From contig JABYQU010000042.1 of assembly GCA_022264855.1 (NCBI GenBank), positions 186,001 through 250,000 of the forward strand: 64,000 nucleotides of DNA, in the 5' to 3' direction. A program made the translations under genes and the position numbers. The stretch comes from Lenzites betulinus. Taxonomy: Eukaryota > Basidiomycota > Agaricomycetes > Polyporales > Polyporaceae. The notes below the pieces were generated by a model. The model was not told where the DNA came from. It worked only from the letters and a program-made list of their open reading frames with translations, and did no database searches. Positions 1 to 64,000 of this stretch are shown piece by piece (the first letter of the stretch is position 1; each line of letters begins with the position of its first letter).

Positions 1-2
1 TG

Positions 3-1850
3 CAAGCTCAGCTTCAAGCCCGGTTCTGGCAGTACTTCGAGGAGCATAGTCGCTCCAAGGAGGGAGGGGACGCCGCGGAGAACGAGCGGCGTATAGCCGA
101 ACTGCAAGAGCAGTTGAAGGAGGCACGGCAGCTCGCAGATGAGCGTCGTGAGACGATGGAGCGGTACCGTCGCGAGCGCAACGACGAGCGCGAGCGGTAC
201 GATCTGCAAGACGAGAAGGATCGACTCCAGCAGCAGCTGGAGGATATGAAGAAACAACAGGAGTCTCGAGCAGAAACTGCTCGTTACCAACCTTACAGCC
301 GTCCCAACGAGGACAGGACGGTGCGGCGCGGGGATAGGCGCGAGGACATGTCGTCCCGCTTTCCCCCGCCAATATCAGCAGGGGACGTTCGTGGATTTGA
401 CATGTTCCGACAAGGATCGTCTACCACGACTCGGCCGACGCAGACGTCGCCCGAGACCCAAAGAATCGAGCCGCCGCGGGAAGAGCCGGCCCCGCACCCC
501 ATGGTCGACTACGACTTCTCGTCGGAAGACGAGGCTACGTTCGACGCCAAACGGGCGCGGCGTATTTCGAGTCGGCAAGTGATGCGGAACGCGCGTCGAG
601 GAGTACCAGCTCCTCCACGCCCGGGCACGATGACGTGGACAGGCACGACTGCCGCCTCTCATCAGTCGCTCATCCCCAACTGGCCCCACGACGAGTTAGC
701 CGCACCGGCGAACTCGGACCCCAAGCTCACCAACCATTGGTACGACTTCGTGCCAATGACTCAAGAGGAGGCCCGGCAAATCTTGGATGCCTCGCACACT
801 GACATGGGTCAGGCGCGGCATCGCATACAACATCTGCTGGCGCAGGTCAACGCCAACCCCGCACTGACCAGCGTGCGGGGATTACAAGTCTTGGTGAGCA
901 GCTGGCGGAACCCCGACCGAGCTGGTCCCTCGGGTGGCCCATCCAGTCGGACAGGTCCCACCGTAGACCAGCCCCACCCGGCTGCATATACGCCGCCGGG
1001 GTTAATCCCTACAAGCACGGCGCATCTGCCGATGCCCACCACCCGCAACGACCGCCCGATTGCAGGACGGCCGTATCGCTCCAAGCAGCAGCCGCACGTG
1101 AAGCTCGCGCAGCCACGGCTGGACTCCACCGCGAAGGAGCTTCGCGAGTGGATGAAGAACTACCCGTCGTCTCGTCCGTCGTGGATGACGGTCGCCCCCG
1201 ACGGTCGGCCGCAACTGGTCCACGTCGAGTTCCACCAGATGGGTCGCCGCGCTTTGACGCGCCGTGTAACCCCGTCTGAACGCGGACGGTGGCTCTCGCT
1301 GACGAACGTATTGTTCTCAGTGCCGGGCCTGTACCGTCACATCATTCTGACGGGACAGTACCCTGTCAGCCCCGAGAGCACCACGCAGGCATATCCCGGC
1401 AGCTTCGCAGAGGACGCGCTGTCCCTGTTTCACGTCGCACTCTGGTACGCCCGACTAGGCGTCACCATCGAGTGGGCAGACGAGCACCGCGACGCGGCCG
1501 CACGATCCCGCGCCTCTCGCGAAGGAATCACTCCCGGGGAACCTATCACGGCTCTCCCCGGCATACACTCTGTATCGGAGGTGGTCAATGTACCCCCTCC
1601 CCAATCCCTAAACATAGCGGCGACACCCACGTCGACCGCTACCAACGAGGCTCCGGCCGCTAACCCCGCTCCTCCCCCTCCAGCTCACGCGTCGAACGAC
1701 AACATGGAGGTCGAGGAGGGCGAGGCTGCGCCCACCACCACGGCCCCGGTCACCGAAATGGGTGACGCAGGGGCTCGTCAAGAGACTCAAGGAGAGCCGG
1801 GAGGCGATGCTCCCCCTCCTTACGACGATGCTACGTCCATGGCGTCGTGA
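3..1850 (+). CDS. Retroelement structural/accessory ORF, 5' end outside window
   Basis: The frame is open from base 3, so the true start lies before the window; the visible part is about 615 residues. The N-terminal third is a long charged coiled coil (Glu/Arg/Gln-rich, roughly bases 60-300). A Pro/Ser-rich linker follows, then a compact region around 730-900 with motif EEARQILDASHTDMGQARHR, then a Pro/Ala-rich acidic tail ending GGDAPPPYDDATSMAS. No cysteine knuckle, protease or reverse transcriptase motif is visible. It ends 343 bases before a 3' LTR, so it is the last ORF of an LTR element. It resembles gag-like or third-ORF proteins of basidiomycete gypsy elements. That family assignment is by recollection of motif style, not by a search, and whether pol precedes it cannot be seen. 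Confidence 0.6.
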   Translation, partial: QAQLQARFWQYFEEHSRSKEGGDAAENERRIAELQEQLKEARQLADERRETMERYRRERNDERERYDLQDEKDRLQQQLEDMKKQQESRAETARYQPYSRPNEDRTVRRGDRREDMSSRFPPPISAGDVRGFDMFRQGSSTTTRPTQTSPETQRIEPPREEPAPHPMVDYDFSSEDEATFDAKRARRISSRQVMRNARRGVPAPPRPGTMTWTGTTAASHQSLIPNWPHDELAAPANSDPKLTNHWYDFVPMTQEEARQILDASHTDMGQARHRIQHLLAQVNANPALTSVRGLQVLVSSWRNPDRAGPSGGPSSRTGPTVDQPHPAAYTPPGLIPTSTAHLPMPTTRNDRPIAGRPYRSKQQPHVKLAQPRLDSTAKELREWMKNYPSSRPSWMTVAPDGRPQLVHVEFHQMGRRALTRRVTPSERGRWLSLTNVLFSVPGLYRHIILTGQYPVSPESTTQAYPGSFAEDALSLFHVALWYARLGVTIEWADEHRDAAARSRASREGITPGEPITALPGIHSVSEVVNVPPPQSLNIAATPTSTATNEAPAANPAPPPPAHASNDNMEVEEGEAAPTTTAPVTEMGDAGARQETQGEPGGDAPPPYDDATSMAS

Positions 1851-2193
1851 ACCTATGTGGTTCACCGCCCATGATACTATCACCGCGCAGGTGCCTGCCC
1901 CACCTGCGTCGACTACTATTGGCTAATCAACAATCATAACCCCACCGAAATTGGTGGACGAGTATATTATCGGGCATGCCGCCTCTTACCGTCAGCCTCG
2001 TCGAGCACGGTTCGTACACCCAGACGCAGGGTCACCTATCGGTGACCCCTACCATGAACCGTCGGACGCCACGACGACTTCTGTGTATCATAGGCGTAAT
2101 GGCCACTGCTATTTGTGGCCCTCAAAAAATATATACTATTTATATTCTTTACTATACATCTGTAGACCTGGGATCAGGTCTAGTGGGGGAGAG
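1851..2193 (+). other. Retroelement 3' noncoding region with hairpins and polypurine tract
   Basis: Noncoding stretch between the ORF and the 3' LTR. It contains five perfect stem-loops: arms 1886-1893/1901-1908, 1942-1946/1953-1957, 2029-2036/2041-2048, 2101-2106/2115-2120 and 2164-2170/2175-2181. It ends in the purine tract GTGGGGGAGAG (2183-2193) directly abutting the LTR start. That is where a polypurine primer for plus-strand DNA synthesis is expected, and it fixes the element as plus-oriented. Confidence 0.7.
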
Positions 2194-2489
2194 TGTAAGG
2201 AGCGCGTATCCTGCGCTCCTACAGGATCCTTTAGTTGTGCGAAACGCACAACTAAAATATACGGAATCGGACCATACGTACACGCGCGCATATTAGCGCG
2301 CGGATAGCCGCATGTATGTAATGCCACCGCGTACGGTGTCCCGAGTATTCGGAACTCGGGCGCCTGGTGGAGGGTAAGTCCTTACTACCCTCCACCATCC
2401 CTACGAGTACGCCGAGCCCAAATACGAGCCCGGACCAGAGTACCCAAGGGATAGGAGCCCAGTAAGGCACCTACCCCGTCATTCTTACA
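2194..2489 (+). repeat. 3' LTR (296 bp) of the first LTR element
   Basis: Begins TGTAAG directly after the polypurine tract and ends CTTACA, giving a 6-bp terminal inverted repeat with the canonical TG...CA ends. It contains five more perfect hairpins (2198-2220, 2230-2256, 2283-2302, 2340-2360, 2366-2396). Immediately downstream the reading frame of a minus-strand transposase-like exon begins, so the LTR marks an insertion into coding sequence. The 5' LTR and 5' target duplication are outside the window. Confidence 0.8.
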
Positions 2490-3306
2490 CAGGGAGTGTT
2501 GTGTCTCTACGGCATTGGATGTCCGTGGTAGGGAGCGTGCATCTGCCTCGCTCATGGTCTTCTTCGCAGGAAAGATCATGCGTGCCACAAGTGGCTGCAC
2601 CCACCAGCTTATCCAGTTCTTGATGCGTGGAAACTCGAGGCGGAGTGTCTGAAGTGAAGCTTCAAAGTCTTCCTCCGTACCCACCGGCGAAAGCAGCTCG
2701 CGCAGAAGCTCCTCAAACATGTCGATAGTTTCGGGAGGGATAAGTGCACCATTCTTCTGCAGACGCTTAGCAGATCGCCAAAAGTGAATCTCGCATCCTT
2801 GGAGGAAAGCCGAGGCTTCCTGTACAAAGGCCCGTCGCTGTTCCAACTGCGCACTCGGACTGAGTTTGCTCCAATCCTTGAGTAGCGAGATCATGCTCTC
2901 AGCATACTCTTCAGCATGGGCCGCGCGCTGGGCAGCAGAGAAGTCCATGACCTTTATTTTGTCAGCTAGTGCATCAGGAACCTGTCATGTAGCCTAGTAA
3001 TCCGGTACTCACCGCCGACAGAAGTTTGGGCTCAAACCGGACTCCTGCTCCAGTGACAATAGAGGAGTTCAGCCGACGAAAGTGAGGGCGATGATCTTCA
3101 GTTCCTTGGCCATCAATCCAGGTGTACACCACCGGAACCCAGGCAGCCAGAACGGGGTGGAAAGCGCAAGTTGTGATGAGGAGACCGTCCTGGAAGTAGG
3201 AGTGATCCGAGTCTGTGACCCAGCCATTCCGCCCGCCACGTTCGGATGCATCATCTCTGAAAGCATCGAGCCAATCTCCGATTGACTGCTTCATGGCATC
3301 CTCCAT
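2490..3306 (-). pseudogene. MULE-like transposase domain, truncated by LTR insertion
   Basis: Two exons join in frame: 3306-3013 and 2951-2490, with a 61 bp intron (GTGAGT at 3012, AG at 2953-2952). Exon 1 carries SDHSYFQDGLLITTCAFHP followed by WVPVVYTWIDGQGTEDHRPH. This has the pattern of the central catalytic region of Mutator-type transposases: an Asp near a 'dG.LLTT' strand, then 'WVPV.YTW', then an HF motif. Exon 2 continues DFSAAQRAAHAEEYAES and ends SNAVETQHSL exactly at the LTR boundary, so the C-terminus has been cut off. Upstream of 3306 the frame cannot be followed, so the N-terminus is also missing or in unrecognised exons. The family assignment rests on motif memory; a related N-terminal half lies at 41476-42853. 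Confidence 0.55.
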
Positions 3307-3614
3307 GAACGGTGATACGCCCCGTGCCGAGCCAACGCCCGCGACCTACTCTTTTCGCGGTTTCCGCGAGTCCGAGGGCTTCGTGGTGCGGAGGACTCAT
3401 CGCAGCGCAGGGGGCCTTGCCCGTATGCGGACGGCTTATCGCGCGGTATTGCGAGGACATGGGCCGATCCGTGCGCGAGGGCTTGCGTTCCGTGGCGTCG
3501 GTCCGTACGGAGCGCGATGGTACGTTCCGCGTTCCGCGTTACGCGTTAGCGGCCGGCGCATCGTGGCCTCGATCCCCTTCGCGATGGACCTTCCGTAGAG
3601 ACTTTCTGATGACA
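3307..3614. other. GC-rich spacer, no gene recognised
   Basis: Between the transposase fragment and the left target duplication of the palindromic element. It has short internal similarity (CGTTCCGCGTTCCGCGTTACGCGTTAG-type iterations near 3520-3550). No convincing exon was found on either strand. Confidence 0.4.
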
Positions 3615-3621
3615 TCGGACG

Positions 3622-4977
3622 CACTTGTGGTTTCCCCCATTGTATTACAATGGGCCCACGTACCTGCTAAAACCTGTGTGTATTCAGTGGTCACCTGGAG
3701 TTATTGTTAATCTGGCCCCCAGGTGTTGTACAAAGCCATTAATGGTTGTTAAACTGTACAGTGTTGTTATTGATTGTTAAATAGAGCGCATTTATACAAT
3801 GGACCCTAGGATTGTCAAATGATGTTAATCATTGTTAAAAGCTGCTTTGGATGTTGTTAATGGTTGTAAAATGAGCCCTGAGATTGTTTAATATTGTTAA
3901 AGGCTGCTTGGGATGTTGTTAATGATTGTAAAATGAGTGCCTGCTTGTAGGTCCCTGTTTACCGCTTAATGGGCGCTTTTTTGGCTTCCTAATAGGGTAG
4001 GCATACCAAATGACCGCATTTGGGCGCTTTTTTGGCTTCCAAATGGGGCAGGGGCCTACTACCACCCCCTGGGGGCTCCCTTTTGGCCCCCCTGGGCGCA
4101 TTATTGCCCCAGTTTGTGCCCTATGTATATGTGGTGATTATGATACATACTAGGGTGTTCTGTAGGGGCCAAAAACCGACCAAAAGCAGTCAAAAATGCG
4201 AACCCAGGGCAGGGGTCAGCAGGTCCTGGTAGGTGCATGCAGCATATAATTGGTTCCTCTGGGCCCATTACATTTATCAATATATCATTTGAAAGCTATA
4301 GCTCAGGGCTTTCTGGGACAGCTATTTTCATAACCTACGATGCTGTATTGATGAAGATATGGCCTTTCGCATTTTCGCAAAAAGAAGCCATTTTGTTTTC
4401 CCAATAGCTCCTGATCCAGGGCACCTATAAATTCACCCAATACACCGTTGGATTTGTATTTAGCAGACCTTCAAAAAGAGCCTACTCTCAGGATATTCCA
4501 TCCACATGTATTCTGCCCCTCCTCCTGCCTCCCTGCCAATAGATCGCCCTTCAGGGCCCTCAGTTCCTGATAGATTCCCTTGAAAGCCTTTGCAATGTGT
4601 ACTGGCAATATATCCATACATATTTCTAGCTTGGCATGATTTAGAACAGCCTACCCCTTCCGTGCCCCCTTGCCGTACATTTGGTGCACTTCTAGCTTGT
4701 TTGCTCCATAATATTATACCCTGTGTAGATATGGCCCTGCTCTCTTTTGCATGTTGTCTGTGTATACTATAGCTACCAATAAATATGCTCAAAAGTGTTA
4801 TCGGACATCTGGATCTCTTATAGGCTCCTTATCAGTGGCCCACAGAGTAGCCCAATCTGTCGCATTTTGGGGGCATATTATTTAGATCAGACAGCACAGC
4901 TGTACTGGCATGGTATTCAGGATTACGTTGCACTAAACATCATGAGATTTGGTGGAGAAGTGACGGAGGTATGGAGG
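3622..4977 (+). repeat. Left arm of the palindromic element
   Basis: Inverted copy of 5077-6432. Within the arm, near 3840-3940, there are two degenerate direct repeats around the phrase GATGTTGTTAATGRTTGTAA, and GGGCGCTTTTTTGGCTTCC occurs twice (about 3970 and 4021). One visible substitution between the arms is CCCTAGG here versus CCCCAGG in the mirror. Confidence 0.88.
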
Positions 4978-5076
4978 GAACACCTCAAAACAGCCCTCTG
5001 ATGCAGTTGGTGAAGAATACATGAATGCACTGCTGTAAGCTGTGCTTGTGCATGTAGACCACCGTTTGGGATATTC

Positions 5077-6432
5077 TGCCCATACCTCTGTCACTTCTCC
5101 ACCAAATCTCATGATGTTTAGTGCAACGTAATCCTGAACACTATGCCAGTACAGGTGCGCTGTCTGATCTAAATAATATGCCCCCAAAATGCGACAGATT
5201 GGGCTACTCTGTGGGCCACTGATAAGGAGCCTATAAGAGATCCAGATGTCCGATAACACTTTTGAGCATATTTATTGGTAGCTATAGTATACACAGACAA
5301 CATGCAAAAGAGAGCAGGGCCATATCTACACAGGGTATAATATTATGGAGCAAACAAGCTAGAAGTGCACCAAATGTACGGCAAGGGGGCACGGAAGGGG
5401 TAGGCTGTTCTAAATCATGCCAAGCTAGAAATATGTATGGATATATTGCCAGTACACATTGCAAAGGCTTTCAAGGGAATCTATCAGGAACTGAGGGCCC
5501 TGAAGGGCGATCTATTGGCAGGGAGGCAGGAGGAGGGGCAGAATACATGTGGATGGAATATCCTGAGAGTAGGCTCTTTTTGAAGGTCTGCTAAATACAA
5601 ATCCAACGGTGTATTGGGTGAATTTATAGGTGCCCTGGATCAGGAGCTATTGGGAAAACAAAATGGCTTCTTTTTGCGAAAATGCGAAAGGCCATATCTT
5701 CATCAATACAGCATCGTAGGTTATGAAAATAGCTGTCCCAGAAAGCCCTGAGCTATAGCTTTCAAATGATATATTGATAAATGTAATGGGCCCAGAGGAA
5801 CCAATTATATGCTGCATGCACCTACCAGGACCTGCTGACCCCTGCCCTGGGTTCGCATTTTTGACTGCTTTTGGTCGGTTTTTGGCCCCTACAGAACACC
5901 CTAGTATGTATCATAATCACCACATATACATAGGGCACAAACTGGGGCAATAATGCGCCCAGGGGGGCCAAAAGGGAGCCCCCAGGGGGTGGTAGTAGGC
6001 CCCTGCCCCATTTGGAAGCCAAAAAAGCGCCCAAATGCGGTCATTTGGTATGCCTACCCTATTAGGAAGCCAAAAAAGCGCCCATTAAGCGGTAAACAGG
6101 GACCTACAAGCAGGCACTCATTTTACAATCATTAACAACATCCCAAGCAGCCTTTAACAATATTAAACAATCTCAGGGCTCATTTTACAACCATTAACAA
6201 CATCCAAAGCAGCTTTTAACAATGATTAACATCATTTGACAATCCTGGGGTCCATTGTATAAATGCGCTCTATTTAACAATCAATAACAACACTGTACAG
6301 TTTAACAACCATTAATGGCTTTGTACAACACCTGGGGGCCAGATTAACAATAACTCCAGGTGACCACTGAATACACACAGGTTTTAGCAGGTACGTGGGC
6401 CCATTGTAATACAATGGGGGAAGCCACAGGTG
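5077..6432 (-). repeat. Right arm of the palindromic element
   Basis: Inverted copy of 3622-4977. A 108-codon minus frame (5259-4936) starts in this arm, crosses the unique core and ends in the left arm. Its first 60 codons are shared with the plus frame at 4795-5001 because of the symmetry. It contains DYVALNIMRFGGEVTEVW, which I cannot assign to a family; it may be a relic of an ancestral transposase or chance. Confidence 0.85.
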
Positions 6433-6540
6433 TCGGACGTGCGGACTCTCCTTGTAAATACCTACGCCCTCGGGCCGTGACAATCGGACCCCCCTTGGCT
6501 CAGAATCTCACTTTCCCTCGAAGAACCCAGCGACGACCCT

Positions 6541-6600
6541 GCGAACAGCGAACTGCGAACTGCGAACCCTGCAAACTCTGCGAACTGCGAACCCCTGCGA
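6541..6600 (+). repeat. (GCGAACT)n heptamer microsatellite
   Basis: About seven imperfect tandem copies of GCGAACT/GCGAACC, followed by a looser TTTAGCG/TTGCG iteration to about 6640. Simple-sequence repeat; no function is evident. Confidence 0.75.
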
Positions 6601-6875
6601 TTTAGCGTTTAGCGTTGCGATTGCGTTACGAGTCTTCTGTGACGCCGACACCGGCTACGAAGCGACCCTCCTGCGTACTGCGGAAACGCCAGCTCAGCTG
6701 AGTCGTTGCACACCTTCCGCCTTACCGCTACCCCTCCCCTCCCTCCCTATAGTTTCAGTTAAGGAGATATATCCTTACTGGAGGAGTCTCCAGGAGGTGG
6801 ATACATCCTGGATATATCCACAGGCCCGCACATGCACTATTACATCAGCGCTAATTTTGTAATTGTCCAGTATAC

Positions 6876-6906
6876 TTCCGGGATATATCCTGGATATATC
6901 CCGGAA
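6876..6906. repeat. 31-bp palindrome built from GGATATATCC
   Basis: Perfect inverted repeat: arms 6876-6890 and 6892-6906 (TTCCGGGATATATCC and its complement) around a single T. A related GGATATATCC lies about 75 bp upstream (near 6813), and others lie 34 kb away near 41,230, so this may be the end of a small dispersed element. Confidence 0.7.
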
Positions 6907-8470
6907 ATACAGGCACAGAACGCTTACATAGCGCCCATACCCCGCGCGCGTGAATCGCTCGTGAGATCCCAATCTCAGATCGTCTTAGATCTGTATACCA
7001 CTACGGGATCTAGTACTAGTAGTACTTCAAGCTTTCGAACTGTACTAGTTCCCGTTATCCCCTCTTTCGCAAGTCAGCCGTTCATACTTGTCGGAAGTTC
7101 TGACAGTCTCCTACGCAGCTTCAACCTCTATGGGCAGCGATGAGCTACTTAGCAAATTGATTACACCAAGCCGGCTACCGTGGTGAGTATACAGACTGTG
7201 TCAGTCAAGTCCGAGCCTGCCCGTTCCTCAGGCTTCCGTTGTAAAGTAGATTCACTCGAAATTTATCCATATATCCCAAAGACAGGGACTTGGAGTAGTG
7301 CACAACGATAGCAGACTCAGGAGTCATTCAGAATACTTGAACGTCGATGTTCCACACCGCCGAATACATTGTCCGATCATGCACCGATGTAAGTCTGAGC
7401 TCCGAGTCTTCACACTTCCGGAAAATCTTTCCGCTTTCGAGATTCCCTGCCCAGGTGCACTGAGACTCCATGCCCTCATCCGTCCCTTCCTGAACCCGGA
7501 CGATCTATGATCGCAACGATAACATTAAAAAGCGAGGACCAGGTATGAGCGAAACCCGCGGAAATGTAGTGACATTCAGTTAGTGCCAATGAAACATGTG
7601 CTAACTTACAGGTGTTCCAAGTAGTTGTTAGACCCCCTAACGCTGGAAACTCCTCGCGGCGGGCGAGTTCATCGTGTACTCATGTATTCCCATGAAGTTG
7701 GCGGCCCGTTCATAATTTACGTTGCATTTCTTCAGTGCCGATTGTGTCAGGAGCATATGCAGCGGTCTGACCTACCGCTGCGAGTGTGCCGTGCCGTTGT
7801 ACCTCCTCTAGCCCCCCACCGCCCCCGCTGTCCGGCACTCTCTTCAGGGCTCCGGCGATGGACGTTCCTCCCAGTCACGGCTGCTTCCTGTGCTGCAGGT
7901 GTAGGACCTGTGGCGGTCGTGCTTGCGCCCGCCGCAATCGTTTCATTCGGTCCCTCCTAGTCAGTGGACGACGCTTTCGGCTGACATGAGGCCCTCCCGC
8001 AGAGGATTCCCCAGCATGCCCTCCGCGATCACCACCCACAGGCGGTTCTTGATGATGCTCCCGCGGGCTGTACGATGTGAAGACGGTCGCGCAAAGCAAA
8101 CCGCATGGAGCATAATGCGGGGTAGCCCCGCGTACATCTACGAGTTCTGTTGTTATATTACACCACAATATAGTCACATTTAAGAGAAATTCGCCCGTAG
8201 ACTCTGTATCGGACACGAACGAGAGGTAGTGTACGTACTGTACACTCTATTCCGGAACGGTGTTATGTTCACAAGATATCGATAGTACCCCCCTCTTCAG
8301 ACTTGGCGAAAGGTCGCCGCACTCCACCCAAGAAGCCGAGTCATCTTCCTTTTCATCCTAAAAGCGGGCTGTAAGTACGAACAGCACTAGGCGGTCTCGA
8401 TACATACCCGTTTTGTTTGCCGCCGGTTAGTACACCGTCGTGCGGCTGGGTAAACTGGCATTAGCAAGTA

Positions 8471-8792
8471 TCACAGGCCGCGTATAAACCGTCTACATAC
8501 TTCGTGGCAGCGCATGCTAGTATGTGCGAGTGCAAATGTTCGCTTGGATCCTGTTTGACAGGTCATTTTGAAGCCGAGGTGCTGCATGGCCTTGAAAGGG
8601 ATTAGAATTGGTCCTAGAAGCAATAGAACGCCGACTTACCCGGACAAAATCGTCCCAACGAATATCTACCCGATCTCCCTTCGTTATGTTGTAGATAGAA
8701 GCAAAAACCTGACGAGGTCAGCGCGTTAGATCCTCGCCAAGAGATCAGCTCACCGCATAATGCTTAGTCTTCAAATCGAAGACAGTCGCCAT
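8471..8792 (-). pseudogene. Small HicA-like domain remnant of a repeat-associated fungal protein
   Basis: Three minus-strand exons splice in frame to 75 codons: 8792-8754, 8708-8640 and 8590-8471. The introns are 45 and 49 bp with GTGAGC/CAG and GTAAGT/AAG borders. The middle of the protein reads GDRVDIRWDDFVRAMQHLGF and then has a GS dipeptide. That order (W-x-DF, AM..LGF, GS, aromatic strand) is the layout of the C-terminal domain of large basidiomycete hypothetical proteins that I associate with the HicA (dsRBD-like) fold. The expected downstream His-rich strand after GS is not preserved, and the protein stops early. Upstream coding would lie where the LTR element inserted (8877 onward), so this is probably a cut-off 3' end rather than a complete gene. 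Confidence 0.45.
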
Positions 8793-8876
8793 AGGAGAGC
8801 CTGGCAGGCACTGGGTGCGAGACGCGTGTTGTCCGAGTATCTACAACGAGACCTGCTGTGAAGCAGGATATGCCGG

Positions 8877-9748
8877 TGATACGGTAAGAGGTGCTCTGAC
8901 GGCCGATAGCCGAGGGGTAGAGGACGTCTAGGTGTGTGATGAAGGGGAGTAAGGTCTCGAGCTCCCTAGGTTCACTGGTAGGCCGGTCCGTATACTGTTC
9001 GCGCGCGAGCAGGAGGGAGGTTTCTCGCGCACCGGGTGGGAGCGCGCGCGGACTCGCGCTGTAGAGGGGGCGCGCGCGGAGGTAAACTCAGTAACGCAAC
9101 GCGCGCAGGAATAACGCAACGCTCGCAGTCAGCCGCGGGGCTTCGCAACGCAGTACGCACGCAGTAAAACGCAGGAGGAACGGAATAGACGCAATATACG
9201 CAACTGACGGTACGCTGTCACAGCGGAGAGGTCTCCAGTCGTCCTGCCTTGAAGGGGAAGCTGTTGCACGTTGAGAAGCGCGAGGGACACGTTCCCAGCA
9301 GTTGAGAGAGTGAGGGGTGGATTGTCTGGGGGGTTCGAATGCCCCGAAATGACTATGTACAAGAATGCCCGCAGGCTGAATCAAAAACACGTGCTACCAC
9401 ACGGAAGATAAGCGGAAACCGGGCCCGGGATGCCTCGCGCGCCGGGCGCACTCGCCGCGCGCGATCCGACTCTTCGCGCGCCTCGTGCGCGCGCCACTGA
9501 TGCGCCCAGCGGACCCGCGCGCGCGAGCAGCTAGGGCAGAGGGCTCTGGATAGCGACAGGCATCGCGCGCGCCGTGGTGAAGTGCCCCGCGCGCATCTTG
9601 ACCTTGCGCGCGATGGGCTACGCGCACTGCGCGCGCGACGTAGGGGGTGCCGAAGTGTGCGGTGGGCTCTGCGCGCGCTGTGGTTGGCGTGCGCGCGCAA
9701 GGGTGGAGAAGGAGGGTTTCTGGCCTGGAACGCCTGTGAAGCGTATCA
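8877..9748 (-). repeat. 3' LTR (in element orientation), 872 bp
   Basis: Same sequence as 13481-14352. It is very rich in CGCGCG runs in its right half. Short ORFs of 60-115 codons within it are identical in both copies and have no recognisable domain; I treat them as incidental. Confidence 0.92.
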
Positions 9749-9760
9749 TCTCCCCCCCAC
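9749..9760 (-). other. Polypurine tract
   Basis: On the minus strand GTGGGGGGGAGA immediately precedes the LTR start TGATACG. It matches in form and position the tract at 2183-2193 of the first element, and with the primer-binding side at 13477 it sets the element's orientation. Confidence 0.75.
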
Positions 9761-9812
9761 TAAAATCTTGACCGCCCCGGTCAACGCGATCGATGCCGGA
9801 GGTCCTTGGAAG

Positions 9813-9819
9813 TATAAAG
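9813..9819 (+). promoter_or_regulatory. TATA box of the antisense cargo
   Basis: TATAAAG lies 41 bases before the first cargo ATG, on the plus strand and outside the LTR. The cargo genes therefore appear to have their own promoter, transcribed against the retroelement genome. Confidence 0.55.
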
Positions 9820-9859
9820 GCGGGTGGGGTATAGGATAGAGGCCGACCCTGCCGCCACC

Positions 9860-10511
9860 ATGAGCATGACCCTAGAACAACTCTTGCAAGTCGGTGTCGA
9901 GCTGCGCAGCCTTCATCCTGACGCCACCCTGCCTAGGATCGACCGCGCGACCAACGCACTGCGTCGGGTCGTTGAGGGAGGACGTGGTTCGGAGGGGGAC
10001 TTGCGCGCGCGCATAGCTGCCGTGGTGCGCGCCTTTGTGAGTCGCGCGCGCTGCCTCCGCGCGCTGTTGCTGACCGCGCGCGCAGGAGGCCCACTACATC
10101 GTCTACCCGCGCGGGGCCACGCTCGCGGAGCGCGTAGAGGCCGTCGAGGGGATCGTCGCGGCCATTCCGCCCGAATTCGGGCTCGCGCGCGTCTTTGAGG
10201 ACGAGTTCTACGCCATGCGCACCAGAGTCGCGCCGATGATCTTCAATCAGTGGCTGCCGGTCCTCGCGCTGCTAGAACACCGCGCGCGCGAGTATCGCGA
10301 CGCTCTGGTAGGCCTGCGCGCGCTGGATCCAATGAACGCGCCAGCTCCGTCGACCTTGGTCCGCGTCGAAGGGCACTTGCAGGACATCCAGGACTTGAAG
10401 CGCGAGCTAGTCAACGCACAGTTCGCCTATGGGGAGGGGGACTTGGACATCTTGGAGAGTAACGACGCCCATGGGGACGCGCGCACGGTTCCGTGGACCG
10501 CGGAAATGTAG
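9860..10511 (+). CDS. Antisense cargo gene 1, 200 aa, unknown function
   Basis: Start ATG is in a strong context (GCCGCCACCATGAG). A 49 bp intron (10037-10085, GTGAGT...GCAG, phase 0) joins 9860-10036 to 10086-10511, giving 200 residues in frame. The N-terminal half reads MSMTLEQLLQVGVELRSLHP and is helical and Leu-rich. The second exon has REYRDALVGLRALDPMNAP and ends GDARTVPWTAEM. No transmembrane segment, signal or catalytic motif is recognised. Codons are extremely CG-rich. The intact splicing and long helical amphipathic pattern argue that it is a real protein; its function is unknown. It lies upstream of cargo gene 2 on the same strand inside the LTR element. Confidence 0.6.
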
Positions 10512-10932
10512 AGGGCTGCGCGCGCTATAGGGAGACACGGCCGCGCGCGACTGTAGGGCACCGGGGACGCGGACTTGGAGAAATAAACAACGTTTGTGAC
10601 GTCATCCTCGCGCCGAATGCCTCAGATCCTCGGATTTGCGGCCCGGAATGGCGGTTCCATTGTCTGCACTTCGTTCCCAAAGTCCGGTAGGTCCGTCAGG
10701 GTCGCCCACGGGGCAGGCGCGCGCTTGAGCCCGTCGCGCGCGCGGCTCCGCGGACCTCGCGCATTGCCGCGCGCGTAGCGCCTAAGCGCGCGCTCATGCA
10801 GGGTCGCGCGCGAGGTCGCCGCGCTATTGTCCTCGCCTCAGAAAAGGCCTGACCGCCCTTCGTCGTTTTTCGCCTCCTTCCTCCTTCTCCCCACCTTACT
10901 CGCCTCGCTCATCCCTCCTGCCGACCTCCGCT
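10512..10932 (+). other. Intergenic between cargo genes
   Basis: CG-rich noncoding stretch with AATAAA at 10580 (possible polyadenylation signal of cargo gene 1), then a pyrimidine-rich leader (10855-10925) before the ATG of gene 2. No TATA box was recognised here. Confidence 0.45.
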
Positions 10933-12755
10933 ATGCCTGCCCCATCCGCATCCACTCAAACCTGGGGAGGGAAGGACGAGCAACTCGTCCGCGCGCTGGA
11001 GACCGCGATGGCGCCGGTGTGGAATGGGGAGCCCGGGGACGACGCGACGGACAGCGAGTGCCGCAAGTGGGCCCGCCGCGCCGCGCGCATCCTGGTATGT
11101 CCGCGCGCGCTGCTTCCTGTGTTGCCAGCTGACTGATTTCGTCGTAGGACTCAGCGGGGGAGGCGCTCTGCCCGCCGTTTGTCCTCAACTCCCACGCCGA
11201 CGCAGTGTGGACGCGCGCGTCCGAGGCCTTCGCGGCTGACGACTCCGAGTGGCCGGAGTGGGCGCGCGGACAGCTGCTCACCGCGCGCAAGCGTCGCGCC
11301 GCCGCCGAGGCTGAGCGCAAACGCCGCGCCGCCGCCGCCGAAGACTCCGACCCCTTCGCCGCCGCTCTACGCGACATCCAGGCCGCCACGCCGCCTCCTC
11401 GCACTCCGTCCGCGCGCAGCGGCCGCTCGCGCGCGAGCGTTCCCTCGGTTATCATCAGCTCGCGCGGCTCCAGGGCCTCCAAAAGCGCGCTCGCAGCCCC
11501 TCCGTCGAGCTCATCTCGCGCGACACGGAGTCGTTCCATCCGGACGACGAGGAGGAGACCGACGACGTCGAGATCGTCGATGGCCCCGCGGCCGACGACG
11601 AGGACGATCACGCCAGCGACGACGACGCCGCCATGAGCGTGGACCGCGCCCCCTCGACCGCCTCCACACGCGAGCTACGTCCGCGCGCGCCTCGCGCGAA
11701 TCCCCCGCCGCCCAAGAAGAGGGCCAAGATGATGGTCCCGCGCGCCGCACAAGCCGCAGAGCCCATGCTCGGGAAGAACTGGCGAGTAAGTCCCCCTCCG
11801 CGCGCTTTCGATGTCGCAGTCGCGCTGACTCTCTCCCAGCAATACGAGCGCTGCAACAACTGCCGCAAGTCGGCCCTCCTCTGCGTCCTGGGCGAAGGGG
11901 CCACCAAGTGCCACCGGTGCGCGCGCCGGCGCCAGAAGTGCGCCACCCAAGCGGACGAAGACTACGCCGAGTGGTACGACGAGCAGGGGTTCGAGCGCGG
12001 TAGTTCTCCACGCTACACACCCGCGCGCGCGACTAACATTCCCTCTTGCAGCGCGCGTCATTCTCGACTCCGCCGGGAACGTCGCCGGCGCGGACTTCAT
12101 AGGTCCCGCCCCCGCCGACTTCGTCCCCGCGACCTCGGAGCCGTCCACGCCGCGAAGGGGAAGAAGAAGGCCACCGCGGCCACTGCCTCGCCCGTCCAGC
12201 CTGCCGCGCGCGCATCCAAGCCCGCAACGCCTGCCTCGGCGCAGGCCACAGCTCCCGCGCGCCCGGTCGCTTCTTCGTCCAGGCCCACCGCGTCCGCCTC
12301 CGCGCCCATCGCCTCGTCGTCCAGGACCGCCCCGGACCGCGCGTCAAACGCCGGCGTCGACCCCGGCCGACTCTCCCGCGGGCAAGACCGCTGCTCCCGC
12401 CACCGCGCGCGCTCCGCCCCAGCCTCGCCCTGTCGCGCGCCCGTCTCGCACGGTCTCCGCGCCGGTCTCGACCGCGGCCTTCATGCCGCCGGCCGCCCCC
12501 ACCGGTTTCCTGCTTGGCGCGCCGGCTGCAATACGGCCTCAGGACCGCCTGTCCAACCCCAACGACCCCGCGGACATGTCGCGCGGCCGGCGCGCGGCGC
12601 TGCAAGTCGCGCGCGTCGAGCTCGAGGTCTTGGTTATGCGGCGCAACGGACTCCTCGGCCTCAGCCAGCTCCTCGAGGACTGGATCGCGCGCATCCTGGC
12701 CGACCCGACGGACGAGACGGTGCCCGCGCTGTGGACCCCGCCGACGCGCGAGTAG
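10933..12755 (+). CDS. Antisense cargo gene 2, Zn2Cys6-type cysteine cluster protein
   Basis: Exons by eye: 10933-11094, 11148-11785 (with one unresolved change of frame around 11400-11450), 11840-11999 and 12052-12755. Introns are 53, 54 and 52 bp with GT...AG, the last with a GACTAAC branch-like motif. Exon 2 has an Ala/Arg-rich helix and then an acidic segment (VELISRDTESFHPDDEEETD). Exon 3 carries cysteines spaced C-x2-C-x6-C-x8-C-x2-C-x6-C (11852-11941). That fits the consensus of fungal Zn2Cys6 DNA-binding clusters, with Lys/Arg around the second half. Exon 4 is Pro/Ala-rich and ends in a helical segment with ELEVLVMRRNGLLGLSQLLE. The frame change in exon 2 may be an unrecognised intron or a real lesion. 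Similar cysteine clusters occur in repeat-linked basidiomycete proteins, so a regulatory role is inference only. Confidence 0.6.
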
Positions 12756-13014
12756 AGTAACGGCGCGCGCGCCTTAGACTTGTAGATACTTGTAGATAGG
12801 CATGCAGTCTTGCTCCTGTACATAGCACGCTTGTCTTGGGAATTGAGTCCGCGCGCGCGTGTGCGTGTGGCGGTATCTTCTTGGTCTCCTTTTGGTGTGA
12901 ACTGTAACGACTGACTAGAGTTAACTTGAATGGAAAGAAAAGGGTATCGAGCGCGCGCGCGAGAATGCGCGCGCGCTTTGCACGTTGAAGTACTGTTGAC
13001 TCTCCCGCGCGCGC

Positions 13015-13419
13015 CTACTCCGCGATGTCCTCGTCTTCCGCGCCATCGTCTTCGGAGTACACCAGCTCCGTTAAACGCTTGTCCGAGATGTCCGCAAAGT
13101 TCGGAGGAAGCGCAACGTACTGGCGCGCGAAGTAGGGGATGAGTCGGAATGCCCCAATGGGGCGATGAAACACTGTGCCGTCCAGCTCGCAGACCACATA
13201 CGCGCCTCCGCGGTTACGTGAGACTACTACGACGGGTCCGGTGTACCGCGCGCGCATCTTGCGGTTGAGCGACTTCTCGATTTGGGTGTGTCGTACCAAG
13301 ACGAGCGCGCCGGCCCCGAAGTCGAAGTCGCGCATAGCGAGCAACTCGCGCAAGGCACTATCGAGCAGTTCCGCAGCTAGGTCGGACGCCGTGGTAGCAG
13401 CGCGCGCGCGCAGTCGGCT
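13015..13419 (-). pseudogene. Gypsy pol remnant: integrase C-terminal domain
   Basis: About 134 codons open on the minus strand. They contain DFDFGAGALVLVRHTQIEKS, then KMRARYTGPVVVVSRNRGGA, then ELDGTVFHRPIGAFRLIPYF. This is the SH3-like C-terminal domain of gypsy/Ty3 integrases of basidiomycetes and the natural C-terminus of a pol polyprotein. The frame is closed by TAG at 13420-13422, and nothing upstream of it resembles pol. The rest of the polyprotein has been deleted, with the junction near 13423-13460 next to the primer-binding site. The acidic end (SEDDGAEDEDIAE) is intact. Confidence 0.88.
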
Positions 13420-13459
13420 CTAGGGTGCGTTCCGAAGGTGTAGGTCGAGATCTGAAACC

Positions 13460-13477
13460 CCCTCGCGGTGGGCTCCA
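13460..13477 (-). other. Putative primer-binding site
   Basis: Three bases after the LTR end on the minus strand is TGGAGCCCACCGCGAGG. It begins with the TGG expected to pair with a tRNA 3' CCA. The tRNA species was not determined. Confidence 0.5.
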
Positions 13478-13480
13478 AAA

Positions 13481-14352
13481 TGATACGGTAAGAGGTGCTC
13501 TGACGGCCGATAGCCGAGGGGTAGAGGACGTCTAGGTGTGTGATGAAGGGGAGTAAGGTCTCGAGCTCCCTAGGTTCACTGGTAGGCCGGTCCGTATACT
13601 GTTCGCGCGCGAGCAGGAGGGAGGTTTCTCGCGCACCGGGTGGGAGCGCGCGCGGACTCGCGCTGTAGAGGGGGCGCGCGCGGAGGTAAACTCAGTAACG
13701 CAACGCGCGCAGGAATAACGCAACGCTCGCAGTCAGCCGCGGGGCTTCGCAACGCAGTACGCACGCAGTAAAACGCAGGAGGAACGGAATAGACGCAATA
13801 TACGCAACTGACGGTACGCTGTCACAGCGGAGAGGTCTCCAGTCGTCCTGCCTTGAAGGGGAAGCTGTTGCACGTTGAGAAGCGCGAGGGACACGTTCCC
13901 AGCAGTTGAGAGAGTGAGGGGTGGATTGTCTGGGGGGTTCGAATGCCCCGAAATGACTATGTACAAGAATGCCCGCAGGCTGAATCAAAAACACGTGCTA
14001 CCACACGGAAGATAAGCGGAAACCGGGCCCGGGATGCCTCGCGCGCCGGGCGCACTCGCCGCGCGCGATCCGACTCTTCGCGCGCCTCGTGCGCGCGCCA
14101 CTGATGCGCCCAGCGGACCCGCGCGCGCGAGCAGCTAGGGCAGAGGGCTCTGGATAGCGACAGGCATCGCGCGCGCCGTGGTGAAGTGCCCCGCGCGCAT
14201 CTTGACCTTGCGCGCGATGGGCTACGCGCACTGCGCGCGCGACGTAGGGGGTGCCGAAGTGTGCGGTGGGCTCTGCGCGCGCTGTGGTTGGCGTGCGCGC
14301 GCAAGGGTGGAGAAGGAGGGTTTCTGGCCTGGAACGCCTGTGAAGCGTATCA
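13481..14352 (-). repeat. 5' LTR (in element orientation), 872 bp
   Basis: Direct repeat of 8877-9748 with no difference seen on reading both copies. The identity and equal length are the dating evidence for the element. Confidence 0.92.
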
Positions 14353-15769
14353 CCGGTCGTTGCGCGAAACGCGCGTCAGCGTGGACAAACTAGTAGACGT
14401 GAAGAAGATGCGTACCTCGAGGGCGAATACTCAAAGTGCCGTGGGTTGATAGGATGTGGAATCCGTTTTGTTCGCGGGAGGGCGGGCGCGAAACACGCCT
14501 CGTTGAGGGATTAGGATTCGACGCAACGGAGGATCTTGAAGAGCGTCGTCGCCAAGGGGGGCATATCGCATGCCGTTGGAAGAAGTGGCGGGCGAAGTAT
14601 AAGGCACGTACCGTATTGCAGAATCGTCCACGCGAGGGTTTTGAGCGGAGGCGGTTTGACACCAGTGTTGTGGGCTGTGGGGCGGCTTGACGCGAATGTA
14701 AATGCTGTAGCGAGGTAGCGTTGGTTCAAACGGGGGTCGTCGCAGGAGTGTAGAACCGAGTTCTCCGCGGCAGTGGTGGAACGTGCGTTGGGGAGGAAAG
14801 AGGGAGTTGCGCGTTAGTATTATCCCGCGCTCCCGTGTCTTCATGCCCGGGGGCGCCGGTCCCCCCTCGCCATCGCGCCTGGCATGCCTCTACCTCTGGA
14901 CACCCGCGCCATAGCGTTGGCCGATTCCAGTACGCCGACGCATAATCGCGTCGTGGTGCTCCCGTACGCCTGCGGTGTCTCGCCGATGCACAGCGGCCTT
15001 TGCGTACCGCGCAGCTGGCTCGATGATTGCGATGTATCGTCGATGCGCCGCCCTGTTGGTGTATGCCCGCGCTACAAAGGCAACGCGTCATATCGCTGGC
15101 GTACATCCGCGAGCCCTGATGAGGAGGCCTGCGCTGCGTAACTGACGCCTTCCTCACTCACGCTGTGCATCGTCGACACGCCATGTCGTTGGAGTACATC
15201 CACGCGGACCTATCGATGCGCTGGCGTTCGTTCGCGCGGCATAGTCGGCGCATCGGTGAACGCCTGTGCATCGCAGTCTCGCGATCTCGCCGTCGCAGCT
15301 GCATGCCCCGCGGTGCCTCACTTGCGTGGCCGCGTGATAACGCTCCGGTATACCGGCTCTGTCTCGATCGCGTATACTCACGCCGTCGCGTCGTGGTGTT
15401 GTGAACGTCCGCGGCGTTGCGCCGTCCAGCTGCGACATGATCGTACTTTCGCGACCGCGAAAACTGGAGCTACGCCCGTCAATTCACTGCAACCAAGGTG
15501 AGCGTTATGTTCTTCCGGAGGAGCGCTTGCTTACCACAGCGGCCGGGATTTATATCGAGATATCAGCTTGATATTCGGTTAGTACAGTTGAATACGGGCC
15601 GAGAGGACTTAATGCATCCCGGTAGAACGCCAGGCTGTACAACACATACTCATTACGCACCTCTATATAGCTTCCACGAATATTTCTCTTGACCTACATG
15701 ACGCGAGCGGGGGATCGAAATGCCCCACCTCATTTATGAATGATTACTATATTGGCGGGAACGACGGGA
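14353..15769. other. 1.4 kb without a recognisable gene
   Basis: Flank of the LTR element, starting with the CCGG duplicate. Minus-strand frames to 143 codons (14726-15157) have no family look and overlap equally long plus frames. If the HicA-like remnant at 8471-8792 was once part of a longer gene, its upstream exons should lie here, but I could not find them. Confidence 0.35.
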
Positions 15770-18700
15770 TTAGTCTACTTCGCACAATGTTATGTCCTGA
15801 GCATAGATCACTAAGTGGCATGACCAACTCATACGGCGGGGACTTACTATGTCGATTCTGCCAGCGTACTCCTTCTCACATCTGTCTAGAAGCCGTGAAT
15901 AACGTTGTGCTTGCCTACTTGTCGGGTTAAAGAAAGCAAAACCAACGATAGCAATGTATACGCACTTTCGCGCATATGCCGCAGCGCCAGCGTTTGAAGT
16001 GCGGTCCCTCTCAGCGGCAATAGCTGTCCATCGCTGCCGATGGTATGTGAAAAAGCGCACCGACCTACGCATTTCCTCCTGTAGCAAACAAACTTCCTCC
16101 TTCCACCGCCTTTGTGTCGCGCTTGAGCGGAACCAGTGGACGCGACGAGCTGTGTTCGGTCACAGTGAGATAGGCCGCCCAATACAATATAGTCTTACTT
16201 ACCTTCATCGTAAAAGTCGCGATACAGACCGGGGCCATGAGTGTCGGAGAGATCGAACTTCTCCCAAATCCATGGCTTGCTCTCGCTGCTCTCTCCTAGG
16301 GTTCTGTTTTGTGCATCAAGCGTGTACTTGACAGTATCTCCCTTGCGGAGCGGGCGGAATTCGGGATCCATTGGATCCATGCCAAGAGCGAGCAAAGCAA
16401 GGCGTACTCGGCGATAACGGTTTGCAGCCTCTCTCACGTCGCCCTCCATGTTGCGAATATGCTGGGTGGCGCGCGTGGTGTACTGCTTGCTACTGGCGTG
16501 TGTTTTCTTGATCTTATACGCCTCCCGGCCGATGATTGATGTCCGCACGTCATCCAGTGCGTCACGGGCTTGGGCACGACGCACCTCTAATTCGGCGTTC
16601 ACCAGTTCCTGCATACAGTGTTCGTGTAGAATGGCGCGGTCGTAGGAAGAAGGCAGGACGATAGGCGTGGCGAAAACCTCTTGCCAGAGGTCAGACCTGC
16701 CCGCAGGGTTGCGCGCCGGCGGAAGACCGTTCTCGAGACTGCCGAAGTCTTCGGAGGTATCGCGCAAGGGGAAGTCGGCAGGATACGTTCCACACGATGT
16801 TCCGGAGCTATGAGCACTAGCTGTATCAACAGTATCAACAGCCTACTTGTGTATACGTGGGTGTTTGAGCGCGCACCTGTACGTGAACTCTGCTTTGTCC
16901 CAGATGAGGAGGCGACTTCGGCAGAAGCTGCCGCGCCGTCTATCTTCAGTCGTACTGCAGTCTCAGCTTCTACAACTAGGGGGCCAATGTACGCGTCTCG
17001 AAGTAGGTTCCATGCGGCGATGTCGGCTACAAACTCTTCGCAACGCAAGCGTAAAGCCGACTGTATATCATCGAACGACCCATCGTCCTCCAGTTCATCT
17101 AAAAGCTGCTCTCTGCACCACATGAGCAGTGCCTGAGACGCTCGATAGAACTTGCGTACCGCTTGCGTTCTAGCAGGGTGCCCCGGTGAACAATACTCAT
17201 GGGACCCGTGGACTGTCCATTTCGTGCTGCTCGCATTATGTTCATCATGTCCACCAGCTGCTTCTCCGTTAGCCCTACTCACGTGTCAGAATTGTGAACG
17301 CCGTAGCACAACTCTAAACTCTCACCTTTTGCCTGATTTAGCACGTAGGGATTCTGGAGAGCCTTGTGCTTCGTAGAATCGACGACGTCTCGCTCCCAAA
17401 CAGCCTCCGCCTGTCGCCATTGTGCTAACACGCTCGCATCGCCAATATTGGACTCTAGCGCAGCGAGATGGATGGTTGCTGCGGCGAGCTGTTTGGTCGC
17501 ATTCTTGTGTTTGGATGCAAGAAATTGGGCTAGGACGTGGATGTATAAATGAGCGTTGTAACTGGCGACTCGAAGGATACATACGCATCGCATGGACTCG
17601 CCGAACGTTCATGTCCCCGTGGAAATCATTGATGACGTCATGACGGTGTCCAGCGGACATCTCCTTGGTCCTGATGGCTAGGGCGTTGAAAGCAGACCAA
17701 ATGCGCTCCGCTGCTTCGCCATCTGTCATGCCCACACCGGGAGTGTAGTTGTAGGAGCGGTAGATTGAGCAAATGAGAATGTGTGCAGGGGCATGGAATT
17801 TCGGGATAAGCGAACGAGTCGGTGGGAAGGTAGTGGTCTTGATTGACTTCAGGTGGCTGAAATTCTTCCGAAATTCCGCGAGGCGGTGTCCGAGTTTCTT
17901 GTCGTACTGACAGTTAACGTCGTATCCTCTACATAGCAGCTTTAGCACGTGGAGCCACGGCTGCAGGCCCGAGAGCTGAGAGAAGTCGCCCCACGCGAAG
18001 CTGAAACGACGTCAGCCACATTTGGCAGTATCGTGAGTCCACATACCCTTCGCCTCTGAGAAGATCGACAAGGCTATTCGCGATGACGAACATGTGGCGT
18101 GAGCACGTCATGCCTACCATGCCTGACACCCGTCCGCTGTATCTCCCGTTTCCTAACGCGGCGAACTTATTGCACGAGCTTTCCTAGCGAAATCATCGTG
18201 GTCAAACGATGAACTACGGAGGGAGGAGCAACTGACCTCCTTCTTTGGGGGTTTGACGCGCGCTTGGTAGTCGGCAAAATCCTTTTCATCCACGAAGTAC
18301 GCCGCCCCCTGGGTAAGTGGAAAGTCAGCCGGGTCCATGGGTTTCATTTTTTGACTATGATGAAAATTCCCATCGACGCTGTAGAAAAGCATGTCGAGAT
18401 ACCTAGTCACCGGTAAGGAACTACTACGTCATAAACACAAGATAAAACTCTTACATATCCTTCTCGGACCGAGTCGCCCAGTCTGCCGCCATGTTGACAT
18501 TCGGTTGGGGGCACGCGGGACAGGCAACTGCTAGACTGCCCAGCGGTAGCTCCTTCAATGGATCTTGGCCGGCGCGACGCGTAGCACGCAGAAACGTAAA
18601 CTCTCGCATGGCAGTGTTGAGTTCGCGATAACGATCCTACTAAGGATAAGGATGACCCAAGTCAGGAGACGCTGACCTGCTCACCTTTGCGTCATCCGGT

Positions 18701-19614
18701 TGGACACTATCTGTTGTCCGGCGAAGATAGGCCACATAGTCCATCGCGGTTATTGGCAACTGCATCGAAAGGAGGTGATAGTCCCGTAGAGTATTGATAG
18801 CGTAGGCAGTTTCGGGACAGTCCCAAGAGCCAGGGAACAGACCAAACCGGATAAGCTGCAAGGGTTCGGGCAAGACAGGGTTGTCCCCTTGTCGACATCG
18901 GCAGTACTTGATTGCCATTTTGTGGATTCCATGGTCGTGGATGACAGTCATATGGCGGGGAGGTGGGCTAGAGTAGCAGGGAGAACCTGGATGTACAACT
19001 CCGAGCTGTATGACAAGACCGAGGTCGTATAGCGACCGCCGCCGCCAAAACCCCAAACTCGGTTGCCACTCCTCGATGCGGTGGAAAGGATTCCGCTGGT
19101 GAGACGCGACAACACAAGCTCTGCATTCGAAGGGGGCGTGGTAGCAATCAAAGCAACGATACACCGGTTCGGGGGCGATAATGGAAGCTTTGCATAGTGA
19201 GCCGCAACTAATGGGGTATGAAGGCCCTGCCTCGCGTTCGAGGATGGCTTGTTGCGCAACCTTGGCCCATGATGCCACGAACGTGGTCATACGCGTCGAC
19301 GGCCGCTATGGAAGATAAGTGCACATGTATGTACCGTAGAGCCGTATGGTACGCACGATAGTATTGCTGATCTTGGCCTTTTTCGCTGGTGGAGGTGCAG
19401 CGGAATCCTCGCGCTCGCTCCCCAGCGGACTCGACGTCGTGATCTCCGGCTTTTCATGCTCGCGGAAGGTAGATACCGAAGCTAGCGGCAAAGAGTCGGT
19501 AGAAGGACGTCGCACTCCAGCCCAGGGATCGAGGCGACGCCCTGGTACAGACAGGATGGGGCGGGAAAGCAAAGGTACCTCGACTCGACTTGTTTTCCGT
19601 CCTCTTTCCGCCAT
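15770..19614 (-). CDS. KDZ-type transposase with CxC2-like N-terminal zinc region
   Basis: Exons that splice in frame: 19614-19357, 19305-18685, 18636-18455, 18402-18237, 18183-18047, 18000-17585 and 17529-17326 (introns about 45-55 bp). Further C-terminal exons run to 15770 but are not fully resolved between 17281 and 16780. Exon 2 has the cysteine/His cluster with ECRACVVASHQRNPFHRIEEW, typical of the domain preceding KDZ transposases. The catalytic part shows SVDGNFHHSQK, then CSRHMFVIANSLVDLLRGEG, then YDVNCQYDKKLG, PKFHAPAH, NYTPGVGMTDGEAAERIW and AGHRHDVINDF. These are the hallmark Kyakuja-Dileera-Zisupton blocks in the expected order, with the Asp in DGNF and the Asp/Glu in TDGEAAE as likely catalytic residues. 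The C-terminus has YKIKKTHASSKQYTTRA and LLQEEMRRSVRFFTYHRQ. No obvious inactivating stop was found in the resolved exons. Terminal repeats of the element were not found. Confidence 0.88.
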
Positions 19615-20917
19615 AACGCCGGAGTTTACTTACAGTACCCTGTGTTTGGAAGGAGTTAGATGACAGAGGGGCGGTAGACAAAGGATGCGCACGCAGAAAG
19701 CACAACAGCGGTACTTGCGGCAAGCCTCCTGAGTAAGATCCTAGCACAGATGCGAAGGTAAATATTAATATACATCTAGGAATTGCGTACATCATTTTAG
19801 ATTGGCTGATATGCGACTACTGGCAGTTTGTACAGATGTTACATGGCTGCTATCGCCCGGTAGCACTGGTCGCCGATTGACGGGGTCACCGTAGTTGGTG
19901 GGGCTAAGATGCACTTAGTGAAGGCGCAGTAAGTGTGCAGCGGTAGAAATAAGTATTCATTGGGGAATCACACGCACGACGATGTCGCAGCAACATGGGC
20001 GGAGGATGGGAGAATAACAGGCGATCTAGTAGGTGAGTCGGCGGGAGTGAGTCTCAATCTGCACCATCTCGACGGGCGCTTGTGGCGATCGCGGTCAGGT
20101 GACAAAGTATTGCCTTCCCTTTCTCACGGGCTCTGTCCTGGCAACAGCGCGTCGACGTCGCCTTCGATCTACCTACATCCCGTCTTTCCATCCTGCCTCC
20201 TCCCGAAACGACCCGACAAGTTACAATACCAAGTCCACGGCCGTTGAAGGGAACTGGTGTCCCACTTCTACGCCTGCAATCGGACATCGCCAGTGGAATG
20301 AGACAGTGTGTCTCCCATTCCCAGAAGACCTCGCCGAATATCCCTGGTCCCGGCCTCGGTCGCCTCGAATTGGTCTTGCTCTAGGAAAACGAACCGGCAA
20401 GTTACAACACCGAGTCCACGGCTGTTGAAGGGAACTGGTGTCCCACTTCTACGCCTGCAATCGGACATCGCCAGTGGAATGAGACAGTGTGTCTCCCATT
20501 CCCAGAAGACCTCGCCGAATATCCCTGGTCCCGATCGCCTTGAATCGGCCTGTCTCAAAGCGTCCTCCTGGTTGTCTCGCTCTGTACTAGTATCCACCCG
20601 TTATTCTCGCAGAGATATAGGCTTTTGTAAGAAGTTCGTTCATTTGGCAGGCCAACACGTTCACTCCCTGAGCTTGCCGAACTCATGCCCTGTTCCGACA
20701 GCCTTCCTCTCCATTTGAATCCCGTCACCACTCATACCAATCCTGCAAGAATTCTTGCATCGCTCTCGGACCCGGACACGTTTGAGCAAGGGTTGCTACC
20801 CTTGTCACGAGCTCCGAGCACCCCACGCGGCATAGTCCCGGTAAGCACAAATACTATAGCTCGTCTCGTGTTCTAGTATATTCAAATGAGTCAATGTAGA
20901 TCCGACCTGTCTACAAC
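19615..20917. other. Intergenic with a tandem duplication
   Basis: Between the KDZ gene and a divergently oriented plus-strand gene. It holds the 181-bp tandem repeat (20208-20553) and a 14-bp palindrome GCAAGAATTCTTGC near 20746. Short ORFs over the repeat merely follow the duplication. No gene was recognised. Confidence 0.45.
20208..20553. repeat. 181-bp tandem duplication (1.9 copies)
   Basis: The block starting near 20208 recurs 181 bases later with few substitutions (for example ACAATACCAAG versus ACAACACCGAG). It ends CCTGGTCCCG in both copies. This is a local duplication in noncoding DNA. Confidence 0.85.
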
Positions 20918-23165
20918 ATGTCCGCTACCTGGGAGCTACATCCCAACTTGGACGCCTACTTGACGAAGACAAAGACCGGAACACGTGCGTATATGCTGCC
21001 CTTGCCCAATCATATCAGCTAACGGTGCTCTAGCAATCATCGGTAGTTTGACAGCATTCGAAGGCGTCGTTGCTAGCAAAGGGTTCAGCGCACTGTCAGT
21101 CTTCACTACGCCCAACCAACGTTGGGTACCCGAGTTCGCTGTTGCTCATGGGGAGATTCTGGCGTACGCAGACGGCCGCTGGGGTCGTCATGAATATTCC
21201 CGATGGCCTCAAGGCTACTCGTACGACTGCCTCCATCTAGCTTGCATCCCTCGTCAGCCATCTTTGGCCCACGGTCCATCCACCGCTCTTTGGCACACGC
21301 TCACACCCGGCGACTGGCAGAGGGATGACTGTGGGGTAGCAGGCGTGGGCCTGATTGCTACAGAACTCGTCGAGGAGCTGGGCGCCGAAGCCTTAGCAGC
21401 AATCAAGCATTTCTTCGCCTGTCCACAGGACCGCGAGAAGTGGGTCAAGAAAGGACTATCCCTGATCACCTGTCTTCGTCATGTCCTTGACAGGTTACGT
21501 ATCCTTCCTGCACCTCAGGGTGTCTCGATCGCCCTCGCAGCGCACGTCCAACGACTAATTTTCGAGCTGGCTGGCCTCAGAATACTTCTCGACACTGTTC
21601 TTCCCCGTATCGAATCCCATGGCAATTATGCATCCGATGTCCTGGACGTGGTTGGTTGTCACACGTCGGATCCGGCCACAGCGGAGGTTCTCTACCGTGC
21701 TGGCATTCCCATCTGGTTTCAGCAACCTCTTAGCAGCCGCTTGTCCATCTATGGGGTGGTTACGAAGACCGACATCCCGGACGATTTCTCACAGGTTCCT
21801 GCGTATCCCCGCCTTGTCCTGGCAGAGAAGGATATCTCCGGGGTCCTGAACACAGCGGGCGTATGGGCGCGGGCGATGAACGCGTTGTTGAGACGCCAGC
21901 TCTGTGCTTCTAGCCTCCCCGAGCTGTCGTGGGTCGAACTTGGCGACAGCGAGCGGCCATCGAAGAGGCTCTGCCACAGGATGGCGGATCCATGTGGACC
22001 GGGCCCTACCCCTGAGCCTACCATCCCTACCATCACATTACGGGATGCCCAGGATGCTAAAACCCTCGGACATGCTCTACGCGCTGTAGTTTCAGGTTGT
22101 GAACCCCGTTCCCGCAGCAAAAAGAGGAACTCCACCCACCGCTCACAACATCCGTGTGACAACGAGTCTAAGCATTCGGCTAAGACCTCCATCACGGGCG
22201 CCTCCCTTCGCGCGTTTGTCATGAACCCATTCCGTCAATTCTACCCGTCGCGCAATGTCTGCATCGCGGAATCTTGGAGCAATGCGTTGCGCCGCGCCGG
22301 TCCTCTCCCTCAGCCGACAAGCTCTGTGACATTTTACTACCCTCCCCCCTGGCTTCTAGACTCTTTGATAGGATACGACAGCAACCCGGGCAAGATCGCA
22401 CGGCAGCTGCATCATCTAGCCTCCATTCGTACCTTCTGCCGTCTTCGGCTTTTCGACCCAACTGTTGCAGGCCACCCGCTTACCTCTGCTGAATGGCGAG
22501 ATGCTCTTCACGGGGACTACCACCCCGATGCTCACACAACGGGCGCGGACAGCACGCCACAGAGTCGGATGGCAGCTCGACATGACTCCAGGGCAAACAT
22601 TCGCCGTCTTTTCGGTGGCCTCGCTTCGCTTCCCTCGTACGACCCCTCAGCAACGCCGATGTTCGCAGGCAAACTTGTTTCGCACGACACGGTTTTGACA
22701 GACGACGACGTACAACGCCGTTTGGTATGGGAGTCCCACGAGATTAATTGGCGATGCGAGCTGCTGGCTCTGGACGCGTTGGAAGTAGGCTCAAAACATT
22801 GGTCAGAGATGGAGCGATGGACTCGCGAAACCGACGTCTCCCGAGTTTGGGGCCCGCATACTTCTGGAATCGACATCGCTCCATCTCCGGACGCAGATAT
22901 GATGCAGTACCGCTGGTGCTCTTCTGGGGACGACGGCTGGGAGGCATGTCGTGTTCACCTTCAAGCTTTTCTTGACATTCTGAGTCGCTGGCCGGGTTGC
23001 CCCGCACAACTGTATGACCAATTCTCGAAAGCCATCTACTGTACTGCGACGGAGTATAATCATTTGATGGATTGTGCTATTTCATTCTATGTCAGTACTT
23101 TTGTTCGACGGTACCAACGATTACCCATCCCCCCTGTACGTGGTGTGCGCCCGGCATCTAGTTGA
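20918..23165 (+). CDS. Repeat-associated basidiomycete protein, 732 aa, unknown function
   Basis: Start ATG 20918. Exon 1 (20918-20984) joins exon 2 (21034-23165) across a 49 bp intron (GTGCGT...CTAG, branch-like GCTAAC), giving 732 residues in frame. The N-terminal domain reads GTPIIGSLTAFEGVVASKGF and then a Trp/Tyr-rich stretch. A central block has CHTSDPATAEVLYRAGIPIW followed by FQQPLSSRLSIYGVV. The C-terminal third is rich in Trp and Cys (WRCELLALDAL, YRWCSSGDD). No transmembrane helix or catalytic signature is recognised. The 'GCHTSD...AGIPIW' block is familiar from multi-copy hypothetical proteins in polypore genomes, so I regard it as transposon-linked. It is followed by two or three further unknown genes on the same strand. 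Confidence 0.65.
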
Positions 23166-23525
23166 TCGAGCTAGTGGTTTTTCTTATTTACCCCGCGACT
23201 ACGGACAAGTATTCTGTTAAGATATATTACATCTGACATACCAATCTCGCCTCCAAGTTGATCAGAAGTTTCAGCGGTTGAAAGAAATCTGGCTAACAAA
23301 CTGTCTGGATGTCCTTGGACTTGGTAGCATCTCACGCTGAGCCCACCCTGTGCGCGCCGTTCGGACACACATGTGCAAGATTGGGAGTTCATCGAAGCGC
23401 CCCGACAATGGCATGCCCGCGCACGCATACTGAAGAATACCCGCACTTACTGGATGTGCTAAGAGCTTGCTTTCATCGTCCCATCTCTTCCTCCTAGGTA
23501 TTCCTCGTCACAACCTACTTGGGAT
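23166..23525 (+). other. Intergenic, nothing recognised
   Basis: 360 bp between two same-strand genes. The first 60 bases after the stop are AT-richer and may hold the 3' end of the upstream transcript. No TATA box or repeat is obvious. Confidence 0.4.
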
Positions 23526-25825
23526 ATGGGCAAGTCTCCGTGGCGGTGGCAGGAGGTGCTGCTGCTGGACGAGCTCGACAAAAGCCAGAAAGTTCTACAA
23601 CTCCTAGCCCGTGCCAAAGATCGCGCAAAGGGATGGTATAGAGATGCAGTGCAACACTACCTGGACGCCTATCTGGCTGCGTTCGGTGCTATATTATTCG
23701 AGCAAGAGACTGAAGCTGAATTCGCCCAGAGGCAGGCCCGATGGCCCAGTGCTCATCTTCAACCTTTCCCCGCGGAAACAGAGCAGGATAAGCATATGCG
23801 GTGCAGTAAGGCGCGGGCTGTGAGTGTCCCGCCAGATTGCTATGTCCCCCGTTTAACCCCGGCTGTCATTCACTCCAGCGCATCGAAAGTCATGTAAAGG
23901 CCCTCAGCCCGAATCGTCAGGTTAACAAGTCCAAGCACGCCGCCTCATCATCGCCGAAGAAACTCAGCTTCGCCATTCTTCCGACGCATAAACCACAACT
24001 TACAAATGGGCTTCGGGAGTTCAAAAAGAGTGATCATGCAGCGAGACCCTCCCTCTCATCGACATCTAGCGGCAAGGCCGACTTTTCCACCTACAACGTC
24101 GCTTGTAAAGAGACGTACGATCAGCTCCCTGAGCGCTCCCATTTTGAACAAGTCGCGCGCGAAGTCAACAACGAACACCTGGCTGCCTTCAAAGCATTGT
24201 CTGCGAACACGCGCGAGCAGTAAGATCTTTCCCTGGTGTCTTAAACGTCGCTTATGATTGTTACAGGAAAGCCAAGGTGTTTCCACAGTGGATTGAGGAG
24301 ATATGCCGGGTAATAGCTGCCGAAATCGGATGGATCGGCTGGTTTCCTGTCGGGGGTTTGGACGAGAACGGCAACATCAAAGCAGCTTTGTAAGTGGCTA
24401 TAGTCAGTTCGTTTTTGTGGGCACTTGATCAACTTTATTAGCCCGCACGTTGGATCCCTCAATGGCGTGACATTTGAAGAGTGGCTAGCCAACAAAATTG
24501 GCTGGTCTGTGAGGCGGTTGCGCGTCGAGTTTGACAACTACCTACAAGAGGTTTTTGATCGTGAGTGCCGCATTCCATCCTGTCCATTCGTTCACCCATA
24601 AAGTCGGTGTTCAGCCGTTCAGCCAGTCCAGGATGTCACGAAAGCCGAGGAACCGCAGACTTCGAGCCTTCGTCCTCCGCCACATGATACGAACCCCACT
24701 CCGGCCACGTCTCCGTCAACGCCTCCTGTCCTCGGGAACCCCTCCCCTTCGGCTTCGGACGCTCGCAGCCGCAGAGGAAGTCTGCGTCCTTCAGCCAGGC
24801 ACAGCGAACCACACCGCCGCCCGTCCTCCGCCCCTGCGCCCACACCGGATACAAACCCCACTCCGACCACGTCTCCATCGACGCCTCTCCTCGGGAACCC
24901 CTCCCCTTCGGCTTCGGACGCTCGCAGCCGCAGAGGAAGTCTGCGTCCTTCAGCCGGGCACAACGAACCAGAGTCCTTGCCAGTTGCTTCACTTGACGCT
25001 GCACCCACCCCTTCACCAACTCTGGCGGGGGTAATACATACATCTACCGGCGGCGCACGCGACACTGCTGTCGAAGCCTCAACGACTGCTCTGCTGGGAT
25101 CCGACATTGATGCCCAAGAGAACGCCACGGGGCTGCTGACTCCTGCCAACCCCATATCTCGCACCGGGCAAGTACAGACCAGCTTCATCAGTGGTTATTG
25201 TCCCATAACTTTTCCCAGACATCCGGCCCCGAACGAAGCAGACGTCGACTCATTGGACCATTGTAACGGCTCGCATGAGCCTTCGACGCCTCTTCGGGAA
25301 GAGTATTTGCCCATCCCGCCTCAGGAAGGAACATCAGCCCCGTGAGCGCTAACCAGTCCCTTGCTCGAGAGCCTCTTGCTGAAATCTGCCGTTAGTGCTA
25401 CACCTCCCTGTGTGACGCCTGCCCTGCATGCCAAGAAGCAAGGTAAGAAGCCCACGGCCAGAACATCTCATCGCAACCCAGTGCATGCGAAAGGCTCGGT
25501 GACAGAAGCGGCCGCGTCGGCTTCTAATGTACAGCCCCGCAAGGAGCTACCACCGCGAAAGCGCACCCTTACGGCGAAAGCACAGAACAAGAGTCCGTAA
25601 GTTGGTGCAGTCGACGTACCGCGACTTGTATTCACGCTATCGTCCAGGGATATGAATGCGGCGAAGTACGTTAAGAGAAGGGTATATGATGAACTCGCCG
25701 ACGAGGGCATGGACCTTCCTGACCCGGCGGGTGCAGAGCCGGGGAGGCAACGCAGCGCAACGGCCGCAAAGCGCAAGCGCAGGGGTTCAGATGGTGTTTC
25801 AGGGTCCAAGAGACAGCGCCGTTAG
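23526..25825 (+). CDS. Nuclear-type repeat-associated protein, about 660 aa, seven exons
   Basis: Exons 23526-23819, 23879-24219, 24267-24389, 24442-24560, 24615-25341, 25396-25596 and 25648-25825 keep frame throughout and total 660 residues. All introns are 47-59 bp with GT...AG. The N-terminus is helical (WRWQEVLLLDELDKSQKVLQ). The second exon has TYDQLPERSHFEQVAREVNN, an HMG-box-like spacing seen in other repeat-linked fungal proteins. Exons 3-4 have IGWIGWFPVGGLDENGNIKA and WSVRRLRVEFDNYLQEVFD. Exon 5 is low-complexity Pro/Ser/Thr with an internal duplication of 54 codons. The C-terminus is basic (AAKRKRRGSDGVSGSKRQRR), a probable nuclear localisation signal. Function is unknown. It sits in a same-strand series with the genes at 20918 and 26187. 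Confidence 0.65.
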
Positions 25826-26186
25826 CTAGATCGGATGTTACGATAGATCCTTTTCATCTTGAGCTGAGAACGAGATGATGGAGATACCCGATTCTAGGAG
25901 CTATCGTATCATGCCGAACCCTACGCGAATATTGGATCCAACGAAACATCGGCTGCATTTGAACATATTTTTGTCGATGTTGAACCTACGCGAATATTGG
26001 AATTCAAGGAAACATCTGAACATATTCGTTGTTTATTCGGTGAATATTTGCGCTACCGCACCCCGAAGATCTTAAAAGGCTCGCCTGGTGAACCCCTCGC
26101 CCTCTCATCCACAACCACCCAGCTCAAACCCGACTCACAGTCATCAAACTCTTACTTGTCACATCCTTCTCCTACCACACCTGACT
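25826..26186 (+). other. AT-richer intergenic stretch
   Basis: Contains two near copies of a phrase around CCTACGCGAATATTGGA (25920 and 25985) with different continuations, and ends in a pyrimidine-rich leader before the next ATG. Probably promoter of the next gene; no defined motif. Confidence 0.4.
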
Positions 26187-27660
26187 ATGCCTCACCTCCC
26201 GCGAACGCCGTACCGCCTAATAGGCTCCCGCTATCCTGACAGTCTTCGTAGTCTCTGTTGGCGGAATGCACAAATGCGTCGGCCCTACGATACCCCCGAG
26301 CTTGAACACGTTAGGTGCGATAGGTGTGGTGTCGTCGGCTCATTCCGCGAGTCCGTGACCTACAACGACGAATACCACAATGCTGGTAGATGGCACCGCA
26401 TCGTACGTAACTCTAGTACATGTACGACTTCACCCAAAGCACTAATCTCGGTGACACAGTGCAAAGCATGCTCGTATACCACACATCCGGCGCAGCCTGG
26501 TGTCCCTCAGTGGTTGCGAGTACTTATCATTCAGGAATACCAAAAGTACCTTGACGCAGATGGTCCAGTTGCTGTGCGTATCATGTTCAACACGTGAAAT
26601 TGAAGTACTGACTGGAATCGCAGAGCACCGGCCGCGGTAGACGCCGTAAGCGTCAACAAGATGCAGTGGTAGGATTCCGCTGGCTTATGCGAAGCCGTAT
26701 TTTGAACGATGACTCATACAGGACCAATCTCCAACCCCAGGTGGGCTTCCACTTCGTCATTCCAGCCCTGCGCTGCCGTCGCAAGTTCTTGGCGAGGGCG
26801 AGCCGGTATGCAGCTCGTCGTCATGTGTTCTGAGCCTGTCTGACAACTGTGAGCCTGTAGGGACCTTCCACCCTCAGTCGTTCCCACCATGCTTTCAACC
26901 TACGAGATGAGGAGTTTGCGCGTCGGTTTGAAGCAGCGATAGATGAAGAGGTGAAGAATGTCTTACGAAGATAAAATCAGTAGTCTGACCTTAAATCCTC
27001 AGGAGGAACGTATGCGAAAGCGTCTTCGCACAACGAATCATGATATCACCAACTCAGATGTCTTTGGGATTGCGCCCTTTGCCCATGTCGACGATCCTTG
27101 CGCAAACGATGAAGATCTCGCGAGGAAGATACAAGATGAATTGGACGATGAGGTATGTCGTGTATGACATATTGCGGTGCCGTGCCGCATTTTTTACATG
27201 CGTGGGAAGGGACGCCGCATTCGAAGGCAGCGCACAGCGGCCATACAGGAAGAAGCGGTGCGGAACCTCCAATCCGCGATGTTATCCCGTGTCTGGTACT
27301 CACTCCGCATTCCAGGCATTGGATCTTCCCTTGCAAGGCAATGGCGCCCCTACTTTGGCTGAACTATCGACGGTTAGTAGCCCCGATCAAGCTTCAGTCC
27401 TGAGCTCATCCTTGATTCAAATAGATTATGGCATCCTGGTGTACCACCGGCGGGCTCATCACGCCGGTGAAAACGCCCTCCCAAGCAGCAGCAGCATCGG
27501 GAAGTCGTCCAGAGCAGCTGGTCTTCGGTCCATATCTGGAAGACATAGCAGTGTCGCTTTTCAAGGACGGGAAAGACGAGCTGCAGACGGCGAAGAGCCC
27601 CAGTCAGGGTAGCCACCTGGCCTCATTCCCGGTATGTGTTCTCACCCGCGTCACATGAGC
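26187..27660 (+). CDS. Repeat-associated protein with Cys-pair motif, multi-exon, 3' end uncertain
   Basis: Start ATG 26187. Exons that join in frame: 26187-26402, then from 26460 (CKACSYTTHPAQPGVP), then short basic exons (STGRGRRRKRQQDAV). Next comes one with FNLRDEEFARRFEAAIDEE, and then ERMRKRLRTTNHDITNSDVF with CANDEDLARKIQDELDDE. Exon 1 has CDRCG and exon 2 CKAC, possibly a four-cysteine zinc site. Beyond 27150 two frames compete and the join is unresolved. A segment reading PEQLVFGPYLEDIAVSLFKD looks coding. It may be the 5' part of the same gene as 27634-29025. No known domain recognised; nuclear localisation is likely from the Arg/Lys runs. Confidence 0.45.
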
Positions 27661-29025
27661 GTAGGCCTAAGTCGCGTCCAGATAAATCTCCGCAGCCCGA
27701 GTTCTTCCCCCATTTCGTGGCCGTCTTCCCCAACGATCAAGGTTGAGTCGCCCGACGGCCAGTCGGAGATATCCAGCGTGCTCGCGGTGGCTAGTACTAC
27801 CCCCACGCCGTCCTCCACGCAAATCCCTGCTAGCTGTCTGTCCACCTCTGTCCACACCCAGTCTCCCTCATCCGCCCGTATTCAGGCCGCCTCTCCCCCA
27901 GAGGTGATCTGGATCAGCTCTGACTCTGAGTCCAGCTCTGAGAAGAGCCCCCTCCGTCGTCGCCAACCACTCCGTCGTCGCCAACCACTCCGCCGTCCGC
28001 GGTCGCTCCCACCCGCCACCCGGTCTCAAGGGCTTTCCCGCGCTGCTATCGGCGACGACGTCATCTCTCTCAGCTCAGATTCGCCACCGGCTCGGACTCA
28101 TTCCCCTTCAGTCATCGTACTCAGCTCCGACTCTCCTGGATTGGCAGAGGAATCCTGTGCCCCCCTTGAGGACATAGGCCCGAACCCCGATGGTGACGGC
28201 CTCCAAGCTTATAGCCCAGCAGCGGACGTTCGCTCCATGCAACATCTCATACACCGCTTGTTTGAGGAAGACCCCTCGCGTACCGCCTTGCTCGACGCCC
28301 CCTTCCAGGGACTTCCCTGCGACAACAACGACCACTATGATCCTCGTGGCATGACCAAGTATCCATGGGATACTCCATCCGATAGTGGCAAGGGTCGCGC
28401 CGCCGATGCCTCTCCTCATCAGCATCTCATTCAAGCAGGCTGCGCCTCGCGCACAAGCCCTCAGGCTGAAGAAGCCTTGTGTATCGCGCCAGCCGTCGCT
28501 GATCCCTATGCCGATGAATTCATTGCTGGGTTGGATGGGGTACGCCTCGCTTTCCCGGACCCGGAGCGCGAGGTACGACGTTCGTGGTACTTAAATGTGG
28601 TCATTTGGCACGATGTAGGTGTCTTCCTCACACGTCGTTGATTTATCGTTGCTCATGTGTCGCAGGAGAAACGTGTTCCCGTCACGAAGTCCATCTGCCT
28701 TTCCGCTGAGGGTGGCGTGCGTCTGCGCGATATCAGCATCGTGCATCGCATCTTCGAACATGCCGGTATCAAGGTCTTCCATCTATGGGACCCTCGCACC
28801 ACTGGGTGGATCAAAAAGACTCTTGACGATCCCATCCACGTCTCCAGTGACCCTTTCTATCATACCCTCCTCATTCGCATGATCTGGGTAAGACGATGCC
28901 AGCTTTTTGTCAACAAATTGCTGGATGTGTCATCCGAGTGCTCGCACTTTGGGTCCTCCCCCCCCAATGCCCCTCTGTTCATCGGCTCCGCGGGTATGAA
29001 GGGGAAGCAACCGGCTCGCGGATAA
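27634..29025 (+). CDS. Protein with three SUMO-interaction-like motifs
   Basis: A long plus-strand frame (27634-28614) joins 28667-29025 through a 52 bp intron (GTAGGT...CGCAG). The first part is Ser/Pro-rich with three hydrophobic-acidic motifs, EVIWISSDSESSSE, DDVISLSSDS and SVIVLSSDS. Each is a run of Val/Ile followed by Ser/Asp, the layout of SUMO-interacting motifs. Between the first two are two and a half 18-bp repeats (RRRQPL). The second part is globular: VPVTKSICLSAEGGVRLRDI, then FHLWDPRTTGWIKKTL and ending MKGKQPARG. The start is not defined (the frame opens without a clear initiator), and it may be the 3' part of the preceding gene. Family not identified. Confidence 0.5.
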
Positions 29026-30700
29026 GAAAGTCGTAAGCCACTCACTGCAGCACTTCGCCGAGCTATCATAACTAACACCCAGTCGATCGTGTTGCAGGAT
29101 TCGTCTCAACTATTATAACTACCTCTTCCCAGATCCTTGATCCCCTTTCCTTCGCGACTCACACATTTTTTTCGCTCTAGCTCCGCCCTTTACCGGTGTT
29201 ACAGTGATTGCGCCGGAGATCTCGTGCTAGCTCAACCTAGCATGTTTGCATTCGGACTTTTGGCCCCGGATAGCTGTTTACTAGATTTTGGCGCGAAAAT
29301 GTATATATGATGATGTCTGCTGATACGATTCTGAAGCTGTAAATATGGAATACAGGGATGTAGTGTTGATCAATCTACGTACCGCGTGGCCGCTGGCCAA
29401 AAACACGCACCCCTCTTCGGCGACGTTGCACACCGGACTCAAATCGGGCGGTTTGCTCCTGCGCGCAGCATCTATCATAATTTCCGGTTGTCATACGGAG
29501 TACGGGGTTGAGGGTCGCTAGAAGGTATCTTTCCCTGTATAGTGAAGTTCAGAACGGCGAGCGCGCCCATTGGCTAGGCTGGAGAAAACACCGACGTGTA
29601 CATAAGTCCCGTACATGACTCCTGGTTTGGTAACCTCCAAAGTACCGGACGGCGTAGTTTTAGAGCGATATGAGCCCTTACAGGGACATGCAGCGGGCCA
29701 AATGGATCGTGAATTGAATATTATGTGATGGGCCGGAATATGAAGGCCCTATTCCTGGTGTATCAACGCTGTGCCGCCTCCGGCAATTAGTAGGAGGAGT
29801 TAGTATACTGTGGCGGTGCCCGTCATGAGCGCTCGCGCTGAGCACACGCTCGAGCGCCTGTAGCTGATGCGTCGATGAGCGCTGAGCGGGCGACCGCTGC
29901 GGGACCATACAGCTGGCTCCTCCCCCGGCCCTCTTTGATATCCAGCCCATCCTAGCTTTTTGCCTCGTTACGCATGATAAGGCACGCCTAAGGTGCTTCT
30001 AAATTGCTGCTTCAAAACTAGCTATGTTCGGGTAAGATATGTACATCTGCGTCATCCTGACAATTTACGACGCGACTCCCACATCCAGATGTACCGCGTC
30101 GCGCGGATTTGCGGTCGTAAGTTGCATATATCCGAGGCGGGCCAATAGAAACTGCCAGAATTTTCTCCCAGTATACCTGCCGCTCCGTGCTCGCGACTCA
30201 TGACTCCCCGCGTACTGACATTCTCGCGGGCCGTCGGCCATAATAGATTCAAACCGACATGCCGCGTTTCGCTAGCTATAGCATAGATCTCACTGTGAGG
30301 TCGTGGAGAAGTATAGAAGACGCGAGGTCGCAGTCAGAAATAAAAGATGCGGGCAGCGTTATCCGCGGGAATCTGCGGAATCTCTCGCCAGACATCTTGG
30401 CAGAGCAGGAAATACCTTCTGTTTGTCATAGTTTTGAGGTTTCTATCCAACTTCCCAGCAGGCGCGGCGACCGTCCCATTGTAGGAGCGGCAACGCGCAA
30501 GCGAAGGGTTGGGCGGCTTCAACGGGCTCCCACGGCGTCCCCAGGGTTGATCCCCCCTTCTCATTGCCCCCCCCGCCGCGTTGTTGTTGACGGCGATCTT
30601 CCCCCAACAATATCCCCGCCCCTTCATAATTCTTTGCCCCCGCCAGTGCTGCCCCCGTCGCGCCGTTCTGCTCACAGAAACCCTCCATAGAGCACACGTC
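29026..30700. other. 1.7 kb without a recognisable gene
   Basis: Mixed composition, only short ORFs, none with family character. The 30,450-30,690 part is Pro-coding, pyrimidine-rich and immediately precedes the F-box-like gene, so it may be its leader. Confidence 0.4.
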
Positions 30701-32335
30701 ATGGCCGGGCCCTTTCCCCTCATCCGTCGACTACAAATCTCTCGTGGCAGAATGCTGCACGACTACCCGTTTCAACCGACGGAAGACAAGCCCCAGGAGC
30801 TAGATACATCCGACCAGTCGACCCCCCCCACCGCCGCTGCAAAGTTCTGGGACATCACCGACCTCAGGGTGGCTTTGTTCGAGGCGGCAACGGCTGAAGA
30901 ACCTGACCAACGCACCCGAGCAATGTTGTTGAACATGGCGCTCGCTGGCAAGTCCTCTTTCCATCTCGCATCCGCCGCCCTATGGCGCTCGCTCAATGGG
31001 GTGGGGTTGGCCCCGTTGATGAATATCCTCAACGGAATTCGTACTGAAGAGATTCACTGGCGGTACGTCCATGGTGTTGAAAGTATTCTCCCTTATGCTG
31101 ATATGTTGTAGGTCGTTGACTGCCTTAATAGTCACCATCAAGGCCAGTCGGGAGTGGAGGGCGTTTTTGTACTACGCGTCCATGGTCCGCGAGATCAACC
31201 TCCACACCACTGACATCGGCATGCCGCTCATCCCCCTGCTTTCTTCAATCATGCCAGACTACTCCCCGCTTCTCCCCGCTCTGAGGTACATCAAGTGGAA
31301 TGCGGCGGCCGAGCCCAACGACCATCTCCTGTACCTCCTTGGCCCCGATGTTCGGCGGCTGCAGATCGTAGTTCCCGAGTTCTACGGGAACTCCGCGACC
31401 GAGACCGCCTTCCAAGAGTGGACGGAACGTTTGCGAGCCAGGATCCATCTCCTTTGCCCCGGCATCGAAGAGTTCGGCATCCTCACCACCCCGTGGTATC
31501 CCTTGGGATCCCTCCTCGCCGATTACTTCGACGCTCTGCACACCATCGACGTTCACATGCCGGCTAACGGCGGCAATGGTATGTGCGGCGAGTGAAGCTC
31601 GTCTACGCATTCTCCCTGCTCACATGTTATATTTGCTTGCCCCGCAGATGGCGCTATCGGCGATGTGTACGTTCCTACCCCGCCAGTATACCCTTGCAAA
31701 ATAGATCTAGGCTCAACCTCCGGCCTGAGCAGCGTGGACCTCTGCATGGCTGTGTCGATGCCATACCTATCTCCCTGCCTACTGGATGTTCGCATTTCGT
31801 GCCGAGACTTCGTGTGGCACCCTAGGAAGCTTCACATCAGCGACTTCGTCAAACCCCTCCTTCAACACGCGCGCCTCCTTCGTCGCGTAGAGCTCCATCT
31901 CCCTAACCACGCCTTCGATTTCAACGACCAGGAGCTTCTTCTTCTTGGACAGAGCTGGCCTGACCTCGTCGAGCTCAACCTGACCTTCCATTTCTTTGAG
32001 GACGACCTCCCTCCGGACATCCGCTGCGTAGGAGTACTCAGCCATCTTTGCCCATACCTAGCAGCCCTCGAACTCCCTGCCTTGTATGTTGATCGCGCCG
32101 CCGATAATCTCGCGATTCAAGCTTTGCGCCACTCGCCTCTCGCGTCATTCGGTGTTGGCGACATCATCTGCCCTGCCTACGTTGGAGAGGCAGAAGTCAT
32201 CCAGGCCCTTGGCGAAGCATTTCCGTTGCTTACCCCGGCTTCTATCAAGCGTTTCCCGAGGTGCGTCAGCTCACACTATGCGTGATTCCCATCTGATCTC
32301 TCACCAGTAAGCGGCTTAACTTGGCCAGAGTGTAG
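30701..32335 (+). CDS. F-box/leucine-rich-repeat-like protein
   Basis: Start ATG 30701. Exons 30701-31062, 31112-31578 and 31648 onward splice in frame (introns 49 and 69 bp). A last 50 bp intron (GTGCGT...CCAG) would give a final short exon ending at TAG 32333-32335; without it the frame ends at 32285. The N-terminal region has LASAALWRSLNGVGLAPLMN, the 'aLW..L....PLm.ll' segment typical of basidiomycete F-box proteins, although the canonical LP..il start is degenerate. The rest is a series of irregular leucine-rich segments (LLRRVELHLPNHAFDF, WPDLVELNLTFHFFEDDLP, CPYLAALELPALYVD). Presumed role: substrate adaptor of an SCF ubiquitin ligase. Such genes are highly expanded in mushrooms, and this one lies among repeats. 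Confidence 0.6.
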
Positions 32336-33894
32336 ATCATACACACTTGGGTCCGGAGCTGCGGAACAGACTTCGAGGGGGGCAAATTAATATCCACGGA
32401 GGTCGCGTGCGATGGCGGAGGAGGGCGCATACAATGGCGGCGGAGGGTGCGCGCGATGTTGTGTAGAGGGCCCCCAGCTTGGAGTCCTGCACGATATTCG
32501 AGCCGCAGCAGCCGATGCGCTCTGTAGCAGGAGGTTTCGTTGCCTATATTTCACTCTACTTCTATCAGAGTTCCTGACTATTATATCTTTGATGGCTGAC
32601 CCGCATCGCTGGGCGGTCCGCGACTTCTTCGAGGTCAGTGCGCCGGTGAATGCGGGTTCGGATTGTGAGCGTTCCATTCCCTTGTGTCCCGACCGTTTAT
32701 GTCATCCCGCCTCTATTGTAGGCTTTAATATAGTAGCTTCCGCCTGACAACCCGCAACGGACTGAGTCCGCACACCGCAGATGTGCAGTTCACGGCACGC
32801 GTACACGTGACCGCGTCGATCCGCCGCGCACGAGACCCTCGTCCCCACTCCTCTCTCGATCTCCCGCCTCTTAGATCCGTGCCTACTCTCGCCATGGGTT
32901 CCCTATGTTCCGATACTATCTCATTTACCGACGCCGCACTCGAATCACAGACGTTCACGCCGATACACCATAGTTCTCGCTTGAAGCTGGCACCTCGTGT
33001 TTGCCTCCGAAAAAACGCCCGACCTCGACGAGATCTTCGCTTCATTCGCCCAGTTTCGCCGCTGCCGCCGCTCTTGTGCATCTTCAGTCTCGCCGGCCTT
33101 CCCCTTGTTTTCTCTCGGGGCTAACCATCCTTAGCCTGCACCCAATCGGCAATTGGTACGCCCCAAGCTATTTCCATGCTCTCTATGTAAGTCCGATTGG
33201 TTGATTTCAACACAAGTCCCCCTTGCATAAGCTCCCTACGTTGCCGTCTCCGCCTTGGACGATGGCCAGTTAGTTGTCAGTAGTTGTTTTCATAGTACGA
33301 TGCGCTCGATCGAAAGACTGACCCGCAGTGGCAAGCCGTAGAGATGCTGCAGGAGCCATACAGGTAGGAGTAGTGGTAGTACGTAGTAGTACGCGGAGCT
33401 TACAAAACCTTCAGTTAGAACGAGTTTGAATGTTAGGCGCCCCCATGTGCCCACAACGTGATCCGGCATTTACCGGTTGCCGCGGGCCCTCCAAGACCCA
33501 TCGACATCCTCATCCACCGTTACGCGTACGCCTCTTACAACACTGGGGGAGCAGTCCTTGCCTATGTGTGGAGGGATGTTGGGCGGTACGGGGCAGAATG
33601 AACAAGGTGAGTCGCCGCGAACCCCTTCGGCCAGCTTAAGACACGCGGATCCGACCTTGGAACCCGGTTTCAGTGCTGTGCCGGAGGTTGGCAGGGAGGC
33701 CGTACTCAGACTGTCCGCTATACCACGCGCTGACTGTACTTCCCGCCAGTAGCTACCCATCTAGATAACCTCAGAATGCGCAGCGTGAGTGGCGCCTTCA
33801 TCGCACTGCCAGCATGCCTCCTAAGTCATAACGTTCCTGCCAGACACGCTCGGGCGCAATCTTCTCGCCCTGGTCGCTCCAGGCAGGGGGATGG
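32336..33894. other. 1.56 kb without a recognisable gene
   Basis: Competing short ORFs on both strands; GTA/GTAG microrepeats near 33,360-33,400. The part nearest 33,895 may be the promoter of the dioxygenase gene. No defined element. Confidence 0.35.
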
Positions 33895-36162
33895 ATGCGC
33901 GCTCCCCTGGCCAATGATCTACAGACACTTCTTGACAGGGCCATTAATCGTGCCTCCAGGATCGACGATGACGAAATCGAGGACGAACTAGGCGGCGGCC
34001 AACACAACGGTAGCCCGTACGACATCGCATTCGATAATGGGGACGGCAGTCACAACAACCGCGCCCTTTGTCCCCCTGACAATGCACGCGGAACATCTGC
34101 GCTCGACCATCGCGATGCAGACATGCATGGCGGAGGCAACTTGTACGACGGTCGCGCCTACAGCAGCGTTGCTAACGACGGAAACGCCGCGTATGGGAGG
34201 GGCCGCGCAGACAGTGGGAGCGCCTCGTATCACAGCGGTGGCATCTACAATGGCGGTGCCGCGTACGGCGGTGGTGCCGCGCAAGTCGATCGCTCCGTGG
34301 ACGGCGAGTACGTAGCCCATAGTGATTGCGCTCCGTCCAACGAATGTGTCTCACATGGCAACAGCAGCGCACAGGGCACTGGCTTCGCGCAGGGTGGACG
34401 CAGCGCCCTCGACGGTCGCCACGCGCTCGGCGGGTCGCACCTGAACGGCGGCACCTACGGCCCTAGCGACGTGCAGGGAGCACTTAACGCACGCGGCGGC
34501 GGCCTCGCGTTCGGCGGACCCGGCGCATATGGAGATAACATCGCACCCAACTGCCGTGTCTCACACCACAGCAGCGGCATCTGCAATGGCAGCTGCTCGT
34601 ACGGCCAGTGCGATGCGCACGCGGACGTTCGGACACCCAATGATAGCGGACAGTACCCCGGCCGTATGAACAACGTAGGGTCGGCACATACGCGTGATGG
34701 TACGGCCCTTCTTGCATCAACAAAATAAATCTAATACTAGTCTTTTGTGCGTTTAGACCAGACGAATCGTTCCGAACGTCCCTTACGTCGCGACGAACAT
34801 TCTGCGTCAGTGGAAAACTCACGTTCAAAAGCTCGTTCCAAGAAGCGTCGCAGGGACAAGCGAGAGCTGCAGGCTCAACAAGCTTACGCATATCGCGGAC
34901 GTCGCCCGCCCAAGCAATCCGCTTTGAGGCACAAATACACAAGCCAGTCGATGAAGGCACCCCCCATGGATGCCACTCAAGTCGGCCCGTCCACATCCGG
35001 CAGAGGATTCGTCATGGAAGATCTCCCCGTATCAGCCCCCGCCTTCACAGCTCTCAATCTGCACCAGAAAGCTGCCGATCGCAAGCCCCTGAGTAAGGAT
35101 GAGGCTTTTCAGGAAGGGTGGCATTACGTCCCTTGGGACGGAAGGCGAGTCATCTCCCCAGCCACCCCCTGCATCGCTAATGCCCCATGCATTATCCTTC
35201 AGCACTACGGTATCATTGCTTGACGGAGAAGATCGTGTATTCGCCGTGCTTGTGGGACAACCTAGGGCTGGCGATTGGAGCACCGCGGTAGAAGAAGCCC
35301 GCGCAGCATTGAATCATGCACGCGGCGAGCTTGCGGCGACTAGAAAGACAGCCGAGCATAGGCGTGGCTGCTTCACCGCATTGTCTAGCGGCATCTCTTT
35401 TGGCGGCGGTCAGAAGGTGCGCGCCCCACCGCGTTCAAACGATTTATAATAGCTCTCAAACATGCCCATTCAGGAAGTATGTAATGTTTCGCACAACACC
35501 AAAATAGAGGCGCAAACGGCAAATAATCTCCTCAACAATCCCGCAATCAAGCGGCTTGCGGGGTTTGGCGACGGTACAGACTATCCATCCCACGTTGCTT
35601 CGAACGTTCTGACGCGCGCCCAGCTGCATTCAGGGTATATGCCCCACGGCTGCACAAGTACTACGACGACACAATGGAGGCATTACTCGCAAAACATCCA
35701 CACCTTAGGCGCAACTTCACGAACTCCGTTTTTGCCGCAGCGACGTTCAACTTAGGTCCCCAAACTGTGACGTTCAGGCACACTGATCACCAGAACCTAC
35801 CTGCGGGATGGTGCGCTATCACCGCGTTGGGCGAATACGACTACACCGCAGGGGGGCATCTGATCTTATGGGATGCTCGGATGATCGTGGAATTCCCGCC
35901 AGGTTCCACCATATTGATGCCCTCGGCTCTCATTCGACATTCGAACACAACGGTACAGCCCCATGAGGTTCGCTATTCACTGACCCAGTACTCTGCGGGA
36001 GGGCTTTTCCGATGGGTTGAGTGTGGATTTCGCACACAGAAATCCTTCAAGGCGGCTGGCGGATCATATCGCGTTACCGGAGAGGAGCGATGGCGACAGG
36101 GTCTGGATATGTTCAGCACATGGGGGGAGTTACGTCCGGACCGCGGCGGGGACTCGCCGTAG
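33895..36162 (+). CDS. TET/JBP-like 2OG-Fe(II) dioxygenase with Gly-rich N-terminus
   Basis: Five exons keep frame: 33895-34663, 34757-35144, 35203-35416, 35474-35573 and 35624-36162, about 669 residues. The N-terminal 250 residues are low-complexity Gly/Ala/Asn/Ser/Tyr. A basic helix follows (RSKARSKKRRRDKRELQAQQ), then a conserved region with EDRVFAVLVGQPRAGDW and FGGGQK. The catalytic barrel has FRHTDHQNLPAGWCAI (HxD iron ligands), GGHLILWD, LIRHSN (distal His) and RYSLTQY (2-oxoglutarate Arg). These residues fit an active Fe/2OG oxygenase. The sequence style matches the expanded basidiomycete family assigned to TET/JBP, which oxidises 5-methylcytosine. The second intron (35145-35202) appears to be GC-AG. 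The join of the Gly-rich exon is the least certain; without it the first in-frame ATG lies near 34950. Confidence 0.75.
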
Positions 36163-37083
36163 CATCACGTTTCCGGCATTGAGTACTGAACAATCGCACC
36201 GTCTCACGTGCTGTGCAGTTATGTCGAGTTCTTAAATGCTGATGTTTCGTACCCATGCGTGAATCCTTGATAGCAACCAGTAGTATTGGTAAGACCCGAT
36301 GGTATCTGGTGGCACTGTCGAGCGCTCTCAGCGCTAAGCTCGGAGTCACAGGGAGCGAAGTACTTGCCCTTGCTCAACGAACCACAGCAGCAAGGGTCTT
36401 GGGGAGCAAAGCGTTAATGGGGGCCACCACGAGGCAGCAACCGCGCTAGGCAACCATATGGCGCGACTCGGGCGATGTACGTCCCAGTCCTCCGCATATG
36501 CGTATACTAACGTTGAGCTAGCGCGCTTGCACCCCGCCCGCCGCATGATACCAGCCTCGAGGCAACCACGGCCTTCCCTACGCAACCTCCTGCCCCGTTG
36601 TGGACCAGGGATAACTACATGTATCCACGCACTCACCCCGGACCACGTTGAAAACTCAAGTAGTACAACGATCGCTACTGGGACTTATGGAGGTGCGATC
36701 TCTCGTTCTCAGGCTCGTGCGTGGCCCTTCCGCCGTACCCCCCTCACATCCACACACGCAGTATCTGGCCCATGAGAGTCTTTATTTTATGCTTCGTCAA
36801 CCCTTGCAGCGCACCGGGAACAAATTGAGTAAGCATCCCTCAGCAAGCAAGCCTGAGATCAGTGCCCATGCCGTCCCTCAAGCTTCGTTAACATCAGCCT
36901 TCGTCCTGCGAACCACATCGCATTTTCCTGCATCTCTCACCTGGCCTCCATTCACTCTGCAAGCTGTAGTATTAGTCGCCAAAACATCTCATCGACTTCG
37001 CTGCAGCTAGATTCCGAGCGTGAGTTTTTATCTCCAGCCATGCACGTCCACAGCGATCTCATTGTCCCCAGGATTCCACATCA
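36163..37083. other. 0.9 kb intergenic, nothing recognised
   Basis: No exon chain or repeat was recognised. The last 60 bp before 37084 contain GTGAGT and CAG signals that could belong to a 5' intron of the next ORF. Confidence 0.35.
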
Positions 37084-37543
37084 ATGCCACCTCCGCTGCC
37101 TTTCCTGGCCCAGTACCAGAACCAGGAGGAGAACTGGGTGATCACAGAGGAGCTCATGGCCGAGTTCGAGCGGGGGCACCGGCAGTACGGCTCCCATCCT
37201 ACTGATACCACCGGAGTGGCGTACGCTGACGGGGCACTGTCCAGAAAGGTAAAGGCCCGGCACCAATCACTTCCTCTCCTGCCCTCCGTCTCTATGTCCA
37301 AGTCCGCGCCCGCTCCCGCGAAAAACCCCGCGGCGGAGCGTGTTCGGGCCCCAAATCGTGCGTCCTCAAAGACCTTGTACCTCCGGACATACGACTTAAC
37401 GCCAGGTACAGGAGAAGGAACGCGAGGTACAGGTGTCACGCGAGAGCCCGAAGACACGCGACCGTACTGGAACCGTCTCGTCGCAGCACGCCAACGAGGT
37501 GCAGGCCAATGTGTGCACATACGAGTATCGTGGATCGCTGTAG
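37084..37543 (+). CDS. Candidate small gene, unknown
   Basis: ATG 37084 opens a sensible frame with NWVITEELMAEFERGHRQYG and ends exon 1 at a GTAAAG donor near 37247. A CAG acceptor near 37409 joins it in frame to EKEREVQVSRESPKTRDRTG and a stop at 37541-37543, giving about 98 residues. Both parts are hydrophilic and helical. Alternatively the frame runs on into the minisatellite as a 652-codon artefact, which I reject. No family is recognised. Confidence 0.3.
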
Positions 37544-37659
37544 TACCAGAGCCCTATGGCAACCCCAGGCGAGCGAGCCGCGGCATATCCGCAATACGTG
37601 CCCGAGTCGTATCAGGGGCCCCCACAGCCGTCAAGCCAGCCCCCAACACGCAAGCCCGC

Positions 37660-38990
37660 GTCGCTCGTCAACGTCTGCGCCCCCGCGCCCCCCGCGCCCC
37701 CCGCGTCCGCCTCGCCGTCTGCCTCGCCACCTGCATCCGCCGACACCGCCAACGTCTGCGTCCCTCGTGGACGCCTGCGCCCCGCGTCCCGCCAACGCCT
37801 GCGCCCCGCGTCCCCGCCAACGCCTGCGCCCCCGCGTCCCCGCCAACGCCTGCGCCCCCGCGTCCCCGCCAACGCCTGCGCCCCCGCGTCCTCGCCGACG
37901 CCGGAGACGCCTGCGTCCCCCGCGTGCGCCCGCCGTCCACCTCGTCGCCTGCATCCGCCGACGCCGCCAACGTCTGCGTCCCTCGTGGACGCCTGCGCCC
38001 CCGCGTCCCCGCCAACGCCTGCGCCCCCGCGTCCCCGCCAACGCCTGCGCCCCCGCGTCCCCGCCGACGCCTGCGCCCCCGCGTCCCCGCCGACGCCTGC
38101 GCCCCCGCGTCCTCGCCGACGCCGGAGACGCCTGCGTCCCCCGCGTCCCCGCCAACGCCTGCGCCCCCGCGTCCCCGCCAACGCCTGCGCCCCCGCGTCC
38201 CCGCCAACGCCTGCGCCCCCGCGTCCCCGCCGACGCCTGCGCCCCCGCATCCCCGCCGACGCCTGCGCCCCCGCGTCCTCGCCGACGCCGGAGACGCCTG
38301 CGTCCCCCGCGTGCGCCCGCCGTCCACCTCGTCGCCTGCATCCGCCGACGCCGCCAACGTCTGCGTCCCTCGTGGACGCCTGCGCCCCCGCGTCCCCGCC
38401 AACGCCTGCGCCCCCGCGTCCCTCGTCGACGCCTGCGCCCCCGCGTCCCCGCCAACGCCTGCGCCCCCGCGTCCCTCGTCGACGCCTGCGCCCCCGCGTC
38501 CCTCGTCGACGCCGGAGACGCCTGCGTCCCTCGTCGACGCCTGCGCCCCCGCGTCCCCGCCCGCGTGCGCTCGCCTTCCACCTCGCCGCCAGCGTTCCCC
38601 GCGTCTGCCTCGCCTGCGCCGCCGACGCATGTCTCCGCCCCGCCCGGTGCGCCTGGCTGCCGTGTCTGCCTCGCCGCCTGCGTCTCCCGCATCCGCCTCG
38701 CCGTCTGCCTCGCCACCTGCGTCCGCCTCGCCACCTGCGTCCCCCGCGTCTCCCCCACCGACGCCGCCGACGCCTGTGTCCGCCTCGTCGCCTGCGCCCT
38801 ATGTCCTTCCGCGCCTCCGACGTCCGCTTCGCCGTCAGCGTCCGCGGTATCTGCCTCGCCGCCTGCGTCCCCCGCGTCTGTTCCGCCGACGCCGCCGACG
38901 CCACCGATGCCTGCGTCCGCCCCGCTGGGTGCGCCTCGCCGCCTGCGTTCGCCTCGACGCCTGCGCCCCCAGCGTCCGTCTCACACGCTG
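37660..38990. repeat. GC-rich 26-bp minisatellite
   Basis: The core (about 37,790-38,560) is built of a 26-bp unit, ACGCCTGCGCCCCCGCGTCC plus CCGCCA, with variants CCTCGCCG and CCTCGTCG. A higher-order block containing CGCCGTCCACCTCGTCGCCT recurs about 390 bp apart (near 37,930 and 38,318). Decayed C-rich units continue to about 38,990. Because 26 is not divisible by 3 and the unit lacks stops on either strand, every frame on both strands is open for hundreds of codons. The minus strand has GGGG and GGGGG runs and could form quadruplexes. I call no gene here. Confidence 0.9.
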
Positions 38991-41475
38991 GGACGTGTCC
39001 GCGGCGTTCACGCAGTGGATCTTAGAAGCTGTGTGGGCGTAGTCGCAGTGGCGCCCAAACCAAGGACGTTTGTGAAGTGCGCCAGAACTTCTCAGGCATA
39101 AATTACTAAGATACAAAACTTACACAGTGATGTTTCAGACATGTTGTAGTACCTCTTACCACAGGAATTTCGTTTGGCAAGGCTGGTCTCGCACATATAC
39201 GAGAGTAAAGAGTTCTGCTACACGAAGCGCCCGTATACTGTACTTTATGGACAAATATCATATATTCAATGCCATTCCGCGAGGAGGTTTTTCCTGATGC
39301 AGTATGTCGAACAAGCGAACCGGCATGTAAGGTATAACACTCAATAGAGGCGGACCTCTATCGACTACCAGAAGACCATCTGCCAGAAGCCTCGCATAGG
39401 TACCACTGACCAGCTCGGCATTCGAAGTTTTGATCCCGCCATGTTCGAGCGCAAGATTCATGATCTCCGGGGCAACAGCTGTGAGTTACCTCTATATTGT
39501 CAGCACAAGCGTGCTCCACATCCCCTTTAACAGGCACCCTACGCAACCCCCGAGCCCAACGTTCAACCCCCTCCCCCCAACAGCAACCTCAAGCCCAGTA
39601 CAATCCGCGACTGCACGCGCTCAACCATATTCTGAATCAGCGCCTTGGGCGCCTTGGAATGGCTTGGAACACTGGTCCGATGATTTGCACAATATCTTCA
39701 ACAACCCTACGTCGTCTTACCTCCATAATTTCCTGTGCCAGCAAGCGCGTGCCCCCGCGGCCCGGTCCCGCCCATACGGCAGAGCTACACTACGGCGCCC
39801 TCGCCCTCGCCGACCACATCAGCCACGCCGGCCGACATCGAACCTCGTCAGAGCGGGTCGTCTGACCCCAACCCATTCACGCCCATCCGGTGCTCGACGC
39901 TTGCGGGCCCGCTTGCCCCGCCTTCAACGAACTACGACCTAAACAGCCCAGCGGTAATACGCGAGCAGCTCGTGCTGCAGTTGCAGATGTACACGCTCAA
40001 CAACGGCCTCGCGCAGCCGTCGTCCGAATCCGCATTCTCGCACTCATCGATGCCCTTCCCCTGTCCAGCCTGTGCATGAGTGTTTGCCTCCGGCGCTGAT
40101 ACCTCTAACTTCAGCGCGCCCATGGTTGTCGCGAGTACGCGTTCCAGCCCTAGCCGCGAGCGTGTAAACCTGCCCCCGCTCCCGGTCATGTGCGGGCGGC
40201 GGCGCGAGACAAATAGACGGCTGCGCCTCGTCAAAACGCCAGTGCGGCAAGGCGTACTCGTGAAGCTGTTCCCGAGCGTGGACAGCATACAGCCGCGGAA
40301 AACGAGCGCGGCGGGTAAGGACGCTGCTTCCCCGACCCCTGCGTCTATCGGCGAGTTGAGTGCCCCGCTTACCCTCGCGGGCCTACGACGCGCCGGCGCG
40401 GGAACTATAGCCTCCAGTGCTTTAGGTAGTAGCTCGCTGATGTGCAGCCCGCGGTGCTGCGCGACCCGACGACTCGCCCAAGGGTTTGAGGCCGCCGCGT
40501 TCGCGGGTTCAGTCAGCGTCCCGTTGCTCCGAGCCCCGTTATAGTCATTCGTGGCGTCTCTGACTGTTTGTTTCTGCTCCATTGTAGGCTATTTTCTTTA
40601 GCCTTCCGCGTCGCTCGCAGGCGGTCCGACAGTCACGCATACGACGCGCGGGTTCATCGCGTATAGTTACAGTAGTTCTGTCGCGGCGACACGCCCCACG
40701 TGACCGTGTCGCGCGCCCTTCCGCACCCTGTACTATACATCCGCCTTCCGCCCCTCCACTTACGCGCTCTGTATCGTCTCGCATTATGTCTCTGGGCCGC
40801 GCTCATCATGTATATGTAATCGGGCGTTCAGGCCTCTACGATCACCTCGGTTTTAGCATTCATTTCCTGAGTGTCCCACCCAAGCCTCCCTCGTGCCGCC
40901 GCTCTTCGTCTCTTCTGCGGCGCCTGTCCGCGCGTTCTCCCTTTGGCTGTTTTATTCTAGTCACCACTCTCCTCGCTCGCAGCTCGTACACTCGTTTGCA
41001 CGAGTGCCCAGGTGTGTATTCGGTTCTACCTAGGCGACGCACGCGTACCTACAGGTATCTCCTCGCACCCACAGCACTTCTCTAGATCGCCACCCAGGGA
41101 CTCGCCCGCTACTGTCTACGACCACCTAGGGCATTTGCTAAGTTCCCTGGCCTCACCATCCAGTCCCCATGGCAGCCACACCCATCCCCTGTGCCCATCA
41201 CTCACCCTCAATAACCTTTGCTCTGATCCCTCGGTGGATATATCCAGGATATATCCAAGATGTATCCCTGTCCAGTGGGATATACCCTCACACTGAACCC
41301 CCTTCCAGTGCAGATGTATCCTCTAAACTGAAGCTACTCTCCCTCCGCGCTTCTCTGCGTACCGCGCCGCCGTAAGGGCACCCGACGCGAACCTTGCATC
41401 TCCTCGCGCTCCGCGAGACGTCTTCGCAGCCCGGTCTCGACCTTCTGGGCTCTCGACCGTCTCTTTCATCCGGCC
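38991..41475. other. 2.5 kb with no secure gene
   Basis: A plus frame 39430-39942 has one plausible segment (ESAPWAPWNGLEHWSDDLHN), then decays into Arg/Pro-rich shadow sequence. A minus frame 39932-40582 is equally weak. Near 41,228-41,300 are GGATATATCC motifs like those at 6765-6906. I cannot assign anything to a family. Confidence 0.35.
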
Positions 41476-42853
41476 TTACCGGTCGGTTGAGTGCATCAAC
41501 GGTGTCTGTAAAACAAAAAATGCCCGATCTACGAACCCTGAGTCGACAAGGAATCGCATTCCTAGCTCCTTATTGAGATGTCCGAGGGCATGAAGCAAAG
41601 GCCCGCCGCCTTTTGATGCCATGGGGCGCAGATCTAGACGTTCACGGCCCTTGTTCACATTGTAGCGTGCGCGGCCCGGGTCCAAAAGAGCTGGTGTGAT
41701 TTCAGCAAGAGGTACAGCACCAGGAGTCAGATCACCGGTGCGAAGCTGATGTGCAGTTGCATCAGGCCTGCGCTTGATTTGTGCATCGAGAGCAATCTGC
41801 TCAGCTCTTGAAAGGTATCCATCCCGAGGTGGGCGCAGATGGAGATGCTCCCCGAAATGCTTCCACACATCATAGACATCGCCATCGTCTCGCTCGTCTC
41901 GAAAGTGGAGGGTAATGGCGTCGCAGCGAACGGCTTGAAGGGTGTCCCTCTGGCATCTAGGGTTCGGACAGCCAACTATGAGCTGCTTGGCGAGTGCGTT
42001 CTGGTCGGTCTTGGGACGGAGTGGATGCGAGCACTCCTCGCACTGGAGGACACCAAGGCAGCGCCGTCGTTCAACCATGCGGCCCATATGTGAGGTCTTT
42101 CCATTAGACCTCCAAGCCCAGCGAGTGCGCTTCCAGTCTGTGTCGTCAGTCTCATCGTGAAGCCGTTCCCGTACGACATCGCCTTGAGGCCAATCGTGTG
42201 CTTCGGCGGCTACAAACATAGTGGTGTTATTGCAACGGTCTCACAAAGCTGTATAAAACATTATGTAACTTACCACTCTGTGCTGCCGTCAACGGTGGTG
42301 TTACCGTTGGTGCTGGCAGCACCTGCATAGAGCTCCCCTTAACCCTCGAGGATGTGCTTGTGCGTACAACGGTAGATGGCATTGGCTGTTCATTACGGCG
42401 AGCAGTATCTGTTTCAGAGATCTGGTGTACTGCTGCCTCGGATGGCTTCGAATGTTGGGAGGCATCTTGAGCAGCATTGGGGGGCAGGCCCGCCGCAGGG
42501 ACGGGAACCAAACCCTGGGGTGTGTATCCGAGCATAGGTGCCCACGGATGCATCCCATAACTGGGAGGCCATAGAGGCAGAGGATATCCCTGGAGAGCGG
42601 TGGAGGGCTGGTACATATGTGGAGGGAGAGGCATGCCTCCCGGCGTATACAGCGATGACGCGGGGGGAGGGGCCCCATACCCATAGCTGTGCGGACCTTG
42701 ATGAAGTATGGCAGGTTGTGAGCGACGCACATCCAGCTGGGTAGGGTTGGAATACGCAGGGTTGCCTGAGGGCTGGGGGATGGAAGCCGAAGGTGGTGGG
42801 CCGTCACTAGTTGCGCGTCGCAGACCTAGCCACCCAAGTATTCTGTCAAGCAT
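41476..42853 (-). pseudogene. N-terminal half of a transposase-like gene with GCM-type zinc finger
   Basis: Start ATG at 42853 (MLDRILGWLGLRRATSD). Exon 1 (42853-42274) is Pro/Tyr-rich. A 64 bp intron (42273-42210) joins in frame to exon 2. Exon 2 contains CLGVLQCEECSHPLRPKTDQ, CPNPRCQRDTLQAVRCDAIT, then HFGEHLHLRPPRDGYLSRAE. This C-x2-C...C...C...C...H-x-H layout followed by 'RPP..LS..E' is the GCM/WRKY-like zinc domain that precedes the transposase domain in a large basidiomycete family. The frame ends at 41476 shortly after LNKELGMRFLVDSGF, well before any catalytic domain, and what follows is unrelated. The gene is therefore truncated or its remaining exons are lost. The downstream half of what may be the same family is at 2490-3306. 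Confidence 0.55.
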
Positions 42854-43267
42854 GATGAGATGCAAATTTAGAGGCGCAAATGCACACATACATATACAAA
42901 ACAACGGCGGATACAGTGTTCCACCAGAACCTGCGGCCCGCCCCAGTGCCAATCCAACGGCACATGCGGAAGCCGGAATTGGGGACGAGACTGAGCTCAT
43001 CCGAAATCCTGCTAGGTCCGACAAGAACGGCTCCACAATTCCGTGCCGAGCTATCTGAAAGAGGAGGAATATCAGTGTGCCTATATAATCGGATGAATGT
43101 GCTGTTAGTATGATCGAAACACAGAAGTCCATTCGAGCTTGCGGGTGTCGGGTGGACTCAAATCGCTGAGAGAGCGGAAACGGTATATGGCATTGTATAT
43201 ATGCGGAAACACTCTATATAGACCCACATCTTGCTAGCAGATTCTGTTCGTCATCGGTACACATATC

Positions 43268-43563
43268 TGAAGTGAATCGAAGTGAGCAGAAGTGAATCGA
43301 GAACATGTGGAGCCTGCGCTCACCTCCTGCCGTGGCCCGCACAGATGTGGTATGTCCCGGGCCCATTTGCTGCTATGTTATCGAGCGTTGTGCCCTCCTC
43401 TGTGCTAGACGACTCGGAAAATGTGCGAAGTGATTACAAGTGAGCAACGCACGCCAAGTTAGATCAAGTGAGATTCTTGCGCACGTTTGCGTACGCGCGC
43501 TTACGCTTGCTTAAGTTCACTTAAGTGAATTAAGCTAGCTTGAAGTGAAAAGCTAAGTGAGTA
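43268..43563. repeat. AAGTGA motif array
   Basis: Three 10-bp tandem units around GAAGTGA at 43268-43300. From 43,431 on, seven more AAGTGA/TCACTT copies occur, one pair as the near palindrome TTCACTTAAGTGAA. The array ends about 400 bp upstream of AUR1. It may be a cluster of regulator sites or a decayed simple repeat. Confidence 0.5.
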
Positions 43564-43879
43564 TGCTAACCGCCCGTCCGCGGCCGGCAGCGCAGGCTCG
43601 AAAGCGCCCGTGCGTTGTGCGTCGGCGCCGAGGCGCCCGCAAAGATTCGTCCTACTCCTCCCCACCATCTACAGCTCTTCGCCAACAGACCATCGCCGGT
43701 CCCCCAGCGGCCTCGTTGAAGGAGCTCGCAACGACCACGACGTCTCTTTCTTGCCAGCAGACTGTACGGATTGCCGTCGAGTAGACGCGGGGCGCGCGTC
43801 CTTGCAACTTGTTCCGGATAGACGGACGGACGACACACCCAGTGTCTTCTTCCCTGAAGTCTCTGGTAATTGAGAAGAG

Positions 43880-43941
43880 GTGAGTTTCCCTCAATATGCA
43901 TCTATGGGCGTGTAAACTGACAGAGATCACGTAAATTACAG
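43880..43941 (+). other. Probable 5' UTR intron of AUR1
   Basis: GTGAGT at 43880 and TTACAG ending at 43941 enclose 62 bp, 23 bases before the ATG. The upstream frame is closed by TGA just before the donor, so the intron would be in the leader. Confidence 0.45.
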
Positions 43942-43964
43942 ATTCAAGCGTTTGACTGGTAATC

Positions 43965-45338
43965 ATGCAACCACTCAGGCGGGTCGGAGCAGCTTTCGTC
44001 GCCGCGGTCGGGCGATTAGACAAGTCCCTTTCGCCCCAAGACACCCTCAACCGCCTCGGGCAGCATAAATGGGCCCCCTCGGACTTGATTTATGTATTCC
44101 AGTTCACACTCGCTACCTTCTGGCTCTTCGTGATGCAAGTCCCGATCTTCATCAAGCTAATGATACCCCTACTCTACGCCACGGCACTCCTCATACCCTT
44201 CACGTCGCAGTTCTTCCTTCCCGCAGGCCCGATATTCCTCTACCTCCTGAGCTTCTTCTCGTCAAAAGACATCCCCATGCACTACCGCCCCACACCCTCC
44301 GTCGTTCTCCTGCCGACGCTCGAGTCCGTGCTATATGGGGCCAACGTCTCGGACATCCTCACGCGGTTCACGCACCCCATCCTCGATCTCCTCGCGTGGG
44401 CACCGTATGGCGTTGGACACTACGTCATTCCCTTCGTCGTGGCCGCATTCCTCTGGCTCTTCCGACCGAAAGAAGTTCTCCACTACTGGGCCAGCGCATT
44501 CGGATACATGAACTTGACGGGCGTGCTGATCCAGCTCGTCTTCCCCTGTGCCGCCCCATGGTACGAGCTTATCTACGGCCTCACCCCCGCGGACTACACC
44601 ATCCGCGGCTCGCCCGGCGGCCTCGCCCGGATCGACAAGCTCTTCCACTCCAACGGCTACACCTCCGCGTTCTCCAACTCCCCTCTCGTCTTTGGCGCCT
44701 TTCCCTCGCTGCACGCGGGGTCCGCGACGATGGAGGCTCTCTTCATCTCCCACTTCTTCCCCTGGACGACGAAATGGGTCTTCGGCTACGCCTCGGTGCT
44801 CTATTGGGCGACGATGTACCTCACGCACCACTACCTGGTCGACGTCGTCGGCGGGTCCTGCCTCGCCGTCGCCTTCTTCTTCCTGCTCATGCCGGAGGAG
44901 CTCCGGGGCGCAGCCGCGACTGCGCCCCCGGGCGGGCTCGGCGCAGCCTCGTACCGCAGCAAGTACGAGGTGTACGACCTCGAGGAGCCGCGCGGGCGGG
45001 GCGGGCGCGGGTCCGCGCTCATGCGCGACGCGGAGGCGTACGACCTCGAGGAGCTGTCCGACCGCGAGTCCGACGAGGAGATGGACATCACGTTCCGCTC
45101 GCCGGTCGTGCCCGACGGGCCGGCGTCCGCGGTGCCGCTCATCAAGAGCGGCGGGGGGCGCGCGTCGCCCGTGAAGAAGAGCCATCGGCACACGGCGAGC
45201 ATCGCGAGCCTCATCCGCTCGGAGGAGCGCGGCGAGGAGGGGTGGAGCCCGATCGGGGGCTCGTTCGCGTTCCCGCCGACGCCGACGCGGGCGCAAGCGC
45301 AGGTGGCGGAGGACGGGAAGGGGGCGCGTAGCTCGTAG
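43965..45338 (+). CDS. AUR1: Inositol phosphorylceramide synthase catalytic subunit
   Basis: Intronless ORF of 457 residues. It transfers phosphoinositol from phosphatidylinositol to ceramide in the Golgi, an essential fungal step and the target of aureobasidin A. The protein has several hydrophobic helices (first near residues 45-85). Then come the family block CAAPWYELIYGLTPADYTIR, the lipid-phosphatase-like motif FGAFPSLHAGSATMEALF and YLTHHYLVDVVGG. The His of SLHAG with the His and Asp of HHYLVD form the expected catalytic set. After residue about 315 there is a hydrophilic acidic/Ser-rich cytosolic tail, variable in this family. The start is chosen at the only upstream ATG in frame, just after a likely leader intron. 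Confidence 0.95.
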   Translation: MQPLRRVGAAFVAAVGRLDKSLSPQDTLNRLGQHKWAPSDLIYVFQFTLATFWLFVMQVPIFIKLMIPLLYATALLIPFTSQFFLPAGPIFLYLLSFFSSKDIPMHYRPTPSVVLLPTLESVLYGANVSDILTRFTHPILDLLAWAPYGVGHYVIPFVVAAFLWLFRPKEVLHYWASAFGYMNLTGVLIQLVFPCAAPWYELIYGLTPADYTIRGSPGGLARIDKLFHSNGYTSAFSNSPLVFGAFPSLHAGSATMEALFISHFFPWTTKWVFGYASVLYWATMYLTHHYLVDVVGGSCLAVAFFFLLMPEELRGAAATAPPGGLGAASYRSKYEVYDLEEPRGRGGRGSALMRDAEAYDLEELSDRESDEEMDITFRSPVVPDGPASAVPLIKSGGGRASPVKKSHRHTASIASLIRSEERGEEGWSPIGGSFAFPPTPTRAQAQVAEDGKGARSS

Positions 45339-45939
45339 GACTGGGGGTTTGTTGGTGTGCGAGAGACGGTGATCTGTACATTCGTTTGGTTAATACATTC
45401 CTAGTTCATTTACTGGGGTTTCCTGTGGCATATATTATATTCGAGGGCTTCATTACCTTTGCCACCGCTGTGCTGGCGGCGATTACTGTGATGCTCGTAG
45501 TTCAGTACGTTGAATAGAAACGACTGTCTTACCCAAGAGCTGAGGCTAGTCGGTGAGCCTAAGTCGGTAGATTCCCTATCCGAGTCTCAGGCTGATTAGG
45601 TGTGTCTTCGGCTATAGTTCATACCGGTGCTGCTCACTCTACAAACGACAATTTCGCGGGCGCGGGCGCAAAAGCTACAGCGCTCTTCAGAGTCTTCACC
45701 ATGTGGACACCATGCATCAGTGTAATTGCCGCCAAATATCTCCTTTCAGACTACCAACCGCACTAGTACCAGGAGGTTCTCATGCACACGGTACTAGTAG
45801 TGACACCAGGCCAGCGGGCCAGCGGAGTGACAGTGACTGATCCAATATGTTTAAGAAGGAACACAGCTTGTCCACCACAAGCCTCTCCTCCTGAGGTTCC
45901 CTCTCACCTGCCCCCGCCTTCGCGGAATTCAGAGCGGCG
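45339..45939 (+). other. Intergenic, AUR1 3' end and methyltransferase promoter
   Basis: 600 bp between two same-strand host genes. No repeat and no obvious TATA box. Confidence 0.4.
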
Positions 45940-46774
45940 ATGAAGCTCTCGGCCGCGTTCGCCATACTCACGGACCTCCGCTTCGCCTTCCAGGCAGCGT
46001 TCTTCCCGACCGTATCAGCCATCTTCCGCTCCCCCTCCCTCCTCTTCCACCCCCGCGATGTCTCGCGCGTCTTCATGTCGCATGTCTGGAAGACATTCGG
46101 CGACGGTACCGACGAAGGCGGCCGCCCCGTCAAGCTCGCCCTAATTCCCGAGAACGCCCACGGCGTCGTCCTCGACGTCGGCGCAGGTGAACCGCCGTTC
46201 CTCCTTCGTCGCCCCCACAGCGCGACTAACGCCCTCCACAGGCCACGGGCACACGATCCCCTACCTCGACCGCGCAAAAGTGACCAAATACGTCGCGCTC
46301 GAGCCGAACACGCTCATGCACAGCGAGATCCGCACGCGCGCCGCCGCCGCCGGCTTCACCGAGGCCGCCGGCACGCTCCTCCTCCTCCCCTACGGCGCCG
46401 AAGACACCGCGCTCATCGCGTCCGCCCTCGGCGGCGGCGGGGCGGACACGCTCATCGCGATCCTGACGCTCTGCTCGATCCCGGACGCGGAGCGCACGTT
46501 CGGCGCGCTCGTGCGCGGCGTGCTGCGCCCGGGCGGCGCGCTGCTGTTCTACGAGCACGTCCTGAGCCCGCGCGCGGACGTCGCGCGCTGGCAGCGCTTC
46601 TGGACGCCGCTGTGGCGGCGCGCGTTCGACGGGTGCTGCCTCGACCGCCCGACGCACGTGTGGGTCGCGCGCATGGATCTGTGGGCGGAGGGCCGCGTGT
46701 GGGGGAAGGAGGGCGAGGAGGAGGAGCATTTGTTTTGGCACCGGGTGGGACGCTTCATCAGGAAGGCGGAGTGA
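45940..46774 (+). CDS. METTL7-like class I SAM methyltransferase
   Basis: Exons 45940-46186 and 46242-46774 (55 bp intron, GTGAAC...CACAG, phase 1) give 259 residues. The N-terminal 40 residues are hydrophobic/amphipathic (AFQAAFFPTVSAIF), fitting lipid-droplet or ER membrane anchoring known for the METTL7/AAM-B group. Motif I is VVLDVGAGHGHTIPYL, split by the intron. A later acidic strand is VALEPN, motif IV is TLIAILTLCSIPD, and VLRPGGALLFYEHV is the post-motif loop. The C-terminus (LFWHRVGRFIRKAE) ends at TGA 46772-46774. That stop codon is the first codon of the 8-bp target duplication of the downstream transposon, so the insertion leaves the protein intact but replaces its 3' UTR. Confidence 0.85.
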
Positions 46775-46995
46775 GGCTTTGGGGGCCGGCAACGCCTGCG
46801 AAGCTTGCGGGATGCTGAGTCAGCAGCCGCTGGACGCAGACGTGGTCGTGGGAATAAAATGTTTAATGAAGCGCGTCGCGTCGCGCGTACATCGCGCGGC
46901 CTCGCGCTCCTCTTGCGCGCGATATCCTCTTGTCGCCGTCGGGTCCCCTGCGCAACTTGTTCCTCGACGCGCGCACATGTATATGAACTTCTGTA

Positions 46996-49800
46996 CTATG
47001 TAGAACATGTGTCAAGAGTAGAATTCTGGGTCACACGGCTTTCATAGCGTGAGAAGGCCTTTCGAAGTGCATCAAGCTTCTCCGCCTTCGTTGGTATCTT
47101 GGACTTCAACGGTACCTCCTTGTCACCCAACCTCTTCCTATACACCTCCAGCTGCTCCTCTATCTGGTCTCTTGTGAGTCCCGGGAAGACCTCTGCATCA
47201 CAAATCAGCACTGTGGAGTCGACCTTGGCCTTCATCTCCGCCGCCTTCCTCAGTCTCTCCTGGCGGTCCCGCGCTGCCTTGGCGGCGGCTTGGACAGCGT
47301 GAAGAACATGCTCTCGACGTCTCAAGGCTGCATGTCCACTCGAATCGAAGGTCCGTGCAGTGTGGCGCAAGTATTTCTCATCCTCCGGGGTGTTCAGGTG
47401 GGTAAGGATGAAGTCTTCTGTTTCGTTGTGGGCACACTTGACTTGAGCATTGAAATAGGCTTCATTAGCGTTCGGATGAGTCCGGGTCCAGGAGCGGTAC
47501 CGTCCCAGGGCGCCCTCGTTGTGGTCGTTTGTGGGGAAAATCCAGGCAGCATCGAGCTCAGCCTCTGAAGCGCGGTCGATAGCACCTCCAGGTGCGAACT
47601 CCTGGGTGAAGCGGACCCACGTCGTGAGCGCCCCGCGCAGGAACGCCAGGAGAAGTGGCTTCAGGTAGGGTAACTCGGGAGCTCTCTTGAGGACCGCACT
47701 AATCGCTTCAGGGCATTCCCAGTCCAGTCCGTCCAAGGAGGCAGTATGGAAGCTCGCGCAAGGCGACAGAAGTAAGTCCGGGTTGTCTACAAGCTTCTGA
47801 ATGTGTGCCTTGAGACGCTGATGCAATGGCCCTAGCTTCAAGCCGTTCTGGTGGCGGCGTGCAGTGCGCATATAGGGATGTGTGACCGCTTGGGCATAGA
47901 GAGTGAGAACAGCGAGCTCGGTAAGTGTGGGCGTGTCCTGTAGGGCCTTGTAGATGTTCTCCTCCATGTGATTGAAACCAGGCTTTTCTTTCCGGTCGCG
48001 CACAAGCTGCAGAAATGCCAGGTATTGATTGTGATGGACAAGAAGCTCCGCGGCAGCCGTGCAGTGAGACTGGTAGCGAGTATTGCTCGTGTCGGGGAAG
48101 CGCAGAGGCTGTCCCACAAGCTCTCGAAAGTAGAAGGCGTAAGCATCATGCTGTCCTTTCTTATCGTCCTTGTTGTTGAAGATTGCACCCGCTAGACTCG
48201 TCACCTTGACCCCGCCCCGCGCTGAGGACTCGAGTGCGCGGAGCTCAGCAGGATTTAGTTCCTCGTTCAGGAGTAACGAGGAGGCGCTTGCAACAGCCTC
48301 GAGGTCGATGTCGCGAAGTGTGGATGCGTTCTGCTTGTTTGCAAGAAGAACAGGGGGGACGGTGCCAAGGTCAGTCCATGCTGCCATCATTGCCGTGTTG
48401 CCTCCCTTGACACTGTTGAGGTCTTTATGCATCGCACAACCTAAGCGCAGGAAGAGGTCGAGCGGCTGCTTCTCAGCATCAGGAAGCTCCTCATACAAGG
48501 ACTTCCCAAGAGTAGTAGATGCCCGTTCCACCTCCTCCGCTGTGATTGCGACCTGATCTTCTGATGATAGCAGTGCCCACGCCTCTTCTCCACCTACAGA
48601 GGCAGTCGCCGCAGAGCTCGCACTGTCAAGGAGCTGTTCCAAAGCTGGAGATGGTGTGTCGGTGTCCCCAAGATGGTCGCGTGCGAGGACCAGGTACGTT
48701 GCATCCTTCTTCCATTTGGCAAGAAGATTAGTCGTCTTGAACTGATCGGCAGCATGGTCCCCTCCCATCCCAACAAACCGTCGCGCACATTCCTCCACCG
48801 TGAGCGACCGGTTTGTGCGCTGTGCGAACGGCGAGGCGCTGAACAGAGTGGTGATGTGCTCGAACTTCTGTCTCCATCCTCGGACCTGTGACTCACTCGT
48901 GTGATCAACAGAGGAGTCTACACCAAGGAGACGGTTCTTCGGTGCGTCTGGAATGCCTGCGACGCTCGGGCCACTGCTGTCGAGGGAGAAAGACGCTGAT
49001 GTCTTATAGGACTCTGTGACATTCACCGCAAGATGTCGTGCCTCATAGTTGATGTGACGGACTGTGGTTCCATCGCCACTAGCAGTGAATGCTGTATTGG
49101 CAGTGAGTGAGTTATTCGAGTCTCGAATAAAACAATGCTCACATGCTGCCCTCGAGACCTCATAACCGATCTGGATGTCGCTCGCCTTGCCGCCTTCGTA
49201 GACTGCCCTGCGCACAGTGTGTGCGCTCATCCGGTCATGTACAGGTCGCCCAAATACTCGTCCAAAGAGCTGTATAAGCTTCCCAATCTTCTCCTGACCG
49301 CAGCCCGCACGCACAAGCAGACGCGCCAGCATACGGGCTTCCGCTGTGTAGATTCCCTTCTGTCGAAGCCGGAAGACAGCTGGTGCTGATTTGGCCTTTT
49401 CAATACGCGCTGCGAGGATCATAGGGAAGCGACTGCATTGCTTTTCGAGAGCGTGTATCTTCTGACGGCATTTCTGTAGGTCTTCTCTGAGGGCGCCGCG
49501 CTCCTTGTTCATCGCTTCCAAGACCATGGTCACGTCGGCTCGGGTGCGTTCTTCTGCTCGTGTCATTGCTGATATCTTCGATTGACAGAGCCTTAGATCG
49601 CTGGCCTGGGCGGCCTTGCATGCCTTCAACTTGCTCTTCAGCTTCGCAGCAGCTTTGGCAGACCGGAGAAGCTGGCGCCGCTCGTTATGACTTCTCTTTT
49701 GACAGATCTTGATGCGTTCTCGGAGGTATGCATTTTCTGTCTGCGCTTTTTGAAGTAGCATCGAAGACTGATGTCTTGTAGTGTGTCCCTTGTGCTCCAT
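46996..49800 (-). CDS. Transposase of the intact DNA transposon, about 934 aa
   Basis: Single open frame; the first in-frame ATG is at 49800 (MEHKGHTTRHQSS). Residues about 10-140 form a coiled coil with regularly spaced Lys/Arg/Gln and Cys. The middle has TAFTASGDGTTVRHINYEA, then RLLGVDSSVDHTSESQ, then RRFVGMGGDHAADQ. Later come GCAMHKDLNSVKGGNTAM, GAIFNNKDDKKGQHDAYAF and PDTSNTRYQSHC. Near the C-terminus are WIFPTNDHNEGALGRYRSW and NAQVKCAHNETEDF. The Asp of SGDGT, the Asp of GGDHAAD and the Glu of NDHNEG are the best candidates for an RNase-H-fold DDE triad. It resembles a multi-copy basidiomycete family I have no name for. Start choice could shift if a 5' exon exists (AG acceptor-like site at about 49829). 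Confidence 0.8.
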   Translation of the reverse strand: MEHKGHTTRHQSSMLLQKAQTENAYLRERIKICQKRSHNERRQLLRSAKAAAKLKSKLKACKAAQASDLRLCQSKISAMTRAEERTRADVTMVLEAMNKERGALREDLQKCRQKIHALEKQCSRFPMILAARIEKAKSAPAVFRLRQKGIYTAEARMLARLLVRAGCGQEKIGKLIQLFGRVFGRPVHDRMSAHTVRRAVYEGGKASDIQIGYEVSRAACEHCFIRDSNNSLTANTAFTASGDGTTVRHINYEARHLAVNVTESYKTSASFSLDSSGPSVAGIPDAPKNRLLGVDSSVDHTSESQVRGWRQKFEHITTLFSASPFAQRTNRSLTVEECARRFVGMGGDHAADQFKTTNLLAKWKKDATYLVLARDHLGDTDTPSPALEQLLDSASSAATASVGGEEAWALLSSEDQVAITAEEVERASTTLGKSLYEELPDAEKQPLDLFLRLGCAMHKDLNSVKGGNTAMMAAWTDLGTVPPVLLANKQNASTLRDIDLEAVASASSLLLNEELNPAELRALESSARGGVKVTSLAGAIFNNKDDKKGQHDAYAFYFRELVGQPLRFPDTSNTRYQSHCTAAAELLVHHNQYLAFLQLVRDRKEKPGFNHMEENIYKALQDTPTLTELAVLTLYAQAVTHPYMRTARRHQNGLKLGPLHQRLKAHIQKLVDNPDLLLSPCASFHTASLDGLDWECPEAISAVLKRAPELPYLKPLLLAFLRGALTTWVRFTQEFAPGGAIDRASEAELDAAWIFPTNDHNEGALGRYRSWTRTHPNANEAYFNAQVKCAHNETEDFILTHLNTPEDEKYLRHTARTFDSSGHAALRRREHVLHAVQAAAKAARDRQERLRKAAEMKAKVDSTVLICDAEVFPGLTRDQIEEQLEVYRKRLGDKEVPLKSKIPTKAEKLDALRKAFSRYESRVTQNSTLDTCST

Positions 49801-50649
49801 GGTACTGTTGTCATGCCCGACAGACAACCTGGGGATTCGCTCCGCTGCACCCTGCTTTGGAAGTGAGTGGCTCGGTTGCTAGAAGGTCTATAGAATCTAA
49901 TAAAGTCGCACTTTTGCAGGACATTGTGCCGGCTGGGCAGGTATATTCTCCTTATCAACCTGATGCGAGTGTAGCCTGCTTATCACGGCTTTTTGAGCAG
50001 TTGTGCGGCGCCGGGACCGGTACTGTGCTCTGCTCGCACTCCCCATCTAAAAATGCACACATAAACATTCAGTGTCCCGGTGAGTATTGGAGATAATATT
50101 AAGGCCTACCTGCTGACTTCTATGTTGTGGTACAGGGATTGAAGCATCACATCCCTGAGACATCCTTTGCTTGTCTCCAGGGCCCCACCTCTGTCGCGAC
50201 GGGCGGAGGCAGCTCAAAACTCGCAACGGCGCGGATCACATGACCGCGACAATGCCGCGCGACGCGTGCGCGCGCGCATCGCGCGGGGGGCGCGCGGGGG
50301 CGCGCATGGGCGGCTATGGCATTCACAGTGCGCGATGTTTTCCTCTTCATCCAGATGCCGCGTGCTACAGCACATTAGTGGAATCACATATATAGCTAGG
50401 GCAGCACGTTATGTTCAGCAAATTCCGCACCACACTGCAATAGTAACGCTCTTTTTGTCGGCAATCTCATGTCTAATATACCCTTTTGAGTATTTTTCAT
50501 GAAGATAACATACACACATGTTGGCCGAGCCCATCCAACATCTCATAACATACCTACCAATCTATACACCGAGTACAAACTTCGCCGACTATCCATACCA
50601 CCTTTTCTAGACGCCCCGTATGATCGCAAATAGATACAAACAAAACGAC
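49801..50649 (-). other. 5' noncoding part of the transposon
   Basis: 850 bp between the transposase start and the right TIR. It contains the CGCG-rich subterminal block and splice-like signals (AG near 49829, GTGAGT near 50,079) that might belong to a leader intron. No second gene recognised. Confidence 0.5.
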
Positions 50650-50673
50650 CTTCGCAGGCGTTGCCGGCCCCCA

Positions 50674-51404
50674 TGAGGCTTGGAGGTTTGTTCGTGCCGG
50701 TGTCCTCCCAGCTGTCAGGGTGACTGCGGGCGCGCGCGATCGGCTTCGGCGGGGCTTACAGCTCAGGCCTCAGGCCTCAGGAAGCAGCAGGAGACGACAA
50801 CGAAGATGCGTAGGCGGCACTCTCCGAGCCGTCTGGTATGTGTCCGCGACGCCTTGGATAGTATGACCGGGCTTTACCGTTTAGTTGATTGTTGTATGCA
50901 CGCATACGCAATTCTATCGCTGTTTCACTGTACGTGTACTACGGGAATCCTAGCTGCAACATAAGAACTACAAGCTTGTGACGCAGAGTAACGTACTAGC
51001 TACTCGGCGCTACGGTAGAACTCCGTATCCCGCGGCGGGGGCTACGAGTGTCTACACCGGTACCATGGGCAACTGTCCACCTCATCTGCCACCTGGTCCT
51101 CAGACCTTCGTACCTCGTACTTGGTCGTCGCCTTTGAGATGCATCCGCGAACATCTCTTACGCACAAGTACTAACAACACACCCGCGCAGATATTATGCA
51201 ATCATGTATAACGAGTGGTACTACAACGATCCATCCAAAAAAGAAGCATCTATATTACAACGGTCACCGCCGCCTACCCCGCCTGCCTTCAACCACGCCA
51301 AAATCGACGCGTCTCCAGCGAGCAGCGAGTCAGAGCGACGGAGAGAGCGTGCAGCCGTCTAGCAATGAACAAGCAGCGAACGAGCGAATGGAATGTCCCG
51401 AGCC
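50674..51404. other. Intergenic between convergent genes, split by the transposon
   Basis: Starts with the right copy of TGAGGCTT, so the first part is the original 3' flank of the methyltransferase gene. A short GCCTCAG triplication lies near 50,762. No gene recognised. Confidence 0.45.
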
Positions 51405-54132
51405 TCAGAACGGCCACGACATCGAGAGCACCGCGCTCTTCTCGACGACCCACTGGAGCCACGGCCAGTCGTCGTCATCATCGTCGTCGTCGTCGTCATC
51501 GCCGTCGCCCGGCGCAGGGTCCGCAGGCGGCGCCGGCTTCGGCTCCTCGTCCTTCTGGCACGCCTTCGGCACCGCGTGCCCGTCCGTGCGCACACCTCCG
51601 CCCCACGGCGTGCGGTTCTTCACGACCGCGTCGACGCCGAGCCCGCGCGAGGCGAAGCCCGCCCAGAGCTCGCACGCGTTCTCGCCGCCCGTGAGCGTCT
51701 CGTCCGCGGCGATGATCGCGTCGCGCGCGTCGAAGAACGAGGGGCGGCACGGCTGCAGCTTCATGCCGTCGAGCACGAGCTGCACGATGAGCGAGTTGCC
51801 GTGCTTGGGCACGAGCGGCTTCTTCGCGCCGGACGCGGTGTACTCCGCCTTCCGGTAGAAGTCACCCTCGGGGATCGTGCCATCCTCGAGCGGCTTCGGC
51901 GGGAAGAGGTCGTCGACGAACCCGTGCTTCTCGATCAGCTTCTGCGAGACGACCCAGAGAATCTCAGCCCAGACTTCGCCGATCGCGTGCACGCCCCAGT
52001 AGCCCGGCTTGTTGAGGGTCTCGTAGGTGGAGGGGTTGATGGTCTCGTTCTATATGCACGTTAGGAGGCAGCACGACGAGAATAATGTTGATCTGCATAC
52101 CAAGGAGTACGGGTAGTTCCTGATGCCGTTGGCCCTGTTGGCGGCCCACGAGCCCATAGCGTAGTCGGAGTAGTTCTTGTTGCTACGAATAGTCGTCGCC
52201 AAGAAATCTATGGGTATGGATTAGGACCAGTCATCGAGCATGATGCCGTGCGACTTACCACCCCAGCCTTCGCCCATACCACCTGCTTCGCCCCAGCCGA
52301 GACACCCGGAGTTGGCAGGACCGCCGGTGAGACGGGTACTCAGCCCGTGGGCGAGCTCATGAATAACAATCCCGGCCTCCAGGTCGCCGTCGCGGTAAGG
52401 GTTGGCGGTGTTCCAGAGGTACATGCGGCAGCGACCATTCTGGCCGTCGGGCGGAGTCATGAAGTTGGCATTGTTGTACCCGCTACCGTCTTGCGCGTTC
52501 GCAATGACAGCGTCGTTCTCCTGACCGCCACGTCCGTGGTTGTACTGCTGGAAGTTACCCGCGACCTCGGTGAAGCCATAGCGGTAGAACAGGTCGTGAA
52601 CCTTGTTCGACGTGTAAAAGAGCTGTGTCACAGTAGCGTTGATGTACTTCTGTGCCTCCTCAAGGGCGTCCTCCGTCTCCGTCTTCTTGGGGGAGTAGGT
52701 GTAGTTGAACACCTTGCCAGGGCCAGCATCCGGACGGTAGTTGTTGACCCAGTTGTTACGGCCCTCCCAGTCCTCATGGGCGAAGACGTTGTTACCGTAG
52801 GTCGTGGACGTCTTACGGATCTTTGAGGAATCCTTCGAACGAACGGTGGGAGACTGGGGGTCAACGGAGTATGGGAGGGCGTGCCAGCCCAGCGGCGACG
52901 CGAGGGAGTCGAAATTCTCCTCCTGAATAGACCGCTCACCGACCGACGGGTCGTTGATGCCCCAGGCGAAGACGTTGTAGGTAGCTGCCTCCGACGGCTC
53001 GGAGGGGACAGGGATAGGGGAGTCAGAAGCCCAGTCGACAACCGAGACAATGCGGTGAGGAGCCTCGGCGGAGACAGCAGCCTCATACCAGTTGTCCTTC
53101 ATCTCGACCTCGAACTGATCAAGATTTCAGCAATGAGACGGAACCCGAATGGTGAAAGACCAACCTTGAAGACGAGTTGCAGTGTCGTTGAACGGCCGTC
53201 TGGCACCTGCACAAAGGCAAGGCGTCCCTTGACGGGGTTAACAGCGTCGGGAACGTTGTCAACGGTGAAGAAAGGCTGCTCAGACATATGGTGCTGGAAG
53301 GAGACGTCCATCTTAGGGAGGAACTTGGCGGGGTTGTCCAAGATCTCAAGCTGCAGGTCGTCGTTGGGACTGGCGGCCAGCATGAACTGCAGGAGAGCGC
53401 GTGAAATGTCACCGGTGGCAGCGTCCTCTGCAGCAGCGAGGTCCGGGTGCCCCATCATGTAGTCGGGCGCGTCCACGAACCCGCAGTTCCACTCGGACAG
53501 GAGCATCAACTGCTCGAGAGCCTTGCTGCGCGCGGGGCTAGTCTGGAGCTGACCGGAAATCTCCTCTTCAAGGAGTTCGCAGTACTGGGAGTGAGGGTCA
53601 ACCTTGCCATTGATCGCATCGGCAACGTTGAATCCGTTGGCACCCTTCGGGCGGAAGAACTGCGCACAAGATGTTAGCATCATTCGGCGCGACCTCGGCG
53701 TCGCCCTTTCACATGTTGAAAGGGAGATCGACAGGGGGAGTGGCGACTCACGGAGTCTCCGTAGGAGAGGATAACACCGTCCTTGATGTTGAGGTTGATG
53801 TCGCCGTCCGCGACCTCGATGCCGTTGATGTACTGGCGGACATAGACGTGGGAGACGCCAGTCGCCTCGTCGGTATACGAGTCCTTACGGATGACGAAGT
53901 CGCTTCCGGGAATGTCGCGAACAAGGTCGTCAACGAAGAGCTTGGCTACCTCGAAGGGATCCTCGGACGCGCGCATGAGACTTGCGTGGTATACAGGGTT
54001 GGTGTGGTAGGAGGCGTGGGGGAGCACGGGACCGAAGCTGAGGGTCTTGCGACGCGAAAGGTGGTGCGAGTCGTGTGCGAGCGCACCGGCGAGACCGGCG
54101 GCGGCAACGGCAGCGACGAACAAACGACGCAT
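51405..54132 (-). CDS. Fungalysin, secreted M36 zinc metalloprotease
   Basis: Five exons keep frame: 54132-53752, 53659-53165, 53114-52259, 52207-52101 and 52049-51405, giving 827 residues. Introns are 92, 50, 51 and 51 bp. A signal peptide (MRRLFVAAVAAAGLAGALA) is followed by a propeptide (FTP-like, ending before the mature region). The catalytic zinc motif HELAHGLSTRLTGGP is followed by GWGEAGGMGEGWGD, which supplies the third ligand Glu. The role is extracellular protein degradation after propeptide removal. The usual C-terminus (GVRTDGHAVPKAC) is followed by an unusual tail: Pro-rich linker, a run of 11 Asp encoded by a GAY microsatellite, and a hydrophobic end (WPWLQWVVEKSAVLSMSWPF). The start ATG fits the signal peptide. 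Confidence 0.95.
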
Positions 54133-55099
54133 GCTGAAGGAGAGACGGGTGTGTAAGACTGGGCGGTGGTGTAGAAGCTCCCCAACGGCGAAGAGGGGGA
54201 GATGGTGGATGGGAGGGAAGGAGGGCGAGCGTATGTCGGCCCCTTATCTACCCCGCGCCATGCGACGCTGGCAACCCATTTCCGGCGACACAAACGCCCA
54301 GAATGGGTGCGCAGGTCCGCTCTTCACACCCCATCACACAGCGACGCGCACACCGGCGCCCATATCACTGGGTCCTCGATGCCGCCCTCTCTCCTCGCCG
54401 CCGTTCGGACGCCCCTTCGAGTGCGGAGAGCGCCGGATCTGTCGAGCTTTGCGCCGGACGGTGTGCGGCACCAGTACGCCCGCTTCCGCGTGCATCCGAG
54501 CATCCGTTTTCGGCGGTGTGCGCAGCCTGCTTGCTCCCAGCACGCCACTGACATGTCATCCTGCGTGTCTCACACGAGCCGGGGTCGCTTCGTCTCGAGG
54601 CACCCTTCTCCTAGGACCCCATGTTCTGCCACGCATAGCCTCCAGTATGGACACATGCTATCAATATTGGGACTAACGCGCACGTCCTAGTCTCGGCCTT
54701 TAACGGGTCCGGGATATCACTGTCAATGTTGTCCACTCGGTGTCATTATAGACAAACACCGGGTAAGTGCAAGTCATCCGCGTATATGTGCGTGTGCCAC
54801 CGGACTGCACTAGCCATTTGACTGTCATCTAGTAGCGAAGTGTCTTGGTGAGTTCGACCGCAGGATAGTACCAACCGCTTAACAAATGAAATATTTGCAC
54901 CAATTGTAAACCGCATCGTACAGTTAAATCTATCACACTCGCTGTGTGTAAGTCTTGTGAATGACAATATTACTACAACCATGTCCGGGTCATAAAATCG
55001 AAAGAACGTAAGGTGCAGGAACGTGAGTCGGGCCCAAAAGGATTAGCATGTACCTGAGCGTCTGACGCCAGATACTATACCGATGTCGCCATGTAGATA
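54133..55099. other. Promoter region of fungalysin and spacer to tRNA
   Basis: 0.97 kb. Plus-strand ORFs here are short and low in family character. Pyrimidine tracts near 54,150-54,230 lie just upstream of the fungalysin start on its strand. No defined element. Confidence 0.4.
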
Positions 55100-55204
55100 T
55101 GCTTGGATGGCTCAGTTGGTTAGAGCGCAGGTCTCATATTTCGCATATGACCGCCCTTGTGGTGGGTAATCCTGAGGTCATGAGTTCGATCCTCATTCCG
55201 AGCA
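55100..55204 (+). tRNA. tRNA-Met (CAT), elongator type, with 30-nt intron
   Basis: Acceptor stem TGCTTGG pairs with CCGAGCA at the 3' end (one G-T pair). D-arm is GCTCAGTTGGTTAGAGC, anticodon CAT at 55135-55137, intron 55139-55168 directly after position 37, T-arm GAGTTCGATCCTC. The mature length without intron is 75 nt. The anticodon loop CTCATAA and general form match fungal elongator initiator-distinct tRNA-Met. Confidence 0.93.
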
Positions 55205-55206
55205 TC

Positions 55207-55211
55207 GTTTT
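55207..55211 (+). terminator. RNA polymerase III terminator
   Basis: TTTTT three bases after the tRNA 3' end, the normal Pol III stop signal. Confidence 0.75.
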
Positions 55212-56005
55212 TGTTGCATTGCGAATACAACTGCGTCGATTCGAAGTTCTCTTGCATGCAGTCGAACTCATAACGCTGCATCCGGGGCGCTCAAATTCCA
55301 GAGGCCGTTTCGAGGGTATGCGCAAGTACTTCGACGTTTGTGAGTAGGGCACGGCGATAGTATCCTCCGGTTGAGAGCTACTAACTACAGTAAGTACTAG
55401 TTGAGTAGGCACACGAATAATGTTTGCCACCAGACACGATTCGTGAGAGGCCAATTTGTATAGGGTCCTACGGCCGGGACCTATCAATCCGATGAAAGCC
55501 AAAATTCAGAGGCACCAAACGTTGGGGTGACAAGGCTAGAGGCGACATGTACCGGTGACATGTCGCACCGACGGAGCAGGAACAGGTGTCGTCGGTCTTG
55601 CAGCTTTCAGGGTCAAGCTGAGTCACCGCTTCTAAGCCGTAATGGCCGCTGGGATGTATTTGAGTTCGGCCTAGTATCGACCTGCTATATCGCTGTGTCA
55701 AGTTGAAACCAGCGAGGGTACTTATGGAGTACGCGAACGATGGCACAGCATGTGCCATGGGGAACGTAAAAGCCATGTGTGAACCTATAATTGCGGGAAT
55801 AACCAGACGCAGCACAGGACAACCGAGGTGCCGACGCGCATTAGTAGGAACTCCGGGTATGTGAAGTACATACATTATGGCAAGGTATCAAGATACAACA
55901 CCATACTATCACAGCAGACGATTTGAGACAACATGGTATCGAACACCAAGTACACACGAGGTGTTATCCCTCCCGAATTCCGTCTGGCTCCGGGAATACA
56001 ATTTG
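55212..56005. other. Intergenic, nothing recognised
   Basis: 0.8 kb between the tRNA and the end of the first sulfhydrylase gene. Minus-strand frames to 135 codons (55468-55875) have no family character. Confidence 0.4.
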
Positions 56006-62012
<6,007 letters not shown>

Positions 62013-63054
62013 TCAGTTTGCAAGCGAGTACCCAACGTCGTCCGCAACACTCTCTTGCAACCTCACGATCCGCTCCACCATCCTCCGCCCGCGCGCGTCC
62101 AATGTCCCCGCGAACCGGTCCTCCTTCATCCATTGCAGCCCGTGCTGCAGGATATTCCGCGCGCGCGAGGGCCCTCCGCGCGTCTCGCCCATGCACGCGT
62201 GCAGCGTGATGCGCGGCGCGTGCGGGTCGTACGTCGCGCAGTGCAGGATGTTGTTGTTGTAAAATACGGTCTCGCCGGGACGGAGCGCGACGCGCAGTGC
62301 GCCCGGCATCGCGAGCGGGTCCGCGGGCGGGTCGGGCGTGGAGGAGTGCGCGCGCTGGCCGGGCGTGCGGGGGTGCTTGTGCGAGCCGGGGACGACGAAG
62401 AGGCATGCGTCGTCGCGGAGTGCGCTGTGCGACACCTGAGTGGGGCTAAGCTGCAGAGCGGGTCGGGGGCGTCTTACGTGTTCCATTGGGTCTGTGGGGT
62501 CGGGATTAGGGTCAAGTTATGAACTGGATTGATGCGGATGAGGACTTACACCGTGGTGCCAGATGCTTAGGGCTTCGCGCTCTTCGTCCTCGGTGGCGGT
62601 CTCGCGCACATCATCGCGATGCCACCTGAGCGCGAAGGAGTTCGCGGTGGGGTTGATGAGCATGTTAAACAGCTCTGTGGATCGGCTAGTCAGCTCCATC
62701 GACACCCTCAGCTGCGACCAGGTGTAAGTACGCGCCCATCTGCAGATCGTCCTCCTCACACCCAAGCAGCTCCTTAACGGTGTTCACGAGCGCGTCGGAC
62801 GTGTACCACCGCGCAAACGCAGGCTCGCCCAGCTCAGGGTGCATGACGTGCTGCACGCCCCACGAGTCAGGGTCGCCGTCGCCGTACGGGGGGAACTGGC
62901 GGCCGACGGTGCGTCTGTGCGGCCATTCGCCGGTGCGTGTGCGCGCTATCACGCGTTCCGAGGCTGCTTCAAGGGCCTTGAGGTGCTCAAAGGGAACGAG
63001 CCCCGGCACGACAACGTACCCTTGGCCGTCGTACTGCTCCCTTATAGAGGGCAT
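62013..63054 (-). CDS. Phytanoyl-CoA dioxygenase (PhyH) family protein
   Basis: Fe(II)/2OG oxygenase of about 289 residues. Exons: 63054-62736, 62674-62550, a 14-nt micro-exon 62491-62478, and 62424-62013; total 870 nt, in frame. It starts MPSIREQYDGQGYVVVPGLV. The iron-binding HxD is in WHRDDV, the strand before it is FNMLINPTANSFALR, and later blocks are LFVVPGSHKH and FYNNNILHCATYDPHAPRI (distal His, then Arg for 2OG). The micro-exon supplies TQWN of the family motif 'WHHGTQWNT'. The first intron is best read as GC-AG (62735-62675), giving LQMELFN as in relatives. A GT-AG alternative 30 nt downstream would insert ten residues. The substrate is unknown; such proteins often act on small molecules. 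Confidence 0.85.
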
Positions 63055-63663
63055 GGCGGGTTGGGCGAAGGGCGATAAGATGGAGGAGTGATCCGTACGC
63101 GTGCGCGTGAGCCTGCAGGGCATCAGCTGACCTGAAGCTGCAGGGAAAACCTCATCAGCGCTATCCAACTCTTCTAGATAAATGGGAGGCCACCTGCTGT
63201 CCCTCGCACACACAACAACGTACCGAGGTCGTAGATTCGTGCATAGATTTTATCGAGAGTTGAGCTCAAGTTGCAAGCCAACGTTTAAGCTTTAAGCGCT
63301 AGGCGATTGATTAGGCACTCGGCGGAAGTAGCCGGGTTAAAGATTAGACGCCGAAACATACCAAGTACATCTTGAACTTACAAGTTACAACTTGGCTTGT
63401 TCCGGTTCGCGTCGGGACTAGTTGGAATCATTCTCTTCAGCCCGCCACCACCACTGTCTCCAGGAGATATATGGGTATCACAACGTAGGCTACATGCGGT
63501 GAGTACCATCTTCGCGTGATCTGCACTCGGGAGCGACATGCGGGTACCTCAGGCTGCCGGTCGCCCACGCTGTATGCGTGTTGCACAATGCATATTCCGT
63601 GCCGTGTTCTCAGTCTTCTGACGGACCCACTTCTCGCACTGACACTCTGTCCAGCTCTCCGAC
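63055..63663. other. Divergent promoter region
   Basis: 0.6 kb between the PhyH gene (minus) and the next gene (plus). It has a run of AAGC/CTTAA-type short iterations near 63,270-63,310. No defined motif. Confidence 0.4.
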
Positions 63664-64000
63664 ATGAGTGCGACGGCTTTCGCGAGCACCATCTCTGACC
63701 TCTCCGCACCCTCCACACCTACGACAATGTCGGCGAACCAGGAAAGCCTGTTCGCGCACGCCACGCAGAAGTTGCTGCACATTGGTGCCGTACCAGTGGC
63801 GCACTACCTCCAAGAGCCTGCTCTTCTTGCGGTATCCCAGAATGTTCTCATTGCACCTCCGCCCGGCCAACCAAGTACGCCGACCGAATCCACCTCCGAA
63901 CCCGTCATCACGCGAGCCGTAGCACGCTTGCATCAAGCGTGCCAACACAACTTTGGCAGCACCGATGGCCTACGATACGAGATCGAAGAGGACATAGTGG
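63664..64000 (+). CDS. 5' part of an unknown gene, possible dsRNA-binding motif
   Basis: ATG 63664 opens a frame of 112 codons still open at the window end. The N-terminus is Ser/Thr/Ala-rich, followed by ESLFAHATQKLLHIGAVPVA. The last visible residues, RLHQACQHNFGSTDGLRYEI, resemble the start of a double-stranded-RNA-binding motif (helix ending in Q, then a 'l.Y' strand). The evidence stops there, so the assignment is tentative. It could also continue through introns to something else. Confidence 0.45.
   Translation, partial: MSATAFASTISDLSAPSTPTTMSANQESLFAHATQKLLHIGAVPVAHYLQEPALLAVSQNVLIAPPPGQPSTPTESTSEPVITRAVARLHQACQHNFGSTDGLRYEIEEDIV

What the first reader, a model, noticed from the sequence alone, without database searches (positions are those of the whole stretch)
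8877..14352. LTR retrotransposon whose body is two spliced antisense genes
Identical 872 bp LTRs, a CCGG duplication, a purine tract and a primer-binding-like site all orient the element to the minus strand. The only retroviral coding left is the integrase C-terminus. The rest is two plus-strand genes with their own TATA box and four short introns. Introns on the antisense strand are not removed from the retroelement RNA, so such genes can be carried through reverse transcription intact. Antisense accessory ORFs are known in some plant LTR elements. I know of no described fungal element of this design with two multi-exon genes.
Basis: partly seen in the sequence, partly recalled or inferred. 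Interest (0 to 1): 0.9.

Follow-up and report, generated by a model that had tools for sequence, protein, structure and literature searches.

The report
Fungal retrotransposon carrying antisense spliced genes
A family of copy-and-paste DNA elements in what looks like a fungal genome carries two extra intron-containing genes on the strand opposite to its own replication genes, and the sequence shows that selection has kept these genes although their job is unknown.

Summary
8877-14352 is a minus-strand LTR element: two identical 872-bp LTRs, a CCGG duplication, a polypurine tract, and an 18-nt primer-binding site matching tRNA 3' ends in the same genome. The window copy has lost gag-pol. It keeps the integrase C-terminus and two plus-strand genes with one and three introns; gene 2 is frameshifted in this copy.

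The cargo belongs to a Ty3-like family. At 23 other places the same LTR abuts the same cargo, and other copies hold gag-like, protease, RT, RNase H and integrase sequence. Of 42 gene-2 loci (three types), 27 have an integrase within 9 kb, and in all 27 gene 2 is antisense to it and 3' of it. The aligned copies keep every intron they cover, while gene-2 intron interiors diverge. TATA box, start context, donors and acceptors persist. The five length differences separating gene-2 types in exon 2 are multiples of three; dN/dS is 0.00-0.24.

[quoted passage not shown] Two spliced antisense genes kept across related families are a new variant of that kind. Function (nuclear Cys-rich regulator) is inferred.

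The parts
8873..8876 (.). target-site duplication CCGG, left copy
   Evidence: a 4-bp duplication is also implied by a solo LTR nested in a C30 copy (INT 789-792 on both sides, L034)
8877..9748 (-). 3' LTR of the minus-strand element, 872 bp
   Evidence: identical to 13481-14352; 38 further genomic copies among the 40 scored
9749..9761 (-). polypurine tract AGTGGGGGGGAGA next to the 3' LTR
   Evidence: the stretch just inside the LTR is recognisable in family-B elements on C43 (86% over 37) and C60 (80% over 49)
9813..9818 (+). TATA box of the antisense promoter, 47 nt before the gene 1 ATG; start context GCCGCCACCATG
   Evidence: kept in all 11 copies printed, also in L020, whose promoter stretch differs by 21% from L013, and in the similarly different L025 (seen, not measured)
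9860..10511 (+). gene 1: exons 9860-10036 and 10086-10511, 200 aa, no Pfam family
   Evidence: frame intact in 9 of 11 copies covering it; dN/dS 0.00-0.22 over 36 pairs
10037..10085 (+). intron of gene 1: GTGAGT...CTGAC...CAG, 49 nt
   Evidence: an intron at about the same place and in phase 0 in family-B gene 1 is read by eye
10933..12755 (+). gene 2: exons 10933-11094, 11148-11785, 11840-11999, 12052-12755; 554 aa in intact copies, frameshifted in the window copy
   Evidence: dN/dS 0.09-0.24 over 21 pairs of 7 copies chosen for open frames
11095..11147 (+). gene 2 intron 1
11786..11839 (+). gene 2 intron 2
12000..12051 (+). gene 2 intron 3 (donor atypical in the window copy)
11852..11977 (+). 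Cys cluster of gene 2, CX2CX6CX8CX2CX6C followed by YAEWY
   Evidence: 12 invariant columns incl. six Cys in 6 sequences of three gene-2 types (4 of family A, 2 of family B)
13015..13337 (-). C-terminal remnant of the integrase
   Evidence: 94-98% identical to integrase ends of the nine next best places
13334..13337 (.). gag-pol deletion junction with 4-bp overlap (ATAG)
   Evidence: among the scored matches this join occurs at this locus only
13338..13480 (-). 5' leader, shared with other 5' LTR copies
13460..13477 (-). tRNA primer-binding site, 18 nt, 3 nt from the LTR
13481..14352 (-). 5' LTR, 872 bp
14353..14356 (.). target-site duplication CCGG, right copy

Best explanation
This is a young (identical LTRs), gag-pol-deleted copy of a Ty3-like LTR retrotransposon family. 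The full element reads LTR - tRNA-primed PBS - gag - protease - RT - RNase H - integrase - [gene 2 and gene 1, both antisense] - PPT - LTR. Shown: anatomy (pieces in different copies), recurrence, conserved splicing and promoter signals, and purifying selection on the antisense reading frames. Inferred: the genomic RNA from the 5' LTR carries the antisense genes with their introns, because splice sites on the other strand are not read, so reverse transcription copies them whole. A separate TATA promoter just inside the 3' LTR drives plus-strand transcripts that are spliced and translated. Gene 2, with a Cys cluster and basic nuclear-signal-like stretches, most likely acts in the nucleus as a regulator of element or host chromatin transcription; gene 1 is a small mainly helical partner. 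Three loci that share a gene-2 deletion suggest gene 2 acts in trans or is not needed by every copy. The window copy would move only with proteins from other copies.
For: Orientation: PPT, 18-nt PBS, integrase remnant. Family: 23 other LTR-cargo junctions; the 11 upstream flanks printed all differ. Pol: an RT/RNase H frame of copy C2 matches the Ty3 Gag-Pol chain 7q5b (E 4.5e-14) and 4ol8, labelled reverse transcriptase/ribonuclease H (E 3.8e-15; that it is Ty3's is recalled); aspartyl protease above cut-off in C76, integrase H2C2 above and rve just below cut-off in family-B C43; H2C2 also in family A places. Gag-like sense frame behind the leader in L005 and L008. Antisense cargo: 27 of the 27 gene-2 loci with an integrase within 9 kb are antisense and 3' of it. 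Coding: the five length differences between gene-2 types in exon 2 are 9, 12, 3, 6 and 3 nt; dN/dS 0.00-0.22 for gene 1 and 0.09-0.24 for gene 2; the predicted frame had no stop in 5 of 5 exon comparisons. Splicing: donors, CTGAC/CTAAC motifs and acceptors kept while gene-2 intron interiors differ. Promoter: TATA and start context kept in 11 of 11 printed copies. Family B on C43 and C60 has the same layout. A gene-2 deletion is shared by C47, C78 and C97 with different flanks.
Against: No RNA or protein evidence was available. Of 7 copies covering all of gene 2, only 2 have it fully open (L012, L013); the window copy, L014, L015, L016 and L018 are broken, some perhaps by sequencing errors, and exon 4 of broken copies also shows length differences that are not multiples of three. 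The 7 copies for gene-2 dN/dS were chosen for open frames, and L018 was cut before its frameshift. The mirror frame on the minus strand also gives low dN/dS (0.13-0.26) in all five comparisons, once without stops, so dN/dS alone does not fix the strand. No Pfam family was found for either protein. The gene 1 exon 2 model is poor (mean pLDDT 66) with no significant fold match. Gene 1 similarity between families A and B is marginal by sequence (z 2.3, 0.9, 0.6). 15 of 42 gene-2 loci have no integrase within 9 kb.
Confidence: 0.85

Rival explanations
1. Assembly artefact: the window copy is a full-length element from which the assembler dropped gag-pol, or the cargo-LTR joins are false.
For: The deletion junction occurs at one locus only among scored matches; many other contigs end inside this element; several copies have many single-base gaps.
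Against: The cargo-LTR join recurs at 23 other places, with different flanks in the 11 printed, so the cargo is no artefact. For the deletion alone: the junction has a 4-bp overlap and the element has a perfect duplication and intact ends, which does not exclude an assembly fault.
Confidence: 0.1
2. Two ordinary host genes that were flanked or captured by LTR insertions.
For: The genes have host-like introns and promoters. Of 22 loci of the two other gene-2 types 9 have no integrase within 9 kb, and only one of the 9 (C32) was read.
Against: All 55 gene 1 matches lie in stretches known as copies of this element. 13 of the 22 loci of the other gene-2 types have an integrase within 9 kb, always in the same arrangement. 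The C32 copy is a degenerate, frameshifted remnant.
Confidence: 0.04
3. The antisense transcription, not the proteins, is what is selected, for example double-stranded RNA limiting the element.
For: PMC7264820 (passages read) names this as a possible role of antisense genes in plant elements; the layout would give overlapping RNAs.
Against: Low dN/dS in the predicted frame, triplet length differences in exon 2 and kept splice sites point to protein function.
Confidence: 0.12

Closest known systems
Boty / BcGypsy1 with antisense gene brtn (Botrytis cinerea, Sclerotinia sclerotiorum)
   Same: fungal LTR element with an antisense gene between pol and 3' LTR (PMC7264820: passages and section 5 read; PMC8365987: passages read)
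   Different: one antisense gene in an ascomycete, against two spliced genes here; brtn sequence and intron content were not seen, so homology is untested
Plant antisense aORF-3R elements: Grande gene23, RIRE2, Retand, PvRetro13
   Same: antisense gene between pol and 3' LTR, own promoter upstream of gene23, present in most copies, some products nuclear (PMC7264820, passages read)
   Different: the word intron does not occur in that review; proteins not shown to be related; different kingdom
HTLV-1 HBZ
   Same: retroviral antisense gene at the 3' end, spliced, nuclear regulator (recalled; an HTLV antisense promoter in the 3' LTR is stated in PMC7264820)
   Different: HBZ is a bZIP protein driven from the LTR (recalled); here the TATA lies inside the internal region; no relation of the proteins was tested
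Fungal Zn2Cys6 transcription factors
   Same: Cys spacing of family-A gene 2 fits the recalled consensus CX2CX6CX5-12CX2CX6-8C
   Different: no Pfam hit, no Zn2Cys6 chain in the structure search, and both family-B types depart from the spacing (7 and 11 residues between the second and third Cys)

Membership tests
Ty3/Gypsy (Metaviridae) LTR retrotransposon | LTRs, target duplication, PBS, PPT | tested here: met
Ty3/Gypsy (Metaviridae) LTR retrotransposon | PR-RT-RNase H-integrase with integrase last, RT like that of Ty3 | tested here: met
   pieces from different copies: protease C76, RT-RNase H and integrase on one contig in C2, integrase domains in family-B C43 and family-A places; absent from the window copy except the integrase end
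LTR element with antisense gene between pol and 3' LTR (aORF-3R) | gene antisense to gag-pol and 3' of integrase in most copies | tested here: met
   27 of 27 gene-2 loci with an integrase within 9 kb; 15 further loci had none within 9 kb
Boty/brtn lineage | sequence homology of the antisense protein to BRTN | not testable with these tools
   brtn sequence was not at hand; Zhao et al. 2011 was seen only as a reference
Zn2Cys6 protein (Pfam Zn_clus) | profile match | tested here: not met
   no such Pfam match for the 554-aa protein at E up to 1
HBZ-like antisense regulator | spliced antisense mRNA and nuclear product | not tested
   splice signals only; no RNA data
Non-autonomous deletion derivative | gag and most of pol missing, ends intact | tested here: met

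The most novel reading that the evidence does not exclude
A lineage of fungal Ty3 elements keeps an old antisense block, a Cys-cluster nuclear protein and a helical partner with their own promoter and introns, as a dedicated regulatory module. It works like the HBZ side of a deltaretrovirus, evolves by swapping deeply diverged gene-2 alleles between nearly identical elements, and acts in trans on deletion derivatives such as the window copy.
Probability: 0.4. Interest if true: 0.75.

Novelty: new variant of a known kind. Interest (0 to 1): 0.62.

Why it matters
Antisense genes in LTR elements of plants are on record since at least 1997 (references in PMC7264820) without a known function. Here is a case in a 37-Mb genome with many copies, two gene-2 types with dS of 0.50-0.69 between them, intact and broken variants and a shared gene-2 deletion. 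That makes the question of what such genes do for the element testable. It also illustrates a simple rule: a retroelement can carry intron-bearing genes if they lie antisense.

Tried and rejected
Profile search of the genome with the Cys-exon alignment was not accepted, so single proteins were used. Protein search over 5.8 billion sequences gave no relative for gene 2 (only the 7995 candidates sharing most words were scored) and two short proteins for gene 1 (P0001 81% identity over 67%, P0002 87% over 34%). That the database is poor in fungi is my guess, so absence elsewhere means little. Self-priming was tested by looking for exact complements (8-15 nt) of the first 20 PBS-region bases in the LTR: none. 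ARAGORN called the primer tRNA locus L075 tRNA-Arg (TCT), and found none in L076, in bacterial mode; by eye L075 reads as an intron-bearing tRNA-Lys (CTT), which is my reading and not a tool result. The fold of gene 1 exon 2 gave no significant match (best E 0.38). The PDB profile search with the Cys exon gave one weak hit, a peroxisome assembly protein, E 0.31, taken as chance. That C32 holds a host-domesticated gene 2 was rejected: the copy is frameshifted and 69-75% identical to C43 in DNA, next to a transposase-like ORF (the likeness is by eye). The gag-like frame gave no Pfam hit; it is so called by position and a CCHC-like stretch read by eye. Weak Pfam matches of gene 2 (Ribosomal_L37, Caudo_TAP), of a gene 1 frame (HTH_51) and of family-B gene 1 (RRM_NFXL1) were all below cut-off and set aside.
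Full report
The thing itself. The window is G000:C46:186001-250000 of a 37.4-Mb genome in 108 contigs. At 8877-9748 and 13481-14352 lie two 872-bp LTRs without a single difference, flanked by CCGG. Read on the minus strand the element starts at 14352. Three bases inside the 5' LTR is TGGAGCCCACCGCGAGGG. The genome holds 11 tRNA-like 3' ends fitting GTTCRANNNNNNNGGTGGGCT and none fitting the reversed control; 8 of the 11 have the form that, with CCA added, matches 18 contiguous bases of the PBS, the other 3 match 14. Next to the 3' LTR is a purine tract. The orientation is therefore settled.

What the window copy lacks. The body 9749-13337 is found in many other copies, and the leader 13334-13480 in others again, but the join of the two occurs only here among the scored matches, with a 4-bp overlap. 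Copy C2 continues from the integrase end into RNase H and RT, and C76 holds a protease. Behind the leader in C26 and C54 follows a long gag-like sense frame. No single copy read here was contiguous from LTR to LTR with all genes intact; the full plan is put together from descriptions of different copies, not from a joined sequence.

How widespread. The LTR search scored 40 of 84 candidates, all 40 of 96-100% identity. In one search, the LTR and the first base of the cargo abut at 23 places other than the window (C16, C98, C84, C47, C45, C62, C70, C60, C51, C20, C55, C22, C97, C78, C59, C4, C24, C30, C66, C49 and three on C12). The 11 upstream flanks printed all differ; one of them (L018) ends in the bases that stand inside the 5' LTR of the window copy, so that LTR borders another copy.

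The genes. Gene 1 has two exons and encodes 200 aa. Its frame is intact in 9 of 11 copies that cover it, the window copy included. Gene 2 has four exons and encodes 554 aa in L012 and L013. Of 7 copies covering all of it 2 are open and 5 are broken, the window copy among the broken; four more copies (L017, L019, L020, L021) are open as far as they go. The five length differences that separate the two gene-2 types in exon 2 are 9, 12, 3, 6 and 3 nt. Exon 4 shows further length differences in broken copies, not all multiples of three, and single-base differences are common outside exons. L014 and L015 have many single-base gaps, which may be sequencing errors.

Selection. Nei-Gojobori dN/dS was 0.00-0.22 for gene 1 (36 pairs, 9 copies) and 0.09-0.24 for gene 2 (21 pairs, 7 copies chosen for open frames, L018 cut before its frameshift). 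In five exon comparisons the predicted frame had no stops. Most other frames had stops and dN/dS above 1, but the mirror frame on the minus strand was also low in all five (0.13-0.26), as third positions face each other there, and in one comparison it was free of stops. The strand is fixed by introns, promoter and frame length together.

Introns and promoter. Each of the 13 aligned copy rows keeps every intron it covers. The gene 1 intron is nearly identical in all. The three gene-2 introns differ by 30-40% between types yet keep GT, a CTGAC or CTAAC motif and AG; one copy lacks that motif in intron 3 (L012), and the window copy has an atypical donor there. TATAAA and GCCGCCACCATG stand in all 11 copies printed, also in L020, whose promoter stretch differs by 21% from L013, and in L025, which looks alike. 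This is what one expects if the introns are never seen by the splicing machinery in the genomic RNA but are spliced from a plus-strand transcript. No RNA was available, so transcription is inferred.

Related families. Integrases of 70-78% identity to the window remnant sit on C43, C31, C98, C60, C81, C12, C87, C51, C72, C40 and C19. On C43 and C60 the stretch between integrase and PPT again holds plus-strand genes: one that by eye has a phase-0 intron at about the same codon as in gene 1, and one with the Cys cluster followed by a WY motif. On C60 there seem to be two gene 1 copies in tandem (z 4.6 between them, 2 of 500 shuffles as good). Gene 1 of family A is only marginally similar to those of family B by shuffling (z 2.3, 0.9, 0.6), so its homology rests on place and intron. 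The Cys exon shares 12 invariant columns in 6 sequences, 4 of family A and 2 of family B.

The count. I copied 47 gene-2 rows out of the 69, 32 and 10 rows, leaving out fragments and repeats of the same loci, and 34 integrase places: 33 of the 65 rows (leader-only matches and fragments left out) plus one place on C22. Merged, there are 42 gene-2 loci: 20 of type A, 13 of type B60, 9 of type B43. Of 27 with an integrase within 9 kb (14, 8 and 5), 27 are antisense to it and lie on its 3' side; 15 have none, 5 of them (C70, C37, C61, C4 and one on C30) at contig ends (with contig lengths and places). Seven integrase places have no gene 2 within 9 kb: two are close to contig ends, and five belong to integrases of 45-54% identity, so the cargo seems confined to one clade. 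One 46% integrase (C55) has a gene 2 at 6.1 kb, which may be chance.

Gene-2 swapping. Between copies of the two types gene 2 differs by 12-21%, while gene 1 differs by 2-3%, the integrase end by 2-3% and the LTRs by 3-4%; the spacer between the genes (6-8%) and the stretch between gene 2 and integrase (7-15%) are in between. By eye L025 joins exon 1 of one type to exon 2 of the other. This points to recombination among elements, as in template switching during reverse transcription (inference).

Mechanism. Established knowledge: LTR elements replicate through a genomic RNA from LTR to LTR, so a gene on the other strand is copied with its introns. Likely role: the basic stretches in gene 2 (for example KKRAR and KKRAK, read by eye) and the Cys cluster suggest a nuclear nucleic-acid-binding protein. 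Whether it binds zinc or DNA is untested, and Pfam and PDB searches gave no support. C47, C78 and C97 share one deletion that removes most of gene 2 but still match gene 1 and the integrase, so gene 2 seems not strictly needed in cis.

Comparison. [quoted passage not shown] PMC8365987 (passages read) confirms brtn as an additional ORF of BcGypsy1. PMC5408684 on rotifer elements (passages read) showed no antisense gene in those passages. The paper of Zhao et al. 2011 was seen only as a reference. The listings of searches showed no title or abstract start on a basidiomycete case or on two spliced antisense genes; most listed papers were not opened, and the library is open-licence only.

Verdict. 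Real, well supported, not an artefact as regards the cargo; a new variant of a known kind.

Noticed in passing
window 3622-6432: A near-perfect 2.8-kb palindrome (1368-nt arms, 99% complementary, 75-nt centre) is a dispersed family: 75 matches to one arm, mostly in inverted pairs, on 28 contigs. By coordinates, copies sit inside the LTR elements described here (for example C97, C78, C47, C98, C72, C12). The window copy is flanked by TCGGACG on both sides and by eye lies in sequence like that just outside a family-B gene block on C43, perhaps its LTR.
   Followed up: partly
window 37700-39000: GC-rich tandem repeats with a spacing of mostly 26 bases.
   Followed up: no
L034 (C30:12802-16595): A solo LTR in opposite orientation nested in the cargo of another copy, with a 4-bp duplication (INT 789-792).
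   Followed up: partly
L022, L023, L024 (C97, C78, C47): Three loci with different flanks share one internal deletion of gene 2 (INT 1590 joined to 2988, about 15 bp overlap), so a derivative without an intact gene 2 has spread.
   Followed up: partly
L072 (C60:242142-246600), 383-1894: Family B seems to carry two gene-1-like antisense genes in tandem, by eye each with an intron at the same place.
   Followed up: partly
L077 (C32:954800-958300): Old, frameshifted family-B gene-2 remnant beside a transposase-like ORF (by eye).
   Followed up: no
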